Shown here: positions 1-64,000 of the stretch, piece after piece
Layout: every line of letters begins with the position of its first letter
Position numbering within the stretch: the stretch's first letter is position 1
Assembly: GCF_018919395.1 (NCBI RefSeq)
Contig: NZ_JAHLME010000007.1
Coordinates: forward strand, 124,001-188,000
Length of the DNA: 64,000 nucleotides
From: Geomonas azotofigens
GTDB lineage: Bacteria > Desulfobacterota > Desulfuromonadia > Geobacterales > Geobacteraceae
Direction of reading: 5' to 3'
The notes under the pieces: model-generated
The model's input: only the letters and a program-made list of their open reading frames with translations
What the model was told of the DNA's origin: nothing
Database searches by the model: none
Made by a program: the position numbers and the translations under genes

Positions 1-617
1 CCGGCTACAAGGCGACCAGCCTGCAGGGGAACCTGTCCCAGAACCGCAGGCAGGCGGCGCTGGACGGCTTTAGGGACGGTACCTACCAGATCATGGTGGC
101 GACCGATATCGCCGCGCGCGGCATCGACGTCTCCCTTATCTCCCACGTCATCAACTACGACATCCCCGACACCCCCGAGGCCTACACGCACCGGATCGGC
201 CGCACCGGGCGCGCCGCCAAGACCGGCGACGCCTTCACCATGGTGACCGGCGAGGACGAGGCCATGGTGAAAAGCATCGAGCGGGTGCTGGGCGCGAAGA
301 TCGAGCGGCGCCGCGTGGAAGGTTTCGACTACACGGTCCCCGCCCCGAAAAAAGACGCCGAGTTCGCCCGGGCGCCCCGCGAGCCGCAACGCAGGAAGCC
401 GGCCGCCGCGGCCCAGGGCAAGCCTGCCGAAGCCAAGAGTGCGCCCGCCGGCGGGAGAGCCGCACAGCCCGGCAACAGCCGCGGCGCCGGCGGCAACCGC
501 CAGCAGACCGGGCAGCGCCAGGGCGGGAGCCGCCCCGCCGGCCCCGGCGCGGGGGAAGGGCAGCGCGCCGGCGCGCAGCGTCCCGGCAACCACGCCGCCC
601 GCCGCAGCGGCAGGTAG
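1..617 (+). CDS. rhlE: DEAD-box ATP-dependent RNA helicase, RhlE type (3' part only)
   Basis: This is the C-terminal part of an SF2 DEAD-box RNA helicase. The reading frame is open from the first bases of the window (frame of position 3), so the start and the N-terminal RecA domain lie outside. What is visible is the second RecA-like domain with motif V (ATDIAARGID) and motif VI (HRIGRTGRA), which bind RNA and ATP. It is followed by a long basic, disordered tail rich in Gly, Ala, Arg, Pro and Gln, as is usual for RhlE-like proteins. Such enzymes unwind short RNA duplexes in ribosome assembly and mRNA turnover in the cytoplasm. The family is clear; RhlE rather than another DEAD-box paralogue is inferred from the tail. 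Confidence 0.9.
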   Translation, partial: GYKATSLQGNLSQNRRQAALDGFRDGTYQIMVATDIAARGIDVSLISHVINYDIPDTPEAYTHRIGRTGRAAKTGDAFTMVTGEDEAMVKSIERVLGAKIERRRVEGFDYTVPAPKKDAEFARAPREPQRRKPAAAAQGKPAEAKSAPAGGRAAQPGNSRGAGGNRQQTGQRQGGSRPAGPGAGEGQRAGAQRPGNHAARRSGR

Positions 618-643
618 GCTGCAGCGGTAATCAAGCGCAAAAG

Positions 644-677
644 AAAAGGGGAAAGTCTCGCGACTTTCCCCTTTTTT
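644..677. terminator. Rho-independent terminator between convergent genes
   Basis: A near-perfect hairpin (arm aaaaggggaaagt, short loop ctcgcg, return arm actttccccttttt) lies just after the helicase stop. It is flanked by A and T runs on both sides, so it can serve both the helicase and the small convergent gene. Confidence 0.85.
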
Positions 678-694
678 CATGGTGGCTGTCGGCC

Positions 695-883
695 TCAGTC
701 TCCCAGCCACCCCGCCTCGGGGAGCTGCACCGGGTCGCACACCGCGTCTACGTCCCTGGCCTTGGCGCCGCAGTTGCCGCATTCGACGGTGGGTTGCAGC
801 GTGAGCTGGTGGACCTTGTCTATCTCTCCTCTAGCGGTGAGGGCGCAGATGTGCTCGCTGTGCGTCTCTTTGTTGCATGCCAT
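695..883 (-). CDS. Small Cys/His-rich protein, possible zinc ribbon (62 aa)
   Basis: I do not recognise a named family. The start is set at the ATG at 883 because a strong Shine-Dalgarno sequence (GGGAGGTG) lies about 7 bases before it; a longer frame to 913 has no such signal. The protein begins MACNKETHSEHIC and later carries CGNCGAKARDVDAVC, so it has several Cys and His residues able to bind a metal. There is no signal peptide or membrane segment. It ends in a convergent terminator shared with the helicase. A metal-binding or redox role is only an inference from the cysteines. Confidence 0.7.
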   Translation of the reverse strand: MACNKETHSEHICALTARGEIDKVHQLTLQPTVECGNCGAKARDVDAVCDPVQLPEAGWLGD

Positions 884-1032
884 GATGGTCACCTCCCTTG
901 ATGAAAATGTCATAGCCCCTGTGTGTCATTGAACTGATCGGGTGTCGGTAGAGTTGTAGCTACCCCATTCTACGCTTTTTTGATAAAATTGTTGGCACAG
1001 AAGAAGATAGCTACTGTCAAAGGAGGAGCGCC

Positions 1033-1155
1033 ATGCTTGGATCGAGATGCCCCAAATGCAACGGCAGAGGAAAAATCCTGATGGCTTCCCGGCAGTCCGG
1101 ATACGACGTTGAGGAAGTTCCCTGCACCATGTGCAAGGGGTCGGGAAGGAAATAG
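1033..1155 (+). CDS. DnaJ-type zinc-finger mini-protein (40 aa)
   Basis: This very short gene has an excellent ribosome binding site (AAGGAGG, 1019-1025) about 7 bases before the ATG. The product has two CxxCxGxG repeats, CPKCNGRG at residues 6-13 and CTMCKGSG at residues 31-38, separated by 17 residues. This is the repeat unit of the DnaJ central zinc finger, where two such repeats together bind one zinc ion. Nothing else of DnaJ is present: no J domain and no client-binding domain. It stands alone with its own terminator downstream. Zinc binding is well supported by the motif. A chaperone-like or thiol role is inference. Confidence 0.75.
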   Translation: MLGSRCPKCNGRGKILMASRQSGYDVEEVPCTMCKGSGRK

Positions 1156-1205
1156 GAACAAGAGCGAGGAGACGTGAGCATGAACGCCCGGCGTCACGGG
1201 CGATG

Positions 1206-1242
1206 AAAAAAAGGGGGAGGCCGTTTTGGGCCTTCCCTTTTT
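1206..1242. terminator. Bidirectional rho-independent terminator
   Basis: The hairpin arms aagggggaggcc and ggccttccctt surround a short loop, with an A run on the left and a T run on the right. It separates the mini zinc-finger gene from the convergent universal stress gene. Confidence 0.8.
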
Positions 1243-1266
1243 GCGTCCGCTCTGCCCGCGCGCGGC

Positions 1267-2190
1267 TCAGGAGCCAGACGGCTCGGAAATGGGGACCAGC
1301 AACAGGGGACACCTGCTGCGGCTGCAGATGCCGTGGGCCACGCTGCCGGTCCAGAAGGCGGCCATGCCGGTCTTGCCGTGGGTGGGGAGCACCATGAGAT
1401 CTATCTTCGCCTCCTGGGCGGCCCGGGCGATGGTTTCCGCGGGATCACCCCGGAGCACGTGGGCCGAGGCGTGGATACCTTCCCGGACCAGTTCCTGTAC
1501 CACCCCTGCCAGGTGCTCGGAGGCGTCGCGCGCCTCGAGGTCGAGCATGCGCGCGGCGGTCGCCGGCAGGGTGCGCGCCGACACCTTCTGGTCGGGCGGG
1601 AGCGACTCGTAGGTGGGGATCACCGTGGTGATGTGCAGGTCGGCGTTGCAGATGCGGGCGACCGACTTCACCACCGGCAGCCCCTTCTCGTGCTCCGGGT
1701 CGGTATCGAGCGGCAGCAGGATCTGGCCGCAGCAAAACGGCGGCGGCTCGCCGTTCTCGTCGGGGTGGGTGATCAGAACCGGCAGGGTCCCCCCCGCGAT
1801 CACCTTCTGGGCGATGGAACCAAAGAGCAGGTGAAAGGCCTTGCCCCGCCCGTGCGAGCACATCACCACCAGGTCGTGGCCGAGCTCGGCGGCGTGGGCG
1901 ACGATGCTCTCGGAGACCAGCGGGGTCTCCGTTTCGTGCACGTGGCACTCGACCTTCGAGACGCCTTGAAACCAGGTGAGGGCGACCTCCCGCAGGTACG
2001 CGTGCGCCTCCTCGGGGCCGGTCAGGTGCTTCTGGCCATGCACCTGGCTCGGGGCGTCCTTCTCCACCACGTGGAAGAGGGTCACCTGGGCCTGCAGCTT
2101 TTCGGCCATGAAACGGGCCGCCGGCAGGGCGGCCTCGGCGAGTTTCGATCCGTCCATCGGGACGAGAATGTGCTTGAACATGGCGATCAT
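1267..2190 (-). CDS. Tandem-domain universal stress protein (UspA family, 307 aa)
   Basis: This is a cytoplasmic universal stress protein with two Usp domains in one chain. The first runs from about residue 4 to 155 (begins FKHILVPMDGSK) and the second from about 160 to 303. Each carries the end of the family ATP-binding signature, G-x9-GS, at HGRGKAFHLLFGS and HGKTGMAAFWTGS; the extra upstream Gly of the full motif is missing in both. The ATG at 2190 overlaps the TGA of the NRAMP gene (ATGA), so the two are translationally coupled. An alternative ATG at 2181 starts directly with MFKHIL. Coupling to a metal transporter suggests a role in metal or stress adaptation, but the exact role is unknown. 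Confidence 0.88.
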   Translation of the reverse strand: MIAMFKHILVPMDGSKLAEAALPAARFMAEKLQAQVTLFHVVEKDAPSQVHGQKHLTGPEEAHAYLREVALTWFQGVSKVECHVHETETPLVSESIVAHAAELGHDLVVMCSHGRGKAFHLLFGSIAQKVIAGGTLPVLITHPDENGEPPPFCCGQILLPLDTDPEHEKGLPVVKSVARICNADLHITTVIPTYESLPPDQKVSARTLPATAARMLDLEARDASEHLAGVVQELVREGIHASAHVLRGDPAETIARAAQEAKIDLMVLPTHGKTGMAAFWTGSVAHGICSRSRCPLLLVPISEPSGS

Positions 2191-3542
2191 CCTGGGAATA
2201 AGGTTGAGACAATGAGGTAGATGTTGAGGGCGACGATGAGGCCGGCTGCCATCGCGGCAAAGGCGGTCGTCGCCGGTTTGTTGACCAGGTCACCCATCAG
2301 GTCGCGGCGGCGGGTGAACAGCACCAGCGGGACGATGGCGAAGGGGAGCCCGAAGGAAAGCACCACCTGGCTGATCACCAGGGTGCGGGTCGGGTCGAAG
2401 CCCATGGCGATGACGAACAAGGACGGCGCCATGGTGACCACGCGCCGGATCCAGGGCCTGATGTGGCGCTGGATGAAGCCCTGCATGATTACCTGGCCGG
2501 CGCTGGTGCCGACGCTGCTGGAGGAGAGGCCGGAGAAGAGCAGGGAGACGCCGAAGATGAACTTGGCCGCCGGGCCCAAAAGCGGCTCCAGGGTCCGGTA
2601 GGCCTCCTCGATGGTGGCGATGGAGGTCTTGCCGGTCGCGTAGAAGGTGGACGCCGCCATGATGAGCATGGCCATGTTCACGAAGCTCGCGATCCCCATG
2701 GCGATCACCACGTCCATGATCTCGTAGCGGTACAGGGTGCGCAGCTTCCGCCGGTCCTTCACCACGATCCTCCCCTGCATGAGCGACGAGTGCAGGAAGA
2801 TGGCGTGGGGCATGACGGTGGCGCCGATGATGCCGGTGGCCAGCAGGATGCTCTCCCTCCCGGCGAACCGGGGGCGCGCAACGTGCCCCGCGATGTCGAC
2901 CCAGTCGGGGCTGACGATGAAGATCTCGGCCACGTAACAGAGCGCGATGACGGCGACCATGGCGGAAATGACCGCCTCCAGCGGCCTGAAGCCGAAGCGC
3001 TCCATGCCGAGGATGGCGATGGTGGCCAGGGCGGTGAGCAGCGCCCCGGCCAGAAGCGGGATGCCGAACAGGAGCTGGAACCCCAGCGCCGCCCCCATGA
3101 ACTCGGCCAGGTCGGTGGCCATGGCCACCGCCTCCATGATGATCCACATGCCGATGGACACCGGTTTGGGGAACTGGTTGCGGCAGTGTTCGGCGAGGTT
3201 CTGGCCGGTGGCGAGCCCCAACTTGGCCGAGAGCGTCTGGATCAACATGGCGATCAGGTTGCTGGTGATGATCACCCAGAGCAGCAGGTAGCCGAACTGC
3301 GCCCCCCCCTGGATGTTGGTGGCGAAATTGCCGGGATCGACGTAGGCGACGCTGGCGATGAAGGCGGGGCCGAGGAAGGGGAAGACGCGGGCGAGCCGTG
3401 ATTGCTTCGTTTCGCGCGACAGGGCCTCCAGGGCGGACTGGACGGTCCTTGAATCAAGGCTGCTGGTGCTGTTTTTCGGCAATGTCACCTCGCGGCTGTT
3501 TGTATGGTCGAAAACGTCACCTAATTCTATCCGCGATGGCAT
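2187..3542 (-). CDS. NRAMP-family divalent metal (Mn2+/Fe2+) transporter
   Basis: This inner-membrane protein has about eleven hydrophobic segments. The NRAMP signature DPGNFATNIQGGAQFG lies in the first transmembrane helix region, and MPHAIFLHS lies in helix 6; both supply metal ligands (Asp, Asn, Met). NRAMP proteins import Mn2+ or Fe2+ with protons. The frame is open upstream to 3752, but that would overlap the divergent gene. I place the start at the ATG at 3542 (MPSRIELGDVF), although no clear ribosome binding site precedes it. It leads a two-gene operon with the universal stress protein (ATGA overlap). A Fur-like box lies about 140 bases upstream in the shared intergenic region. Confidence 0.88.
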   Translation of the reverse strand: MPSRIELGDVFDHTNSREVTLPKNSTSSLDSRTVQSALEALSRETKQSRLARVFPFLGPAFIASVAYVDPGNFATNIQGGAQFGYLLLWVIITSNLIAMLIQTLSAKLGLATGQNLAEHCRNQFPKPVSIGMWIIMEAVAMATDLAEFMGAALGFQLLFGIPLLAGALLTALATIAILGMERFGFRPLEAVISAMVAVIALCYVAEIFIVSPDWVDIAGHVARPRFAGRESILLATGIIGATVMPHAIFLHSSLMQGRIVVKDRRKLRTLYRYEIMDVVIAMGIASFVNMAMLIMAASTFYATGKTSIATIEEAYRTLEPLLGPAAKFIFGVSLLFSGLSSSSVGTSAGQVIMQGFIQRHIRPWIRRVVTMAPSLFVIAMGFDPTRTLVISQVVLSFGLPFAIVPLVLFTRRRDLMGDLVNKPATTAFAAMAAGLIVALNIYLIVSTLFPG

Positions 3543-3653
3543 CAAGAGCAACACCAATGTATGAAAAACATGCGCGGCCGGTGTTCGCTGCGAAATGAGT
3601 TGGCAGCGGACCTTTGAGCATGGTACAAGCGACGGTGAGATACTATAGCCGAG

Positions 3654-3670
3654 GCGGTCATCACGACCGC
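3654..3670. promoter_or_regulatory. Perfect short inverted repeat in the divergent promoter region
   Basis: GCGGTC-atcac-GACCGC is a perfect 6-bp dyad with a 5-bp spacer. It lies between the NRAMP gene and the Fur-like box. It may be an operator or an RNA hairpin in the NRAMP leader. No known regulator is assigned. Confidence 0.35.
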
Positions 3671-3681
3671 TGCGAAATTGT

Positions 3682-3710
3682 TTGATAATTATCATTATCT
3701 CGGCTAGAAT
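3682..3710 (+). promoter_or_regulatory. Sigma-70 promoter of the HEAT/HD-GYP operon
   Basis: TTGATA (3682-3687), a spacer of exactly 17 bases and TAGAAT (3705-3710) make a good housekeeping promoter. Transcription would start near 3717, about 20 bases before the ATG at 3738. The spacer and -35 box contain the Fur-like box listed separately. Confidence 0.6.
3683..3699. promoter_or_regulatory. Fur-like operator (TGATAATTATCATTATC)
   Basis: The site contains the perfect palindrome TGATAATTATCA and reads on the other strand as GATAATGATAATTATC, two GATAAT hexamers as in the classical Fur box. It overlaps the -35 element and spacer of the promoter at 3682-3710 and lies between two divergent genes. 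A Fur-family regulator bound here would be expected to block the HEAT/HD-GYP promoter and possibly the NRAMP promoter. Binding is inferred from sequence alone. Confidence 0.6.
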
Positions 3711-3737
3711 CTGGCGTCCTATCAACGGGAATGGAAA

Positions 3738-5345
3738 ATGCCGGAAGACCAACGAAATCTATTCGAAGACAGTGAAGATATCGGCGTCGCCTGCCAGAAA
3801 GCGCTCGCCGAAACCTCCAAGGCATTGAAGGCCTTTTCCTTCTATCCCGACAACCATCCCCTGCGCTCGCAGATTCTCAATTCCGCCTACCAGGCTGTCA
3901 CCAACCTCGTTCGGCACGGCAGCGTCACCCTCATCGTGCAGCGCGGTGGCTTCGCCATCGCCGGCCGCCAGGAGCCCGTCGAAAGCAATCCGATGACCAA
4001 GGCCCTGGCACAGGAACTCTTCGCGCGCGAGCTGCAGCGGCTCACCTTCCTGCCGGAGCTCTCCCTGGCGGATCTCTCGGCTCTTCTTTCCGCGCTGGCG
4101 GTGTCGCCGCAAAAAATCGCCGAGGAGGGGGGCGTGGCCGGCATGCTGGCCCGAAACGGCGTCTCCGCCGTGATGGTGAACCAGATCGACGTGACGGCGG
4201 TATTCACCAAGAAAACGGCCGGGCAGTCCGAGGACGAGGCGGGCGACAGCGGCGCCGAGGTCCTGGAGGAAAATCCCGCCGAGTCGTCCCAGACGCAGCG
4301 AAGCGTGGCCGGGGAGGGGGGCGAGCCCGGCATCGACGAGATCCTCGCCGCGCTCGCCGCCGAGACCGACGACGAGCGCTACCGGCAGCTGGCGCGCCTC
4401 TTGCTGAAAAAGGCCCTGCCGTTGAAGCTGGAGGGGAACTTCGACCGGCTCTACGTGGTGCTGACGCGCCTGGTGCAACAGCAGGCCGATCCCGCCAGGA
4501 GCACGGCCTGCCGGGAGGCGGCGCACACCGTGCTGCAACAGCTCATTCTTGGGGAGATGGCGGAACACCTGCTGGATCACCTGGAGGACGTGGATTTTCC
4601 CGACAAGGAGCGGATCTGCCGCATGCTCAGGCTCGCGGGGGGCGACGTGGTGGACGCCGTGATCCGGCGCCTGACCGCGACCGGCAGCAGGACCGCGCGC
4701 AAGGCCCTGGCAACCGCCCTGGTCCGGATCGGCGCGCAGGCGCAGCCCCAGTTGCTCGCCCTTTTGAAGGACGCCAGGATACAGGTGGTGCAGATGGCCG
4801 TGGCCATCCTCGGGGAGATCGGCAACCGCGAGGCGGTGAAGGGGCTGGCCCTGACCGCGTACCACCCGGACGGGAGGGTGCGCACCGAGAGCATCAGGGC
4901 GCTGGCGCGTGTCGGAGGGATGGAGGCCACCAGCCTGCTCCTGTCGTTGGTGCAGGAGCGGGACGAGGCCACCGCGCTGCAGGCGATCTCCTGGTTGGGG
5001 AACTGCAGGAACCAGGCGGCCCTCGATCCACTGCTGCGGCTGGCGGCGCGGCGCGACCTGAGGGGGAAGCTGCACGCGCTGCAGCTGGAGGCGCTGCGGG
5101 CCATCGGGCGTATCGGCGACCGGCGCGCGCTGGGGGCGTTGTTCAAGCTGGTGCGCAGGCGTTGCCTGCTCGGCACGACCCGCCGCCTGGAACAGAAGCT
5201 GGTCGCCATCGAGGCCATCGCCGCCCTGGGCGGGGACCAGGCGCGGGCCTTCCTGCAGGGATACGCCTCGGGCCAGGGAGCGCTGGCCGGACCCGCGGCC
5301 GCCGCGCTGCAGGCGACGGCGCAGAAGGACGCCGGGCATGAGTGA
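3738..5345 (+). CDS. HEAT-repeat protein with an N-terminal signalling-type domain (535 aa)
   Basis: The first 140 residues form a domain with FYPDNHPLR near residue 35 and GGFAIAG near residue 75. A similar pattern (LYPLAHPAVR, GTFFIEG) occurs in the N-terminus of the next gene product. A low-complexity acidic linker (about 155-195) follows. Residues 280-520 are alpha-helical repeats of the HEAT/PBS-lyase type, for example ALATALVRIGAQAQPQLLAL, EIGNREAVKGL and ALARVGGMEATSLLLSL. HEAT repeats form protein-binding solenoids and have no catalysis. No signal peptide or membrane segment is seen. The gene overlaps the HD-GYP gene by 8 bases, so the two proteins probably act together. The start is the ATG at 3738, about 20 bases from the predicted transcription start. 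Confidence 0.8.
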   Translation: MPEDQRNLFEDSEDIGVACQKALAETSKALKAFSFYPDNHPLRSQILNSAYQAVTNLVRHGSVTLIVQRGGFAIAGRQEPVESNPMTKALAQELFARELQRLTFLPELSLADLSALLSALAVSPQKIAEEGGVAGMLARNGVSAVMVNQIDVTAVFTKKTAGQSEDEAGDSGAEVLEENPAESSQTQRSVAGEGGEPGIDEILAALAAETDDERYRQLARLLLKKALPLKLEGNFDRLYVVLTRLVQQQADPARSTACREAAHTVLQQLILGEMAEHLLDHLEDVDFPDKERICRMLRLAGGDVVDAVIRRLTATGSRTARKALATALVRIGAQAQPQLLALLKDARIQVVQMAVAILGEIGNREAVKGLALTAYHPDGRVRTESIRALARVGGMEATSLLLSLVQERDEATALQAISWLGNCRNQAALDPLLRLAARRDLRGKLHALQLEALRAIGRIGDRRALGALFKLVRRRCLLGTTRRLEQKLVAIEAIAALGGDQARAFLQGYASGQGALAGPAAAALQATAQKDAGHE

Positions 5346-6708
5346 CATCACCAAACAGGACGTGCAGCGCGCCGCGATGCTGTTCACCGCCTCGATAAAG
5401 TCGGTGCTGCTCTATCCGCTCGCCCACCCGGCGGTGCGCCAGCCCTTGCAGGAACTGGTCGTCCTCATGGGCGAGATGATGGGGGACCGTCACGAGCTGC
5501 ACCTGGGGGTGGTCGAAGGGACCTTCTTCATCGAGGGGTGCCTGCTGGTCGCCCCCAACGCCGCCGTGATCGAGCTGGTGGAGCGCCTGCTGCAGAAAGG
5601 GGTCGATGCCGTCACCATCTATCCCGGCGTCACCCCCGACGACCTGTTCGGCTTCGCGGCGCTGCTGGCGACCCGGCAGATCGGCCCCGACACCTTTCCC
5701 GCCGAGCTGGAACGCAAGGGGATCGGCAACATCCGGCTGGGCATCGACGAGCTGGTCGCCGGAGAGGGGGAGGGGGAGAAGGAAGCCCTGGTCCCCGCGG
5801 CCATCTACCGTGACGCGCTGAAGGCGGTACGCGACACCATGCGCGAGATCGACAACGGCAGGATCCCCAGCGGCGAGTGGATCAACGGTGTCGTTGAGAA
5901 CATGGTCTCGGTCACCATGGAGGAGCCGACCACCCTGCTCGGGCTCGCCATGATCAAGGACTACGACAACTACACCTTCAGCCATTCGGTCAACGTCGGC
6001 ATCCTGGCGCTCACCCTGGCCGCCTTTCTCGGCCTGGAAAAGGAGGCGCTGCACGAGATCAACACGGCGGGGCTTTTGCACGACATCGGCAAGACCAAGA
6101 TCGACAAGACCATCCTGAACAGCCCCGGCAAGCTCTCGGACACCGAGTTCAAGGAGATGAAGCGCCACGCGGAGGAAGGGTCCGAGATCGTCAGGAAGAT
6201 GAAGAACATCCCCCCCGCGGTGGCGGAAGCGGTACTCGGGCACCACATACGGCACGACCGCACCGGCTACCCCGAGTGGGCGCGGGACATGCACTTCGGT
6301 CTCTACACGGAGATCGTCTCCGTGGCCGACTGCTACGACGCCATCACCACGCTGCGCACCTACCAGCGCCCGACCCTCCCCAAGGAGGCCATGGAGATCA
6401 TGCACCGCCTGGCCGGCTCCTCGCTCAACGGGGAGCTGGTGGAGCAGTTCGAAACGATGATGGGGGAGTACCCGGTGGGGAGCCTGGTGCGCCTGGACAC
6501 CAACGAGATCGCGCTGGTGCTCAAGCCGCACCCGATGGAGTGCGCGGAACCGTCGGTGAAGGTCCTGATCGACGCACAGGGACGGGCGCTGGAAACGCCG
6601 AGACTGGTCACCCTCGCCGCGCAGGGGGGGAAGCGCTACGCTTCCATCATCGCGCCGGTGGACCCGCTTTTGAAGAACATCAACGTCGCGAGCCACCTGC
6701 TGGCGTAA
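5338..6708 (+). CDS. HD-GYP domain protein, probable cyclic-di-GMP phosphodiesterase (456 aa)
   Basis: Residues 205-370 form an HD-GYP domain: H at FSHSVNVG, the HD pair in LLHDIGKTKID, HAEEG, and HHIRHDRTGYP. The usual signature is HHExxDGxGYP; here Ile replaces the Glu and Arg the Gly, but the metal-binding His and Asp residues and GYP are kept. HD-GYP enzymes hydrolyse cyclic di-GMP (some also cGAMP). The N-terminal 150 residues resemble the N-terminus of the upstream HEAT protein. A small C-terminal region (about 385-456) is of unknown role. No membrane segment is seen. It is the second gene of a two-gene operon. Confidence 0.88.
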   Translation: MSDITKQDVQRAAMLFTASIKSVLLYPLAHPAVRQPLQELVVLMGEMMGDRHELHLGVVEGTFFIEGCLLVAPNAAVIELVERLLQKGVDAVTIYPGVTPDDLFGFAALLATRQIGPDTFPAELERKGIGNIRLGIDELVAGEGEGEKEALVPAAIYRDALKAVRDTMREIDNGRIPSGEWINGVVENMVSVTMEEPTTLLGLAMIKDYDNYTFSHSVNVGILALTLAAFLGLEKEALHEINTAGLLHDIGKTKIDKTILNSPGKLSDTEFKEMKRHAEEGSEIVRKMKNIPPAVAEAVLGHHIRHDRTGYPEWARDMHFGLYTEIVSVADCYDAITTLRTYQRPTLPKEAMEIMHRLAGSSLNGELVEQFETMMGEYPVGSLVRLDTNEIALVLKPHPMECAEPSVKVLIDAQGRALETPRLVTLAAQGGKRYASIIAPVDPLLKNINVASHLLA

Positions 6709-6767
6709 AGGGAGACCGGCGGCACTGGGGCATCCTCAGCCACGAAGTGCCGCACGTGACCAAGCCG

Positions 6768-6812
6768 TCCCCCCTTCGCGAAGGGTGGACAGGGGGGATT
6801 TGCCTCCCCCCG
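6768..6812. repeat. G/C-run inverted repeat of dispersed type
   Basis: The stretch contains ccccccttcgcgaaggg and then a second imperfect dyad, ggggggatttgcctcccccc. It looks like the short extragenic repeats common in Geobacteraceae intergenic regions. Only one clear copy is in this window, so the family assignment is inferred. Confidence 0.4.
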
Positions 6813-6825
6813 GCTGCAGCAAATG

Positions 6826-6858
6826 AAAAGGGGGGACGGCTTTCGCCGTCCCCCCTTT
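6826..6858. terminator. Rho-independent terminator between convergent genes
   Basis: A strong hairpin with arms aaaggggggacggc and gccgtcccccctttg around a tttc loop, with A and T runs on each side. It serves the HD-GYP operon and the convergent desulfoferrodoxin gene. Confidence 0.85.
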
Positions 6859-6884
6859 GTACGTCCAAAGCGTGGTGTGCGGGT

Positions 6885-7259
6885 CTACGCGGACCACTGG
6901 CCGTGCAGGTTGCAGTACTCGCGGACCTTGATGTCGGCGGCGCTGATCGGGAAGGTCGCTTCCGGCGCCTGACCCGGCTGGAGCTGCGCGCGGTAGACCT
7001 TGCCGTCGGCGATCACTTCGATCCACTCGATGTAGTGGGCGGTTTCCATCGGATGCGGGATGCTCCCGACCTTGACGGTGACGGTCCCGGCGCCGCGCTC
7101 GATAACCGGCACGTGCTTCTCCTTGGAAGCGTCGACCGTATTTTCCTTCTGCAGCTTCATCTCCTCGCCGCAGCAGACCAGTTGGCCGCCGCCGGCATGG
7201 AACACCTCGACTATATTGCCGCACATCTCACACTTGTAGATTTCCAAAGCCTGTGCCAT
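6885..7259 (-). CDS. dfx: Desulfoferrodoxin (superoxide reductase, two-iron type)
   Basis: This 124-residue cytoplasmic enzyme reduces superoxide to hydrogen peroxide without making oxygen, a typical defence of anaerobes. The N-terminal desulforedoxin-like domain has the four rubredoxin-type ligands C10, C13, C29 and C30. The catalytic domain has the square-pyramidal iron ligands H49 (EKHVP), H69 and H75 ([11 protein letters not shown]), C116 and H119 (CNLHG). E47 and K48 are the conserved active-site pair. Length and all ligands fit the two-iron class. The neighbouring gene upstream, 37 bases away on the same strand, codes for an exported protein and may be in the same operon. Confidence 0.97.
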
Positions 7260-7295
7260 TGAATCCCTCCTGTTTGGTTGGTTGATTTGATCGAA

Positions 7296-8048
7296 CTATT
7301 TGAGCCAGGCGGCGAGGTTTGCCGCCAAGATCTTGTTGTTGCCTTCCAGGAACTTGTTCTGGAAGATGGCGTCGTCGCCGAAGACGAGGAAGGAGCCCTT
7401 GCCGACCGTGCCGGCCACCACGATGCCGAAGGACGCGGTCTCCTCCTTGGCCTGCTTCTGGTCCAGGTCCAGGTCGACCCAGCTCTGGAATCCGGTGGCC
7501 GCGATGACCTGGGCGCTGTCGGTCTGGTTGATGAGCCCCCAGGCGCCGTGCACGCTGAAATCGGTGACGCCCTTGAACAGGGGGTGCTCCTTCAGGCGAA
7601 CGACCCGGAAGTTGAGCAGGTCACCATCGAGCACGTTCTCGCGCTCCTGTACCACGCCGTTGCTGTGGCTCACCTGCAGCCGGTTCAACAGGGAGGCCAT
7701 GGGGGGCGCGATGTGCAGCATGATGGCGACATGACCGCCGTTTTCGATGAACCTCACCACCGCTTCGATCTCGTTTGGGTGCAGCGGGGCGAAGCCGCCG
7801 CTGATGACCAGGGCGCGCGCGCCGGAGAGGGTGTCATCGGAGAGAGGCTGGTCCACCGTGGCGACCTCGAGTCCGGCCCCCTGGATCACCTCGGCCAGCC
7901 CGGAAAGCTGCAGCGGTCCCTGCTCCTTCACCTGGAAGCGTTCGCCGTGCCCGTTGTCGAAAAGGACCTTGCCTCCCGCCAGGGCAGGTGCGGTCATCAT
8001 GAGAAACGCCAGTACAATTATACTCATGAATCTCAAAGCGCCAGTCAT
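7296..8048 (-). CDS. Exported DUF4350-like protein (glutamine amidotransferase-like fold, 250 aa)
   Basis: Residues 1-24 are a signal peptide with cleavage expected after APALA. The mature part looks like the DUF4350/ThuA-like Rossmann-type domain: DQPLSDDTLSGARALVISGG, then LHPNEIEAVVRFIENGGHVAIML, a pattern seen in class I amidotransferase-like folds. I see no catalytic Cys-His pair, so enzymatic activity is doubtful. The start ATG has a good ribosome binding site (GGAGG, 5-6 bases away). It ends 36 bases before desulfoferrodoxin on the same strand, so a link with oxidative stress is possible but unproven. Confidence 0.7.
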   Translation of the reverse strand: MTGALRFMSIIVLAFLMMTAPALAGGKVLFDNGHGERFQVKEQGPLQLSGLAEVIQGAGLEVATVDQPLSDDTLSGARALVISGGFAPLHPNEIEAVVRFIENGGHVAIMLHIAPPMASLLNRLQVSHSNGVVQERENVLDGDLLNFRVVRLKEHPLFKGVTDFSVHGAWGLINQTDSAQVIAATGFQSWVDLDLDQKQAKEETASFGIVVAGTVGKGSFLVFGDDAIFQNKFLEGNNKILAANLAAWLK

Positions 8049-8232
8049 TTAATCCTCCATTGCATGAAATTTTAAAAAAGACCTTTTTGATCCTGTTGGT
8101 CCTTATAGCAGCATTGTTTCGACCGCGCAACAACTTTTTTTTCTTCAGGGGACTGCCACCGTTGACAGGGGGGCGGGCGCCGATGTATTACAGGTATCCG
8201 GAGAACGTCATTACTGATTCTGGGGGCTACAC

Positions 8233-8523
8233 ATGATCGTGCATATAGTGCTTTTCAAGCTCAAAGAGGCCACCGCTGAGAACGTAGAGGCCGCCAGGCA
8301 GCGTCTTTTGAGCATGGACGGCAAGGTGGAATTGCTGCGCCATCTCGAGGTTGGGGTGGACCTGATCCGCTCCGAGCGCTCGGCGGACATCGCTTTGTAC
8401 ACCAAGTTCGATTCCCTGGAGGACCTGCAGGCCTACCAGGTGCATCCGTACCACGCCAACGAGGTGGCCGCCTACATGAGGAGCGTCTGCTCTTCGGTGG
8501 TCGCCGCCGACTACGAAGTCTGA
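8233..8523 (+). CDS. Dabb-family (stress-responsive alpha/beta barrel) protein
   Basis: This 96-residue protein starts MIVHIVLFKLKE and contains the family features: the His in HIVLFKL, a long amphipathic helix, and the HPYHANEVAAYM segment near residue 73. Dabb proteins are dimeric ferredoxin-like barrels related to antibiotic-biosynthesis monooxygenases. Most have no known reaction. A weak Shine-Dalgarno sequence (GGGGGCT) precedes the ATG. The YchJ-like gene follows 39 bases later on the same strand and may be co-transcribed. Confidence 0.85.
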   Translation: MIVHIVLFKLKEATAENVEAARQRLLSMDGKVELLRHLEVGVDLIRSERSADIALYTKFDSLEDLQAYQVHPYHANEVAAYMRSVCSSVVAADYEV

Positions 8524-8562
8524 TTCAAGCAGCACATAAAGAGCAATGAGGAGGAGTAACTG

Positions 8563-9051
8563 ATGGAGTTGTGTGCCTGTGGCAGCGGCGTGGCCTACGC
8601 CGAATGCTGTCGCCCCGTTATCAAGGGGGAGCGCCGCGCTGAGACGGCAGAGGCGCTGATGCGCGCGCGTTACGCCGCGTACGCCAACGTCGAGACCGAT
8701 TTCATATTCGAGAGCACCCACCCAAAGCACCGCGAGGGGTACGACGCTGAGGGGACCCGCGAGTGGGCGGAGAAGTCCGAATGGCAGGGGCTGGAGATCG
8801 TCTCCACCAAGGACGGCGACAAGGACGACGTCACCGGCGAGGTGGAGTTCATCGCCCGCTGGAAAGAGCAGGGGCAGGACCGGGTGCACCACGAGCGCGC
8901 CCTGTTCAAAAAGGAGAAGGAAACCTGGCTCTTCACCGATGGCAAGGCGGTGACCGCGCAGCCGATCGTGAGGACCTCGCCCAAGATCGGGCGTAACGAT
9001 CCCTGCAGCTGCGGTAGCGGCATCAAGTACAAGAAGTGCTGCGGCAAGTAG
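8563..9051 (+). CDS. ychJ: YchJ-family protein with SEC-C motifs at both ends
   Basis: This 162-residue protein begins with a SEC-C-like zinc motif ([13 protein letters not shown], residues 4-16) and ends with a second one ([16 protein letters not shown], residues 145-160). Between them is the NTF2-like YchJ middle domain ([18 protein letters not shown]). SEC-C motifs bind zinc; in SecA the same motif contacts SecB and the ribosome. The function of YchJ proteins is not established. The ribosome binding site GAGGAG lies 7 bases before the ATG. A strong terminator follows. Confidence 0.9.
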
Positions 9052-9087
9052 CCGGCCGCGGTACGCACCGCTGAGGCGGGAATAGCG

Positions 9088-9125
9088 AAGGGGCGAGTGG
9101 AAAATCCACTCGCCCCTTTCTTTTT
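9088..9125 (+). terminator. Rho-independent terminator after ychJ
   Basis: The arms aaggggcgagtgg and ccactcgcccctt are perfectly complementary around an aaaat loop and are followed by a T-rich run (tttctttttg). Confidence 0.92.
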
Positions 9126-9149
9126 GCGGAAGTGCTTGCTGCTTCCAGC

Positions 9150-9312
9150 CCCTCATCCGCCCCTTCGGGGCACCTTCTCGTCAGACGCCGTTCGGGTAAT
9201 CCCCGCGGCAGAGTTCAGGCTACACCTTGGCACCCTTAGCGGGGACAGATTTACCCTCGCCCTCCGGGAGAGGACGGCCGACGGCCGGGTGAGGCTCTTG
9301 CCCCGGCCGCGC
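9150..9312. repeat. Relics of dispersed extragenic repeats
   Basis: This gene-free stretch contains cctcatccgccccttcgggg and, further on, ctccgggagagg followed by ccgggtgagg. Both look like parts of the short 'ccctcatccgg / gggagaggg' extragenic repeats found in many proteobacterial genomes. No gene, promoter or RNA is recognised here. Confidence 0.35.
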
Positions 9313-9335
9313 TGCCCCTGGCTTCCTCGCCGCCG

Positions 9336-10619
9336 TTACTTCTGGCTCGCCGCCAGCGCCTGGTTCACGTCCTCGATCAGGTCGTCGATGTGCTCGATCC
9401 CGACCGAGAGCCGGATCAGGTCCGGGGTGACGCCCGAAGCGATCTGCTGCTCCTCGGAAAGCTGGCGGTGCGTGGTGCTGGCCGGGTGCAGGACGCAGCT
9501 CCTCGCGTCGCCCACGTGCACCACGAGCGCCACCAGCTGGCAGCTCTCCATGAACTTCTTGCCCGCCGCGGCGCCACCCTTGATGCCGAAGGTGAGCACG
9601 CCGCTTGCCCCCTTGGGGAGGTACTTTTGCGCCCGGGCGTAGCTCTTGTGGCTCTCGAGCCCCGGGTAGCTCACCCAGGAAACCGCCTCGTGCTTCTCCA
9701 GGAACTTCGCCATGGCGAGGGCGTTTTCCGAGTGGCGCTGCATGCGAAGCGGCAGCGTCTCGAGCCCCAGGTTGAACAAGAAGGCGTTCATGGGGGCCGG
9801 GCAGGCGCCGATGTCGCGCATGAGCTGCACGCGCGCCTTGACGATGTAGGCGAGCTTGCCGAAGGTCTTCAGGTACTGCAGGCCGTGGTAGCTCTCGTCC
9901 GGCTCGGTCATCTCGGGGTACTTGCCGTTGCCCCAGTCGAAGTTGCCGCTGTCCACGATGACGCCACCCACGCTGGTCGCGTGGCCGTCGATGTACTTGG
10001 TGGCCGAGTGGATGACGATGTCGGCGCCGTGGTCAAACGGCCGGCACAGGTACGGCGTCGGGAAGGTGTTGTCGATGATGAGGGGTACCTGCATCTTCTT
10101 GGCGATGCGGGAGAATTTTTCGAAATCGAGGATGTTGAGGCCGGGGTTGCCGATGGTCTCACCGAACAGGCAGCGGGTTTCGGGACGGAAGGCGGCGACG
10201 ATGGTCGCCTCGTCCGCCTCGGGGTCGACGAAAGTCACCTCGATACCCATCTTGGGGAAGGTGTTGGCGAAGAGCGAATAGGTGCCGCCGTACAGGGTGC
10301 TGGCCGCGACCACGTGCTGGCCCGCCTGGCAGATGTTCATGACGGCGATGGTGGAGGCCGCCTGTCCGCTGGAGGTTGCCATGGCCGCGATGCCCCCCTC
10401 CATGGCCGCGATCTTCAGTTCGAACCCTTCCGCGGTCGGGTTGGAAAGCCGGGTGTAGAAATGCCCGCCGACCTCGAGGTCGAACAGCTTGGCGACGTGC
10501 TCCGCACTGGAAAACTTGAAGGTCGTGCTCTGATAGATGGGCAGGATGCGCGGGTCGCCGTCCTTGGGGACGAACCCTTCCTGGATCGCCTGGGTCTCGA
10601 TGCGCCAATTCTTCTTCAT
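9336..10619 (-). CDS. metY: O-acetylhomoserine aminocarboxypropyltransferase (sulfhydrylase)
   Basis: This 427-residue PLP enzyme of the Cys/Met metabolism family makes homocysteine directly from O-acetylhomoserine and sulfide. The PLP lysine lies in SATKYIDGHATSVGG. Other family signatures are YQSTTFKFSS near the N-terminus and TRLSNPTAEGFE, with ATSSGQAASTIAV for phosphate binding. Length and motifs fit MetY rather than MetB/MetC (about 390). The frame is open upstream, but the start is set at 10619 by the strong ribosome binding site AGGAGG. It is divergent from the aminotransferase gene. Confidence 0.95.
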   Translation of the reverse strand: MKKNWRIETQAIQEGFVPKDGDPRILPIYQSTTFKFSSAEHVAKLFDLEVGGHFYTRLSNPTAEGFELKIAAMEGGIAAMATSSGQAASTIAVMNICQAGQHVVAASTLYGGTYSLFANTFPKMGIEVTFVDPEADEATIVAAFRPETRCLFGETIGNPGLNILDFEKFSRIAKKMQVPLIIDNTFPTPYLCRPFDHGADIVIHSATKYIDGHATSVGGVIVDSGNFDWGNGKYPEMTEPDESYHGLQYLKTFGKLAYIVKARVQLMRDIGACPAPMNAFLFNLGLETLPLRMQRHSENALAMAKFLEKHEAVSWVSYPGLESHKSYARAQKYLPKGASGVLTFGIKGGAAAGKKFMESCQLVALVVHVGDARSCVLHPASTTHRQLSEEQQIASGVTPDLIRLSVGIEHIDDLIEDVNQALAASQK

Positions 10620-10800
10620 TGGTTTCCTCCTTCGTGGGTCATATGGCAAGGCAAGGGCCGCACTATAGCATGATTGCCGCGGCTGTTGCAGGGAAATATG
10701 AGAATGGTGCTTTGGTGGCCTGATCCCCCGGGGTAATACGCCTTGCCCCCTATTCCGGAATGTGTTAAAAAATTGGACACCAAAACCAAGGAGGGGAAGC

Positions 10801-11994
10801 ATGCCCGTCGCTGATAAGATCGCCGGATTTATTGCGAAATCGTCGTGGATCAGGAAGATGTTCGAGGAGGGTGAGAAGCTCAGGAAGGAGTTCGGCGCCG
10901 ACAAGGTGTACGACTTCACCCTGGGGAACCCCGACGTCGAGCCCCCCGCGGCGTTCCAGGCCGAGTTCCTGAAGCTCGCCAAGCAGCCGGTCCAGGGCAT
11001 GCACCGCTACATGAACAACGCCGGCTACCTGGAGACCAGGAACGCCGTGGCGCGCATGCTCTCCGCCGCCTCCGATCTCCCGGTGCAGGGGAGCCAGGTG
11101 GTGATGACCTGCGGCGCCGGCGGCGCGCTGAACGTGGTGCTGAAGACCATCCTGAACGCCGGCGACGAGGTGATCCTCCTCACCCCCTTCTTCGTCGAGT
11201 ACCGTTTCTACATCGACAACCACGGCGGCGTCCCGGTCGAGGTCTGGACCGACCGCGAGACCTTCCAGCTCGACATCCCGGCCATCGCCGCGGCGGTCAC
11301 CGAAAAGACCCGCGCCATCATCATCTGCTCCCCGAACAACCCGACCGGCGTCATCTACCCCGCGGAGAGCCTGCAGGCACTGGGGGAGATGCTGGCCGCC
11401 AAGGAAGCGGAGCTCGGCAGACAGATCCTGGTCATCTCCGACGAGCCCTACGCCCGCATCGCCTACGACGGCAAGAGCGTGCCCAACATCTTCCGCTACG
11501 TCCAGAACTCGGTCATCGTCACCTCGCACTCCAAGGACCTCGCGCTTCCCGGCGAGCGCATCGGCTACCTGGCCGCGAGCCCGAGGATGAAGAACGTGGA
11601 GCAGTTCATGGAGGGGGCGGTCTTCTCCAACCGCGTGCTCGGCTTCGTGAACGCGCCGGCCCTGATGCAGCGCCTGGTGGCCGGGCTGCAGCACGTCTCG
11701 GTCGACATCGACGCCTACCGGGTCAAGCGCGACCTCCTCTACAACTCCCTCACCGCCATGGGCTTCTCCATGGTGAAACCCGACGGCGCCTTCTACCTGT
11801 TCCCGAAGTCGCCGCTTGCCGACGACGTCGAATTCGTGAAGATGGCGCAGAAACACTGCATCCTGCTGGTGCCCGGCGCCGGCTTCGGCGCCCCCGGCTT
11901 CTTCCGCATCGCCTACTGCGTGGACCAGGGGATGATCGAGCGGAGCATCCCGGCCTGGCGCGAGCTGGCAAAAGAGGCGGGGCTACCCGGATAG
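10801..11994 (+). CDS. PLP-dependent class I/II aminotransferase (397 aa)
   Basis: The fold-type I aminotransferase signatures are clear: TCGAGGALNVVL for PLP phosphate binding, SPNNPTGVIYP, SDEPYARIAYDG, and the PLP lysine in SHSKDLALPGERIGYLA. The C-terminal FRIAYC holds the substrate-carboxylate Arg. The ATG at 10801 is chosen because AAGGAGG lies 7 bases upstream. The substrate cannot be read from the sequence; aspartate or aromatic amino acids are common for this group. The sigma-54 regulator follows after 11 bases, so the two may form an operon. Confidence 0.9.
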   Translation: MPVADKIAGFIAKSSWIRKMFEEGEKLRKEFGADKVYDFTLGNPDVEPPAAFQAEFLKLAKQPVQGMHRYMNNAGYLETRNAVARMLSAASDLPVQGSQVVMTCGAGGALNVVLKTILNAGDEVILLTPFFVEYRFYIDNHGGVPVEVWTDRETFQLDIPAIAAAVTEKTRAIIICSPNNPTGVIYPAESLQALGEMLAAKEAELGRQILVISDEPYARIAYDGKSVPNIFRYVQNSVIVTSHSKDLALPGERIGYLAASPRMKNVEQFMEGAVFSNRVLGFVNAPALMQRLVAGLQHVSVDIDAYRVKRDLLYNSLTAMGFSMVKPDGAFYLFPKSPLADDVEFVKMAQKHCILLVPGAGFGAPGFFRIAYCVDQGMIERSIPAWRELAKEAGLPG

Positions 11995-12005
11995 AAGGGA
12001 CCACC

Positions 12006-13379
<1,374 letters not shown>

Positions 13380-13388
13380 CGGGGCGCC

Positions 13389-13784
13389 ATGTTCTTCAGA
13401 CTGTTTCTCATTTTACTGATCGTGCCGGTCATCGAGATCTACCTGATCATCAAGGTCGGCCAGGTGATCGGCGGGGCGGCCACGGTCGCCATTCTGCTCT
13501 TCATGAGCCTCACGGGCGCCTGGCTGATCCGGCACCAGGGGGGGAGGGTGCTTGGCCAGATCCGCGACGAGCTCTCCCAGGGGCGGCTTCCCGCCGCGCA
13601 ACTGCTCGACGGCGCCCTCATCTTCATCGGCGGCGTCCTCCTGACCACTCCCGGCTTCTTCACCGATTTCCTCGGCATCTTCTTCCTGATCCCGGCCACC
13701 AGGCGCTTCATCAAGCTCTGGCTCGGGCTTTGGCTGCAGAACAAGATCTCGCGCGGCGGCTTCGTGGTGCGCCGCCACTTCTAA
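13389..13784 (+). CDS. fxsA: FxsA-family inner-membrane protein
   Basis: This 131-residue membrane protein has the FxsA pattern: hydrophobic segments at about 3-22, 27-48 and 76-104, the family motif PVIEIYLIIKVG, and a Gly/Pro-rich TTPGFFTDFLG. E. coli FxsA affects exclusion of phage T7; its general function is not known. The C-terminus is short and basic. It sits directly after the NtrX-like regulator with a GGGGCG sequence before the ATG. Confidence 0.9.
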   Translation: MFFRLFLILLIVPVIEIYLIIKVGQVIGGAATVAILLFMSLTGAWLIRHQGGRVLGQIRDELSQGRLPAAQLLDGALIFIGGVLLTTPGFFTDFLGIFFLIPATRRFIKLWLGLWLQNKISRGGFVVRRHF

Positions 13785-13985
13785 CCTTCTCTTCCCGTCC
13801 AGCGTGTCCTGTCGCTTCCAGCTCTCCCCCTCCCTTGACGGGCCTGCGCGCCGTTGCGCTTCGGTCCGCGAAGGCGGGAGGGGGGACCCAATGCCGTCTC
13901 CAATTGCGCCCCCACCTTTTTCGGCTACTATTTTCGGGTTGCCCGGGCGGCCGTATCCTGCGCCGCGCGGAGAAAGGGGAAGACG

Positions 13986-15191
13986 ATGCTGGTGGTGGAA
14001 GAGTTTCACGGCACGCAGGTCACGCAGCAACGGGTCGAGATTGTGGAGCGCAAGGGGACGGGACACCCGGACCAGATCTGCGATTGCATCATGGACTCCA
14101 TCTCGGTCGCCCTCTCCCAGGCCTACCTCTCCGAATTCGGCACCATCCTCCACCACAACATCGACAAGGGGCTTCTGGCGGCCGGGCGCGTGGAGATGCG
14201 TTTCGGCGGCGGCGAGGTCATCGAGCCGATGGAGCTCACCATCGGCGACCGCGCCACCTTCAGCCTGGCGGGGAAGGAGATCCCGGTGCACGACATCGCG
14301 GTCGGCGCGGCCAAAGCGTGGATCTCGCGCAACCTGCGCCACGTGGATCCCGAGCGCCACGTGAGCTACCGGCTGAAGCTCGCTCCCGGCTCGCAGGAGT
14401 TGACCGACATCTTCGCGCGCCCCGGCGCGGTGAGGGGGGCCAACGACACCTCCGCCGCCGTCGGCTACTATCCCCTGAGCCCGACCGAGCGCGCCGTGCT
14501 CACCCTGGAACGGGAACTGAACAGCGGGCGGTTCAAGACGCTCTTCCCCGAGACCGGCGAGGACGTCAAGGTGATGGGGCTCAGAAACGGGACCGAGCTT
14601 GACCTGACCGTCGCCATGCCGCTTCTCGCCGGGCGCATCGGCTCGGAGCGGGAGTATTTCGAGAGAAAGCACGCCGTCGAGATGGAGATGCGGGACTTCC
14701 TGGAGCGGGGGTGCCGCGGCTTCGAGCGCACCCGGGTGCACTACAACACGCTGGACCGGGCCGGGCGCGGCCTCGCCGGCGTCTACCTTTCCCTGCTCGG
14801 GACCTCGGCCGAGGACGCCGACTCCGGGCAGGTCGGGCGGGGCAACCGCGTCAACGGCCTGATCCCCATCGCGCGTGCCATCGGCACCGAGGCCGCCGCG
14901 GGGAAAAACCCGATGAGCCACGTCGGCAAGATCTATAACGTGCTGTCGCACCGGATGGCGCGGGAGATCTGCAAGTCGGTGGCGGGTGTGCGCGGGGCCT
15001 ACGTCATGCTGCTGAGCCGGATCGGTGACCCGGTGGACCGGCCGCAGATGGCCAACGCGCAACTGGTCATGGAACCCCGGCGCACGGTCGCCGAGGTGGA
15101 GGCCGAGGTGCGGGAGGTCATGCAGCGCCAACTCTCCGGGATCCCCGAGTTCTGCCAGGCCCTGGCCCGGGGGGACTTCCTGGTCTGTTAA
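13986..15191 (+). CDS. Methionine adenosyltransferase, archaeal type (401 aa)
   Basis: The product belongs to the archaeal-type S-adenosylmethionine synthetase family, not the usual bacterial MetK family. Visible signatures are ERKGTGHPDQICD near residue 20 (substrate and metal binding), HHNIDKGLLAAG, DTSAAVGYYPLSP, and GNRVNGLIPIARA with KNPMSHVGKIYNV in the C-terminal half. It makes S-adenosylmethionine from ATP and methionine in the cytosol. The frame is open upstream to 13854, but the ATG at 13986 has AAAGGGGAAG just before it and fits the family's length of about 400. Whether a bacterial-type metK also exists lies outside the window. Confidence 0.93.
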   Translation: MLVVEEFHGTQVTQQRVEIVERKGTGHPDQICDCIMDSISVALSQAYLSEFGTILHHNIDKGLLAAGRVEMRFGGGEVIEPMELTIGDRATFSLAGKEIPVHDIAVGAAKAWISRNLRHVDPERHVSYRLKLAPGSQELTDIFARPGAVRGANDTSAAVGYYPLSPTERAVLTLERELNSGRFKTLFPETGEDVKVMGLRNGTELDLTVAMPLLAGRIGSEREYFERKHAVEMEMRDFLERGCRGFERTRVHYNTLDRAGRGLAGVYLSLLGTSAEDADSGQVGRGNRVNGLIPIARAIGTEAAAGKNPMSHVGKIYNVLSHRMAREICKSVAGVRGAYVMLLSRIGDPVDRPQMANAQLVMEPRRTVAEVEAEVREVMQRQLSGIPEFCQALARGDFLVC

Positions 15192-15199
15192 AAATTCGC

Positions 15200-15226
15200 T
15201 AAAGACCGGCGCATATCTGCCGAATG
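15200..15226 (+). promoter_or_regulatory. Possible sigma-28 (FliA) promoter for cheX
   Basis: TAAA, exactly 15 bases, then GCCGAATG resembles the sigma-28 consensus TAAA-N15-GCCGATAA (first five bases of the -10 box match). It is about 110 bases upstream of a chemotaxis gene, which is the kind of target expected. Confidence 0.4.
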
Positions 15227-15313
15227 CATTTATACGCATCTTTATCTACCTGCTTTTCTTCAGTCAGGTGCTGGACTACGCTACCTAATCGATGCGGGTG
15301 AGGAGGACGGAAC

Positions 15314-15814
15314 ATGGGGCTTGATGCAGCGGTGCTCAGCGAGGCCAACACCACCGAGGACGAGGTCAGGAAAACCATCGCGGACATCACCAAGGGGGTC
15401 TTTTCCACCATGGTGATGCTGGACGTGGTCGACGAGCCTCCCCTGGATGAGCCGGTCTTGACCTTTCACGAAACGGTGACCAGCATGGTCGGCCTGGCCG
15501 GGAGCCACTCGGGCATCCTGGCCATCCACTGCCCGAAGAAGCTGGCGCTGCAGGTCACCTCCAACATGCTCGGCATGGATGTCACCGAGGTCGACGACGA
15601 TGTCAACGACGCCATGGGCGAGATCGCCAACATGGTGGGAGGCGACGTGAAACACATCTTCTCCCCCAAGGGCGCCGACATCAACCTCTCGATACCGACG
15701 GTGATCTACGGCAACGACTACGCCCTGGAGAGCATTTCCAGCGCGGAATCGTTGGTGATGCCGTTTGTCTGCGGGGAGGAGCGTTTCCTGCTCTCCTTCA
15801 AGATCGGCAAGTAG
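15314..15814 (+). CDS. cheX: Chemotaxis protein CheX (CheY-P phosphatase family)
   Basis: This 166-residue protein matches the CheC/CheX/FliY phosphatase fold. The catalytic ExxN signature is present in DAMGEIANMVGGDVK, near residue 100, where Glu and Asn act on phospho-CheY. Only one such helix is seen, as in CheX, and the length fits. It would dephosphorylate CheY-P in the cytoplasm. The ribosome binding site GAGGAGG is placed 8 bases before the ATG. No other chemotaxis gene is adjacent, so it works with proteins coded elsewhere. A FliA-like promoter lies upstream. Confidence 0.88.
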   Translation: MGLDAAVLSEANTTEDEVRKTIADITKGVFSTMVMLDVVDEPPLDEPVLTFHETVTSMVGLAGSHSGILAIHCPKKLALQVTSNMLGMDVTEVDDDVNDAMGEIANMVGGDVKHIFSPKGADINLSIPTVIYGNDYALESISSAESLVMPFVCGEERFLLSFKIGK

Positions 15815-15835
15815 TCACCTGCGGAACAGATCGAC

Positions 15836-15862
15836 GAAGCGGCCACCTGAGCGTGGCCGCTT
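15836..15862 (+). terminator. Hairpin terminator after cheX
   Basis: Perfect 11-bp arms gaagcggccac and gtggccgcttc around a short loop, followed by a pyrimidine run (tctctc) rather than a clean T run. Confidence 0.6.
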
Positions 15863-16029
15863 CTCTCGCCTTCGATGCGAATCCCTCCGCCCGGCCACAG
15901 CGCCGTCTCTTTTAGCACCCTTAGCCACACAAAAGGTTGACAAGACCCCGGTTAGCGTTGAAAATGAGCATCTGTTGAGCTTTGGCAGTCGCGGCCGCCG
16001 CGACCCCCATGAACTAACCCGGAGGGTAA

Positions 16030-17349
16030 TTGGACACCGTCTTTGTTGAACTGCTGGTCATCGCCGTCCTCATCCTGCTGAACGGTTTTTTTTCCTGCGC
16101 CGAATTCGCCATCATCTCCATTCGCAAAAGCAGGGTGGCACAACTGGTAGCCCTGGGGGACCAGCGGGCCGCGCTGGTGGAGTCGCTGCAAAACGACCCG
16201 CACCGCCTGCTGGCCATCGTGCAGATCGGCGTCACGGTAGTCGGATCGACCGCCTCGGCGGTGGGCGGCGTCATCGCGGTCGACTACATTCGCCCCGTGC
16301 TGCAGGTCTCCTCCATCGCCATGATCCGCAACGCCGCCGAGCCTCTCGCCATCGGCATCGTGGTCAGCGCCATCTCGTACCTGCAACTGATCCTTGGGGA
16401 ACTGGTCCCCAAGACCGCCGGGTTGCAGTACGCCGAGCCGGTCGCCCTGCGGGTGGTGAAATCCATCACCTTCCTGGCCCGGGTGGCGGGGGTCCTGGTC
16501 TCCTTTCTCAGCTATTCCACAAAGTTAACCCTGGCCATCTTCGGACTCAAGGGGGAGGGGACGGCCTTCATGACCCGCGAGGAGGTGCAGCACATCGTTG
16601 CCGAGGGGCACGAAAGCGGCATCTTCAGCGAGACCGAGCACACCTTTATCGACAACCTTTTCGACTTCACCCACACCGCCGTGCGCGAGGTAATGGTGCC
16701 GCGCACCCGCGTGGTCGCCTTCGACCTGAACCTCTCCAACGACGAGATCCTAAACGGCGTCTTGGACAACATGTACTCCCGCTACCCGGTGTACCTCGGC
16801 AGCATCGAGGAGACGGTCGGTTTCATCCACGGCAAGGACCTGTTGGGGCGCATGGTGCGCGAGCCCGACTTCGACATCCGCTCCATCGTGCGCCCGCCGG
16901 TGTTCGTCCCCGAGGGGAAGAAGGTGAGTGAGCTGCTGAAGGAGATGCAGAAGAGCCGGGTGCACATGGCTTTCGTGGTGGACGAGTACGGCAGCATCAG
17001 CGGCATCGTAACGACGGAGGACTTACTCGAGGAACTGGTCGGCGAGATCGAGGACGAGCATGACGTGGGGGAACCAAGCCGGGTGCAGGTGCTGGCGGAC
17101 GGGAGCTTCCTGGTGGACGCCCTCATTTCCATCTCGGATCTCGAGGACCTCCTCGAGGTCGACCTGGGCGAGGACCTTCCCTACGACACGCTGGCGGGGC
17201 TGATCCTGAACCGGATCGGGCGTTTTCCCGAGCAGGGCGAGACGGTCGAGCTGGGCGAATACCTGCTGACCTGCGAGGAAGTGACCCGCACCGGCATCAC
17301 CCAGGTGCGCATTGTTAAGAAAGACGAGGGGCTAGGGGCTAGGGGCTAG
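16030..17349 (+). CDS. CNNM/CorC-type membrane protein (DUF21, CBS pair, CorC/HlyC domain)
   Basis: This 439-residue inner-membrane protein begins with a DUF21 transmembrane domain (about residues 1-190, motif LNGFFSCAEFAIISIR). Two CBS domains follow (about 210-335, including MVPRTRVVAFDL and VVDEYGSISGIVTTEDLLEE), then a CorC_HlyC domain. Such proteins are linked to Mg2+/Co2+ efflux or homeostasis. The start is a TTG at 16030 close behind GGAGGG (spacing only 3-4 bases); no better start exists. The last residues (EGLGARG) and the TAG stop are encoded by the heptamer repeat array that starts at 17327, so the C-terminus looks acquired. Confidence 0.88.
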   Translation: MDTVFVELLVIAVLILLNGFFSCAEFAIISIRKSRVAQLVALGDQRAALVESLQNDPHRLLAIVQIGVTVVGSTASAVGGVIAVDYIRPVLQVSSIAMIRNAAEPLAIGIVVSAISYLQLILGELVPKTAGLQYAEPVALRVVKSITFLARVAGVLVSFLSYSTKLTLAIFGLKGEGTAFMTREEVQHIVAEGHESGIFSETEHTFIDNLFDFTHTAVREVMVPRTRVVAFDLNLSNDEILNGVLDNMYSRYPVYLGSIEETVGFIHGKDLLGRMVREPDFDIRSIVRPPVFVPEGKKVSELLKEMQKSRVHMAFVVDEYGSISGIVTTEDLLEELVGEIEDEHDVGEPSRVQVLADGSFLVDALISISDLEDLLEVDLGEDLPYDTLAGLILNRIGRFPEQGETVELGEYLLTCEEVTRTGITQVRIVKKDEGLGARG

Positions 17350-17389
17350 GGGCTAGGGACTAGGGACTAGGGACTAGGGACTAGGGACT
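17327..17389. repeat. Tandem heptamer array: 4 x AGGGGCT then 5 x AGGGACT
   Basis: Nine perfect 7-bp units fill 63 bp with no interruption, four of one variant and then five of a one-base variant. The array begins inside the CNNM gene and supplies its last codons and stop (ggc TAG). As the unit is 7 bp, each frame meets TAG within three units, so any change in copy number still ends translation soon. Confidence 0.95.
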
Positions 17390-17478
17390 CAGCGGCTTCG
17401 AAACCTGGGGGCTGTGGACTGCGGGATTAGAAGTGGAACTGTTGGCAGTGGCGGGCATTTGGCCCGCCTTTGCTTTTT

Positions 17479-17508
17479 CTAGCCCCTAGCCCCCAGTCCC
17501 TAGCCCCT
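17479..17508. repeat. Inverted partner of the heptamer array
   Basis: On the minus strand this reads AGGGGCT, AGGGACT, GGGGGCT, AGGGGCT, followed by AG. It is thus four units of the same heptamer family, in inverse orientation to 17327-17389 and 89 bp away. Its first unit supplies the last codons (agg ggc) and the TAG stop of the convergent terC gene. The two arrays could pair into a long hairpin. Confidence 0.9.
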
Positions 17509-18420
17509 ATGCCTTTTCGCCGCCATGAGCGAGGTGAGGATGGAGATGGTCAGCGAGCCTATGATGACGCCCAGCGAAAGCTGTAACGGGATCTCGACCA
17601 GGTTCGACAGGAGCATCTTCCCGCCGACGAAGGCGAGGATCACGGAAACCCCGAGCTTCAGATGGGCGAACATCTCCATGACGTTGGCCAGCAGGTAGTA
17701 CAGCGAGCGCAGCCCCATGATGGCGAAGACGTTGGAGCTGTACACGATGAAGGGGTCGTGGGTAACGGCGAGCACCGCGGGAATGGAATCGACCGCGAAG
17801 ATGACGTCGCTCGACTCGACCACGACCAGGGTCAGAAACAGCGGCGTCGCGGCCCAGATGCCGCGCCTCCTGATGAAGAAACGGTCGCCGAGGGCCCGCT
17901 TGGTGATGGGGATGAAGCGGCGCACCAGCCGCACCAGCGGGTTGTGCTCCGGGTGCACCTCCTCGTCCCCTCCGAAGGCCATCTTGAAACCGGTGTAGAT
18001 CAGCACCGCCCCGAAGACGTAGACCATCCAGTGGAAACGCTCGATGAGCTCTATCCCCACCACGATGAAGATGCCGCGCATCACCAGCGCCCCGATGATC
18101 CCCCACTTCAGTATCTTGGGCTGATGCGCCCTAGCCACCTTGAAGTACGAGAAGATCATGATGAAGACGAAGAGGTTGTCGACGGAAAGCGACTCCTCGA
18201 TGATGTAGCCGGTGAGGAATTCCAGGGCCTTGGCCGAACCCAGCACGTACCAGACGCCGACGTTGAAGGCCATGGCGAGGCCGACCCAGACTGCCGTCCA
18301 CGCCAGCGCCTCGCGAAACCGTATCTCGTGACTCTTCCTGTTGAAGACGAAGAGGTCCAGGATGAACATCACGGTGATGATCCCCGCGAAGGCGATCCAC
18401 ATCATCTCTCTGTTGGTCAA
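17500..18420 (-). CDS. TerC/Alx-family integral membrane protein
   Basis: This 306-residue inner-membrane protein has about nine transmembrane helices. Family signatures are ESLSVDNLFVFIMIFSYF and VVVESSDVIFAVDSIPAV; the conserved acidic residues in these helices are thought to bind metal. TerC/Alx proteins export Mn2+ in several bacteria, and this fits the manganese riboswitch upstream of the operon. The start is a TTG at 18420 behind GGAGGG; the first ATG is only at residue 6. It follows htpX by 12 bases. The final Arg-Gly and stop are supplied by the heptamer repeat. Confidence 0.93.
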   Translation of the reverse strand: MTNREMMWIAFAGIITVMFILDLFVFNRKSHEIRFREALAWTAVWVGLAMAFNVGVWYVLGSAKALEFLTGYIIEESLSVDNLFVFIMIFSYFKVARAHQPKILKWGIIGALVMRGIFIVVGIELIERFHWMVYVFGAVLIYTGFKMAFGGDEEVHPEHNPLVRLVRRFIPITKRALGDRFFIRRRGIWAATPLFLTLVVVESSDVIFAVDSIPAVLAVTHDPFIVYSSNVFAIMGLRSLYYLLANVMEMFAHLKLGVSVILAFVGGKMLLSNLVEIPLQLSLGVIIGSLTISILTSLMAAKRHRG

Positions 18421-18432
18421 AACTCCCTCCGG

Positions 18433-19272
18433 TTAATGCCCCATCTGCTCCAGTCGGGCGATACGCTCCTCCATGGGGGGGTGCGTGGAAAAAAGTTTCA
18501 TCAGCATCCCCGCGCTGAGCGGGTTGACGATGAACATGTGCGCCGTCGCCGGCCGTGCCTCGTACATGGGGAGGGCCCGGGACGCCTGGTCCAGCTTCCT
18601 GAGCGCGCTGGCCAGGGAACGCGGCTTGCCGCACAGTTTCGCGCCGCTCTCGTCGGCCAGGTATTCGCGGCTCCTGGAGACGGCGAGCTGGATCAGCATG
18701 GCGGCGATGGGCGCGATGATGGCGAGGGCGAGGCCGCCCCACCCCCCACCTTCCTCGTCGTCGCTGCGGCTGCCGAAGATGGCGGCCCACTGCATCATGT
18801 TGGCCAGCATGGAGATGGCGCCCGCTATGGTGGCGGCGATGGTGGAAATGAGGATGTCGCGGTTGGCGACGTGGCTCAGCTCGTGCGCCATCACCCCCTC
18901 CATCTCCTCCGGGGTGAGGATGCGCAGGATCCCCTCGGTCGCGGCGACCGCGGCGTGCTCCGGGTTCCTGCCGGTGGCGAAGGCGTTGGGGCTCTCCGAG
19001 GGGATGATGTAGACCCGGGGCATGGGAAGCCCCCCCTGCACGGCGAGCCTCCTGATCATGCCGTAGAAGGCCGGGTTCTCCGCCTCGGTGATCTCCTGGG
19101 CGCCGTACATGCGCAGCACGATCTTGTCGGAGAACCAGTAGGAGAAGAGGTTCATGGCGCAGGCCATGATGAAGGCGAGGTACATGCCGCCCCGGCCGCC
19201 GATGGCGCTTCCGAGCGCCACCATGATCAGCGTGAGCGTGGTGAGCAGGACCGCTGTCTTGAATCTGTTCAT
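18433..19272 (-). CDS. htpX: HtpX-type membrane zinc metalloprotease (M48B)
   Basis: This 279-residue inner-membrane protease has the zinc-binding motif HELSH near residue 132, with the catalytic Glu, and a third-ligand region at [13 protein letters not shown]. Hydrophobic segments lie at about 7-22, 28-48, 145-165 and 180-200. The PMPRVYII and NAFATGRNP segments are typical of HtpX. It takes part in quality control of membrane proteins under stress. It is the first gene after the manganese riboswitch and is followed closely by terC, so both should be induced by Mn2+. Confidence 0.95.
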
Positions 19273-19304
19273 GACTTACCCCCTTGCCGAGTCACCTGGT
19301 CAAA

Positions 19305-19347
19305 TAAAAAGACCTTTACCCAGGCGCGTTGCACTGGATAAAGGTCT
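19305..19347 (-). terminator. Riboswitch expression platform: intrinsic terminator
   Basis: On the minus strand the arm agacctttatcc pairs (one G-U or mismatch) with gggtaaaggtct and is followed by TTTTTAT. The left arm is shared with the P1 stem of the aptamer, so ligand binding and terminator formation exclude each other, as expected for an ON switch. Confidence 0.8.
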
Positions 19348-19451
19348 TGCCTGCTCTGACAGGATTGTCATGCCCCATGTCCGGGCCTTGATGGCCGTCT
19401 TGACGAACACGGGTCGGTTGCGGTGTCAACCGTTAGCTACTCCCCTTTACC
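19336..19451 (-). ncRNA. yybP-ykoY manganese riboswitch
   Basis: Read on the minus strand, the leader of htpX begins GGTAAAGGGGAGTAGC and ends GCAAGACCTTTATCC. GGGGAGUAGC and the 3' CAAGACC are the best conserved parts of the yybP-ykoY motif, and the outer bases GGTAAAGG/CCTTTATCC form stem P1. A central GTCAAGACGGCC region fits the second conserved loop. This family binds Mn2+ and controls manganese exporters, including TerC/Alx proteins, which is the second gene downstream here. The recognition rests on consensus and context; I did not run a covariance search. Confidence 0.9.
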
Positions 19452-19525
19452 ATCATGAAATATAGGTAACGGAGCCACTGGTGTCAACCGTTTCTTTTCC
19501 CTTTCCCACGGGGGGGAATCTACAG

Positions 19526-20101
19526 TCAGCCGGCGATGCTCTCGGTGAGGAGGATCGCGTCGGCCAGCTGCCGCATCGAGATCCTGCGGTCCATGGCGAG
19601 GCGCTGCATCCTGCGGAACGCCTCGGCCTCGGAGAGCTTGTCCCGCTCCATGAGCCGCCCCTTGGCCTTCTCGATCACCTTCCTGCTTTCGATGCTCTCC
19701 TTCAGCGAGGAGACCTCCTCCTTGAGCCGCTCCACCCGCCGCGCCGCGGCGATGGAGAGGACCAGCGCGGCGACCAGTTCCTCCTCGCGCACCGGCTTGG
19801 CCAGAACGGTGGAGACCGCCGACTCACCCCAGGTCTGCACGGCCTCCAGGTCGCGACTTTCCGCGATCATCACGATCGGAAGGCTCAGCTTGTCCCAGAG
19901 TTTTCTTACCGTGCCGACGATGTCCTGGTCACCGGTCCGGAATTCGACGACGGCCACCTCCGGATGGTTGGCCAAGGCCTCGCTCAGAAGCTCGCCCGAA
20001 CTCCCGGACGCTATTATTTCAGCAAAACCCCGCTCCCTCAGCCTGTTTTTTAGGCTCTCAAGGAGATCCTCGTCGCGAACGTACAGGACAGCCTTTCCCA
20101 T
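19526..20101 (-). CDS. ANTAR-domain RNA-binding regulator with degenerate receiver (191 aa)
   Basis: The C-terminal 65 residues form a coiled coil leading into an ANTAR domain (VIEKAKGRLMERDKLSEAEA, then FRRMQRLAMDRRISMRQLAD). ANTAR domains bind paired RNA hairpins and prevent transcription termination. The N-terminal domain looks like a receiver, but the acidic pair is reduced (YVRDED) and the phospho-acceptor position seems to be Glu (VAVVEF), so control by phosphorylation is doubtful. The switch Lys (LAKPV) is kept. The start is the ATG at 20101, 8 bases after AAGGAGG; the in-frame GTG at 20110 overlaps that site. Confidence 0.87.
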   Translation of the reverse strand: MGKAVLYVRDEDLLESLKNRLRERGFAEIIASGSSGELLSEALANHPEVAVVEFRTGDQDIVGTVRKLWDKLSLPIVMIAESRDLEAVQTWGESAVSTVLAKPVREEELVAALVLSIAAARRVERLKEEVSSLKESIESRKVIEKAKGRLMERDKLSEAEAFRRMQRLAMDRRISMRQLADAILLTESIAG

Positions 20102-20281
20102 GAATTTCACCTCCTTACGACGATTGGAACTGCCCGGACGGACAGGTTACCCGGTTAAAGAGCATAGAGCGTTCCAAAAAATGGCGCCTGTCCCGACAAA
20201 GGCAATTCCGGGGAGCACGCCACAGGAGGCTGGGGGTGGGGGAAAACGCCACAATTTCCGTTCCGCTTCCCGCTAATTTCA

Positions 20282-20310
20282 TTAATGTTTTAACGCGGCG
20301 CGCCGATAAT
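20282..20310 (+). promoter_or_regulatory. Possible sigma-70 promoter for the kinase pair
   Basis: TTAATG, 17 bases and GATAAT lie 100 bases before the kinase start. The -35 box is weak. The rest of the 310-base gap 20102-20410 shows nothing I recognise. Confidence 0.35.
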
Positions 20311-20410
20311 GTGGCTATGCCCCTGCAGACGGTGGGGCGACCGCTGCGTTCGAGTGCTTGGAAAGCCGCGCAGCGGGATCAGGCACCCCCTCCGGTGGCC
20401 AAAGGAGCCC

Positions 20411-23206
20411 ATGTTGTTCATCTCCCGATCCGCAGCAATCCACAGCCGAAGCGCGCTGGCCCTGGGCATCTGCGCCTGCCTGATCCTGGTCCTGGTCGCG
20501 GCCGTCTGCCGCCCCCAGGCGGGACCGGTCGGAGCTTTGGCCATGGTCTTCGTGGGGGGGCTGCACGCCCTGCGCCTCAAGTGGCGCCGGCAGTCGGAGG
20601 ACGAGCTGAGGCGCAGCGAGGAGCAGTTGCGCATCTCGCAGCGCATCGCCCATATCGGGAGCTGGGACTGGGACGTGGTCACCGGTCGCCTGGATTGTTC
20701 CGAGGAACTGTGCCGCATCTTCGGGATCCCGTTCGAGGAGGCGCCGCAGAGCTTCGCCCAGTTCCTCGCCCTGCTTCCGGCGCCGGCGCGGGAGACGGTG
20801 GAGGCTGCCGTCGCCAGGGCCCTGTCCGGCGGCGATTCCTTTGTCGTTGAATATCCCGTGGTTCGTCCCGACGGCAGCCAGCGCCACCTCTCCGAAGTGG
20901 GCGAGGTGTTTCGGGACTATTCCGGCACGGCGTTGCGGGTGGTCTGCGTGGTGCACGACGTCACCGAACGCAAGGAGGCGGAGAGCGCCCTTTTCTTCGA
21001 GAAACGATACCGGGGACTGATCGAGAACCTGCCGCAGCGCATCTTCCTCAAGGATTGCAACCTGGTCTATCTCTCCTGCAACTCAAGTTTCGCGAGGGAA
21101 CTGGGACTTGAGCCAGCCGACGTCTTCGGCAAGACCGATTACGACCTCTTCGAGGCCCCCTTGGCCCGCAAGCGCCAGGAGGAGGACGAGAGGGTGATGG
21201 CGGCGGGGACCGCCGTCGAGCGGGACGAGCAGCGTGAGCGGGACGGCAGGTGGGTGAGCAAGGCCCTGATCCCGCTCAAGGACGACCACGCGCGGGTGTA
21301 CGCCCTGCTCGGCGTCCTGACCGACATCACCTTCCGCAAGAAGGCCGAGGAACAGCTGAAGGAGAGCGAGGAGCGCTTCCGCAACACCTTCGAGCAGGCG
21401 GCGGTGGGGATCTGCCACATCGCACTGAGCGACATCCTGATCAGGATCAACCGGCGCTTCTGTGACATCCTGGGGTACAGCCAGGAGGAGCTCCTGGGGT
21501 GGACCCTGGAACAGACCATCCACCCCGACGACCGCACCGCCGAGCAGGGGCAGCTCTCCCGCCTGGTCAACCGCGAGATCGACAACTACAGCATCGAGAT
21601 GCGCCAGCTCAGGAAGGACGGGTCCGTGGTGTGGGTGAACCTCACCAAGTCCCTGGTGTGCGGCCCAAAAGGGGAGCCCAAGTACCTGATCGGGGTTATC
21701 GAGGACGTAACCGCCAAGCGGGAGGCCCAGGAGCTGCGCCGGGAGCGCGACCTTGTGCAGGCTGCCAGCCAGGCCAAGACCGAGTTCCTGGCCAACATGG
21801 GGCACGAGATCAGGACACCGATGAACGCGGTGATGGGGCTGAGCCGCCTCGCCCTGAAGACGGAGCTCATGCCCAAGCAGCGCGAGTACCTCGAGAAGAT
21901 CTGCTCCGCCAGCAGGACGCTGCTGAACATCATCAACGACATCCTGGACTTCTCCAAGATGGAGGCGGGCAAGCTGGAGCTGGAAAAGACCGAACTGAGC
22001 CTGCAGGAGGTGCTGGGCAACATCTCGGACATGCACCACCTGAAGGCACAGGAAAAGGGGCTCGACTTCAAGATGCGGCTCGCCCCGGAACTCCCCAGGA
22101 AACTTTTGGGCGACCCGCTGCGCCTGACACAGGTGCTCAACAACCTGATCGCCAATGCGCTCAAGTTCACCGGCCGCGGCGAGGTCGTGGTCGCGGTGAA
22201 GCCGGTCGAACAGGAAGCCGGGGTGGTGCAGGTGAATTTTTCCGTCCAGGACACCGGCATCGGTATTACCCCCGAGCAGATGGAGCGCATTTTCACCCCC
22301 TTCACCCAGGCGGACAGTTCCACCACGCGCCGCTACGGCGGCACCGGCCTGGGGCTTTCCATCAGCCGGCAACTGGTTGAACTGATGGGAGGGGAACTGA
22401 AGGTGCAGAGCGTCCCCGGCGCGGGGAGCAGCTTTTCCTTCACGGTCGGCTTCGCCGTCCCGGCTGCCGGGAAGGCCATCAAGGAGGCGCGTAAAGAGGA
22501 ACTGCGCAACCTGCGGCTCCTGGTGCTGGACGGCAACCCCGCATCGGTGGAGGGGATCGCCGAGATGTTGCAGGGAATGCCGATCGACCTGCAGGCGGTG
22601 CCGACTTTCGCCGCGGCCAGCGAGGCACTCAAGGAACCACCGGTCGCGGGGCAGTTCCCGTTCGACATGGTGGTCATCGACGCCGCGACCGCTGGCGAAG
22701 ACGGGCTGGAGCAGCTCTCCCGCACCATCTCCAGCCGGTACCACAACGACGTGCCGGTCCTGGCCACGGTGCCGGCGGAGCAGGTGGAGGCGGTGCGGCA
22801 ACTGGGGGATGAGTGGGGGGTGAGCGCGGTGTATCCCGCTTCGGTGCGCCCTTCGCTGCTGGTGGACGGCATGATCCGGGCGGTTTCCCGTACCGCCGCA
22901 CACCAGGCCGAACCGGCGCCGGTTTCCGAGCCGGTGGCGCGGCCGGTGCGGACGGCAGCCCAGGGCTCCTTCGAGCCGGACCGGTTCGCCGCCGAGAAGA
23001 CGAAGCTGGAACGCCTGCTGGCCAGGAACAGCCTGGACGCCAAGCGCCAGTTCGAGAAATTCTGCAGCCAGGTGCCGCGTGGCCGCTTCGTCAACGAACT
23101 GCAGGCGCTCCAGGCCTGCATGGAAAAACTTGATTTCAGGAAGGCACGGCAGCTGCTGTCCATCTTCCCGACCGCGCAAGAGCCCCATCCGGATAACAGG
23201 GAGTAG
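20411..23206 (+). CDS. Membrane hybrid histidine kinase with PAS domains (931 aa)
   Basis: The ATG at 20411 is used because AAAGGAG precedes it; an open frame upstream lacks such a site. Two hydrophobic segments (about residues 17-35 and 40-56) anchor it in the inner membrane. Three PAS domains follow (about 70-190, 200-310 and 320-435, for example [12 protein letters not shown]). HisKA comes next with the phospho-accepting His near residue 463 ([16 protein letters not shown]). The ATPase domain has TGIGI and GGTGLGLSI near residue 643. A receiver-like domain (about 700-820) keeps one Asp ([10 protein letters not shown]) but lacks the usual acidic pair, so it may be inactive. The signal is unknown. 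The next gene starts 2 bases downstream. Confidence 0.88.
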
Positions 23207-23208
23207 CT

Positions 23209-24342
23209 ATGAAACGCCAGACGGTGATGATAGTCGACGACACCCCCGCCAACATCGAGATCCTGAGCGAGAGCCTGGGGGACGACTACGAGCTTTTTTT
23301 CGCCACCAGCGGATTGGACGCCCTGGAACTGATCCGTGCCGACAAGCCGGACCTGATCCTGCTGGACATCATGATGCCGGGCATGGACGGTTTCGAACTG
23401 TGCGGCATCCTGAAGAACGATCCCTCTACCCGGGACATCCCGATCATCTTTGTCACCGCCATGATCGAGGAGGAGCAGGAGATCAAGGGGCTCGAGCTGG
23501 GCGCCATAGATTACCTCACCAAGCCGATCAGCCCGCACATCGTCCGGGCACGGGTCAAGAACCACCTGGAGCTCAAGCGCTACCGCGACCTCCTGGAGAC
23601 CCTGGCGAGCGCCGCCGACCGCGCCAAGAAGGAGTTTCTGCGCAGCGTCAGCCACGAACTGCGCACGCCGCTTACCCCGATCATCGGCATGACCGACCTC
23701 GTGCTCAACCAGGAGGAGGACGGCAACAAGCGCAAGTACCTTGGGATGGTGCAGAAATCGGCGCTGAGACTGCTGGGGATCGTTGAGGATCTCATCGAGA
23801 CCAGCCGCCTGGAAGGGGAGGGTGGAGCCCCGGAGAACGCCCCCTTCCATCTCAAAAGCTTCCTGGACACCGTGATCATGGAGGCCCAGGCCCTGGCCGA
23901 TGGCAAGGGGCTCACCTTCAACGTCCAGGTCGAACCCGCGCTGCCGGAAGCGGTGGTCAGCGACCAGGGAATGTTGCACAAGGTGCTCACCATGCTCCTT
24001 GGGAACGCGGTCAAGTTCACCCCGGCGGGGGCGGTGGGGCTGGAGGTGCGCCGGCAGGAAGTCGCGGGGGAGCAGATGCTGCAGTTCTCGGTCTCGGACA
24101 CCGGCGTCGGCATCGACCAGGCCGACCTGGAGCGCATTTTCAGCGACTTCACCCAGTCCGACGGCTCGATCACCCGTTCCTACCCCGGCCTCGGGCTCGG
24201 GCTCACCTTGGCGCGGCGCATGACCGAGTTGATGGACGGCAGCATCTGGGCCGAGAACCTTCCCGACGGCGGCTCGGTATTCCAACTGCAGATCCCGCTG
24301 GTGCTGCCGGACCCCGACGCCGTCCTGCCTGTCCCAAATTAG
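23209..24342 (+). CDS. Receiver-histidine kinase fusion (377 aa)
   Basis: A receiver domain comes first (residues 1-122) with D10/D11 and phospho-acceptor D53 (LLDIMMPGMDGFE). A HisKA domain follows with the His in RSVSHELRTPLTPIIG near residue 150, then an ATPase domain (about 240-370) with DTGVGIDQAD and GLGLGLTLARRM. There is no membrane segment. The order REC-HisKA-HATPase means that phosphorylation of the receiver probably controls the kinase. The ATG lies 2 bases after the stop of the upstream kinase, so the two form a likely relay pair. Confidence 0.9.
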   Translation: MKRQTVMIVDDTPANIEILSESLGDDYELFFATSGLDALELIRADKPDLILLDIMMPGMDGFELCGILKNDPSTRDIPIIFVTAMIEEEQEIKGLELGAIDYLTKPISPHIVRARVKNHLELKRYRDLLETLASAADRAKKEFLRSVSHELRTPLTPIIGMTDLVLNQEEDGNKRKYLGMVQKSALRLLGIVEDLIETSRLEGEGGAPENAPFHLKSFLDTVIMEAQALADGKGLTFNVQVEPALPEAVVSDQGMLHKVLTMLLGNAVKFTPAGAVGLEVRRQEVAGEQMLQFSVSDTGVGIDQADLERIFSDFTQSDGSITRSYPGLGLGLTLARRMTELMDGSIWAENLPDGGSVFQLQIPLVLPDPDAVLPVPN

Positions 24343-24382
24343 CTGTGTTTGGTGCCGGCCAAAGATGCTATAGTGCCGCGTC

Positions 24383-24799
24383 ATGACATACTCAGAGCGA
24401 AAACACGTCCACGTAGCCTGCGCCATCATCGAGCGTGATGGGCTGGTGTTGTCGGCCCGGCGCAGCGCGTCCATGAACCTGCCGTTGCGGTGGGAATTTC
24501 CCGGTGGGAAGATTGAGCCCGGAGAGGGGCGCGAGGAGTGCCTGAAGCGTGAGCTCGTGGAGGAAATGGGGGTGGAGATAGCGGTGGGGCGCCCGCTCAC
24601 GCCGACCACCCACAGCTACCCGACCTTCGACGTGACCCTCTACCCGTTCGTCTGCAGCATCGTATCCGGCGACATCGTCCTGCACGAGCACTCCGCCATG
24701 ACCTGGCTGCCCCCCGGGCGGATGCTGGAGCTGGAGTGGGCCGACGCCGACCTTCCCATCATTTTGGAGTATCAGAGTTCTTACAACACCAGTTCCTGA
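24383..24799 (+). CDS. Nudix hydrolase, MutT-like (8-oxo-dGTP/CTP pyrophosphohydrolase family)
   Basis: This 138-residue protein has a full Nudix box: GGKIEPGEGREECL followed by KRELVEEMGV, fitting G-x5-E-x7-REUxEExGU. The preceding RWEFPGG is typical of the MutT subgroup that hydrolyses oxidised or odd nucleoside triphosphates to monophosphates. No clear ribosome binding site is seen before the ATG. The gene overlaps the 3' end of the convergent HDOD gene by 19 bases. Confidence 0.92.
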   Translation: MTYSERKHVHVACAIIERDGLVLSARRSASMNLPLRWEFPGGKIEPGEGREECLKRELVEEMGVEIAVGRPLTPTTHSYPTFDVTLYPFVCSIVSGDIVLHEHSAMTWLPPGRMLELEWADADLPIILEYQSSYNTSS

Positions 24800-25611
24800 G
24801 AGTCATCCAGGACGTCCAGCAGGTCATCCATCTCTTCATCGCTAAGCTGCAGCATGGCGGCCTCGGTCTGCTCGGCGAGATCGATCTCCGGGTCGTGCAA
24901 AAGGCCGATCCCCTTCATCCTGCAGGCCGTGTTCACCAGCCGCACCACCGTCAGCACGATGTCCTGAGTATCGAAGTTGTCGTCGTGGTGGTTGGCGACC
25001 ACGTTGTAGTAGACCTTGGGCATGTTCCAGTGCTCCATGAGCCGGCACCCCTGCTCGACGTGCAGTTCCGCGAAAATATCCAGCAGCAGGTCCTCCTCCA
25101 GCGCTGCGTGCGCCACCCCCATCTGGTTCAGTCGCTCCAGCGCCTTCAACAGGTACAACTTGCCGATGTCGTGCAGCAGTCCGGCCATGTAAGCCTGGTC
25201 GCTGTGCTGCGGGTACCCCGCGTGGCGCGCGAGCCACCGGCTCCCCAGGGCGCAGGCATGGCTGTGCAGCCAAAGCGACTGCATGAACCTGTTGATGGTC
25301 CTGTTTTCGGAGGTATGCAAGCTGGCCTGCGACGCCGCCATGGCCAGGTTGGCGATTTCCTGCCCCCCCAGCCTGACTACCGCCTCCTTGATGGTCTCGG
25401 TCCGGACCCGGCCGATGTACATCGGCGAGTTGGCCATCTTGAGGATCTGGCCCGCCAGGGACTGGTCCTCGTTGGCGAGGTCGGTGATCTGGGTCATGGT
25501 GAAGTCGGGAGTCTGCAGCAGGTGCAGGATCCTCACCGCGATGGGGTGGAAGACGGGGAGGTCGATGGGCTGGTTCGTCAGCAGACGCCTGATGGTGAGC
25601 GACAGGGGCAT
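24781..25611 (-). CDS. HDOD-domain signalling protein (276 aa)
   Basis: The HDOD domain covers about residues 15-215: LPVFHPIAVRILHLLQTPDF, ILKMANSPMYIG, AVVRLGGQEIANLAM and AGLLHDIGKLYLLKAL. Unlike HD-GYP proteins it lacks the GYP region; HDOD proteins are non-enzymatic or unassigned regulators in taxis, attachment and stress. The C-terminal tail is very acidic (DEEMDDLLDVLDDS). The ribosome binding site AGGAG is 8 bases before the ATG. It converges on the MutT-like gene with a 19-base overlap of the coding ends. Confidence 0.92.
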   Translation of the reverse strand: MPLSLTIRRLLTNQPIDLPVFHPIAVRILHLLQTPDFTMTQITDLANEDQSLAGQILKMANSPMYIGRVRTETIKEAVVRLGGQEIANLAMAASQASLHTSENRTINRFMQSLWLHSHACALGSRWLARHAGYPQHSDQAYMAGLLHDIGKLYLLKALERLNQMGVAHAALEEDLLLDIFAELHVEQGCRLMEHWNMPKVYYNVVANHHDDNFDTQDIVLTVVRLVNTACRMKGIGLLHDPEIDLAEQTEAAMLQLSDEEMDDLLDVLDDSQELVL

Positions 25612-25821
25612 GGCGATTCTCCTTGTACTGGGCTACGGCCAGGAGACAGTTTAATGCACCCGGCCAAGCCATAACAATACAAATCGGCTGGCGGCGCTGG
25701 AACTTGAGAGCCGGAGCGGCGTGGCGCGGGATAAGCGTGGCCCCGGGAGAAAAAGGTTGCCTTGCAGCCGCGATTCGGTCAAGTATGGATGCGCGGCAAA
25801 CGGCAGCATAACGGAGCGGAC

Positions 25822-26901
25822 ATGTCAGCAAACTATAAAGGCAAGAAGGTAGCCGTCGCCATGAGCGGCGGCGTGGATTCATCGACGGTCGCGGCGCTTC
25901 TCAAAGAGCAGGGGGCGGAGGTGATCGGCATCAACATGAAGTTGTTCAAGCGTGAAGGCGAGGACCCTCAGGCCAAGGGGGACGCCCAGATCGTCGCCGA
26001 GTATCTCGGCATAGAGTTTCACCAGGTGCGCCTGGAGGAGGAGTTCGGCCGTCTCATCATGGAGGACTTCCGCGCCCAGTACCTCGGCGGGGAGACCCCC
26101 AACCCGTGCGTGCGCTGCAACAAGTACGTGAAGTTCGGGCTGCTCCTGGACAAGGCGCTGGAACTGGGCGCCGACTACCTCGCCACCGGCCATTACGTGA
26201 GGACCAGCAGGGACGAAAGCGGAACCTGGCACCTTTTGAAGGCGGCCTATCTCGCCAAGGACCAATCCTATTTCCTCCATACCCTGACCCAGCGGCAGCT
26301 GGCCCGCGTGATCTTTCCGCTGGGGGATATGCCGAGCAAGGACGAGGTGAGGAGATTGGCCGAGGGCTTCGGCATCCCGGTGGCGCAGAAAAGCGACAGC
26401 CAGGAGATCTGCTTCGTCCCCGGCGACGATTACGTCGCCTTCCTGGAAAAGGACGGCGGGCTCGAGGGGAGAAGCGGAGAGATCGTCCACGTGGACGGCA
26501 CCGTGCTCGGACGCCACAACGGCACCCATCGTTACACCATCGGGCAGAGAAGGGGATTGGGCATTGCCTGGAAGGAGCCGCTGTACGTGGTCGCCATCGA
26601 TGCGGACAGCGCCAGGGTCGTGGTCGGCGAGGTCGGGGGGCTGTTCGCGCCGGGGCTTCTCGCCTGCGATCTGAACTGGGTGGTCCCGGTCGAGGGGGAT
26701 GCCGTGGAGACCACCTGCAAGATCCGCTATCGGCAGCAGCCCATCGAGTGCCGGGTGAAGATCCTGGGGGAAGGTCTGGGCGAGGTTTTCTTCGAGGAGC
26801 CACAGAAGTCGGTGACCCCGGGGCAGTCGGTGGTGTTCTACCAGGGGGACGAGCTGGTCGGCGGCGGCCGCATCGTCAAGGCGCTGCGCTCCGGCGAATA
26901 G
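25822..26901 (+). CDS. mnmA: tRNA-uridine 2-sulfurtransferase MnmA
   Basis: This 359-residue cytoplasmic enzyme thiolates U34 of tRNA-Lys, -Glu and -Gln. The PP-loop ATP site is AMSGGVDSSTVAALL. The catalytic cysteines are in NPCVRCNKYVKF (first Cys) and SQEICFVPGDDY (second Cys). Other signatures are LATGHYVR, AKDQSYFLHTL and TIGQRRGLGI. The frame is open to 25762, but the start at 25822 (MSANYKGKKVAV) has GGAGCGG before it and fits the family length. Confidence 0.97.
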   Translation: MSANYKGKKVAVAMSGGVDSSTVAALLKEQGAEVIGINMKLFKREGEDPQAKGDAQIVAEYLGIEFHQVRLEEEFGRLIMEDFRAQYLGGETPNPCVRCNKYVKFGLLLDKALELGADYLATGHYVRTSRDESGTWHLLKAAYLAKDQSYFLHTLTQRQLARVIFPLGDMPSKDEVRRLAEGFGIPVAQKSDSQEICFVPGDDYVAFLEKDGGLEGRSGEIVHVDGTVLGRHNGTHRYTIGQRRGLGIAWKEPLYVVAIDADSARVVVGEVGGLFAPGLLACDLNWVVPVEGDAVETTCKIRYRQQPIECRVKILGEGLGEVFFEEPQKSVTPGQSVVFYQGDELVGGGRIVKALRSGE

Positions 26902-26955
26902 GTTCGCGGGAACCGTTGCTGATCCGCATACCTGGCCATAGGCACCGGACGTAAG

Positions 26956-26990
26956 AAGGGCGCGGGGGAAATTCCCCCGCGCCCTTTTGT
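26956..26990. terminator. Bidirectional terminator between mnmA and the RdgC-like gene
   Basis: The arms aagggcgcggggga and tcccccgcgccctt are perfect, with a three-base loop and a T run on the right side; an A-rich start on the left gives a weaker signal for the opposite strand. Confidence 0.9.
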
Positions 26991-27022
26991 TGTATGCCTG
27001 TGCTGCCGGTACGCCGAAGCGG

Positions 27023-28216
27023 TTATGCCAGCTGGCTGTTGCAGTAGGTGCAGACGTTGAGCCATTTCTGGATCGCCGTCGCCTGTTCTTCCCACTCCTT
27101 GCCGAGCCTCAGCTTCAGGAAGGTGGCGAACACCGAGTCGAAGAGCTGGGTCCCTTTCTCGAGCAGCAGCATCCTCTCGAAGAAGACCGCCTCCCGCTCC
27201 ATCGCCTCGTCCACCGTGCTGTCCTTCTCAAGTTGCACCGCGGGGGACTTGAAGGAGGCGAAATGGAACAGCTCACCCTTCAAGGTCAGCTTGTAGTGGT
27301 CGTCGCCCGCCTCCATGTGCAGCGTGGCCTCGGTGATCTGCTTCTTGTTCAAGAGCGCGCTTCTGACCTCGTTGAAGTGATCCTGGGGGCCTGCCACCGT
27401 GATCTTCTGGGCGCCGTTCTCGCCGGAACCAAGCAGCACCACGCGGTCGTCCAGGTAGGCCACGAACGGCTCCTTGGCGAGCAGCACGCCCGGCTGGTTG
27501 ACGCTGTACTCGGAGGACTCGTTCATGGTCTGGTACATGAGCCAGAGCATGAAGTCGGTGCCGAGCCACTGGTTCTCCTTGATCAACTCGAGGTAGTTGT
27601 CGCCGCCGGCCTTGTTGGCCTGCGCCAGCAGCACCTTGTTCCCCTCGTCCAGAACGCTCTCGGCCCGGGCGTAGGGATGGAAGGCGGAGACCCTGAGCCC
27701 CTCGAAGGTCTTCTTGAACATGTCCTCGAAGAGTTCGATGACCTTCGGGGATAGCGAGCTGAAGGTGAGGATGCCGGTCTTGGTGTCCCAGACCGCGTCG
27801 TAGGTGGCCGGGGTGGGGAGGGTCTGCGACAGGAGCATCGCGTGCACCGCCTCCTTGAGGTCCTCCCTCTTCTGCTTGGGCACCTTGGCGAAACCGGGAT
27901 TCTCCGCCAGGAACTCCTCCTTGGCCTTCTCGAGGTGCGCCTTCAGCACCGCCGAGGGGACGGCGCGCTTGTCGCGGCGCAGCGTGAACATCAAGTAGTG
28001 TTCGCGGCAGCAGGCCGCGGGGGAGTCGAAGTCGGCTATTCTGGAGTCGTCCAGGTGCACCCAGCCGACCGACATTTCCTCGGTCCCCTGGTCGATCGGG
28101 TTGAACCTGTTCGCCGCCAGCTGTTTGGTGATCCAGGCGTAAAGTTCTTCCTGCGGCGGGAGATCCCCCTGGACCTTGAAGTGGCAGACGCTTACTGTGT
28201 TGGCGAGGATGCCCAT
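27023..28216 (-). CDS. rdgC: RdgC-like recombination-associated protein (397 aa)
   Basis: The protein follows the RdgC layout: an early VGWVHLDD segment, a Lys-rich helix with KVPKQKREDLKEAVHAMLL, and a Trp-Asp pair in DAVWDTKTGILTFSS. RdgC of E. coli is a ring-shaped DNA-binding protein that limits RecA action. This one is longer (about 397 against 303), with extra sequence in the C-terminal half, and it ends with CTYCNSQLA. The start at 28216 has AAGGAG 8-9 bases upstream; a longer frame to 28297 does not. The assignment is by sequence pattern and not fully certain. Confidence 0.72.
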   Translation of the reverse strand: MGILANTVSVCHFKVQGDLPPQEELYAWITKQLAANRFNPIDQGTEEMSVGWVHLDDSRIADFDSPAACCREHYLMFTLRRDKRAVPSAVLKAHLEKAKEEFLAENPGFAKVPKQKREDLKEAVHAMLLSQTLPTPATYDAVWDTKTGILTFSSLSPKVIELFEDMFKKTFEGLRVSAFHPYARAESVLDEGNKVLLAQANKAGGDNYLELIKENQWLGTDFMLWLMYQTMNESSEYSVNQPGVLLAKEPFVAYLDDRVVLLGSGENGAQKITVAGPQDHFNEVRSALLNKKQITEATLHMEAGDDHYKLTLKGELFHFASFKSPAVQLEKDSTVDEAMEREAVFFERMLLLEKGTQLFDSVFATFLKLRLGKEWEEQATAIQKWLNVCTYCNSQLA

Positions 28217-28315
28217 CGATGATTCTCCTTCACTTTGCTTTTCTTGTCCCGCGCGAACGGGGACAGCATGGATACACCTTTTGCCCTTGGGGGGCAAGTT
28301 AAAAAGGCCAAAGAG

Positions 28316-28432
28316 CCAAAACCATTGGCCACGGAGAAAGTCCGAGAAAATCGGAGAACACCTTAAAGGCTTTTGAAGGTAAAGCCTGAGTCTTTTGAAT
28401 TTGCCCGCAAGCCGTGGCCAACGGTTTGGTTT
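28316..28432. repeat. Inverted-repeat (MITE-like) element, copy A
   Basis: The left end reads AAAACCATTGGCCACGGAGAA and the right end, reversed, AAACCGTTGGCCACGG, giving 16-bp inverted ends with one mismatch. The element is about 117 bp and codes for nothing. It abuts the TAA stop of the cytochrome gene. A second copy lies at 34423-34557; they share the ends and the adjoining 'tccgagaa..tcggaga' stretch. Confidence 0.8.
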
Positions 28433-29701
28433 TTACCTCATTTTCTCCAGCACCTTCGCCTTCGCCTTCGCGTATTCCTCTTCGCTCAGCGCGCCTCTAT
28501 CGAACTTGTTCTTCAGCACCTTCAACTCGTCCTCGGCACCGGGGGCGGCCGCCTTGGTCTCCCCCTTCTTCCCCCGCTCCTTGAGCCGGCTCGCCTCCCC
28601 CTTGATGTCCACGAGGTCCATCTTCAGCTCGGCGTTGCCGTACCAGTGGGTGTAGGCCGGATTCTGGTGATAGGCCCCCTTGACGGTCCGGGCGTAGTCG
28701 TACTTCTTCATCTTGAAGAAGAGCCGCTCGATGTGCGAGGTGTCCTCGTAGAGCATCTGGCTGTCGGTCACCAGGCGCGGCCCGCTCAGCGGGTGGGGCG
28801 GTCGGTTTTCCGGCATCGGGTCGAGGAGCCCCCGGTCGTTCAGGTCCCAGATGACGTGCTCCGCCTCCTTCAGGATGGCGAGGCTCTGGCCGCGCACCTG
28901 GTCGCCGCGCTCGAGCTCCCTCTTCGCGAAGGAGGGGGCGTGGCAGTCGCTGCAGATCCTGACCATGTCGGCCCGGGCCGGTTCGGCCTTGGCGGCGGGG
29001 TAGGGGACCCCTCCGGAGTTCATGGTGACGCCGATGGATACGTTGTGGGTCCCCTTGGGCATGTGACAGGTCTGGCAGTCGGGCCCGGTCTTTCTGCCGG
29101 TGCTCGCGTTCAGCGTGCCGTGCAGCGAGGTCTGCCACATCTCCCACTGCGGGTGGTCGGGACCCATGTGGCACTTGGCGCAGGAGTTGGGATCGCGCAC
29201 GATCTTCAGGTCGGTCATGTGCTTTGAGTGGCAGGAGTCGCAGGCGTCCTCGACGCTGTGACAGTAATTGCAGCCGATCTCCCCCATCTCCGGCGACTGC
29301 TTCAGGAACCGGGCGCACTGCACCTCGGAGCGCGGGATCTCGTCCCCTTTCTCGTGGCAGAACCGGCACTCTCCCTCCTTGCGGTTGGGAAGGTTCCTGG
29401 TGCAGCCCCACCCGGAGTGCAGCCCCATGCCGTGACGGCTGGCGCGGTGCTCCTGGTAAGCCTTCTGGTGGCAGGGGCCGCATACCTTCATGCCGACCTT
29501 GGCCTCGCCCTTCACGATCTTGTCGTGGTCGCTGCCGTGGCACTTCTCGCAGCCGACTCCGGCCCTGGCGTGGGCGCTTCCCTGCCATTGCGCCACCGCC
29601 GCGGGGGTCTTCTCGGCGTGACAGGGAAGGCATGGTTCGGCGGCGTGAGCGGCCAGCGGCACCAGACAGAAAAAGGCTGCGGCAAAGATCGCTTTCATCA
29701 T
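28433..29701 (-). CDS. Exported nonaheme c-type cytochrome with C-terminal SHOCT-like tail (422 aa)
   Basis: A signal peptide (residues 1-21, ending AAHAA) is followed by nine CXXCH heme motifs: CLPCH, CEKCH, CGPCH, CRFCH, CNYCH, CDSCH, CAKCH, CQTCH and CSDCH, all in the first 60% of the protein. The segments CAKCHMGPDHPQWE and CQTCHMPKGTHN resemble the hydroxylamine oxidoreductase-like multiheme superfamily. It would act in the periplasm or outside the cell; the substrate is unknown. After a Lys/Gly/Ala linker the last 33 residues match the SHOCT domain (DRGALSEEEYAKAKAKVLEK), which is rare on cytochromes. Its ATG overlaps the TGA of the lipoprotein gene (ATGATGA), with AAGGAG 8 bases before. 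Confidence 0.92.
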   Translation of the reverse strand: MMKAIFAAAFFCLVPLAAHAAEPCLPCHAEKTPAAVAQWQGSAHARAGVGCEKCHGSDHDKIVKGEAKVGMKVCGPCHQKAYQEHRASRHGMGLHSGWGCTRNLPNRKEGECRFCHEKGDEIPRSEVQCARFLKQSPEMGEIGCNYCHSVEDACDSCHSKHMTDLKIVRDPNSCAKCHMGPDHPQWEMWQTSLHGTLNASTGRKTGPDCQTCHMPKGTHNVSIGVTMNSGGVPYPAAKAEPARADMVRICSDCHAPSFAKRELERGDQVRGQSLAILKEAEHVIWDLNDRGLLDPMPENRPPHPLSGPRLVTDSQMLYEDTSHIERLFFKMKKYDYARTVKGAYHQNPAYTHWYGNAELKMDLVDIKGEASRLKERGKKGETKAAAPGAEDELKVLKNKFDRGALSEEEYAKAKAKVLEKMR

Positions 29702-30825
29702 CGCGCCGGCTCCTTCGGTTCCAGTTCCTTGCGGTACTCCTGCTCCGTGATCAGCCCCTGGCTGCGGAGCCTGCGCAGTTTGAGCACCCGCTCCAGGTCT
29801 GGGCGCAGCGCCGCCGGCGCACCGTCGTCAAGCCCGGAGACGTGGAACAGGTTCCCTCGGTAGCTCAGCACCAGCCCGGAACCGTCGGGCAGGAAGCTCC
29901 CCCTGGCGTCGGGGGGGACGGAAGCGATCTCCTTCCCCTTCCGGTACAGGTGGCCGTCCAGTAACAGGTAGGTGCCGGAAGGTGAGGCCGCCGGATTGAT
30001 GGCCGGGCTCCCCCAGGTTTCCAGCTCCTTTCCTTCCGGCAGCGACACCCTGCGGGTCGCTTCAACCCCCTGGGCGAAAACCAGGGATTCCCCGTCCGGT
30101 GTGTAAAAGACCTTCCCCGCCCCAAGCGGCACCTGCCCCACCTCGTAGCCGCCGCCGGTGTCCAGGTTGCGTACCAGCACCTTCAGGTACGGCGCGAAAA
30201 GGGGCGGATCCTTGAGCGAGGTGAAGGCGATTTCGTCCCGGTAGGGCGAGACCGCGATGTGGAGCTGGTCGTAAAGCACATCTTCGGGCAGGCTCGCCAC
30301 CTGCGGACGCAAGGTGATATCGATTATGGTGCTGTCGACCGGCGTGCTTTTGCCGTCCCACTGGAGCAGATGGGTCGCCATCTGCGAGCCGAAGCTGAAC
30401 TTGGTGATCTTGAGCACCCCGGCCAGCAGCTCATTCTCTGAGCGCCAGGCGACCGAGGTGACCTTGCCGGTGACCCTCGTTTCACCGAGCGTCTTGCCCT
30501 CCAGGTCGACGATCCGCAGCAGCGTCGCGTTCTGCACGGGAAGCACCAGCGCCACCTTCTCGCCGCCTGGGGAAAAGCTGATCGCGGTGGCCGGCCGGTC
30601 GGCAAGCCTCACCTTCCGACCCTGCTTGTCGGTGAGTTCCACCGCACCTTGCGCCACCGCCGCCACGGCTCCTTTGGTGCCGGCTTGGAACGGGGCGCCG
30701 ACGTCGGAGCGTCCGGCTGGTTTGACCTGGAACCCGGCCGGTAGCTGTGCCGGCAGCGTCGCGGCACAGCCGGCGAGGGAGAAAAGCATAACGACCGCGG
30801 ATAAAGTCAGCAGAATATTCTTCAT
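29698..30825 (-). CDS. Lipoprotein with beta-propeller-like body and SHOCT-like tail (375 aa)
   Basis: The first 18 residues form a lipoprotein signal with lipobox LAGC. The body has repeated strands typical of WD40/TolB-like propellers, for example ATAISFSPGGEKVALVLP, VTSVAWRSENELLAG and HIAVSPYRDEIAFTS. The end, LRRLRSQGLITEQEYRKEL, matches the SHOCT pattern, as does the tail of the coupled cytochrome. No function is known. The start at 30825 is fixed by AGGAGG. The shared SHOCT tails and translational coupling suggest that the two proteins work at the same site on the membrane. Confidence 0.8.
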   Translation of the reverse strand: MKNILLTLSAVVMLFSLAGCAATLPAQLPAGFQVKPAGRSDVGAPFQAGTKGAVAAVAQGAVELTDKQGRKVRLADRPATAISFSPGGEKVALVLPVQNATLLRIVDLEGKTLGETRVTGKVTSVAWRSENELLAGVLKITKFSFGSQMATHLLQWDGKSTPVDSTIIDITLRPQVASLPEDVLYDQLHIAVSPYRDEIAFTSLKDPPLFAPYLKVLVRNLDTGGGYEVGQVPLGAGKVFYTPDGESLVFAQGVEATRRVSLPEGKELETWGSPAINPAASPSGTYLLLDGHLYRKGKEIASVPPDARGSFLPDGSGLVLSYRGNLFHVSGLDDGAPAALRPDLERVLKLRRLRSQGLITEQEYRKELEPKEPAR

Positions 30826-30988
30826 GACGCCTCCTGATTTGAGCGACGCCAGTGTACTCAATTTGCCACGTCAAAACAACCTGGAACAGGGTGCCCGGAC
30901 CGAGTTGAGCCGTATACCGGATCCGCTGCTCCAGCACGCGGGTGATGTGGTAGAATCGCACCATTGTCTTTGTCTAAGGAGGATCTCG

Positions 30989-31270
30989 ATGCACGTCGCC
31001 TTGCTGCGGATGAGACTGCTGCTGCCAAGCCGCACCCTCAAGGAGAAGAGGGCCATCGTGAAGAGCGTGCTGGCGCGTGCGCGTAACCGGTTCAACGTCG
31101 CCTGTTCCGAGAGCGCCCTCAACGACCAACCCGCCGACGCCGAGCTCTGCTTCGTAACCGTCGCCCCGAGCGCCACCCGCGCCCGTCAGCTCTTGCAGGA
31201 ACTGGAGTACTGGCTGGTGTCCGAGCGGCCGGACCTGCAGATCGTGGACCTGCTGGTCGAAGAGCTGTAG
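30989..31270 (+). CDS. DUF503 family protein (93 aa)
   Basis: This small protein fits DUF503 (YlxP-like): it starts MHVALLRMRLLLPSRTLKEK, with RNRFNVACSE and a C-terminal amphipathic strand. Members are often found near rbfA/infB, but here the gene is alone. The frame is open far upstream; the ATG at 30989 is chosen because AAGGAGG lies 7 bases before it. Function is unknown. Confidence 0.9.
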   Translation: MHVALLRMRLLLPSRTLKEKRAIVKSVLARARNRFNVACSESALNDQPADAELCFVTVAPSATRARQLLQELEYWLVSERPDLQIVDLLVEEL

Positions 31271-31347
31271 CCGCATTGTGGCTTCCCACCCATCAGAAAA
31301 TGTGTTAGCTTCCGCTTCTATGAATCCGTTAATCGGGGTGACCGGGC

Positions 31348-32565
31348 ATGGCGCAAGATGACTTGAACAGACTTACCATCGACAAACAACGCTCCACCCC
31401 CGCCGCCGGCGCCCCGAGAGGGCGGCGCAAGCAGGTGGTGGCGGCGCTGGTGCTCCTGGCCCTGGTGCTGGGGATCTGGATCGCGGCGACCAGGCGCAGC
31501 GTCGAGGTGGATGTGGCCACCGTTTCCCTGGTCTATCCGTCGCAGACCATCTCGCTGCTCAACGCAAGCGGCTACGTGGTGGCCCAGAGAAAGGCGGCGG
31601 TCTCCTCCAAGGCGACCGGCAGGCTGGAATGGCTCGGCGTGGAGGAGGGGAGCGTGGTGCGCGAGGGGCAGTTGCTGGCCCGCCTGGAGAACCGCGACGT
31701 GGCCGCCCAAAAAGGGCAGGCGTCGGCGACCCTTTCCGCCGCGCGCGACAACCTGGAGCAGGCCAAGGTGGAGCGGACCGACGCCGGCCGCGCCCTCTCC
31801 CGCGCCAAGGAACTGATCGGGCAGGGGATCATCGCCCAGGCCGATTACGACACCGCCGAGGCCCGCTACCAGCGCGCGGCGGCCGCGGTGGCCGCGGCCC
31901 AGGCCAACATAAACGGCGCCCAAAGCGCCCTGAGCGGAGCCGAGGCCTCCCTCGACTACACCCTGATCCGCGCCCCCTTCGACGGCGTGGTGCTCACCAA
32001 GAACGCCGACGTCGGCGACATCGTCTCGCCGCTGGCCGCCGCCGCCAACGCCAAGGCCGCCGTGGTCACCATGGCCGACATGGGCTCGCTTCAGGTGGAG
32101 GCCGACGTCTCCGAGGCGAACCTTGCCAAGGTCAAGGTGGGGCAGCCCTGCGAGATCCTGCTCGACGCCCTCCCCGATGTCCGTTTCCGCGGCGCGCTCT
32201 ACACCATCGTCCCCACCGCCGACCGCAGCAAGGGGAGCGTCATGGTCAAGGTCCGCTTCCTGGACAAGGACCGGCGCATCCTCCCGGAGATGAGCGCCAA
32301 GGTCGCCTTCCTTGAGCGCGAGCTGAGGCAGGGGGAGGGAACCCCCCTGGTCGGCCTGCCGCCCGCAGCGGTCGTGCACCGCGACGGCAAGGATTACGTC
32401 TTCAAGGTGGTCAAGGACCGGGCCGAACTGACCCCGGTGGTGCTTGGGGGCAAGCTCGGCGACCTGGTGCAGGTCCGCTCCGGCATCAAGGCGGGCGAGC
32501 GCGTCGCCACCAAGCCCCTGGACCGGTTGCACGACGGCAGCCGCGTCAAGACGGCGGAAAAGTGA
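31348..32565 (+). CDS. Periplasmic adaptor (HlyD/MacA-like membrane fusion protein, 405 aa)
   Basis: One transmembrane segment (about residues 31-50, VVAALVLLALVLGIWIAA) anchors the protein in the inner membrane. The periplasmic part has the biotinyl-lipoyl-like halves around a coiled-coil hairpin (about 115-205, rich in Ala, Gln and Glu) and beta-barrel domains (SLDYTLIRAPFDGVVL, VVTMADMGSLQVEADV). It links an inner-membrane ABC exporter to the outer membrane. Its TGA overlaps the start region of the ATPase gene, so the operon is adaptor-ATPase-permease-permease. No outer-membrane channel gene is near. Confidence 0.93.
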   Translation: MAQDDLNRLTIDKQRSTPAAGAPRGRRKQVVAALVLLALVLGIWIAATRRSVEVDVATVSLVYPSQTISLLNASGYVVAQRKAAVSSKATGRLEWLGVEEGSVVREGQLLARLENRDVAAQKGQASATLSAARDNLEQAKVERTDAGRALSRAKELIGQGIIAQADYDTAEARYQRAAAAVAAAQANINGAQSALSGAEASLDYTLIRAPFDGVVLTKNADVGDIVSPLAAAANAKAAVVTMADMGSLQVEADVSEANLAKVKVGQPCEILLDALPDVRFRGALYTIVPTADRSKGSVMVKVRFLDKDRRILPEMSAKVAFLERELRQGEGTPLVGLPPAAVVHRDGKDYVFKVVKDRAELTPVVLGGKLGDLVQVRSGIKAGERVATKPLDRLHDGSRVKTAEK

Positions 32566-32567
32566 TC

Positions 32568-33257
32568 ATGGCCGAAGTCAGCGAGCCCATCGTCCGGATC
32601 AGGAACCTCTCCAAGGCATACCGCCGCGGAACCCAGGTGATCCCCGTCCTCACCGGCATCAACTTCGACATCGCCCGGGGCGAGTTCGTCGCCCTGATGG
32701 GCCCCTCCGGTTCCGGCAAGAGCACCCTCTTGAATCTCATCGCGGGGATCGACAGCGCCGATCAAGGGTCGATCCAGATCGGCGACGTCGAGATCACTCG
32801 CCTTGGCGAAAGCGAACTCGCCCGCTGGCGCGCCGGCAGCGTCGGCTTCATCTTCCAGTTCTACAACCTGATCCCGGTCCTGACCGCCTACGAGAACGTG
32901 GAGCTCCCCCTGCTCTTGACCCACCTGAGCCGGCGCGAGCGCCATGAGCACGTGGAGGCGGTACTGAACGTGGTGGGGCTCGCCGACCGGATGGACCACT
33001 ATCCCTCCCAGCTTTCCGGAGGCCAGCAGCAGCGGGTCGCCATCGCCCGCGCCATCGTCACCGACCCGGAGATCCTGGTGGCGGACGAGCCGACCGGCGA
33101 CCTGGACCGTGTCTCCGCCGAGGAGATCCTGCTGCTCATGGACCGCCTGGTGCATGAGTTCGGCAAGACCGTGATCATGGTCACCCACGACCCGCGTGCC
33201 GCCGAGAAGGCCCACCTGATACGGCACCTGGAAAAGGGTGAGCTGAGCGTGACCTAG
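32568..33257 (+). CDS. ABC transporter ATPase, MacB/LolD type
   Basis: This 229-residue cytoplasmic ATPase has Walker [11 protein letters not shown]-loop [20 protein letters not shown], signature [14 protein letters not shown] and Walker [13 protein letters not shown]. The FQFYNLIP...NVELP region is typical of the MacB/LolD family that serves FtsX-like permeases. I use the ATG at 32568; a GTG at 32562 overlaps the upstream TGA and is an alternative. The permease gene starts directly after its TAG. Confidence 0.95.
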
Positions 33258-34424
33258 ATGGGCATCCCCTATTCCTACAGCTTCCGCAACCTCTGGACCC
33301 GGCGGCTCACCACGGTGCTCACCGCGAGCGGCATGGCCCTGGTCGTCTTCGTCTTCGCCGCCACCTTGATGCTCACCGAGGGGCTGCAAAAGACCCTGGT
33401 GCAGACCGGCTCTTCCGATAACGTGGTCCTGCTCCGGAAATCGTCCAATTCCGAGGTGCAAAGCGCGGTGGAGAGGGACCAGGCCTCGCTTTTGGAGAGC
33501 CAGCCCGAGATAGCCGTGGGGGCGGACGGGGAGCCCCTGCTCGCCAAGGAGCTGGTGGTCCTGATCAATCTGAAAAAGCGGGTGGGGGACAAGCCCTCCA
33601 ACGTCATCATCCGCGGCATCGACGCCGCCTCGTTGAAGCTGCGCCCCGCGGTCCGGCTCAAGGAGGGGCGCATGCCCCGGCCCGGTTCCGCCGAGGTCGT
33701 GGCCGGAGAGAGCGTGTCGCGCCGCTTCAAGGGGTGCGGGCTGGGCGAGACCCTGCGTTTCGGGATGCGCGACTGGCGCGTGGTCGGCGTCTTCGATGCC
33801 GGGTCCACCGGGTTCTCCTCCGAGATCTGGGGCGACCGCGACCAGATGATGCAGGCGTTCAGGAGGCCGGTCTACTCCTCGATAATCTTCCGGTTGCGTG
33901 ATACCACCGCCTTCGACGCCTACAAGGCGCGGGTGGAGGGTGATCCCCGGCTCACCGTCGAGGCGAAGCGCGAGACCCAGTACTACCTGGACCAGTCCGA
34001 GGCAATGGCCAAGTTCTTGCGCATCCTGGGGCTGGTGCTCACCGTCATCTTCTCCATCGGCGCCGTGATCGGGGCCACCATCACCATGTACGCCGCCGTC
34101 GCCAACCGGGTCACCGAGATCGGGACGCTGCGTGCCCTGGGGTTCCCGAGGAAGAGCATCCTGGCCGCCTTCATCATCGAGGCGCTGCTGCTCGGGCTGT
34201 GCGGGGGGATTCTCGGCGTCTGCGCCGCGTCGTTCATGCAGCTCATCACCATTTCCACCATGAACTGGGCCTCCTTTTCCGAACTGGCCTTTTCGTTCAC
34301 CCTCAACTTCAGCATCATTTGGAAGTCGCTGCTCTTTTCCGTCGTCATGGGGTTCGTGGGCGGCGCGCTCCCGGCGTTGCGCGCCTCGCGCATGAATATA
34401 GTCGAGGCCCTCCGGGCCACGTAA
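33258..34424 (+). CDS. ABC permease, FtsX/MacB type (388 aa)
   Basis: The protein has one N-terminal transmembrane helix (about 20-42), a large periplasmic domain (about 45-250), and three C-terminal helices (about 258-285, 305-335 and 350-372), the layout of MacB/FtsX permeases. The GTLRALGFPRKSILAAF segment is the usual cytoplasmic coupling region. The ATG follows the ATPase stop codon without a gap. The TAA stop is the beginning of the inverted-repeat element copy B. Substrate is unknown; lipoprotein release or export of a lipophilic compound is possible for this family. Confidence 0.92.
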   Translation: MGIPYSYSFRNLWTRRLTTVLTASGMALVVFVFAATLMLTEGLQKTLVQTGSSDNVVLLRKSSNSEVQSAVERDQASLLESQPEIAVGADGEPLLAKELVVLINLKKRVGDKPSNVIIRGIDAASLKLRPAVRLKEGRMPRPGSAEVVAGESVSRRFKGCGLGETLRFGMRDWRVVGVFDAGSTGFSSEIWGDRDQMMQAFRRPVYSSIIFRLRDTTAFDAYKARVEGDPRLTVEAKRETQYYLDQSEAMAKFLRILGLVLTVIFSIGAVIGATITMYAAVANRVTEIGTLRALGFPRKSILAAFIIEALLLGLCGGILGVCAASFMQLITISTMNWASFSELAFSFTLNFSIIWKSLLFSVVMGFVGGALPALRASRMNIVEALRAT

Positions 34425-34557
34425 AACCGTTAGCCACGGAGAAAATCCGAGAACTTCGGAGAGAACCTAACGTCTTTTGGGGGTACCCCAAAGTCTCTTG
34501 CTTTTGTTTTTGGTTTTCTCAGATTTCCTCAGACGTTCTCCGTGGCCAATGGTTTGG
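34423..34557. repeat. Inverted-repeat (MITE-like) element, copy B
   Basis: The left end AAAACCGTTAGCCACGGAGAA and the reversed right end CAAACCATTGGCCACGGAGAA are 21-bp inverted ends with about three mismatches. An inner palindrome tttgggggtaccccaaa sits near the middle. It fills the gap between the two permease genes and begins at the TAA stop of the first. Copy A is at 28316-28432. No coding capacity. Confidence 0.85.
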
Positions 34558-34574
34558 TCTTTTCCGAGGTTTTG

Positions 34575-35732
34575 ATGTTTTTTCTCAAATACATCCTCAG
34601 GAATCTCTTCCGGCACAAGCTCCGCTCGGTGCTCACCATCGTGGGGGTTGCCGTGGCGGTGCTCGCCTTCGGGCTTTTGCGCACCCTGGTGGGACTTTGG
34701 TACTCAGGCGCCGAGCACGCCTCGGACACGCGCCTGGTCACCCGCAACGCGATCTCGCTGGTCTTCCCGCTTCCCATCTCCTACCTGGACCGCATCCGCG
34801 GCGTCCCTGGCGTGACCTCGGTCTCCTACGGCAACTGGTTCGGCGCCTACTACAAGGAACAGAAGAACTTCTTCGCCAACTACGCCATCGAGCCGCGCGG
34901 CTACCTTGAGCTCTACCCGGAGCTCATGCTCTCGCCCAAGGAGAAGAACGACTTCTTCCTGGACCGCAAGGGGTGCATCGTCGGGGAGCGCCTGGCCAGG
35001 ACCTATGGCTGGAAGGTCGGCGACTTGATCACCTTGAAGGGGACCATCTACCCCGGCCAGTGGGAGTTCGTGCTGCGCGGCGTCTACCACGGCAAGGAAA
35101 AGGCGACCGAGGAGCGCATCCTCCTCTTCCACTGGAGCTACCTCAACGAGGCCATGCGCCAGACCGTCCCGCGCCGCGCCGACCAGGTCGGTTACTTCGT
35201 GGTGGGGGTGAAAAAGCCGGAACTCGCGCCCGAGGTGTCGCTGGCCATCGACTCCCTGTTCAAGAATTCGCTCGCGGAGACCCTGACGGAAACGGAGAAG
35301 GCGTTCCACATGAGCTTCGTCTCCATGACCGAGGCGATCATGGTCGCCATCCAGATCGTCTCCTACATGGTGATCGCCATCATCATGGTGGTGGCGGCCA
35401 ACACCATGGCCATGACGGCGAGGGAACGGATCGGGGAATACGCCACCTTGAAGACCCTGGGCTTCAAGGGGGGGCACCTGGGCGGGCTCATTTTCGGGGA
35501 GTCGGTGCTGATCTCCCTTTGCGGCGGTCTGGTCGGCGTGGCGGCCACCTTCCCGGCGGCCCACTGGATCGAGTTGGAACTGGCCCAGTACTTTCCCTAC
35601 TTCAGCGTTTCCAGCGAGACCATCCTGTTGGAGTTGGCCGCGGCCCTGTCGGTGGGTGTGGTCTCCGGGATCTTCCCCACCTGGCGCGGCGCCACCATCC
35701 GCATCGCCGACGGGTTGAAGCGTATTGGGTAG
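34575..35732 (+). CDS. Second ABC permease, FtsX/MacB type (385 aa)
   Basis: The layout is the same as in the first permease: one helix near the N-terminus (about 15-38), a periplasmic domain, and three helices at about 255-285, 305-335 and 350-375. TARERIGEYATLKTLGFKGG is the coupling segment. The start is the ATG at 34575 (MFFLKYILRN) behind CCGAGG; a longer frame to 34542 runs into the repeat element. With the first permease it could form a heterodimer served by one ATPase. The repeat element between the two permease genes may weaken read-through. Confidence 0.9.
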   Translation: MFFLKYILRNLFRHKLRSVLTIVGVAVAVLAFGLLRTLVGLWYSGAEHASDTRLVTRNAISLVFPLPISYLDRIRGVPGVTSVSYGNWFGAYYKEQKNFFANYAIEPRGYLELYPELMLSPKEKNDFFLDRKGCIVGERLARTYGWKVGDLITLKGTIYPGQWEFVLRGVYHGKEKATEERILLFHWSYLNEAMRQTVPRRADQVGYFVVGVKKPELAPEVSLAIDSLFKNSLAETLTETEKAFHMSFVSMTEAIMVAIQIVSYMVIAIIMVVAANTMAMTARERIGEYATLKTLGFKGGHLGGLIFGESVLISLCGGLVGVAATFPAAHWIELELAQYFPYFSVSSETILLELAAALSVGVVSGIFPTWRGATIRIADGLKRIG

Positions 35733-35741
35733 AGTTAGAGC

Positions 35742-35965
35742 GCGAAAAGCCTCAACGCAAAGACGCCAAGCCGCAAAGGCGCGAAGAAAAACCAATATCT
35801 TGTGTTTTCAGGCAAAACCCAGTATAAGAACCCGCCTGTGTTCCCGCTTTCCAGTCGTACTCTTAGAGATTCCCCCCGGCGCCTTTGCCTCTGATGTGCA
35901 AAAACGCTTAGTTTGTCCCTGCGCCTCTGCGGCTTTGCGCCTTTGCGTTAGAGCTTTTAGCCTTT
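35742..35965. repeat. Long inverted-repeat element of the CGCAAAG type
   Basis: The left arm (about 35743-35786) contains aacgcaaagacgccaagc and ccgcaaaggcgc. The right arm (about 35917-35965) read in reverse has aacgcaaaggcgcaaagc and cgcagaggcgc. The arms match over about 40 bp with a few mismatches and enclose about 130 bp of AT-richer DNA. It fills most of the 259-base gap after the second permease. It resembles the dispersed 'cgcaaaggcgcaaag' repeats in many bacteria. No gene is seen in it. Confidence 0.75.
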
Positions 35966-35990
35966 GTGCTTTTGTTTCAGGAGGTTCCCG

Positions 35991-36734
35991 TTGAGATTTC
36001 TTCGTCTGCCCAAGGACCGTATCGTCTGGCTGCTGCTCCTGGTTTCCCTGATCCTGTATCTGGCCGACTACTTCCTGTTCCCCCGCGCCGAGGAGATCGG
36101 CTTCAACTTCATGTCCAACGTGGCCTTCCTCCCGGTCTACGTCCTCTTCGTGACGCTCATGATCGAACGCGTGCTCAAGGAGCGCGAGCGCGAGGCGATG
36201 ATCAAGAAGCTGAACATGGTCATCGGGATCTTCTTCAGCGAGGTCGGTTCGCCGCTGCTGCGCGACCTGCACGACTTCTACCCCGACGGCCACGAACTCT
36301 CCCAAAAACTCGGGGTCACGGTGCGCTGGCGCGCGGAGGATTACCGCGCGGCCAGGGAATTCCTCAAGCAGCACGAAATCCGTCCCGATTCCCGCGCCGG
36401 CGACCTCTCCGCCCTCAGGGCCTTCCTGTGCGAAAAGAAAGGGGTCATGCTCTCCCTCATGGAGAACCCGAACCTGTTGGAGCACGAATCCTTCACCGAC
36501 CTCCTCTGGGCCGTTTTCCACCTGATCGAGGAACTGCAGGCCCGCCGCTCCCTTACCGGGCTCCCCGCCAGCGACATGGACCACTTAAGCGGTGACATGA
36601 AACGCGCCCACACCTACCTGCTCATGGAGTGGCTCTCCTACATGGCGCACCTGCAGAAGGACTACCCCTACCTCTTCTCGCTCGCGGTCCGCATGAACCC
36701 GATGAACCCGCAGGCGCACCCCGAGGTCACCTGA
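35991..36734 (+). CDS. Membrane-anchored protein of unknown function (247 aa)
   Basis: I do not recognise a family. The start is a TTG at 35991 behind a strong CAGGAGG; no ATG with a site is available. Two hydrophobic segments (about residues 9-25 and 36-56, the latter VAFLPVYVLFVTLMIERVL) are followed by a basic stretch (KEREREAMIKKLN) and a helical cytoplasmic domain of about 170 residues. The domain has no cysteine cluster or nucleotide motif that I can see. It stands between the ABC exporter operon and pheA. Confidence 0.75.
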   Translation: MRFLRLPKDRIVWLLLLVSLILYLADYFLFPRAEEIGFNFMSNVAFLPVYVLFVTLMIERVLKEREREAMIKKLNMVIGIFFSEVGSPLLRDLHDFYPDGHELSQKLGVTVRWRAEDYRAAREFLKQHEIRPDSRAGDLSALRAFLCEKKGVMLSLMENPNLLEHESFTDLLWAVFHLIEELQARRSLTGLPASDMDHLSGDMKRAHTYLLMEWLSYMAHLQKDYPYLFSLAVRMNPMNPQAHPEVT

Positions 36735-36749
36735 GAAAGAGAAAAAAAG

Positions 36750-36778
36750 TTGCATATTTGCGACGGGTGCCTTATAAG
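36750..36778 (+). promoter_or_regulatory. Sigma-70 promoter upstream of pheA
   Basis: TTGCAT, exactly 17 bases and TATAAG form a good promoter; transcription would start near 36785, about 45 bases before the TTG start of pheA. It would drive the aromatic amino acid operon. Confidence 0.65.
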
Positions 36779-36828
36779 TATCAGCTCCGCAAAAAGCCAC
36801 TATCCCTCCTGAAAGGTGACCAAAAGCT

Positions 36829-37908
36829 TTGAAAGAAAAGCAGACTCTGGCAAAACTCCGTCAGGACATAGATGCGGTGGACGATCGCATCCTGGAACTC
36901 CTCAACGAGCGGGCCAAGCTCGTGATGCAAGTCGGCGCGGTAAAGACGGAAAACCGCAGCGACTTCCACGTGCCCAGCCGCGAGAGGGAGATCTACGAGC
37001 GTCTCGCCGCGGCGAACCCCGGCCCCTTCCCGGCCGAGGCGGTGCGCGGCGTCTTCCGTGAAATCATCTCCGCGTCGCTGGCGCTGGAAAAGCCCTTGAA
37101 GGTCGCCTTCCTCGGCCCCAACGCCACCTTCAGCCACCTGGCCGCCATGCAGCACTTCGGCCTGTCGGCTTCTCTCTCGCCGGAGCGCTCCATTCCCGCC
37201 GTCTTCGAGGCGGTGGAAAAGGGGGAGGCGTACTACGGCGTCGTTCCGGTCGAGAACACGACCGAGGGGATGATCTCGCACACGCTCGACATGTTCATGG
37301 AGAGCGAACTGAAGATCAACGCCGAGGTCCTTTTGGAGGTGTCCCACTTCCTGCTCTCCAGGACCGGGCGCTTCGAGGACATCAAGAAGGTCTACTCGCA
37401 CCCGCAGCCCCTGGCCCAGTGCCGCAAGTGGCTCGCCGAGAACCTCCCCAACGTACCCTTGGTCGACGTCGCCTCCACGACGCTCGCCGCCCAGATCGTG
37501 GCCGAGGACTATACGGCAGCGGCCATCGCCAGCGAGTACGCCTCTTCCATCTACAACCTGAAGATCGTCAAGGCCCGCATCGAGGACCAGGTGAACAACT
37601 TCACCAGGTTCCTGGTTGTGGGGCGGAAGATGGCCGAGCGCAGCGGCGACGACAAGACCTCGCTCATGTTCTCGGTGCGCGACGAGCCCGGCATCCTGCA
37701 CCGGATGCTGGAGCCCTTCGCCAAGCGCGGCATCAACCTCTCCAAGATCGAGTCCCGCCCGCTCAAGAAGAAGGCCTGGGAATACATCTTCTATCTCGAC
37801 CTCTCCGGGCACATCTCCGATCCCGGCGTCGGCGAGGCGGTGCAGGACCTGTCCACGTGCTGCCAGTTCGTCAAGGTGCTGGGCTCGTACCCCCGGGCGC
37901 GCCAGTGA
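36829..37908 (+). CDS. pheA: Bifunctional chorismate mutase/prephenate dehydratase (P-protein)
   Basis: Three domains are visible. Chorismate mutase (residues 1-88) has LRQDIDAVDDRILELLNERA. Prephenate dehydratase (about 90-270) has VAFLGPNATFSHLAA, VVPVENTTEGMI and the TRFLVVG loop with the catalytic Thr-Arg-Phe. A C-terminal ACT domain (about 280-355) with GILHRMLEPFA and IESRP binds phenylalanine for feedback inhibition. It converts chorismate to phenylpyruvate in the cytoplasm. The start is a TTG at 36829 after AAAGGTGA; there is no suitable ATG. tyrA follows after 12 bases. Confidence 0.97.
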   Translation: MKEKQTLAKLRQDIDAVDDRILELLNERAKLVMQVGAVKTENRSDFHVPSREREIYERLAAANPGPFPAEAVRGVFREIISASLALEKPLKVAFLGPNATFSHLAAMQHFGLSASLSPERSIPAVFEAVEKGEAYYGVVPVENTTEGMISHTLDMFMESELKINAEVLLEVSHFLLSRTGRFEDIKKVYSHPQPLAQCRKWLAENLPNVPLVDVASTTLAAQIVAEDYTAAAIASEYASSIYNLKIVKARIEDQVNNFTRFLVVGRKMAERSGDDKTSLMFSVRDEPGILHRMLEPFAKRGINLSKIESRPLKKKAWEYIFYLDLSGHISDPGVGEAVQDLSTCCQFVKVLGSYPRARQ

Positions 37909-37920
37909 GGGGGAATTAGT

Positions 37921-38781
37921 ATGGTCCGGTTCAAGAAGATGGCCGTCATCGGCGTCGGGCTGATCGGCGGTTCCTTGGCCCGCGTGCTGCGCGAGAAGGG
38001 GGCCGTGGACGAGGTGGTCGGCGTCGGCCGCGGCGAGGCGAACCTGAAGCGCGGCGTGGAACTGGGCGTTCTGGACAGCTACACCACCGATGCCAGGGAG
38101 GGGGTGGCCGGAGCTGATCTCGTCTTCGTGGCCACACCGGTCTGCACCATACCGAAGGTGGTCGCCGAGATTGCGCCTTACCTGGCGCCCGGCTGCATCG
38201 TCACCGACGGCGGTTCCGTCAAGGAAACCGTGGTGACGGCCTGCGAGCCGCTCATGCCTAAGGGAACCTTCTTTGTCGGCGGCCATCCCATCGCCGGGAC
38301 CGAGCACTCCGGCGTCGAGGCCTCCTTTTCCACACTCTACGTGGGAAGGCGCTGCATCGTCACCCCCACCGCCAACACCGATCCGGTGGCGCTGGAGAAG
38401 GTGGTCGAGCTCTGGAAGGTGGCCGGTTCCACGGTGCCGCTCATGGATCCCGTGCAGCACGACCTGGTGGTCGCCGCCATCTCGCACCTGCCGCACATGG
38501 TGGCCTATTCGCTGGTGAACGCCGTGGATGGCTACGACCGTTTCGGCGGCGATCTGCTCTCCTTTTCCGCCGGTGGTTTCAGGGATTTCACCCGGATCGC
38601 GTCCTCGGACCCGGTCATGTGGCGCGACATCGCGCTTACCAACCGCGACGCGATCCTGGAGATGATGGACTTTTTCTCCGTGTACCTGGAGAAGCTGCGT
38701 GCCCTGGTGGCCCAAGGCGATGCCGACGGCCTGCAGGCGTTCTTCCTGAACTCCAAGCAGAAGCGGGACGCCATTCTCTAG
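37921..38781 (+). CDS. tyrA: Prephenate (or arogenate) dehydrogenase
   Basis: This 286-residue enzyme makes the tyrosine precursor. The NAD(P)-binding Gly motif is VIGVGLIGGSLAR at residues 10-22. The catalytic His region is GGHPIAGTEHSGVEA near residue 120, and SHLPHMVAYSL is another family segment. There is no chorismate mutase or ACT domain, so it is a monofunctional TyrA. Prephenate versus arogenate preference cannot be read with confidence. GGGGGA precedes the ATG. Confidence 0.95.
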   Translation: MVRFKKMAVIGVGLIGGSLARVLREKGAVDEVVGVGRGEANLKRGVELGVLDSYTTDAREGVAGADLVFVATPVCTIPKVVAEIAPYLAPGCIVTDGGSVKETVVTACEPLMPKGTFFVGGHPIAGTEHSGVEASFSTLYVGRRCIVTPTANTDPVALEKVVELWKVAGSTVPLMDPVQHDLVVAAISHLPHMVAYSLVNAVDGYDRFGGDLLSFSAGGFRDFTRIASSDPVMWRDIALTNRDAILEMMDFFSVYLEKLRALVAQGDADGLQAFFLNSKQKRDAIL

Positions 38782-38843
38782 TAGCGGACCGCAAGCGGCA
38801 AACCCGACGGTCTGACCAGGTCCGACACAACGCGAGGTGCTTC

Positions 38844-40133
38844 ATGCAAAGCTACACCGTTCAACCCGCCAAGAGCGTGCGCGGCGAAATCCGCGTTCCG
38901 GGCGACAAGTCCATATCGCACCGCTCCATCATGTTCGGCTCCATCGCCAACGGCGTGACCAAGGTTTCGGGCTTTCTGCGCGGCGAGGACGCCCTCGCCA
39001 CCCTGGAGGCCTTCCGCGCCATGGGCGTGCAGATCGACGACGACGGCGAGACGGTGACCATCGTGGGCAAGGGGCTGCACGGACTCGAGGAACCGACCGA
39101 CGTCCTCGACTGCGGCAACTCCGGCACCTCGATGCGGCTCCTCACCGGCCTCTTGGCCGGCCAGAGCTTCTTCTCGGTCCTCTCCGGCGACAAGTACCTG
39201 CGCGCCCGCCCCATGAAGCGCGTGGTCGGTCCGCTCTCCAAGATGGGCGCCCGCATCGGCGGCCGCGCCGGCGGGGAAAAGGCGCCGCTCGCCATCCAGG
39301 GCTCCAAGCTGAAGGGTATCGAGTACGACTCCCCGGTCTCCAGCGCCCAGGTTAAGTCCGCCATCATGCTGGCGGGACTCTATGCGGAGGGCGAGACGGT
39401 GGTGCGCGAACCGCACCTCTCCCGCGACCACTCGGAGCGGATGCTGCGCGCTTTCGGCGCCCACGTGGAGACCTTCCCCGGCGGCGTCAAGGTCCGCGGC
39501 GGTGCCGAGTTGACCGGGCGCGACATCGTCGTCCCCGGCGACATTTCCTCGGCCGCCTTCTTCATGGTCGCGGCATCGATCGTCCCGGGCGCCGAACTCG
39601 TCATCAAGGGGGTGGGCATCAACCCGACCCGCACCGGCATCATCGACATCCTGAAGGGGATGGGGGCTGACCTGGAACTTCTGAACGAGCGCGACGAGAC
39701 CGGCGAACCGGTGGCGGACATCCGGGTGCGCCATGCGCAGTTGAAGGCCATGGCCATCTCGGGCGAGGTGGTGCCCCGCGCCATCGACGAGTTCCCGGCC
39801 ATCTGCGTCGCGGCGGCTCTCGCCCAGGGGACTACCGTGGTAAGCGGCGCGGAGGAACTGCGGGTCAAGGAAACCGACCGCATCACGGCCATGGCCGACA
39901 ATCTCAGGCGGGCCGGGGTCACCGTGGTGGAGACACCGGACGGCATGGAAATAACCGGCGTATCCGCCCTCAAGGCGTGCGCCGCAGACAGCTTCGGCGA
40001 TCACCGCATCGCCATGTCCATGATGGTGGCAGGGCTGGTCGCGCAGGGGGAGACCACCATCTCCGACGTCGACTGCATCGCCACCTCGTTCCCCGGCTTC
40101 CGTGAACTTCTCGAGGGGGTAGTACAGCGTTGA
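38844..40133 (+). CDS. aroA: 3-phosphoshikimate 1-carboxyvinyltransferase (EPSP synthase)
   Basis: This 429-residue enzyme joins shikimate 3-phosphate with PEP. Signatures are VPGDKSISHRS, LDCGNSGTSMRLLTGLLAG, GDKYLRARPMKRVV and LRVKETDRITAMA, with SFGDHRIAMSMMVAGL at the end. The frame is open upstream, but the ATG at 38844 has GAGGTG before it. Its TGA overlaps the TTG of cmk. Gly and Ala positions in CGNSGTSMRLL determine glyphosate class; class assignment would need alignment. Confidence 0.97.
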   Translation: MQSYTVQPAKSVRGEIRVPGDKSISHRSIMFGSIANGVTKVSGFLRGEDALATLEAFRAMGVQIDDDGETVTIVGKGLHGLEEPTDVLDCGNSGTSMRLLTGLLAGQSFFSVLSGDKYLRARPMKRVVGPLSKMGARIGGRAGGEKAPLAIQGSKLKGIEYDSPVSSAQVKSAIMLAGLYAEGETVVREPHLSRDHSERMLRAFGAHVETFPGGVKVRGGAELTGRDIVVPGDISSAAFFMVAASIVPGAELVIKGVGINPTRTGIIDILKGMGADLELLNERDETGEPVADIRVRHAQLKAMAISGEVVPRAIDEFPAICVAAALAQGTTVVSGAEELRVKETDRITAMADNLRRAGVTVVETPDGMEITGVSALKACAADSFGDHRIAMSMMVAGLVAQGETTISDVDCIATSFPGFRELLEGVVQR

Positions 40134-40831
40134 GTGCAGTGAGAGAAAACGGCGTCATCGTAGCCATAGACGGACCCTCCGGGGCGGGCAAGAGCAGCCT
40201 CACCAGGCTTTTGGCCCGGCGCCTTGGTTACATTCACATCGATACCGGCGCCATGTTCCGCGCCGTCGCCCTCATGTCCAAGCGTGCCGGCATCGCCAGC
40301 GACGACGACGCGGGGCTGGCCGAACTGTGCCGCGGGCTGGAAATCACCTTCGTGCGGGACGGCGAGAGCTGCCGGGTCCTGGCCAACGGCGAGGACGTCT
40401 CCACCGAGATCCGCACCGAGGAGATCGGCCTGCTTACCTCCGCCATCTCGGCCAGAAAGCCGGTGCGCGACGCGCTCCTGGCCATGCAGCGCGCCATGGG
40501 GACCAAAGGGGGCGTGATCCTCGAGGGACGCGATATCGGTACCGTGGTCTTTCCGGATGCCGAGGTGAAGTTCTTCCTCTCTGCGAGCGCCGAGGAACGC
40601 GGCCGGCGCCGCTACCTGGAACTGGCCGCGCGCGGCGATGCGGCCACCCTCGAGGAGACCATCGCCAAGGTGATCCAGCGCGACCGCCAGGACGAGGGAC
40701 GCGAGCACGCTCCGCTCAGGCAGGCCGATGACGCGCTCCCCATCGATTCCACCAGCCTCTCCATAGGCGAGGTGCTGACCGTCATGGAGAACGCCGTGCG
40801 CGAGCGCCTGGCACAGGGCGACAAGGGGTAA
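40130..40831 (+). CDS. cmk: Cytidylate kinase
   Basis: This 233-residue enzyme phosphorylates CMP and dCMP. The P-loop is AIDGPSGAGKSSLTRLLA. Other signatures are HIDTGAMFRAVAL, EGRDIGTVVFPDAEVKFFL and the Arg-rich lid RDRQDEGRE. The start is the TTG at 40130, which overlaps the aroA TGA (TTGA) and has GGGGGT 7-9 bases before it; GTG at 40139 is less likely. aroA-cmk linkage is common in bacteria. Confidence 0.96.
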   Translation: MSAVRENGVIVAIDGPSGAGKSSLTRLLARRLGYIHIDTGAMFRAVALMSKRAGIASDDDAGLAELCRGLEITFVRDGESCRVLANGEDVSTEIRTEEIGLLTSAISARKPVRDALLAMQRAMGTKGGVILEGRDIGTVVFPDAEVKFFLSASAEERGRRRYLELAARGDAATLEETIAKVIQRDRQDEGREHAPLRQADDALPIDSTSLSIGEVLTVMENAVRERLAQGDKG

Positions 40832-40833
40832 CC

Positions 40834-41685
40834 ATGGAAGTGATACTTGCCAAACACGCCGGTTTTTGCTTTGGCGTCAAAAGGGCCACCCATCTCGCCT
40901 TCGACGCGGCCGACAAGGGGGGCGATACCTGCACCCTGGGGCCGATCATCCACTCCCCGCAGGTGGTGCAGCGGCTCGAGGAGATGGGGGTGAAATCGGT
41001 CGAGGACGTGGCCGAGATCAAAAGCGGCAGCACCGTCATCATCCGCTCCCACGGCGTCGCCGCCGAGGAACTGGAAGCCGTCGTGCGCGCCGACCTGGCC
41101 ATCGTCGACGCCACCTGCCCCTTCGTGAAAAAGGCGCAGGAACACGTGGCGACGCTCTCCAGGGAAGGGTACGACGTGGTCGTGGTGGGGGACGCCGTGC
41201 ATCCGGAGGTGCAGGGAATCGTCTCCTACGCCACCGGCCGGGTCTACGTGGTCAGCTCCGGCAAGGACGTGGAAAGGCTGCCGCGCATGGCCAAGATGGG
41301 GGTCGTGGCGCAGACCACGCAGTCTTTCGAGCACTTGAACGAGGTGGTTGCCGCCTGCCTCGCCCGCGGCGGCGAGACCAGGGTCTACAACACCATCTGC
41401 GACGCCACCGCGGTGCGCCAGGAAGAGGCCAAGAAGCTGGCCAGCGAGGTTGACTGCATGATCGTGATCGGCGGCTTCAACAGCGCCAACACCAAGCGCC
41501 TCGCCCAGATCTGCCGGGAGTTTTTGCCGCGCACCCACCACATCGAGACCGCCGGGCAGATAGATCCGGCCTGGTTCGACGGGGTGCAGCGAGTCGGCGT
41601 GACCGCAGGGGCTTCCACCCCGAAGTGGTTGATCGACGAAGTGACGGAAAGAATTTCGGCCATCGACAAGGATAAAATAGGTTGA
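40834..41685 (+). CDS. ispH: 4-hydroxy-3-methylbut-2-enyl diphosphate reductase
   Basis: This 283-residue Fe-S enzyme makes IPP and DMAPP at the end of the MEP isoprenoid pathway. The three conserved cysteines that hold the cluster are in KHAGFCFGVKRA (C12), DATCPFVKKAQ (about C96) and NTICDATAVRQ (about C190). The HxxH-type His residues are in SPQVV/SHGVAAE and GDAVHPEVQG. The catalytic TQS is in QTTQSFEHL. It lies 2 bases after cmk and precedes rpsA; ispH-rpsA neighbourhood or fusion is known in Clostridia. Confidence 0.97.
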   Translation: MEVILAKHAGFCFGVKRATHLAFDAADKGGDTCTLGPIIHSPQVVQRLEEMGVKSVEDVAEIKSGSTVIIRSHGVAAEELEAVVRADLAIVDATCPFVKKAQEHVATLSREGYDVVVVGDAVHPEVQGIVSYATGRVYVVSSGKDVERLPRMAKMGVVAQTTQSFEHLNEVVAACLARGGETRVYNTICDATAVRQEEAKKLASEVDCMIVIGGFNSANTKRLAQICREFLPRTHHIETAGQIDPAWFDGVQRVGVTAGASTPKWLIDEVTERISAIDKDKIG

Positions 41686-41709
41686 TATTTTTGTCCGATG
41701 TGCTAAATT
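41682..41709 (+). promoter_or_regulatory. Possible sigma-70 promoter for rpsA
   Basis: TTGATA (41682-41687), 16 bases and TAAATT (41704-41709) overlap the ispH stop codon. It would give rpsA a promoter of its own within the operon. Confidence 0.5.
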
Positions 41710-41753
41710 AGCTCGATTTTATATGGAGATTACACGAGGGGGTAACGGTTTCA

Positions 41754-43508
41754 ATGGGTGAAGAAAAACGTACGTTCAAGAAAAAAGATATGCCGATTAG
41801 GCGGTTACACGATAATGACGAGGAGCTGGACCAGGCAGAAATGGGTGGCGAGTTTGCTGACCTCTTCCAGGACAGTCTGAGGCAGCCGCAGAGCGGGGAA
41901 GTCGTCAAGGCGGTCGTGGTTCAGATCGAGCAGGACGTGGTACTGGTTGACGTCGGCTACAAGTCCGAAGGCGCCATCCGCATCGGCGAGTTCATCGACG
42001 AGAACGGCGAACTGACCGTCAAGGTCGGCGACGAGGTCAACGTCTACTTCGAGCGCGGTGAGAACATCCGCGGCCACATGGTCCTTTCCAAGAAGAAGGC
42101 CGATTCCCAGGTAGCCTGGGAAGCCATCGCCGCTGCCGGCGAAGGCGGCACCATCGAAGGCAAGATCACCGGCAAGGTCAAAGGCGGCATGACCGTCGAT
42201 GTCGGCGTCGAGGCGTTCCTCCCGGCTTCGCAGGTTGACCTGCGTCCCGGCGGCAACATGGACCGCTTCGTCGGCCAGACCTACGAGTTCCGCATCCTCA
42301 AGCTGAACAGAAAGCGCGGCAACCTGGTGCTGTCCCGTCGCGTGCTGCTCGAGGAGGAGCGCGACAAGGCGAGGACCGAGACCCTGGCGACCCTGAAAGA
42401 GGGCGACATCGTCAGCGGCGTGGTGAAGAACATCGCCGAGTACGGCGCGTTCGTTGACCTGGGCGGCGTCGACGGCCTGCTGCACGTCACCGACATGTCC
42501 TGGGGCCGCCTCGGCCACCCCTCCGAGATGGTCAAGGTGGGCGACACCCTGAACGTCATGGTGCTCAAGTACGACCGCGAGAAAGGGAAGATCTCCCTGG
42601 GCCTCAAGCAGACCGTGCCCGATCCGTGGCTCAACGTCTCCGATCGCTACCAGGAAGGCGAGCGCGTGCGCGGCAAGGTCGTGAGCCTCACCGACTACGG
42701 CGCATTCATCTCCCTCGAGGACGGCATCGAAGGCCTGGTGCACGTCTCCGAGATGTCCTGGACCCGTCGCGTGCGTCATCCGTCCGAAATCCTCAAGGTA
42801 GGTGAGGAAGTCGAGGCGGTGATCCTGGGCGTCGATCCGGGCAACCGCAGGATCTCGCTCGGTCTCAAGCAGACCGAGGTCAACCCCTGGACCGTGATCG
42901 GCGAGCGCTACCCGGTCGGCACCAAGATCGAGGGGCAGATCAAGAACATCACCGACTTCGGCGTCTTCATCGGCATCGAGGACGGCATCGACGGCCTGGT
43001 CCACGTCTCCGACATCTCCTGGACCCGTCGCGTGAAGCACCCGGGCGAGCTGTTCAGCAAGGGGCAGACCGTGCAGGCCGTGGTTCTCAACATCGACGTG
43101 GAGAACGAGCGTCTCTCCCTGGGCATCAAGCAGCTGGTTCAGGATCCGTGGGAAGAGATCCCCAGGAAGTACAAGCCGGGCTCCAAGGTCAGGGGCAAGG
43201 TGACCTCCGTGACCGACTTCGGCATCTTCGTCGAGATCGAGGAAGGGATCGAAGGCCTCATCCACGTCTCCGAGATCTCCTACGAGAAAGTAGCCTCCCC
43301 GAAAGACTTCGCCAACGTGGGTGACGAACTCGAGGCCGTGGTGCTGAACGTGGATATGGTCGACAAGAAGATCGCCCTTTCCATCAAGGCGCTGCAGACC
43401 GCCATGGAGAAAGCCGAAATCGCTTCCTACATGGGGAGCCAGGGTGAGGCAACCTCCAGCTTCGGCGACCTCCTCAAGGAGAAGCTGAAGAAGAGCACTG
43501 AAGAATAG
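41754..43508 (+). CDS. rpsA: 30S ribosomal protein S1 (six S1 domains)
   Basis: This 584-residue protein has six S1 RNA-binding domains of about 70-85 residues, starting near residues 46, 130, 216, 301, 388 and 475. Domains 3-6 have the typical YGAF/FGVF and LVHVSEMSW-type signatures (EYGAFVDL, DYGAFISL, DFGVFIGI, DFGIFVEI). Domains 1 and 2 are more diverged, as in other S1 proteins, where they bind the 30S subunit. It aids translation initiation on structured mRNA. The ribosome binding site is GAGGGGGT, 9-10 bases before the ATG. Codon use has more 'ctg/ggc/aag' as expected for a highly expressed gene. Confidence 0.98.
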   Translation: MGEEKRTFKKKDMPIRRLHDNDEELDQAEMGGEFADLFQDSLRQPQSGEVVKAVVVQIEQDVVLVDVGYKSEGAIRIGEFIDENGELTVKVGDEVNVYFERGENIRGHMVLSKKKADSQVAWEAIAAAGEGGTIEGKITGKVKGGMTVDVGVEAFLPASQVDLRPGGNMDRFVGQTYEFRILKLNRKRGNLVLSRRVLLEEERDKARTETLATLKEGDIVSGVVKNIAEYGAFVDLGGVDGLLHVTDMSWGRLGHPSEMVKVGDTLNVMVLKYDREKGKISLGLKQTVPDPWLNVSDRYQEGERVRGKVVSLTDYGAFISLEDGIEGLVHVSEMSWTRRVRHPSEILKVGEEVEAVILGVDPGNRRISLGLKQTEVNPWTVIGERYPVGTKIEGQIKNITDFGVFIGIEDGIDGLVHVSDISWTRRVKHPGELFSKGQTVQAVVLNIDVENERLSLGIKQLVQDPWEEIPRKYKPGSKVRGKVTSVTDFGIFVEIEEGIEGLIHVSEISYEKVASPKDFANVGDELEAVVLNVDMVDKKIALSIKALQTAMEKAEIASYMGSQGEATSSFGDLLKEKLKKSTEE

Positions 43509-43562
43509 ACCAGTCACTTCGCCGACTGAGTAATCTTATAGGTTCATATTTGAGGTGTGTAC

Positions 43563-43844
43563 ATGACTAAGAGCGAATTGATCGACAAACTGGTGGAAGT
43601 ACGCGGCGCTCTGACCCGCAAGGATTCGGAGGCTGTGGTCTCCATGGTGTTCGACGCCATGAGCGAGGCCCTCACCAAGGGTGACAAGGTTGAGATCCGC
43701 GGCTTTGGCAGCTTCACCATCCGTGACCGCGAGCCGCGCGAGGCGAGGAACCCGAAGAGCGGTGAGATCGTCAGCATCCCGAGCAAGAAGACCCCGTTCT
43801 TCAAGACCGGGAAAGACCTGCGGGAGCGCGTGAACAACCTCTAG
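43563..43844 (+). CDS. ihfB: Integration host factor beta subunit
   Basis: This 93-residue DNA-bending protein starts MTKSELIDKL and has GFGSFTIRDREPREARNPKSGE, the HU/IHF arm region, with Pro in the NPKSGE turn. The beta assignment follows from the N-terminus and from its position after rpsA, as in enterobacteria. The start is the ATG at 43563, 6 bases after GAGGTG; a GTG at 43557 falls too near this site. IHF also helps sigma-54 promoters, of which candidates are seen in this window. Confidence 0.93.
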   Translation: MTKSELIDKLVEVRGALTRKDSEAVVSMVFDAMSEALTKGDKVEIRGFGSFTIRDREPREARNPKSGEIVSIPSKKTPFFKTGKDLRERVNNL

Positions 43845-43865
43845 CAGCAGCAACCGACGGGATCG

Positions 43866-43952
43866 GCCCGGATGGCGGAATTGGTAGACGCAACGGACTT
43901 AAAATCCGTCGGCCTCGCAGCCGTGCCGGTTCGACCCCGGCTCCGGGCACCA
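43866..43952 (+). tRNA. tRNA-Leu (anticodon UAA)
   Basis: The acceptor stem GCCCGGA pairs fully with TCCGGGC, and CCA is encoded. The D-arm has TTGGTAGACGC, the anticodon stem is ACGGA/TCCGT with loop CTTAAAA (anticodon TAA), a long variable arm GGCCTCGCAGCC shows a class II tRNA, and the T-arm has GGTTCGACCCC. It reads UUA codons, which are rare in this GC-rich genome. Confidence 0.98.
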
Positions 43953-43973
43953 CGGTACATCAACAACAGCAAG

Positions 43974-44003
43974 AAGGGCTATGTTCACGCATAGCCCTTT
44001 TTC
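43974..44003 (+). terminator. Terminator after tRNA-Leu
   Basis: The arms aagggctatg and catagccctt are perfect around ttcacg and are followed by TTTTCTTT. It closes the ihfB-tRNA unit. Confidence 0.9.
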
Positions 44004-44301
44004 TTTGCGGTTACACACTGATTATGGCGAACGACGAGAAGGCTGGCTCTTTCCCTTGACCCTCAAGGAGGGGGAACTGGCGCCGCCCCCCACGCCCGGC
44101 GAGCCGGATCCGGACTACGTCGATGAGTCCTACCCCGGCTACGCGAGCTTCGTCCCCTGCGGCAAGGTCGCCCCTGACGGCAGGCCGTGGGACGAGGAAT
44201 TCGCCGGCGAGATCGCCTTTTTCGACGCGGTCGATCAACTCCCCCTCTGGGCCAGCCGTGGACTGACCCTGGAGGAGATCATCGAACGGGCGCGGTCATG
44301 A
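43981..44301 (+). CDS. Hypothetical protein (up to 106 aa), start uncertain
   Basis: I do not recognise the family. The frame from about 44040 to the TGA at 44301 has strong GC-rich third codon positions, as the other genes do, and ends in a likely helix (LTLEEIIERARS). The middle is rich in Pro, Asp and Tyr (PGEPDPDYVDESYPGYA). The first ATG at 43981 lies inside the tRNA terminator hairpin and has no ribosome binding site, so the true start may be later (for example TTG near 44056) or the gene may be a remnant. Confidence 0.4.
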   Translation: MFTHSPFSLRLHTDYGERREGWLFPLTLKEGELAPPPTPGEPDPDYVDESYPGYASFVPCGKVAPDGRPWDEEFAGEIAFFDAVDQLPLWASRGLTLEEIIERARS

Positions 44302-44356
44302 CCTATCGCAAAGGCTCGACGCCCTCCGGGGCATTTCAAAAACAAAGGGGACAACA

Positions 44357-44647
44357 ATGTCAAAAGTAACTATCGTGGCGAAGCTGACGGCCAAGGACGA
44401 CTGCATTGAGGCGGTAAAAGCTGAAGTCATCAAGATGGTCGCGCCGACCCGACAGGAGAGCGGGTGCGTCGAATACCGCCTGCACCAGGACAGGTCCAAT
44501 CCGGCGGTCTTTGTTTTCTACGAGAACTGGAAGGACCAAGCCGCTTTCGAGGAGCACATGAACTCCCCGCACTTCAAGTCGTATGTCGCCGCAGTCGCCG
44601 ATCTGCTCAGTGACAAGACCGTCAACCAGATGAACGAGATCGTGTAG
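44357..44647 (+). CDS. Antibiotic biosynthesis monooxygenase (ABM) domain protein
   Basis: This 96-residue protein has the ABM ferredoxin-like fold signature: TIVAKLTAKDDCIEAVKAEV, ESGCVEYRLHQD, FVFYENWKDQAAFEEHMNSP and HFKSYV. Such dimers are small cofactor-free oxygenases or are of unknown function (YgiN-like quinol monooxygenase, LsrG). AAGGGGAC lies before the ATG. A strong terminator follows. Confidence 0.9.
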   Translation: MSKVTIVAKLTAKDDCIEAVKAEVIKMVAPTRQESGCVEYRLHQDRSNPAVFVFYENWKDQAAFEEHMNSPHFKSYVAAVADLLSDKTVNQMNEIV

Positions 44648-44706
44648 GGAGATGTGTTGAGCCGGCTGGATGCACGATCGGCCGCAACATTGCGGATGGC
44701 AACAAA

Positions 44707-44743
44707 GAAAAAGGCGTCTTCCCTCGAGGGGAGACGCCTTTTG
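44707..44743. terminator. Bidirectional terminator
   Basis: The arms aaaaggcgtcttcc and ggggagacgcctttt pair around ctcga with one mismatch, with A and T runs on the two sides. It serves the ABM gene and the convergent FMN-binding gene. Confidence 0.88.
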
Positions 44744-44766
44744 TCATGCGCGGGGAGAGTGGGGCG

Positions 44767-45189
44767 CTAGAGCTGGATGTACTCCTTCGGTTCGGTGTTG
44801 GTCGCCATGGTCCAGACGGTGGCGGTACCCTTCTTCAGCACGTACACGGCCAGCTGGTCGTAGCCTACCTTGTCGACCCATGGCTTTAAAAAGTCGCGCT
44901 TGTCGACGATCTCCTTTTTCAGGTCCAGGTCCTCCAGTGCCTCGACGGTCCCGGCGATGCGGACCTGGATCAGGTTCTCGAAGATGCCGTTGCTGAAACA
45001 GAGCTCGACCTTCGGATTCCTGGACAACTGGTGGTAAAGATCCTTGATCTTGCCGGTGTTGAAGACGATGCCGTTGTCATCGGCCCTGTAGAGAAGCATG
45101 CCGCGCACGTGCGGTGTATCGCCGTCGGTTGTCGCTATATGGAATATCGGATTGGAGTTCAAAAATTCCAGGATCTCTTGTTTGTTCAT
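44767..45189 (-). CDS. Pyridoxamine 5'-phosphate oxidase-like flavin-binding protein (140 aa)
   Basis: The protein fits the split-barrel FMN-binding group: FLNSNPIFHIATTDGDTPHVRGM, then IVFNTGKIKDLYHQLSRNPKVEL and a strand with VRIAGTVEAL. These small proteins bind FMN or F420, and their substrates are mostly unknown. The start at 45189 (MNKQEILEFL) follows AAGGAG by 7 bases; the frame upstream to 45267 has no site. A -10-like box (TATAAT, 45246-45241 on the minus strand) lies upstream. Confidence 0.87.
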   Translation of the reverse strand: MNKQEILEFLNSNPIFHIATTDGDTPHVRGMLLYRADDNGIVFNTGKIKDLYHQLSRNPKVELCFSNGIFENLIQVRIAGTVEALEDLDLKKEIVDKRDFLKPWVDKVGYDQLAVYVLKKGTATVWTMATNTEPKEYIQL

Positions 45190-45240
45190 AGGTCGCTCCT
45201 TCGAAGCCCGGTGATGTCGCTGGTTGCTGAGACAACGGAT

Positions 45241-45267
45241 ATTATACAACAAAGTTGAATGGTGCAA
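45241..45267 (-). promoter_or_regulatory. Possible promoter for the flavin-binding protein gene
   Basis: On the minus strand TTGCAC (45267-45262), 15 bases and a perfect TATAAT (45246-45241) lie about 50 bases before the ATG. The -10 box is ideal, the spacer is short. Confidence 0.45.
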
Positions 45268-45421
45268 GATGGCTCTCGTTTTAAAGTGTTAGCGATTGTC
45301 AATAAAATTTCCCGATGGCGGTAGTCATGAAGCGGCAATCCGGTAAAATGTTGGCCTGTATCGGCTTTCCTGTAGGCACATGGTGCAATCGGTCCCAGCA
45401 CAAGGGTACAGGAGGTTCCGC

Positions 45422-45781
45422 ATGAAAACAGCCATCGTTTTGCTCGCGTTACTGTTCGCCCTGCCGGCTCAGGCTCTGGACAAGGACAAGATCTCGCACT
45501 TCGGCGGCGGCGCGATCTTGGGGCTCACCACGGACACGGTGCTGTATCACGCCACCGACTTGGAGCGACCCAAGCGGATGGTGGCCGCCACGGGGCTCGC
45601 CATGATCCCGGGGTTCGCCATCGAGGTGGCGGACGAGTTTACCGGGACCCACTTCAGTTGGTATGATCTTCTTGCGGATGGCCTTGGATCGGTGACCGGC
45701 GTGGTGGCCGGCGAGCTCATCAACGGCAAACTGTGGGTAAAGGCATCAGCGCGGCAGGTGCAGTTGACCGGGCGTTGGTGA
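45422..45781 (+). CDS. Exported small protein of unknown function (119 aa)
   Basis: A signal peptide (residues 1-18, AIVLLALLFALPAQA) precedes a mature part of about 100 residues with KISHFGGGAILGL, an Ala/Gly-rich helical segment, and FSWYDLLADGLGSVTG, a pattern seen in YfiM-like periplasmic proteins with two weakly hydrophobic helices. The start at 45422 has AGGAGG 7-8 bases before it. Function is unknown. The tiny gene at 45798 follows closely. Confidence 0.75.
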   Translation: MKTAIVLLALLFALPAQALDKDKISHFGGGAILGLTTDTVLYHATDLERPKRMVAATGLAMIPGFAIEVADEFTGTHFSWYDLLADGLGSVTGVVAGELINGKLWVKASARQVQLTGRW

Positions 45782-45797
45782 TATCGAGGTGGGTGTC

Positions 45798-45971
45798 ATG
45801 AAAGAAGAACGCGATACAGATCCCGCGCAACGTTGGGTCGCCACCTTCACCTGGGAGGACAGGCTCATCGCCAGGTTTTTCCCCCGCTTCTTCAAGCGCT
45901 ATGCACCGGAGGAGGTCCAGCGGCAGTGGGAGTTGCTGGTGGCCCGCAAGCAGGAGCGCCGCAACCGCTGA
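45798..45971 (+). CDS. Small charged protein of unknown function (57 aa)
   Basis: I do not recognise this protein. It reads MKEERDTDPAQRWVATF at the start, followed by an aromatic and basic middle (FFPRFFKRYAPEE) and a helical basic C-terminus. GAGGTG lies 8-9 bases before the ATG at 45798. It is 16 bases after the exported protein gene and before a good terminator, so it is probably the second gene of that operon. Confidence 0.65.
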   Translation: MKEERDTDPAQRWVATFTWEDRLIARFFPRFFKRYAPEEVQRQWELLVARKQERRNR

Positions 45972-45993
45972 CGGTGCCGTCTCCGGCAACGGC

Positions 45994-46028
45994 AAAGGCC
46001 AAGCTGCCCGAGGCAGCCTGGCCTTTTT
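45994..46028 (+). terminator. Rho-independent terminator
   Basis: The arms aaaggccaagctgcc and ggcagcctggccttttt pair with one bulge or mismatch around a short cga loop, and the 3' arm ends in a T run. Confidence 0.85.
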
Positions 46029-46039
46029 GATTCGCACTT

Positions 46040-46085
46040 AAAAGGGGACAGGCTGCGTTTCCGAAAAAGTAGCCTGTCCCCTTTT
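46040..46085. repeat. Palindromic extragenic element, 15-bp perfect arms
   Basis: AAAAGGGGACAGGCT and AGCCTGTCCCCTTTT are perfect inverted arms around a 16-base loop. A degraded relative with GGGGACTGG lies at 55316-55352, so this seems a dispersed element. It could also act as a second terminator. Confidence 0.75.
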
Positions 46086-46128
46086 CCTGGCGTTTCGATT
46101 CGCGTCCCCACGAGTAGCATTGGGGGGA

Positions 46129-46593
46129 CTACTTCTGCTCTTTTTGTTCTTTCTGGTCGGTCGTCTCCTTCTTGTCCTTTTTCTCTTTCTTCTCCTTGGG
46201 GGGAGCCACTTCCAGCTCGTTGGTCACCTTCGCCTTGCCGACCACGCCGACAGCGGCCTTTTCCACCGTCTTCTTCTCGTCTTCGCTCTTCACCGGCCCC
46301 TTCAGGGTGACGTGGCCGTCCTTGGTGATGATCTTGACGTTGTGCGCCGTGATGGAGAGCGACTTGTCCTTCACCACGGTGCGACGGATCTGGCGGGTGA
46401 TCTCGCGGTCGGACTTGTTCTCCTTTTGCTGGTCGGCGGTCGCCCCCTTGTTCTCTTCCTTGTTCTTCTTGGTGTTGTCAGCCTTGGCGGCGTCTGCCTT
46501 GCCGGTGTCCTGTGCCGCCCACACCATGGGCGAGGCGCTGAGCGCGACTGCGGCTGACAGGGTTACGGCAACCATGAGAGTGATCTTTTTCAT
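46129..46593 (-). CDS. Exported BON-domain protein (154 aa)
   Basis: A signal peptide (residues 1-26, ending MVWAA) is followed by a charged linker rich in Lys, Asp and Ala, one BON domain (about 62-130, DREITRQIRRTVVKDKSLSI and GHVTLKGPVKSEDEKKTVEK), and a Lys/Glu tail. BON domains bind phospholipid or act in envelope stress (OsmY-like). It acts in the periplasm. The tail of KEKKEKKDKKE is low complexity. Confidence 0.88.
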   Translation of the reverse strand: MKKITLMVAVTLSAAVALSASPMVWAAQDTGKADAAKADNTKKNKEENKGATADQQKENKSDREITRQIRRTVVKDKSLSITAHNVKIITKDGHVTLKGPVKSEDEKKTVEKAAVGVVGKAKVTNELEVAPPKEKKEKKDKKETTDQKEQKEQK

Positions 46594-46813
46594 TGTCGAT
46601 GCTTCCTCCTTGATCGTGATATGAAGGGAAAACCCTTTTTGAATTAACAGAAATTAATATACTACAGGCGCGATGTCAATAGGGCGGCTTACAAAGAAAA
46701 GAGGAACGTACTAGTGCCAGTAAACCGCCTCGCCCTTTTGACTTCTGGAGCCTGTCGGATATCATTGAACTTTTCGGACAACCTTTGTAATCACCAGCCG
46801 AAGGAGAACGACC

Positions 46814-48883
46814 ATTTCCGCCACCGACGTCTCTCAGATCCGCAATATCGGCATCATCTCCCATATCGATGCGGGGAAAACTACTGTCACGGAGCGTATC
46901 CTCTTCTACAGCGGGGAGACGCACAAGATGGGCGAGGTGCATGACGGCCAGGCGGTCATGGACTGGATGCCGCAGGAGCAGGAACGCGGCATCACCATCA
47001 CGGCCAGCGCCACCTCCTGCCGATGGGGCGACTACCGGCTGAACCTCATCGACACGCCGGGGCACATCGACTTCACCATCGAGGTGGAGCGGAGCGTCCG
47101 GGTACTGGACGGGGCGGTGGCGATCTTCAGCGCGGTGGAGGGGGTGCAGCCCCAAAGCGAGCTGGTCTGGCGCCAGGCGGACCGCTACCGGGTGCCAAGG
47201 GTCTGCCTGATCAACAAGATGGACCGGCTGGGGGCGGATCACGCTCACGTGCTGGATCACATGGCGGAGCGCCTGGGGGCGCGGGCGGTGCTGCTCCAGC
47301 TTCCCATGGGGACAGAAACCGGTTTTTCCGGGGTGATCGACCTCATCGGTGAGGAGGCGCTCTCCTTTTCCGACCAGGACCTGGGGCGGACGGTGCTGCG
47401 TGGACCGGTGCCGCCCGAGTACGCGGAGGCGGTGCTGGGGGCGCGCATGCGTCTGACCGAGGCGGCCGCCGACTTCGACGACGAGGTGATGGCGGACTTC
47501 CTGGAGGGGCGCAACGTGGGCGCGCAGGCCCTGCAGCGGGCGCTGCGCAAGGGGACCCTTGGCTGCCAGATCTTCCCGGTGCTCCTTGGTTCCGCCCTGC
47601 GCAACAAGGGGGTGCAGCCGGTCCTTGACGCCGTCTGCCTGTACCTGCCGTCGCCGTTGGATCTTCCCGCCATGGTGGGGAGGCATCCCGGGACCGGGCA
47701 GGGGGAGAGTTTCAGCTGCGACCCCGCCCAGCCCCTGCGCGCGCTCGCCTTCAAGGTGATGGCGGAGGAGGGGAGGCGCCTCACCTACCTGCGCGTCTAC
47801 TCCGGCAGGGTGAAGGCCGGGGCCACCCTGTTGAACGCGAGCCGTGACAGCAACGAGCGCATCAGGCACCTGTTCCGGATGCACGCGCACAAACGGGAGG
47901 AGGTCGCCGAGGCGGTCGCGGGCGACATCGTCGCGGTTACCGGGTGCCAGTTCACCCTGACCGGGGACACCCTTTGCGACCCGGGGCATCCGCTGCTCCT
48001 CGAGGGGGTGAGCGTGCCGGAACCGGTGGTGTCGCTGGCCGTGGAGGCGAAGGGGGTGCAGGACCGGGCGCACCTGCTGGAGACGCTGGAGTACTTTCAA
48101 TGGGAAGACCCGACCTTTAGGGCGCACGAGGACCAGGAGACCGGCCAGACCATCCTGACGGGGATGGGGGAGCTGCACCTGGAGATCATCATCGACCGCC
48201 TGCGGCGCGAGTACGGGGTCCAGGTGAAGACGGGACGGCCGAGGGTGGTGTACCGCGAGGCGCTGCGGCGCGAGGTGACGCGGCGGGAGGTATTCCAGAC
48301 CCTGGGTGACAAGCGGCCGGAGCCCGCCGAGCTTTCGCTGCGCCTGGTGCCGCTGCCCCGGGGCGGGGGGATCAGGACGCTGCTCCCGGACCCGGCGCCA
48401 CCGGTCACTGCGGAGCTGCTCGCGGCCGCGCGGGAGAGCCTGCTGGACGCGTGCCGCGGCGGGTGCCTGACCGGGTACTCGCTCACCGACCTGGAGGTGC
48501 GGGTGCTGGAGGTCCCGGTGGAACCGGGCGCGCCGGCACCCTCGGAACAGGCGCTGCGGGGCGCCGCCCAGCGCGGCGTGGTGCTCGCGGCGCGCGAGGG
48601 AGCACCCTTCTTGTTGGAGCCGATCATGAGGCTGGAGCTGGAAACGCCGTCCGAGTACCTGGGGAAGGTGCTGGGGGGGCTGCAGCAGAAAAGGGGGCGG
48701 GTGGAGGGGCTGGACCGGCGCGGGGAACTCGAGCTGGTGAAGGCCACCGTTCCCTTGGCCGAGATGTTCGGCTACATGACCGAGCTGCGCAGCGCGACCA
48801 AGGGGCGGGGGAGCTACACCATGGCGTTCCAGGGCTTCGAGGAGGCCCCGGCGGAGGTGCAGGAGCGTTACGGGCTGCGCTAG
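46814..48883 (+). CDS. fusA: Elongation factor G paralogue, apparent AUU start (689 aa)
   Basis: All EF-G domains are present. The G domain has HIDAGKTT (G1), RGITITA (G2), DTPGH (G3) and NKMDR (G4). Domains II-V follow, with MGELHLEIIIDRLRREYGV in domain III and RGSYTMAFQGFEEAP in V. EF-G moves tRNA and mRNA on the ribosome; this is probably a second copy, since it stands alone and not with rpsL-rpsG-tuf. The frame is closed by TGA at 46766 and has no ATG, GTG or TTG before the P-loop. ATT at 46814 lies 7 bases after AAGGAG (46801-46806), so translation most likely begins at AUU. The first ATG in frame, at 46928, would delete the P-loop. Confidence 0.88.
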   Translation: MSATDVSQIRNIGIISHIDAGKTTVTERILFYSGETHKMGEVHDGQAVMDWMPQEQERGITITASATSCRWGDYRLNLIDTPGHIDFTIEVERSVRVLDGAVAIFSAVEGVQPQSELVWRQADRYRVPRVCLINKMDRLGADHAHVLDHMAERLGARAVLLQLPMGTETGFSGVIDLIGEEALSFSDQDLGRTVLRGPVPPEYAEAVLGARMRLTEAAADFDDEVMADFLEGRNVGAQALQRALRKGTLGCQIFPVLLGSALRNKGVQPVLDAVCLYLPSPLDLPAMVGRHPGTGQGESFSCDPAQPLRALAFKVMAEEGRRLTYLRVYSGRVKAGATLLNASRDSNERIRHLFRMHAHKREEVAEAVAGDIVAVTGCQFTLTGDTLCDPGHPLLLEGVSVPEPVVSLAVEAKGVQDRAHLLETLEYFQWEDPTFRAHEDQETGQTILTGMGELHLEIIIDRLRREYGVQVKTGRPRVVYREALRREVTRREVFQTLGDKRPEPAELSLRLVPLPRGGGIRTLLPDPAPPVTAELLAAARESLLDACRGGCLTGYSLTDLEVRVLEVPVEPGAPAPSEQALRGAAQRGVVLAAREGAPFLLEPIMRLELETPSEYLGKVLGGLQQKRGRVEGLDRRGELELVKATVPLAEMFGYMTELRSATKGRGSYTMAFQGFEEAPAEVQERYGLR

Positions 48884-48893
48884 CTGGGGTGGG

Positions 48894-51689
<2,796 letters not shown>

Positions 51690-51831
51690 GGGCATGTCTC
51701 CGCTACTGTTTTGGCGGTCAGGGGGGGATAGACACAGATAGGTTTATATCAGATAGTGCTGAATGTTCAATTGCGGGCGCATGAACCTGGGGTCTCGTAG
51801 ATAGTCAGACCGGCTGCCCGAAGTTTCCTTG

Positions 51832-51849
51832 TGACAGTGCCAGCTGTCA
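51832..51849. promoter_or_regulatory. Inverted repeat TGACAG-N6-CTGTCA
   Basis: A perfect 6-bp dyad with 6-bp spacer in the 316-base gap between the hybrid kinase and the small gene at 52006. It looks like an operator for a dimeric regulator. Nothing else is seen in this gap apart from the sigma-54-like promoter. Confidence 0.35.
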
Positions 51850-51944
51850 AAGTCCCGGCACTTGAGACGGAATTCTGTACCGCTGTCGCTTTTGTTGCAG
51901 GGCTGTGTTAGTGGCCAGCTGCGAAAGATCAGGGTGTTATGGCT

Positions 51945-51961
51945 TTGGCTACATTATTGCA
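51945..51961 (+). promoter_or_regulatory. Sigma-54-like promoter (-24/-12)
   Basis: TTGGCTACATTATTGCA has GG and GC separated by exactly 10 bases, and TTGCA at -12, as in the consensus TTGGCAC-N5-TTGCA. Transcription would start about 13 bases later, 30 bases before the GTG of the 60-residue gene. Confidence 0.5.
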
Positions 51962-52005
51962 AGCACATGACGGCCTGCTTATATTGTCTAGAAAGGAGCA
52001 ACCAC

Positions 52006-52188
52006 GTGTACTTGATGCTCAAATCCTCTCCCGACCGCAGGGAGAACCGCCACCCCAAACAACAGCCCCAACTGGACCGTAACGCCAACCTCGTCGCCGG
52101 GAACGACCAGAGGATGCCGCTGCCTCCCCGTCAGGTGCGCCTCTTGATCGGCGAAGGGCTTTTCTGCCAGGACGCGCCGCTGTTGTGA
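52006..52188 (+). CDS. Small basic protein of unknown function (60 aa)
   Basis: The start is a GTG at 52006, 7 bases after AAGGAG, and the codons have GC-rich third positions, so the gene is probably real. The protein (MYLMLKSSPDRRENRHPK at the start) is basic and rich in Pro, Gln, Asn and Arg, likely disordered in the first half, and ends LLIGEGLFCQDAPLL. I recognise no family. A sigma-54-like promoter lies upstream, and a terminator-like hairpin follows. Confidence 0.55.
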   Translation: MYLMLKSSPDRRENRHPKQQPQLDRNANLVAGNDQRMPLPPRQVRLLIGEGLFCQDAPLL

Positions 52189-52189
52189 G

Positions 52190-52224
52190 GAGCACCCCTT
52201 CGCGCTGGCGCGGAGGGTGTTTTT
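52190..52224 (+). terminator. Probable terminator after the 60-aa gene
   Basis: Imperfect arms caccccttcgcg and cgcggagggtg around a ctgg loop are followed by TTTTT. Confidence 0.65.
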
Positions 52225-52272
52225 CTGCCACAATGTCTCCCGCCCCCACGGCGGGGCATAGGGAGGTTTACC

Positions 52273-53229
52273 ATGTCCGGATCCGGCGCACCCATCAAGA
52301 TAGGCGTCAGCTCCTGCCTGTTGGGGGAGAAGGTACGCTATGACGGCGGCCACAAGCACGACCCCTACCTCACCGGGGTGCTCGGGAGGTTCTTCAGCTT
52401 CGTGCCGGTCTGCCCCGAGGTGGAGTGCGGCATGACCACGCCGCGCGAGGCGATGCGCCTGGAGGGGGACCCGGAGCAGCCGCGGCTCATGACCCACCGG
52501 ACGCGCGTCGACAAGACCGAGCAGATGCTCGCGTTCTGCCGGGCCAAGGTGGAGCAGTTGGCGTACGAGGACCTCTGCGGCTTCGTCTTCAAGAAGGGAT
52601 CCCCCTCGTCGGGGCTGTTCCGGGTCAAGGTGTACCGGGAGGGGATGCCCCCGGTAAGCGGCAGCGGCCTCTTCGCCGCGGCGGTGGCGCGGCGCTTCCC
52701 GCAGCTCCCCATGGAGGAGGAGGGGAGGCTGAACGACCCCGTGCTCCGGGAGAACTTCATCGAGCGGGTCTTCGCCTTCCGACGCTGGAAGGACTTTCTC
52801 GCCGAGGAGCCTGACCTGGGCAAGCTGGTGCAGTTTCACACCTGTCAGAAGCTCCTGATCATGTCGCACAGCACCCAGCTCTACCGCGAGCTCGGGGCGC
52901 TGGTGGCGAAGGGCAGGGAACTCCCGCTCGCCGAACTCCTGGAGCGTTACCAGGAGCTCTACATGAAGGCTCTGGAGCTGCACGCCACCGCCAAGAAGCA
53001 GACCAACGTGCTGATGCACATCATGGGGTATTTCAAAAAGCAGCTATCGGCGGAGGAGAAGCAGGAGCTCCTGCAGCTGATCGGCCAGTACCACGACGGC
53101 CTGGTGCCGCTGGTGGTCCCCGTCACCCTGCTCAGACACTACGTCGGGAAGTACCATGAGGAGTATCTTCGGCAGCAGGTCTACCTCGCCCCCCACCCGG
53201 CGGAGCTTATGTTGCGCAACCACGTCTAG
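52273..53229 (+). CDS. DUF523-DUF1722 protein (YbgA-like, 318 aa)
   Basis: Residues 8-155 form a DUF523 domain (IGVSSCLLGEKVRYDGGHK, PEVECGM with Cys residues, and FKKGSPSSG). Residues 190-305 form a DUF1722 domain (FHTCQKLLIMSHST, HIMGYFKKQLSAEEK). The fusion is widespread, and the DUF523 cysteines suggest metal or sulfur chemistry. In some genomes the gene is next to phrB photolyase; here it is not. GGGAGG precedes the ATG. Function is unknown. Confidence 0.92.
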   Translation: MSGSGAPIKIGVSSCLLGEKVRYDGGHKHDPYLTGVLGRFFSFVPVCPEVECGMTTPREAMRLEGDPEQPRLMTHRTRVDKTEQMLAFCRAKVEQLAYEDLCGFVFKKGSPSSGLFRVKVYREGMPPVSGSGLFAAAVARRFPQLPMEEEGRLNDPVLRENFIERVFAFRRWKDFLAEEPDLGKLVQFHTCQKLLIMSHSTQLYRELGALVAKGRELPLAELLERYQELYMKALELHATAKKQTNVLMHIMGYFKKQLSAEEKQELLQLIGQYHDGLVPLVVPVTLLRHYVGKYHEEYLRQQVYLAPHPAELMLRNHV

Positions 53230-53334
53230 CCGCTTCAGGCCCGTCATCCCGAAACCCGCCTATTAGATTTTCTCTATCCCGGCGCGCCCTCTTCGGCTAT
53301 AGTTTGCCAATTCCGCAACTGCAGAGGTGCCCGT

Positions 53335-55317
53335 ATGGAAGCGACACGCGAGATCTACTGGAACGTCAACCACTCCCTGATCTGGGTCATGTACCTGTTC
53401 GCCTTCCTCGCCGTGGGCGCGTGCGTCTGGGGGTTCCGGTCGCGGCTGCCGCTGTACCGGCAGGGGAAGCCCCTGGAGCGGCTGGACCAGTTATCGCTGC
53501 GCCTGAAGCTCATGGTGCGCGGCGCCCTGACCCAGGCCAAGGTGCTCCGGGTCCAGGTGCCGGGGACGCTGCACGCCTTCTTCTTCTGGGGCTTTCTGCT
53601 CCTTTTCATCGGCACGCTGCTCATCATGCTGCAGGTGGACTTCACCGCGCCGCTGGCGGGGTGGACCTTCCTGAAGGGGACCTTCTACAAGGCCTACTCC
53701 CTCACCCTCGACCTGGCCGGCATCATCGCCATCCTCATGCTGGGCGGGCTCTTCGTGCGCCGCTTCCTGGTGCGCCCCCCGGCGCTCCCCACCAAGAGGG
53801 ACGATTACCTGGCCCATGCGCTCCTCTTCACCATCCTCGTCACCGGTTTCGTGGTCGAGTCGCTGCGCATGGCCGCCACCGAGGTGCACCAGAACCCGGA
53901 GCTGGCCCGGCTCTCCCCCGGCGGGCTGCTGCTCACTCCCCTGTTCGCCGGGATGGACACGGCCGCCATCTCCGCTACCCACAAGGCGCTGTGGTGGCTG
54001 CACTTCTTCCTGGCCATGGCGTTCATCGTCGCCATCCCCTTCACCAAGCTGCGGCACCTGTTCACCGACCCGGCCAACTACCTGTTCACCGACCTGCGCC
54101 CCAAGGGGGCCATCGCCACCATCGATCTCGAGGACGAGAGCGCGGAGCAGTACGGCGCCGCCAAGGCCACCGACCTCGCCTGGAAGGACATCTACGACGC
54201 CGACGCCTGCACGCTGTGCAAGCGCTGCCAGGACCGCTGCCCCGCCTGGAACACGGAGAAGCCGCTCTCGCCGATGCGGGTGGTGCAGCAGGTGGGGGAG
54301 ATGGCGCTCAACGAGCCGCAGGGGGATCTCTGCCGCTACGTGACCGAGGAGGTGCTCTGGGACTGCACCACCTGCCGCGCCTGCCAGGAGATCTGCCCGG
54401 TCGACATCGAGCACGTCAACAAGATCCTCGAGATGCGCCGAAACCTCGCCCTCATGGAGGGGAAGTTCCCCGGCGACGAGGTGCGTACCGCCGTGGCCAA
54501 CTACGAGGTGAACGGCAACCCCTTCGGGCTCGCCTGGGCCGAGCGCGGCGCCTGGGCCGAGGGGCTGGACGTCGTCACCCTGGAGAGCGGCGAGCCCTTT
54601 GACGTCATGTACTTCGTGGGGTGCTACGCCTCCTTCGACCGCAGGAACAAGGAGGTCGCCAAGGCCTTCGCCAAGATCTGCTCCGCGGCGGGCGTAAGGC
54701 TCGGCATCCTGGGCAAGGAGGAGAAGTGCTGCGGGGAGCCGCCGCGCAAGCTGGGCAACGAGTACCTGTACCAGACCATGGCCCAGGAGAACATCGAGCG
54801 CATCAAGGGGTACGGCGTGCAAAGCATCGTCACCACCTGCCCGCACTGCTTCAACACGCTGGCGCGCGACTACCGCGAGCTCGGCCTGGAGGTGCCGGTG
54901 CGCCATTACACGACCTTCCTGGCGGAACTGGTGGAGGAGGGGCGCCTGAAGCTGAACCCCGGCGAGGGGTTCGACTGCACCTACCACGACTCCTGCTACA
55001 TCGGCCGCTACGCCGACATCTTCGAGCCGCCGCGCGAGATCCTGCAGCGCCTGGGGGGCACCATCGCGGAGATGGACCGCAACCGCTTGGAGAGCTTCTG
55101 CTGCGGCGGGGGAGGGGGGCGCATCCTGGCCGAGGAGAAGGTCGGCACCCGCATCAGCGCGGCCCGGGTGCAGATGGCGGGCGAGACCGGCGCACCCATG
55201 CTGGTCTCCAACTGCCCGTTCTGCCTGACCATGTTCGAGGACGGCATCAAGACCGGCGGTCTGGAAGGGAACCTGGCGGCGCGCGACCTGGCCGAACTGG
55301 TGGCGGCGCGGCTGTAA
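53335..55317 (+). CDS. Membrane-anchored HdrD-like Fe-S oxidoreductase (660 aa)
   Basis: The N-terminal 250 residues hold about five or six transmembrane helices of the nitrate-reductase gamma (cytochrome b) type. Two 4Fe-4S motifs follow near residues 292-350: CTLCKRCQDRCP and CTTCRACQEICPVD. The C-terminal half has two CCG domains, with CCGEPPRKLG, CPHCFNTL, FCCGGGGGRI and CPFCLTMF. This layout is that of the HdrD/GlpC-like proteins proposed to pass electrons from electron-transfer flavoprotein to menaquinone in Geobacter and syntrophs (EMO-type). No etfAB is adjacent, so that role is an inference. AGAGGTG lies 6 bases before the ATG. Confidence 0.9.
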   Translation: MEATREIYWNVNHSLIWVMYLFAFLAVGACVWGFRSRLPLYRQGKPLERLDQLSLRLKLMVRGALTQAKVLRVQVPGTLHAFFFWGFLLLFIGTLLIMLQVDFTAPLAGWTFLKGTFYKAYSLTLDLAGIIAILMLGGLFVRRFLVRPPALPTKRDDYLAHALLFTILVTGFVVESLRMAATEVHQNPELARLSPGGLLLTPLFAGMDTAAISATHKALWWLHFFLAMAFIVAIPFTKLRHLFTDPANYLFTDLRPKGAIATIDLEDESAEQYGAAKATDLAWKDIYDADACTLCKRCQDRCPAWNTEKPLSPMRVVQQVGEMALNEPQGDLCRYVTEEVLWDCTTCRACQEICPVDIEHVNKILEMRRNLALMEGKFPGDEVRTAVANYEVNGNPFGLAWAERGAWAEGLDVVTLESGEPFDVMYFVGCYASFDRRNKEVAKAFAKICSAAGVRLGILGKEEKCCGEPPRKLGNEYLYQTMAQENIERIKGYGVQSIVTTCPHCFNTLARDYRELGLEVPVRHYTTFLAELVEEGRLKLNPGEGFDCTYHDSCYIGRYADIFEPPREILQRLGGTIAEMDRNRLESFCCGGGGGRILAEEKVGTRISAARVQMAGETGAPMLVSNCPFCLTMFEDGIKTGGLEGNLAARDLAELVAARL

Positions 55318-55352
55318 AGGGGACTGGCTCCGAAGGTACCGGTCCCACCCTC
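55316..55352. repeat. Degraded copy of the GGGGACAGG-type hairpin
   Basis: AAAGGGGACTGGCTCC followed by CCGGTCCC forms an imperfect hairpin right after the stop of the oxidoreductase gene. It resembles the left arm of 46040-46085 and may serve as a weak terminator. Confidence 0.5.
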
Positions 55353-55458
55353 TCATGAGCTTCATTGACTTGTGTGCTTCATGCGTGCGATAGTGTGGTG
55401 GGTCTCCCCGTCGCCAGCGGCAGCGGGAGCCCGCATCCCCAGCTTTAAGGATGGAGCA

Positions 55459-57270
55459 GTGGTCCACCGCGCCTTGACAGGCAAAACCCAATCCTTCGGC
55501 ACCAGGTTTCACCGCCTTACCCCGGCCCTTACCGGCACCATCCTCCTGGCCTTTTTCCTGCTGCTGGTCCCGCTGTGCCTGCGCGCGCTCGCCGATTTCA
55601 TCCCCGAGCCGGCGCACCAGGCGACGCCCGCCACCGTCGTGGTCGGCGGGGACCGCGCCTATCCCCCCTACGAATTCATCGACAAGGACGGCAATCCCGC
55701 CGGCTACAACGTCGACCTGACCCGCGCCATCGCCGAGGTGATGGGGATGAAGGTCCGCTTCGTCTTCGGCAACTGGTCCGAGATGCGCGCCGGCCTGCAA
55801 AACGGCAGCATCGACATCCTGCAGGGGCTCTCCTACTCGGCGCAGCGCCTGAGCTCGGTCGATTTCTCGCCGCCGCACACCATCGTGCACCACGCCATCT
55901 TCGCCCGGCGCGACACGAAGCCGGTCAAGAGCCTGGAGGAGCTGCGCGGCAAGAGGGTGCTGGTCTTCCAGGACGGCATCATGCACGAGCGCCTGAAGCG
56001 GATGGGGTTCGCCAAGGACCTGATGCTCACCCCGACGCCGGCCGAGGCGCTGCGGCTGCTGGCCTCCGGGCAGGGGGACTACGCGGTGGTGGCGCAACTT
56101 CCCGGCATCTACCTGATCCGCGAGCTGCGTCTCTCCAACCTGGTGCCGGTGGCCAAGGCGGTGGTGAGCGAGCAGTACTGCTACGCGGTGGAGCGCGGCG
56201 ACAAGGAACTGCTGGCCCGCTTCAACGAGGGGCTCGCCATCGTCATCAAGACCGGGCAGTACGCCCAGATCTACAACCGCTGGCTCGGGGTGAACGATCC
56301 CCCCAGGGTGACCAGGGAGCTCGCCCTCAGGTACGGCGCCATGATCCTGGTCCCGCTGCTCATCGTCCTGGCGGTGATCGCGCTCTGGTCCAAGACCCTG
56401 CACAAGCGGGTGGCGGAGCGGACCACGGCGCTGGCCCAGGAGGTCGCCGAGCGCAACAAGGCCCTGGAGGAGTTGAAGCGCCACCAGGACAAGCTGATCC
56501 AGGCGGACAAGATGACCTCGCTGGGGACCCTGGTCTCCGGCGTGGCGCACGAGATCAACAACCCCAACGGCCTGCTGCTGCTGGACATACCGGTGCTGAA
56601 GCGGGTGCATGACGACGCGGAGGAGATCCTCGAGGAGCATTACCGCGAGCACGGCGACTTCATGCTGGGCGGGGTCCCCTACTCGGAGATGCGGGAGGAG
56701 ATCCCGCGCATCCTGGACGAGATGCAGGACGGCGCCCAGCGCATCAAGCGCATCGTGAACGATTTGAAGGACTTCGCCCGAAAAGACGTGGGGCAGAAGT
56801 CGCTCGTCGACCTGGACGCGGTGGCGAGGACGGCGCTGCGCCTCGTGGACCCGACCATCCGCTCCTCCACCAACCACTTCCAGGCCGACTTCCACGGCTC
56901 CTTGCCGCGGATCCAGGGGAACGCCCAGCGCATCGAGCAGGTCATCGTGAACCTGGTCCTGAACGCCTGTCAGGCGCTTCCCAACCGCGACTGCGGGGTT
57001 TCGCTCGGCACCAGCTACGACCCGGCCCAGGGGCAGGTGCTGCTCCAGGTCAGCGACCAGGGGGTGGGGGTCGCCCAGGAGCATCTCCCTTACCTGCTCG
57101 ATCCCTTCTTCACCACCAAGCGGGAGAGCGGCGGCACCGGTCTCGGGCTCTCCGTTTCCGCCGGGATCGTCGAGGACCACGGCGGCTCCCTGCAGTTCCA
57201 GTCCACCCCGGGGGCGGGCACCACGGTGACCCTCGCCTTTCCCGTTCCCGACAGGAGTTCGGCCTCATGA
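55459..57270 (+). CDS. Sensor histidine kinase with periplasmic solute-binding domain (about 603 aa)
   Basis: After a hydrophobic N-terminal segment (about residues 22-42), a periplasmic family-3 solute-binding domain runs from about 55 to 278 (GGDRAYPPYEFIDKDGNPAG, DILQGLSYSAQR). A second transmembrane helix (about 290-313), a coiled coil, HisKA with VSGVAHEINNPNG (His near 362) and an ATPase domain (about 490-600, [10 protein letters not shown]) follow. It thus senses a small molecule outside and signals within. The start is uncertain: GTG at 55459 has AAGG 8 bases before it; the frame is open to 55372. It overlaps the sigma-54 regulator gene (ATGA) and probably phosphorylates it. Confidence 0.87.
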   Translation: MVHRALTGKTQSFGTRFHRLTPALTGTILLAFFLLLVPLCLRALADFIPEPAHQATPATVVVGGDRAYPPYEFIDKDGNPAGYNVDLTRAIAEVMGMKVRFVFGNWSEMRAGLQNGSIDILQGLSYSAQRLSSVDFSPPHTIVHHAIFARRDTKPVKSLEELRGKRVLVFQDGIMHERLKRMGFAKDLMLTPTPAEALRLLASGQGDYAVVAQLPGIYLIRELRLSNLVPVAKAVVSEQYCYAVERGDKELLARFNEGLAIVIKTGQYAQIYNRWLGVNDPPRVTRELALRYGAMILVPLLIVLAVIALWSKTLHKRVAERTTALAQEVAERNKALEELKRHQDKLIQADKMTSLGTLVSGVAHEINNPNGLLLLDIPVLKRVHDDAEEILEEHYREHGDFMLGGVPYSEMREEIPRILDEMQDGAQRIKRIVNDLKDFARKDVGQKSLVDLDAVARTALRLVDPTIRSSTNHFQADFHGSLPRIQGNAQRIEQVIVNLVLNACQALPNRDCGVSLGTSYDPAQGQVLLQVSDQGVGVAQEHLPYLLDPFFTTKRESGGTGLGLSVSAGIVEDHGGSLQFQSTPGAGTTVTLAFPVPDRSSAS

Positions 57271-58673
57271 AAAAGACCCTCTACCCCGGCTTCGGCATCC
57301 TCTTGGTCGACGACGAGCCCGCCTGGCTCAAGTCGTTCGCGCTCACCCTGAAGAGCTGCGCCGGGATCAACAACATCGTCACCTGCCAGGAGAGCCGCGA
57401 GGTGATGGGGCTCCTCGACAAGGGAGGCATCGGGCTGGTGCTTTTGGACCTCACCATGCCGCAGCCCTGCGGCGAAACGCTGTTGCAGCAGATCGGGGAG
57501 AGCCACCCCGGGATCATGACCATCATCGTGAGCGGCATGAACCAGCTGGAGACGGCGGTTCGTTGCATGAAACTGGGCGCCTTTGACTACATCGTCAAGA
57601 CCGACGAGGAGGACCGCCTGGTGGGCGGGGTGCTGCGGGCCGTGCGCATCCTGGAACTGCAGCAGGAGTTCCGCACCATGTCGGACCGGATGCTGTCGCG
57701 CGAGCTGAAGCACCCCGAGGCCTTCGTCGACATCGTCACCGCCGATCCCCGGATGAACGACCTGTTCAACTACGTTGAGGCGGTCTCCCCCAGCCACCAG
57801 CCCCTCTTGATCACCGGCGAGAGCGGCGTGGGCAAGGAACTGGTGGCGCGCGCGGTGCACACCCTGAGCGGCTGTTCCGGTCCGCTGGTGGCCGTGAACG
57901 TGGCCGGTCTCGACGACACGGTGTTCGCCGACACGCTCTTTGGCCACGTGCGCGGCGCCTACACCGGCGCCGACCAGGCTCGTCCCGGCATGATAGAACA
58001 GGCCGGCAACGGGACGCTGTTTCTGGACGAGATCGGCGACCTGAGCATCGCCTCCCAGGTAAAACTTTTGCGCCTGCTCCAGGAGGGGGAATACTTCCCG
58101 CTGGGGGGGGACCGCCCCAAGCGCATGAACGCGCGCATCGTCGTGGCCACCCACCGCGACCTGGCCGCCCGGGAGGCCGCCGGGGAGTTTCGGCGCGACC
58201 TGTACTACCGCCTCTGCACGCACCGCATCAACATCCCGCCGCTGCGGGAGAGGGTGGGGGATATCCCCCTTTTGCTCGACTACTTCCTGAACGAGGCTGC
58301 CAAGTCGCTGGGGAAGAAGAAGCCCACGCCGCCCAAGGAACTGGCCCAGGTGCTGGCCACCTACAGCTTCCCCGGCAACGTGCGCGAGCTGCGCGGCATG
58401 GTCTACAACGCGGTAAGCCTGCACAAGGAACGGATCCTCTCCATGGAGAGTTTCCTGAGGGCGATCGGGCAGAGCCGCGACGCGGCCCCTGTCACTTCCA
58501 AAACTCAAAACCCGTTTGCTACTTTTGAGCGTCTCCCCACCTTCGTCGAGGCCGCCGAGTTGCTCGTGGAGGAGGCGATCAGCCGCGCCAACGGCGTCCA
58601 GGCCATCGCGGCGCGGCTTTTGGGCATCTCCGCGCCCGCCCTCAACAAGCGTCTCAAGATGTCGCGCAAGTAG
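57267..58673 (+). CDS. Sigma-54-dependent response regulator, DctD-like role (468 aa)
   Basis: A receiver domain (residues 1-125) has D15/D16 and phospho-acceptor D61 (LVLLDLTMPQPCG). The AAA+ domain (about 150-385) has Walker A GESGVGKE and Walker B TLFLDEIG. The sigma-54 contact loop is GAYTGA in place of GAFTGA, a tolerated variant. The last 35 residues form a Fis-type helix-turn-helix (GVQAIAARLLGISAPALNKR). The ATG overlaps the kinase TGA. The only sigma-54-like promoter nearby is 295 bases downstream, before the dctA-type gene, with two tandem palindromes between, so this gene is the likely activator of the transporter. Confidence 0.92.
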   Translation: MKKTLYPGFGILLVDDEPAWLKSFALTLKSCAGINNIVTCQESREVMGLLDKGGIGLVLLDLTMPQPCGETLLQQIGESHPGIMTIIVSGMNQLETAVRCMKLGAFDYIVKTDEEDRLVGGVLRAVRILELQQEFRTMSDRMLSRELKHPEAFVDIVTADPRMNDLFNYVEAVSPSHQPLLITGESGVGKELVARAVHTLSGCSGPLVAVNVAGLDDTVFADTLFGHVRGAYTGADQARPGMIEQAGNGTLFLDEIGDLSIASQVKLLRLLQEGEYFPLGGDRPKRMNARIVVATHRDLAAREAAGEFRRDLYYRLCTHRINIPPLRERVGDIPLLLDYFLNEAAKSLGKKKPTPPKELAQVLATYSFPGNVRELRGMVYNAVSLHKERILSMESFLRAIGQSRDAAPVTSKTQNPFATFERLPTFVEAAELLVEEAISRANGVQAIAARLLGISAPALNKRLKMSRK

Positions 58674-58788
58674 GCCCGGCGGCGGGGAACCTCCTCCCTC
58701 TCCGTCGCGGGCTCCACAATTTTTTTCCTTCTCTCCCGCCCCAACGGCGCCTTTCCCGCGCCTCACCCTTCGTCACAGGGGCAATGGT

Positions 58789-58822
58789 CTTAACTTTGGT
58801 TAACTGCTTAACCATGGTTAAG
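58789..58822. promoter_or_regulatory. Two tandem 16-bp palindromes (probable activator sites)
   Basis: CTTAACTTTGGTTAAC (58789-58804) and CTTAACCATGGTTAAG (58807-58822) are nearly the same; the second is a perfect palindrome. Their starts are 18 bp apart. They lie about 150-180 bp before the sigma-54-like promoter, the usual place for enhancer sites of a sigma-54 activator. The rest of the 398-base gap holds only the promoter. Confidence 0.65.
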
Positions 58823-58967
58823 TGGCCGCATCCCCCGGAATTTTAGACACTTCCCCGATTGCAACAGCAAAGATGTTTCCTTTGGTTAATACCTTTGCGC
58901 CACCCGCTCAAGCGTAAAACATTATTTTCCTATGTGAAAACGGACACTTGCATCCGTATACGATCAC

Positions 58968-58984
58968 TTGGTACCGCTCTTGCT
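58968..58984 (+). promoter_or_regulatory. Sigma-54 promoter of the dicarboxylate symporter gene
   Basis: TTGGTACCGCTCTTGCT matches TTGGCAC-N5-TTGCT, with GG and GC exactly 10 bases apart. Transcription would start near 58997, about 75 bases before the ATG. Confidence 0.7.
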
Positions 58985-59071
58985 GATATGGAATGTCAAA
59001 CAGTGTTATCGGCTAACGCCTTTGTCGGATCTATAATCCAGGTTCACGGGAACCACTCAAAAGGAGAGACC

Positions 59072-60385
59072 ATGAAAACCAAGAAGTTCTACCAGGTTCT
59101 GTACTTCCAGGTGCTGTTGGCGATATCCATCGGTATCGCGCTGGGCTACTACCTGCCCGATACCGGGGCGGCGATGAAGCCCCTGGGCGACGGCTTCATC
59201 AAGATGATCAAGATGATCATCACCCCGGTGATCTTCTGTACCGTGGTCACCGGCATCGCCGGCATGGACGACATGAAGAAGGTGGGACGCGTCGGCGGCA
59301 AGGCGATGCTCTACTTCGAACTGGTTTCCACCCTGGCCCTGGGCATCGGCCTTTTGGTGATCAACGTGATCCAGCCGGGCGTGGGCATGAACGCCGACGT
59401 CACCAAGCTGGACACCAAGGGGCTCGCTACCTACACCGCGACCGCCGCCAAGTCGCACAGCTTCGCCGATTTCGCCCTGAGCATCATCCCGACCAGTGTC
59501 GTGGACGCCTTCGCCAAGGGTGAGATCCTCCAGGTGCTCTTCTTCGCCATCTTCTTCGGCCTGGCCCTGGCCGCCCTGGGCGAGAAGGGGAAACCGGTCT
59601 ACAAATTCATCGATGACGTCTCCCACGCCCTGTTCGGCGTGGTCAACCTGATCATGAAGTTCGCCCCCATCGGCGCCTTCGGCGCCATGGCCTTCACCAT
59701 CGGCAAGTTCGGCCTGGGCTCGCTGGCCAAGCTCGGCATGCTCATGGGGAGCTTCTACCTCACCTGCCTTCTCTTCATCTTCGTGGTGCTCGGCACCATC
59801 GGCAAGATCTGCGGCTTCAACATCTTCAAGTTCATCGCCTACATCAAGGAAGAGCTCCTCATCGTTTTGGGGACCTCCTCCTCCGAGTCCGCCCTGCCGC
59901 GCATGATGGCGAAGCTCGAGAACCTGGGCTGCACCAAGTCGGTGGTGGGCCTGGTCATCCCGACCGGCTACTCCTTCAACCTGGACGGCACCTCCATCTA
60001 CCTGACCATGGCCGCCATCTTCGTGGCCCAGGCAACCAACACCCCGCTCACCATGACCCAGACCATCACCATCCTTGGCGTGCTGATGCTCACCTCCAAG
60101 GGGGCCGCCGGCGTGACCGGCAGCGGCTTCGTGACCCTCGCCGCGACCTTCGCCGCCATCCCGACCATTCCGGTGGCGGGCCTCGCGCTGATCCTCGGCA
60201 TCGACCGCTTCATGTCCGAGGCCCGCGCCCTGACCAACCTGGTCGGTAACGGCGTCGCCACCGTGGTCGTATCCCGCTGGGAGAACGAGCTCGACCTGGA
60301 GCGCATGAACCGCGTGCTGAACCACCAGGAGGTCGAGGAAGAGCCCGAGATGGGGCTCCTGGAGCCGGAGCCGGAAGAAGCATAG
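59072..60385 (+). CDS. dctA: C4-dicarboxylate:cation symporter, DctA-like (DAACS family)
   Basis: This 437-residue inner-membrane carrier has about eight helices and two re-entrant loops. The serine-rich loop [32 protein letters not shown] and [15 protein letters not shown] are the DAACS family's substrate and ion sites. [10 protein letters not shown] is typical of DctA (succinate, fumarate, malate) and less so of glutamate carriers (which also occur in this family). The start at 59072 has AAGGAG 6 bases upstream; the open frame before it is non-coding leader. The C-terminus is acidic ([16 protein letters not shown]). A sigma-54 promoter lies upstream and malic enzyme follows. Confidence 0.93.
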
Positions 60386-60393
60386 TTTTGCAT

Positions 60394-60425
60394 GCGGGGG
60401 CGGCCGTCCGCCCCCGCCATATTTT
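60394..60425 (+). terminator. Terminator after dctA
   Basis: The arms gcgggggcgg and ccgcccccgc are perfect around a short loop, followed by catatttt. Confidence 0.75.
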
Positions 60426-60524
60426 CGCCCCGCGAGGGGCCTTGCGAGAGAGGGCTAGCACCGCCGTTGCTGCTGCCCTCTTTTTTTGAACCCAAAAATC
60501 GGCGGAAAGAGGAGGAATAGATAG

Positions 60525-62774
60525 ATGAGCAAGAAATTGGGAGCCCTCGACTACCACTCAATCGGTAGAAAAGGGAAGATCGAAGTCATCGCCACCAAAC
60601 CGTGCCAGACCGCGGCGGACCTGTCGCTTGCCTACTCGCCGGGTGTCGCCGAGCCCTGCCTCGCCATCCAGCAAAACCCCGACGACGCCTACAAGTACAC
60701 CGCCAAGGGAAACCTGGTCGCGGTCGTTTCCAACGGCACCGCGGTCCTTGGCCTTGGCAACCTGGGTGCCCTCGCCGGCAAGCCGGTCATGGAGGGGAAA
60801 GGGGTCCTCTTTAAGCGTTTCGCCGACATCGACGTCTTCGACATCGAGCTCAACACCGAGAACCCGGACGAGATCGTCAGGGCGTGCCAGCTCCTCGAGC
60901 CGACCTTCGGCGGCATCAACCTGGAGGACATCAAGGCGCCGGAGTGCTTCTACATCGAGGAAGAGCTCAAAAAGACCATGAACATCCCGGTCTTCCACGA
61001 CGACCAGCACGGTACCGCCATCATCTGCTCGGCGGCGCTCTTGAACGCGCTGCAGCTCGTGGGCAAGAAGATCGAGGACATCCGGATCGTGGTGAATGGC
61101 GCCGGCGCCTCGGCCAACTCCTGCGCCAAGCTCGCCATCGCCCTTGGTGTCAAGCCCAACAACATGATCATGTGCGACACGAAAGGGGTCATCTACAAGG
61201 GGCGCACCGAAGGGATGAACAAGTACAAGGAGCTCTTCGCCGCCGACACCCCCTTCCGGACCCTGGAGGAGGCGGCCAACGGCGCCGACATCCTGTTCGG
61301 GCTCTCGGTCAAGGGGGCCTTCACTCCGGAGATGGTGCGCTCCATGGCGCCCAACCCGATCATCTTCGCCATGGCGAACCCCGACCCGGAGATCACGCCC
61401 GAAGAGGCGCACGCGGTGCGCGGCGACGTGATCATGGCCACCGGCAGAAGCGACTACCCGAACCAGGTCAACAACGTGCTCGGCTTCCCCTTCATCTTCC
61501 GGGGGGCGCTGGACGTGCGCGCCACCGCCATCAACGAGGAGATGAAGCTCGCCGCGGTGCACGCGCTGGCGAGGCTCGCCCGCGAGGAGGTGCCCGACTC
61601 GGTCTCCAAGGCCTACGGCAACGAGAAGTTCTCCTTCGGCCCGAACTACATCATCCCCAAACCGTTCGACCCGCGCGTCCTTCTGCACGTGGCGCCGGCC
61701 ATCGCCCAGGCGGCCATGGACAGCGGTGTGGCGCGCCAGCCCATCGAGGACATGGCGAAGTACATCGAGCAGCTGGAGTGCTCGCAGGGGCGCTCCAAGG
61801 AGATCATGCGCAGCATCATCAACAAGGCGAAGAGCGACCCGAAAAAGGTGGTCTTCCCCGAGGGTGACAACGAGAAGATCCTGCGCGCCGCCCAGATCAT
61901 CGTGGAAGAGGGGATCGCCCAGCCCATCCTGGTGGGGGACCGGAAGAAGATCCAGCAGAAGATGGACGACCTGAACCTCGACCTCGAGGTCCCCATCGTC
62001 GACCCGACCGAAAGCGAGCATACCGAGGAGTACGCCGAAGAGCTGTACCGCCTGCGCCAGCGAAAGGGGATCACGAGTTCCGAGAGCAGCCGCATCATGC
62101 GCCGCAAGTCCCGCACCCACTTCGGCACCATGATGGTGCACAAGGGGCACGCCGACGCCCTCTTGGGGGGCATCGACACCCACTATCCCGAGACGATCCG
62201 TCCGGCGCTGGAGGTGCTCGGCAAGCAGGCGGGGCTTTCCAGCGTGCACGGCCTGTACATGATGGTTTTCAAGAAGGGGGTCTACTTCCTGGCCGATACC
62301 ACGGTGACCATCGACCCGACCGCGGAGGAACTGGCGGAAACCGCCATCTTGGCCGCCGAGAAGGTGGCCATGCTGGACGTGGAACCAAGGATCGCCATGC
62401 TCTCCTTCTCGAACTTCGGTTCGGTGGAGCACCCGCAGGCGAGCAAGGTGAAACGCGCCGTGGAGCTGGTCAAGGAGCGGGCCCCGCACCTCATGGTCGA
62501 GGGGGAGATGCAGGCGGATACCGCCGTGGTGCCGGAACTGCTTGACGGATTCACCTTCTCCAAGCTGAAGGCCCCAGCCAACGTGCTCATCTTCCCGGAC
62601 CTCAACTCCGGCAACATCTGCTACAAGCTCCTGCGCCGACTGGGGGGCGCCGAGTCCATCGGCCCCATCCTGATGGGGATGAACAAGCCGGTGCACGTGC
62701 TGCAGCGCGGCGACGACGTGAACGACATCGTCAACATGGCCGCCATCGCCGTCGTGGACGCGCAAAACCCGTAG
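60525..62774 (+). CDS. maeB: NADP-type malic enzyme fused to phosphotransacetylase domain
   Basis: This 749-residue protein has a malic enzyme part (about residues 1-420) with [42 protein letters not shown], and [16 protein letters not shown] for nucleotide binding. It decarboxylates malate to pyruvate. The C-terminal part (about 430-749) is a PTA_PTB phosphotransacetylase-like domain ([37 protein letters not shown]), known in MaeB proteins to be regulatory, for example by acetyl-CoA. The ribosome binding site is GAGGAG. Its place after dctA fits conversion of imported malate to pyruvate. Confidence 0.96.
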
Positions 62775-62794
62775 CCGAAGCTTCGTCGGTACGG

Positions 62795-62837
62795 TCCCCC
62801 GTTCCCCTCCCTCGGAGGCGGTACGGGGGATTTTTTT
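62795..62837 (+). terminator. Terminator after maeB
   Basis: The arms tcccccgt and acggggga enclose an inner small hairpin (ctccctcggag) and are followed by seven T. Confidence 0.88.
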
Positions 62838-63269
62838 GTGCCTGAGACCTCTTTTGTTTACGGTGTGTTTTATTTTGAACTTTTTGCGTTTGCCTGTCGT
62901 GTCACCTCCGGGCGTCGCTGTATTACAAGGTAACCAAATAACGTTGCCGAGCTTGTTCTATGGCGACGCACCTTTGCTTCCCGGTTCGCCGGACCCCCGG
63001 TAAAGTACGTATAAATACTTGTTATTCAAACATTCGTTCGATTGAAACGCGGCCCGGAACCGGCGCTTCGTTCAAGTTTATCCTGGTGCAGTTTCGGTCT
63101 TACCAATTTTTTTGCCAAGATATTATAAAAGTGTTTGCCAAAATTATATCATGGGAGTATATGAGTGTGGTGCGACGTTGACCCCCGGAATTCAGCCAAA
63201 ATAAAACAAGAACCGGTTAATGTTGTGCTCTTGGCAGGTCTAATAAAACACAGGCTTCAAGGAGGGAAA
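62838..63269 (+). promoter_or_regulatory. AT-rich regulatory region before sucC (432 bp, no gene)
   Basis: This gap is clearly richer in A and T than its surroundings, and no ORF here has the codon pattern of the neighbours. It holds a direct repeat TTTGCCAA at 63111 and 63134 (23 bp apart), each followed by an AT-rich, -10-like box (TATTAT, TTATAT). These may be two promoters or regulator sites. A ribosome binding site AAGGAGG lies at its end. I recognise no riboswitch. Confidence 0.4.
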
Positions 63270-64000
63270 ATGAACGTCCACGAGTACCAGGCCAAAGCGA
63301 TCCTGAGAAAATTCGGCGTGCCGGTCCCCGACGGCCACGTCTGCTACAACGGCGCCAGCGCCCGCGAATGGGCCAAGCGTCTGGGCGAGGGGCCCTGGGT
63401 GGTGAAGGCGCAGATCCACGCCGGCGGGCGCGGCAAGGGGGGCGGGGTCAAGCTCGCCAGGACCTCGAGCGAGGTGCAGATGATCGCCCGCGACATGCTC
63501 GGCATGACGCTGAGGACGCACCAGACCGGGCCGGAAGGGAAGGTGGTGCACCGGGTGCTGGTGGAGAACGGCTGCAACATCGCCAACGAGCTCTACGTGA
63601 GCCTCCTGGTCGACCGCGGCACCTCGCGCGTCACCGTGATGGCCTCGACCGAGGGGGGCATGGACATCGAGGAGGTGGCGGCCAACACCCCGGAGAAGAT
63701 CGTCACCGAGGCGGTGGACCCCCTGGTCGGCCTCACCCAGTTCCAGTGCCGCAAGATCGCCTTCAGCCTCGGATTGAAGGGGAAGCTGACCGGCAAGGCG
63801 GTCAAGGTCCTCACCAACCTCTACGCCACCTTCATCGCCTGTGACTGTTCCCTGCTCGAGATCAACCCGCTGGTGGTCACCGCCGAGGGGGAGCTGCTCG
63901 CCCTCGACGCCAAGTTCGGTTTCGACGACAACGCCCTGTTCCGCCATCTGCAGATCGGCGACATGCGCGACTTCGACGAGGAGGACCCGAACGAAATCGA
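63270..64000 (+). CDS. sucC: Succinyl-CoA synthetase beta subunit (5' part, cut by the window end)
   Basis: The first 243 residues are present. The ATP-grasp domain has MNVHEYQAKAILRKFGVPVP, VVKAQIHAGGRGKGGGVKLA and LLEINPLVVTAEGELLALDA, which are the SucC signatures for nucleotide and metal binding. With SucD it converts succinyl-CoA to succinate with formation of ATP or GTP in the TCA cycle. AAGGAGGG lies 4-5 bases before the ATG. sucD is expected just beyond the window. Confidence 0.96.
   Translation, partial: MNVHEYQAKAILRKFGVPVPDGHVCYNGASAREWAKRLGEGPWVVKAQIHAGGRGKGGGVKLARTSSEVQMIARDMLGMTLRTHQTGPEGKVVHRVLVENGCNIANELYVSLLVDRGTSRVTVMASTEGGMDIEEVAANTPEKIVTEAVDPLVGLTQFQCRKIAFSLGLKGKLTGKAVKVLTNLYATFIACDCSLLEINPLVVTAEGELLALDAKFGFDDNALFRHLQIGDMRDFDEEDPNEI

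Follow-up and report, generated by a model that had tools for sequence, protein, structure and literature searches.

The window, a 64,000-nucleotide stretch of DNA from the soil bacterium Geomonas azotofigens, carries a pair of adjacent genes encoding a propeller lipoprotein and a cytochrome that, by sequence, is a member of the hydroxylamine oxidoreductase (HAO) family and combines the eight HAO hemes with one extra heme. We propose that the two products form a two-component module of the cell envelope that would serve in defense against reactive nitrogen, with the C-terminal hairpins of both proteins as docking parts; in our assessment, this composite reading stands at about even chances.

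The gene pair and the propeller lipoprotein

Both genes are encoded on the minus strand (Table 1). A sequence-only reading of this region had described two genes coupled by ATGATGA, for a beta-propeller-like lipoprotein and a nonaheme cytochrome, and this description holds: the overlap is present, the first product has a signal peptide with a lipobox and is modelled by AlphaFold2 as a propeller, and the second contains nine CXXCH motifs. With start codons chosen by script, 24 of the 28 named pairs show an overlap of 1 or 4 bases.

Table 1. Features of the lipoprotein-cytochrome pair (window positions; cytochrome residues are numbered from the second ATG)
Feature	Positions	Strand	Basis
Propeller lipoprotein gene, 375 aa	29698..30825	-	ORF
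Lipoprotein signal peptide and lipobox, Cys20	30766..30825	-	sequence, alignment
WD40-like beta-propeller, residues 27-333	29827..30747	-	AlphaFold2, Foldseek, VIA-align 2
SHOCT-like C-terminal hairpin of lipoprotein, residues 343-371	29713..29799	-	profile match, AlphaFold2, conservation
ATGATGA overlap: two candidate cytochrome start codons enclose the lipoprotein stop TGA	29695..29701	-	sequence
Nine-heme HAO-family cytochrome gene, 422 aa counted from the first ATG	28433..29701	-	ORF
Cytochrome signal peptide	29639..29698	-	sequence reading
HAO-type heme domain, residues 22-377	28568..29635	-	PF13447, PDB matches
Extra-heme module, residues 94-130, invariant Cys99 and Cys128	29309..29419	-	alignment
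Extra heme site CRFCH, residues 111-115	29354..29368	-	alignment
CNYCH, residues 143-147, aligned with HAO catalytic heme 4	29258..29272	-	alignment
His351, opposite the HAO cross-linking Tyr (Tyr467) and a Tyr of hydrazine dehydrogenase	28646..28648	-	alignments
SHOCT C-terminal hairpin of cytochrome, residues 390-417	28448..28531	-	profile match, structure model

The lipoprotein model (mean pLDDT 90.6) matches WD40 propellers at Z scores of 24.6-25.8 among the PDB matches listed; no bacterial periplasmic propeller is prominent among these matches, which are general WD40 proteins. The residue that follows the lipobox cysteine is Ala, and Asp occupies this position in none of the 27 rows of lipoprotein set A2; Cys20 itself is kept in at least 90% of the lipoproteins of set A4. 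The lipid anchor seems to be missing from some of the partner lipoproteins of Nitrospirota, three of which (L096, L100 and L102) are without a canonical lipobox. A profile search found no second copy of the lipoprotein in the genome of the window.

A nine-heme branch of the HAO family

The family membership of the cytochrome and its extra heme go beyond what the sequence-only reading had noted. The HAO family profile PF13447 matches it with 74.7 bits (cut-off 21.9) and is also found in all 46 nine-heme cytochromes, and eight of its nine hemes are in the HAO register, mapping one to one. Its best relatives in the PDB are the anammox HAO-like proteins 6t5e and 4n4j (E-value 1.9e-37 for 4n4j) and hydrazine dehydrogenase 6hif, with Nitrosomonas europaea HAO (4fas, 8.1e-22) being more distant; the score with the NCBIfam model of hydrazine dehydrogenase, 107.8 bits, is far under the cut-off of 900. 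What the cytochrome has of its own, compared to the HAO family, is the extra heme with two invariant cysteines, a His at the cross-link site, the SHOCT tail and the propeller partner. An octaheme HAO paralog in the same genome (G000:C1:872373-873557) shares the family, the eight hemes and the Asp-His pair but has eight hemes only and shows no SHOCT match.

The extra heme falls between HAO hemes 3 and 4. No heme was found at this site in any of the 44 aligned HAO-type relatives (50 other HAO-type rows minus the broken or cut L119, L123, L125, L129, L134 and L150). Ten of these (L126, L130, L131, L135-L140 and L146) contain nine CXXCH motifs in the open frame, the ninth lying outside the aligned stretch and in no case at the extra site; the other exceptions are L116, with ten motifs, two of them far downstream, and L124, L141 and L143, with seven. 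Heme 4 is described as the active-site heme of HAO (PMC8840924), and the extra heme next to it is probably an added electron entry.

Alignments place His351 opposite Tyr467 of N. europaea HAO, the residue that is cross-linked to heme 4 in oxidative HAOs of the P460 type; this Tyr is thus lacking, and the His is invariant in all 46 nine-heme cytochromes, as are Asp181-His182, with the heme-4 site kept. The key site is reported to be a His in reductive HAOs and a Tyr in oxidative ones (PMC12758564). Because of this His at the cross-linking position, we infer a reductive HAO-type enzyme, which may act on NO, nitrite or hydroxylamine. Tyr353, initially taken for the cross-linking residue from a YGN match to anammox HAO, was rejected given the placement of His351; the anammox HAO alignment alone does not settle the matter because it is gapped there. 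The structure model of the cytochrome is poor except for the tail (mean pLDDT 60.4).

The nine-heme cytochromes form a single group in the whole-protein tree (46 rows, SH-aLRT 99), and this group holds when the extra-heme module and the tail are removed (98/81; 98% of 200 bootstrap trees; this core tree also omits L116 and L122). When the 50 other HAO-type loci (L103-L152) were searched with the lipoprotein, lipoprotein-tail and cytochrome-tail profiles, nothing was detected at E<=0.1. By sequence comparison, then, the extra heme, the tail and the propeller partner mark one clade represented in Desulfobacterota and Nitrospirota, and the pair with both tails is kept across these phyla. Neither a SHOCT-tailed cytochrome nor a nine-heme HAO was found in titles and abstract openings of the open-licence literature; this does not demonstrate that none has been described.

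In the 141 genomes surveyed for the order, the lipoprotein is encoded in 31 and the cytochrome in 28, all of which also encode the lipoprotein; three genomes (G015, G008 and G016) have the lipoprotein without the cytochrome. The lipoprotein gene lies directly upstream in all 29 testable named nine-heme loci, including seven from Nitrospirota (L092, with only 148 upstream bases, is untestable); the two counts are not independent because some genomes occur in both. The lipoprotein has some use of its own since it persists without the cytochrome in three genomes, two of which show a body dN/dS of 0.29 between them.

SHOCT and SHOCT-like tails

Both products had been read as ending in SHOCT-like tails, and this was borne out, in different ways for the two proteins. 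The tail of the cytochrome (residues 391-418) scores 32.2 bits against PF09851 (SHOCT; curated cut-off 27 bits) within the whole protein and 37.1 bits as a 40-residue tail. The profile search suggested by that reading succeeded for the cytochrome but not for the lipoprotein, which reaches 16.9 bits (residues 349-367) and whose 34-residue tail shows no match when searched alone. The lipoprotein tail is therefore SHOCT-like, not a SHOCT member by its own score, and is clear at the family level, as judged from sequence profiles: in the wider sets (A3 for cytochromes, without the broken-frame L093, and A4 for lipoproteins, from which five and six rows, respectively, repeating named loci were removed), SHOCT was detected at E<=0.01 in 38 of 46 cytochromes and 13 of 50 lipoproteins, the best lipoprotein at 3e-06. 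In the whole 4.97-Mb genome, PF09851 matches four places at E<=1, the fourth lying close to the N-terminal end of a porin-like protein; the two best matches (36.1 and 20.8 bits) are the tails of these adjacent genes, so the tail pair is above chance.

Each tail is predicted to be a pair of helices separated by a short turn, the helices being residues 344-355 and 361-368 of the lipoprotein and 388-400 and 406-420 of the cytochrome (pLDDT about 90). As in SHOCT, these are two-helix C-terminal hairpins that retain the conserved Gly and Glu and lie no more than 50 residues from the C-terminus; the difference is that here both carriers are exported and are partners in one operon. The absence of the tails from orthologous pairs would have spoken against the earlier reading; they are present in every intact ortholog read, including all 22 cytochromes of set A1 (the window's included; L027, interrupted by a run of N, is omitted) and all 27 lipoproteins of set A2. 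With the cytochrome-tail profile, the lipoprotein tail scores top among 47 lipoprotein windows and, reciprocally, the cytochrome tail scores top among 53 cytochrome windows when compared with the lipoprotein tail. Among 348 windows of the lipoprotein, the best one in the tail is 15th in conservation, and when lipoproteins that have a cytochrome are compared with one another, the tail shows the higher identity than the body in 88% of 1081 cases.

Possible roles of the tails

The paper that defined SHOCT, in which the main text is without the word "cytochrome", proposed oligomerization and nucleic-acid binding (PMC3581485). The view of SHOCT as an oligomerization-type domain, adopted in the sequence-only reading, runs against the fusion experiment reported there, which was performed with another SHOCT and gave no support for oligomerization; with both tailed partners located outside the cytoplasm, a nucleic-acid role is argued against as well. 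For the suggestion that the tails join the two proteins, the tightly kept two-gene unit, the related tails and the export of both products are favorable, but direct tail-to-tail binding is opposed by the three genomes with a tailed lipoprotein alone and by the covariation analysis. The test for tail-tail coevolution was negative: once body distances are accounted for, tail distances do not covary (partial r -0.04; p 0.70 by permutation; L099, a partial lipoprotein, was omitted), although the statistic proved unspecific. A lipoprotein stretch around residue 157 that covaried with the cytochrome tail (r 0.42) was discarded as well because each of five other cytochrome regions reached its own maximum elsewhere, at 0.24 to 0.47.

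A bolder reading, which we consider somewhat less likely than not, is that the hairpins are an extracytoplasmic clasp between the partners, fastening a nine-heme reductive HAO with an extra electron-entry heme to a lipid-anchored propeller and so making an envelope reductase for reactive nitrogen in anaerobes. In the two-component module proposed above, the least secure steps are that the propeller would hold the soluble cytochrome at the membrane and that the hairpins would dock on each other or on the body of the partner.

The missing covariation and the solitary tailed lipoproteins would fit a situation in which the tails are no link between the proteins, with each hairpin packing on its own chain or self-assembling, for example around an HAO-like trimer, with the shared tail type due to common origin or convergence. 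The lipoprotein tail is indeed modelled confidently in a single chain (pLDDT block means 90-95), and oxidative HAOs are described as trimers (PMC12758564). However, the tails are present in every intact nine-heme cytochrome and partner read and undetected by the tail profiles in the 50 other HAO-type loci, which argues that they were gained and kept together. Moreover, in G015 and G008, where the cytochrome was lost, the lipoprotein tail is less conserved than the body (0.69 vs 0.75), and a value as low occurs in only one of 13 paired comparisons matched for body identity; in this single event, the tail behaves as if it had partly lost its purpose along with the cytochrome. The lipoprotein tail remains the best SHOCT match in G016, the third cytochrome-less genome. 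On balance, we regard separate roles of the two tails as rather unlikely.

A third envelope factor that recognizes both tails, which would then be one common tag for sorting, anchoring or surface binding, appears improbable. A third exported lipoprotein of the genome (L003) has a SHOCT-like tail (15.7 bits), and SHOCT-like domains have been proposed to anchor cytoplasmic proteins to the membrane (PMC11237479, where most of the SHOCT-like domains studied are argued to be intracellular). Nevertheless, if such a tag were in general use, many exported proteins would be expected to carry it, and the genome has just the four PF09851 places. Among eight relatives, SHOCT is over the cut-off in G007 only, and the best matches in G007, G004, G016 and G024 are members of the lipoprotein-cytochrome pair; in G008 and G015, the best matches are weak and elsewhere in the genome.

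Genomic context and proposed function

In some relatives, the pair is part of a cassette. Of 30 named nine-heme loci, 10 have a ygbA gene downstream of the pair and on its strand, an arrangement seen in none of the 50 other HAO-type loci (both ygbA products that were tested match PF11756, with 74.7 and 65.8 bits); only this adjacency is informative because ygbA is present in 132 of the 141 genomes. A Crp/Fnr regulator gene (identity confirmed for the four tested) is located upstream in 11 of the 30, directly before the lipoprotein in ten and two genes off in L087. In 8 of these 11 Crp-linked loci, an exact TTGACnnnnGTCAA lies 47-50 bases before the lipoprotein start (six detected directly in a scan of 28 named regions that left out L092 and L099, and two more after moving the start codon), against a background of two copies in the 386,458 bases that make up the 50 other loci. 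The published HcpR site of Geobacter and Desulfuromonas is wyTTGACnnnnGTCAArw, cytochrome c-like genes often belong to HcpR regulons (PMC1274295), and the Salmonella NsrR regulon includes ygbA (PMC2884951). The relatives' pair thus resembles members of these regulons in adjoining ygbA and following a published HcpR-type site, a combination pointing to nitrosative-stress control. The cassette loci are not independent, being mostly in one tree branch, and the adjacent Crp/Fnr protein is a candidate HcpR at most.

The window pair differs: no ygbA or Crp gene adjoins it, and TTGACnnnnGTCAA was not found within one mismatch anywhere in the window or within two mismatches at 30600-31100. Nor is an exact copy present in the 1500 bases upstream of any of the four PF03063 genes (Hcp or CO dehydrogenase) of this genome, where one near match was seen. 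A TTGnC-type palindrome lies over the promoter of several Geomonas-type pairs and is not kept in all.

Given the regulator-lipoprotein-cytochrome-ygbA cassette in relatives, with its TTGAC-N4-GTCAA site before the lipoprotein gene, the cytochrome may serve in defense against reactive nitrogen. Nitrate respiration was rejected as the context: narG (E<=1e-100) does not track the cytochrome, being found in 14 of 28 genomes with it and 36 of 113 without, and in only 3 of 17 outside the genus of the window; the presence of NrfA-type proteins is uninformative because matches occur in 120 of 141 genomes. The narG pattern would also suit a cytochrome that relays electrons or acts on a different substrate, such as in iron or extracellular respiration, as would the variable neighbors beyond the cassette and the nature of Geomonas as ferric reducers with many c-type cytochromes (PMC6773877). 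The kept HAO-type catalytic region and the relatives with ygbA and the HcpR-type site speak against such a role, which we consider doubtful.

Implications

SHOCT is a widespread bacterial domain with an unsettled role in the literature examined, where no assigned binding partner was found; if the clasp reading is true, it gains one. A conserved operon in which both partners are tailed outside the cytoplasm is a natural system for finding the binding target of SHOCT. The cytochrome adds a well-marked branch, for which we found no published name, to a family responsible for key steps in nitrification and anammox, and this branch suggests a way in which iron-reducing anaerobes may deal with NO or hydroxylamine.

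A lipoprotein-cytochrome gene pair with SHOCT-type tails

The lipoprotein and cytochrome genes of the window overlap at ATGATGA, and nine CXXCH motifs were counted in the cytochrome, which bears out the sequence-only reading of an overlap-coupled lipoprotein and nonaheme cytochrome. The lipoprotein comprises a signal peptide with a lipobox, a WD40-like propeller (residues 27-333; structural matches with Z up to 25.8) and the tail. The neighbourhood of the pair contains no telling functional genes. A likely promoter (TTGTTT, 17 bases, TACACT; read by eye) lies 5' of the lipoprotein gene at window 30851-30879, where it is overlapped by a TTGnC palindrome that is kept only partly; the same promoter is discernible in several relatives of the genus.

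Coordinates of the gene pair in the window
Feature	Position	Strand	Basis
Two-gene unit	28433-30825	minus	sequence
Lipoprotein gene	29698-30825	minus	sequence
Cytochrome gene	28433-29701	minus	sequence

The cytochrome C-terminus matches the Pfam SHOCT domain with 32.2 bits in the whole protein and 37.1 bits as the tail alone (cut-off 27), and the lipoprotein tail scores 16.9 bits, under the cut-off. The claim of SHOCT-like tails on both proteins stands, with this difference in score. A SHOCT search of the whole 4.97-Mb genome yielded four places at E<=1, and since the top two are the adjoining tails of the pair, chance is not a reasonable explanation. Profile-profile comparison pairs the two tails with each other (P 6.4e-06), the match ranking first among 47 windows in one direction and first among 53 in the other. 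Both tails are modelled as helix-turn-helix hairpins, with helices 344-355 and 361-368 in the lipoprotein (whole-model mean pLDDT 90.6) and 388-400 and 406-420 in the cytochrome (tail pLDDT about 90; the heme part of this model is poor, mean pLDDT 60.4). Across relatives, 38 of 46 cytochromes and 13 of 50 lipoproteins have a SHOCT match at E<=0.01. The lipoprotein tail belongs to the best conserved stretches of its protein (best rank 15 of 348 windows), and the cytochrome tail to the least conserved stretches of a highly conserved one (best rank 333 of 394).

Two further SHOCT-like stretches were seen in this genome, one at the C-terminus of a third exported lipoprotein of about 150 aa (L003; C14:31013-31084; 15.7 bits, under the cut-off) and one directly after the signal peptide of a protein that appears porin-like by eye (L004; C1:556879-556920; 15 bits). 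A resemblance to the C-terminal part of GvpG, a gas vesicle protein, was also seen for the cytochrome tail (window 28448-28531), at 18.4 and 23.9 bits against a cut-off of 30.6.

A nine-heme relative of hydroxylamine oxidoreductase

The cytochrome matches Pfam Multi-haem_cyto (74.7 bits, cut-off 21.9), and in the PDB it is related to anammox HAO-like proteins, to hydrazine dehydrogenase and to Nitrosomonas europaea HAO (hydroxylamine oxidoreductase), with E from 9.2e-38 to 8.1e-22. In an alignment with 44 HAO-type relatives and the octaheme paralog of the same genome, eight of the nine hemes coincide with those of the family. The extra site, CRFCH at residues 111-115 (counted from the second of two candidate start codons), has a heme in none of these 45 rows, and Cys99 and Cys128, invariant in all 46 nine-heme rows, are absent from all 45; ten of the 44 relatives have a ninth CXXCH elsewhere, beyond the aligned stretch. 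Asp181-His182 is common to all rows. In the alignments, His351 falls on Tyr467, the cross-linking residue of N. europaea HAO, and on a Tyr in hydrazine dehydrogenase. At this key site, His is assigned to the reductive form and Tyr to the oxidative form in PMC12758564. Because His351 lies opposite that Tyr, the nine-heme cytochrome is predicted under this rule to be a reductive enzyme.

Distribution and evolution of the pair

Among 141 genomes of the order, the cytochrome (E<=1e-90) is present in 28 and the lipoprotein (E<=1e-8) in 31, including all 28. Nine-heme cytochromes with the extra site are encoded in 30 of 80 named loci, from Geomonas, Geobacter, Desulfuromonas and other Desulfuromonadales, seven Nitrospirota, and single MAGs labelled Desulfobulbaceae and Myxococcales. 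The lipoprotein gene is directly upstream in all 29 testable nine-heme loci, with an overlap of 1 or 4 bases in 24 of 28 measured pairs (start codons chosen by script); three Nitrospirota partners (L096, L100 and L102) have no canonical lipobox. All nine-heme cytochromes are intact except the frame-broken L093, and all 29 intact ones carry the tail, whose recurrence in orthologous pairs the sequence-only reading depended on. The 50 other HAO-type loci gave no lipoprotein or tail profile match at E<=0.1. In the full tree, the 46 nine-heme rows come out as a single group (SH-aLRT 99), and they do so again with the extra-heme module and tail cut out (98/81).

The three genomes with the lipoprotein alone (G008, G015 and G016; loci L066, L067 and L068) belong to the genus of the window and keep a tailed lipoprotein at the same place, followed, with no cytochrome in between, by the gene that neighbours the window's cytochrome gene; the neighbours there are presumably DUF503 and RdgC. 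These loci represent a natural deletion of the cytochrome. The body of the G015-G008 lipoprotein pair has a dN/dS of 0.29, and its tail is less alike than its body (0.69 vs 0.75), a pattern matched by only one of 13 comparable paired comparisons, which hints, for a single event, that the tail may be freed once its partner goes. In G016, the lipoprotein tail is still the genome's best SHOCT match. Tail-tail covariation was not found with a statistic that is unspecific. To call SHOCT a known oligomerisation-type domain, as the sequence-only reading did, was too strong in the word 'known', because the test construct of the SHOCT-defining paper was monomeric (PMC3581485). How the tails work we infer; the sequence finding itself, a SHOCT-tailed pair, is real.

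Possible nitrosative-stress context in relatives

In 11 of the 30 nine-heme loci, the lipoprotein gene has a gene for a Crp/Fnr-family regulator upstream, immediately adjacent in 10 and two genes away in L087. Ten of the 30 have ygbA downstream of the cytochrome gene on the same strand, and the 50 other HAO-type loci gave no ygbA match; Pfam and NCBIfam models bear out the identity of the two ygbA genes and four regulators tested. An exact TTGACnnnnGTCAA lies 47-50 bases 5' of the lipoprotein start in eight of the 11 regulator-linked loci, six directly and two (L087 and L091) after shifting the start to an inner Met. Besides the six direct sites, the 28 loci scanned contain nine copies, namely those of L087 and L091 plus seven that lie no more than about 200 bases from ygbA, and the 50 other HAO-type loci contain two copies in a total of 386,458 bases. 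Both of these last copies (L120:2778 and L121:2912) lie shortly 5' of octaheme HAO start codons in Geobacter MAGs. The relative G039 (L052) has a TTGACnnnnGTCAA copy 156 bases before the lipoprotein gene. PMC1274295 describes this pattern as the site of HcpR in Geobacter and Desulfuromonas, and places cytochrome c-like genes in HcpR regulons; the Salmonella NsrR regulon includes ygbA (PMC2884951).

Several observations, however, count against a nitrosative reading: the window has no TTGACnnnnGTCAA site within one mismatch, ygbA occurs in 132 of the 141 genomes regardless, narG is not a companion of the cytochrome (14 of 28 genomes with it, 36 of 113 without), and the cassette loci belong mostly to one branch. 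The window's genome has four PF03063 genes (hybrid cluster protein or CO dehydrogenase; C1:840332, C14:245522, C6:28179 and C11:636173), only one of them preceded by a sequence close to the HcpR-type site. Geomonas yields N2O as it reduces nitrate to ammonium, and the study that describes this holds Nar, NrfA and Hcp-Hcr responsible (PMC11633192); its accessible text mentions HAO a single time, in the legend of a figure, and never uses the words octaheme or multiheme. As a module the pair is old and tightly conserved, and we infer for it a role with nitrogen compounds.
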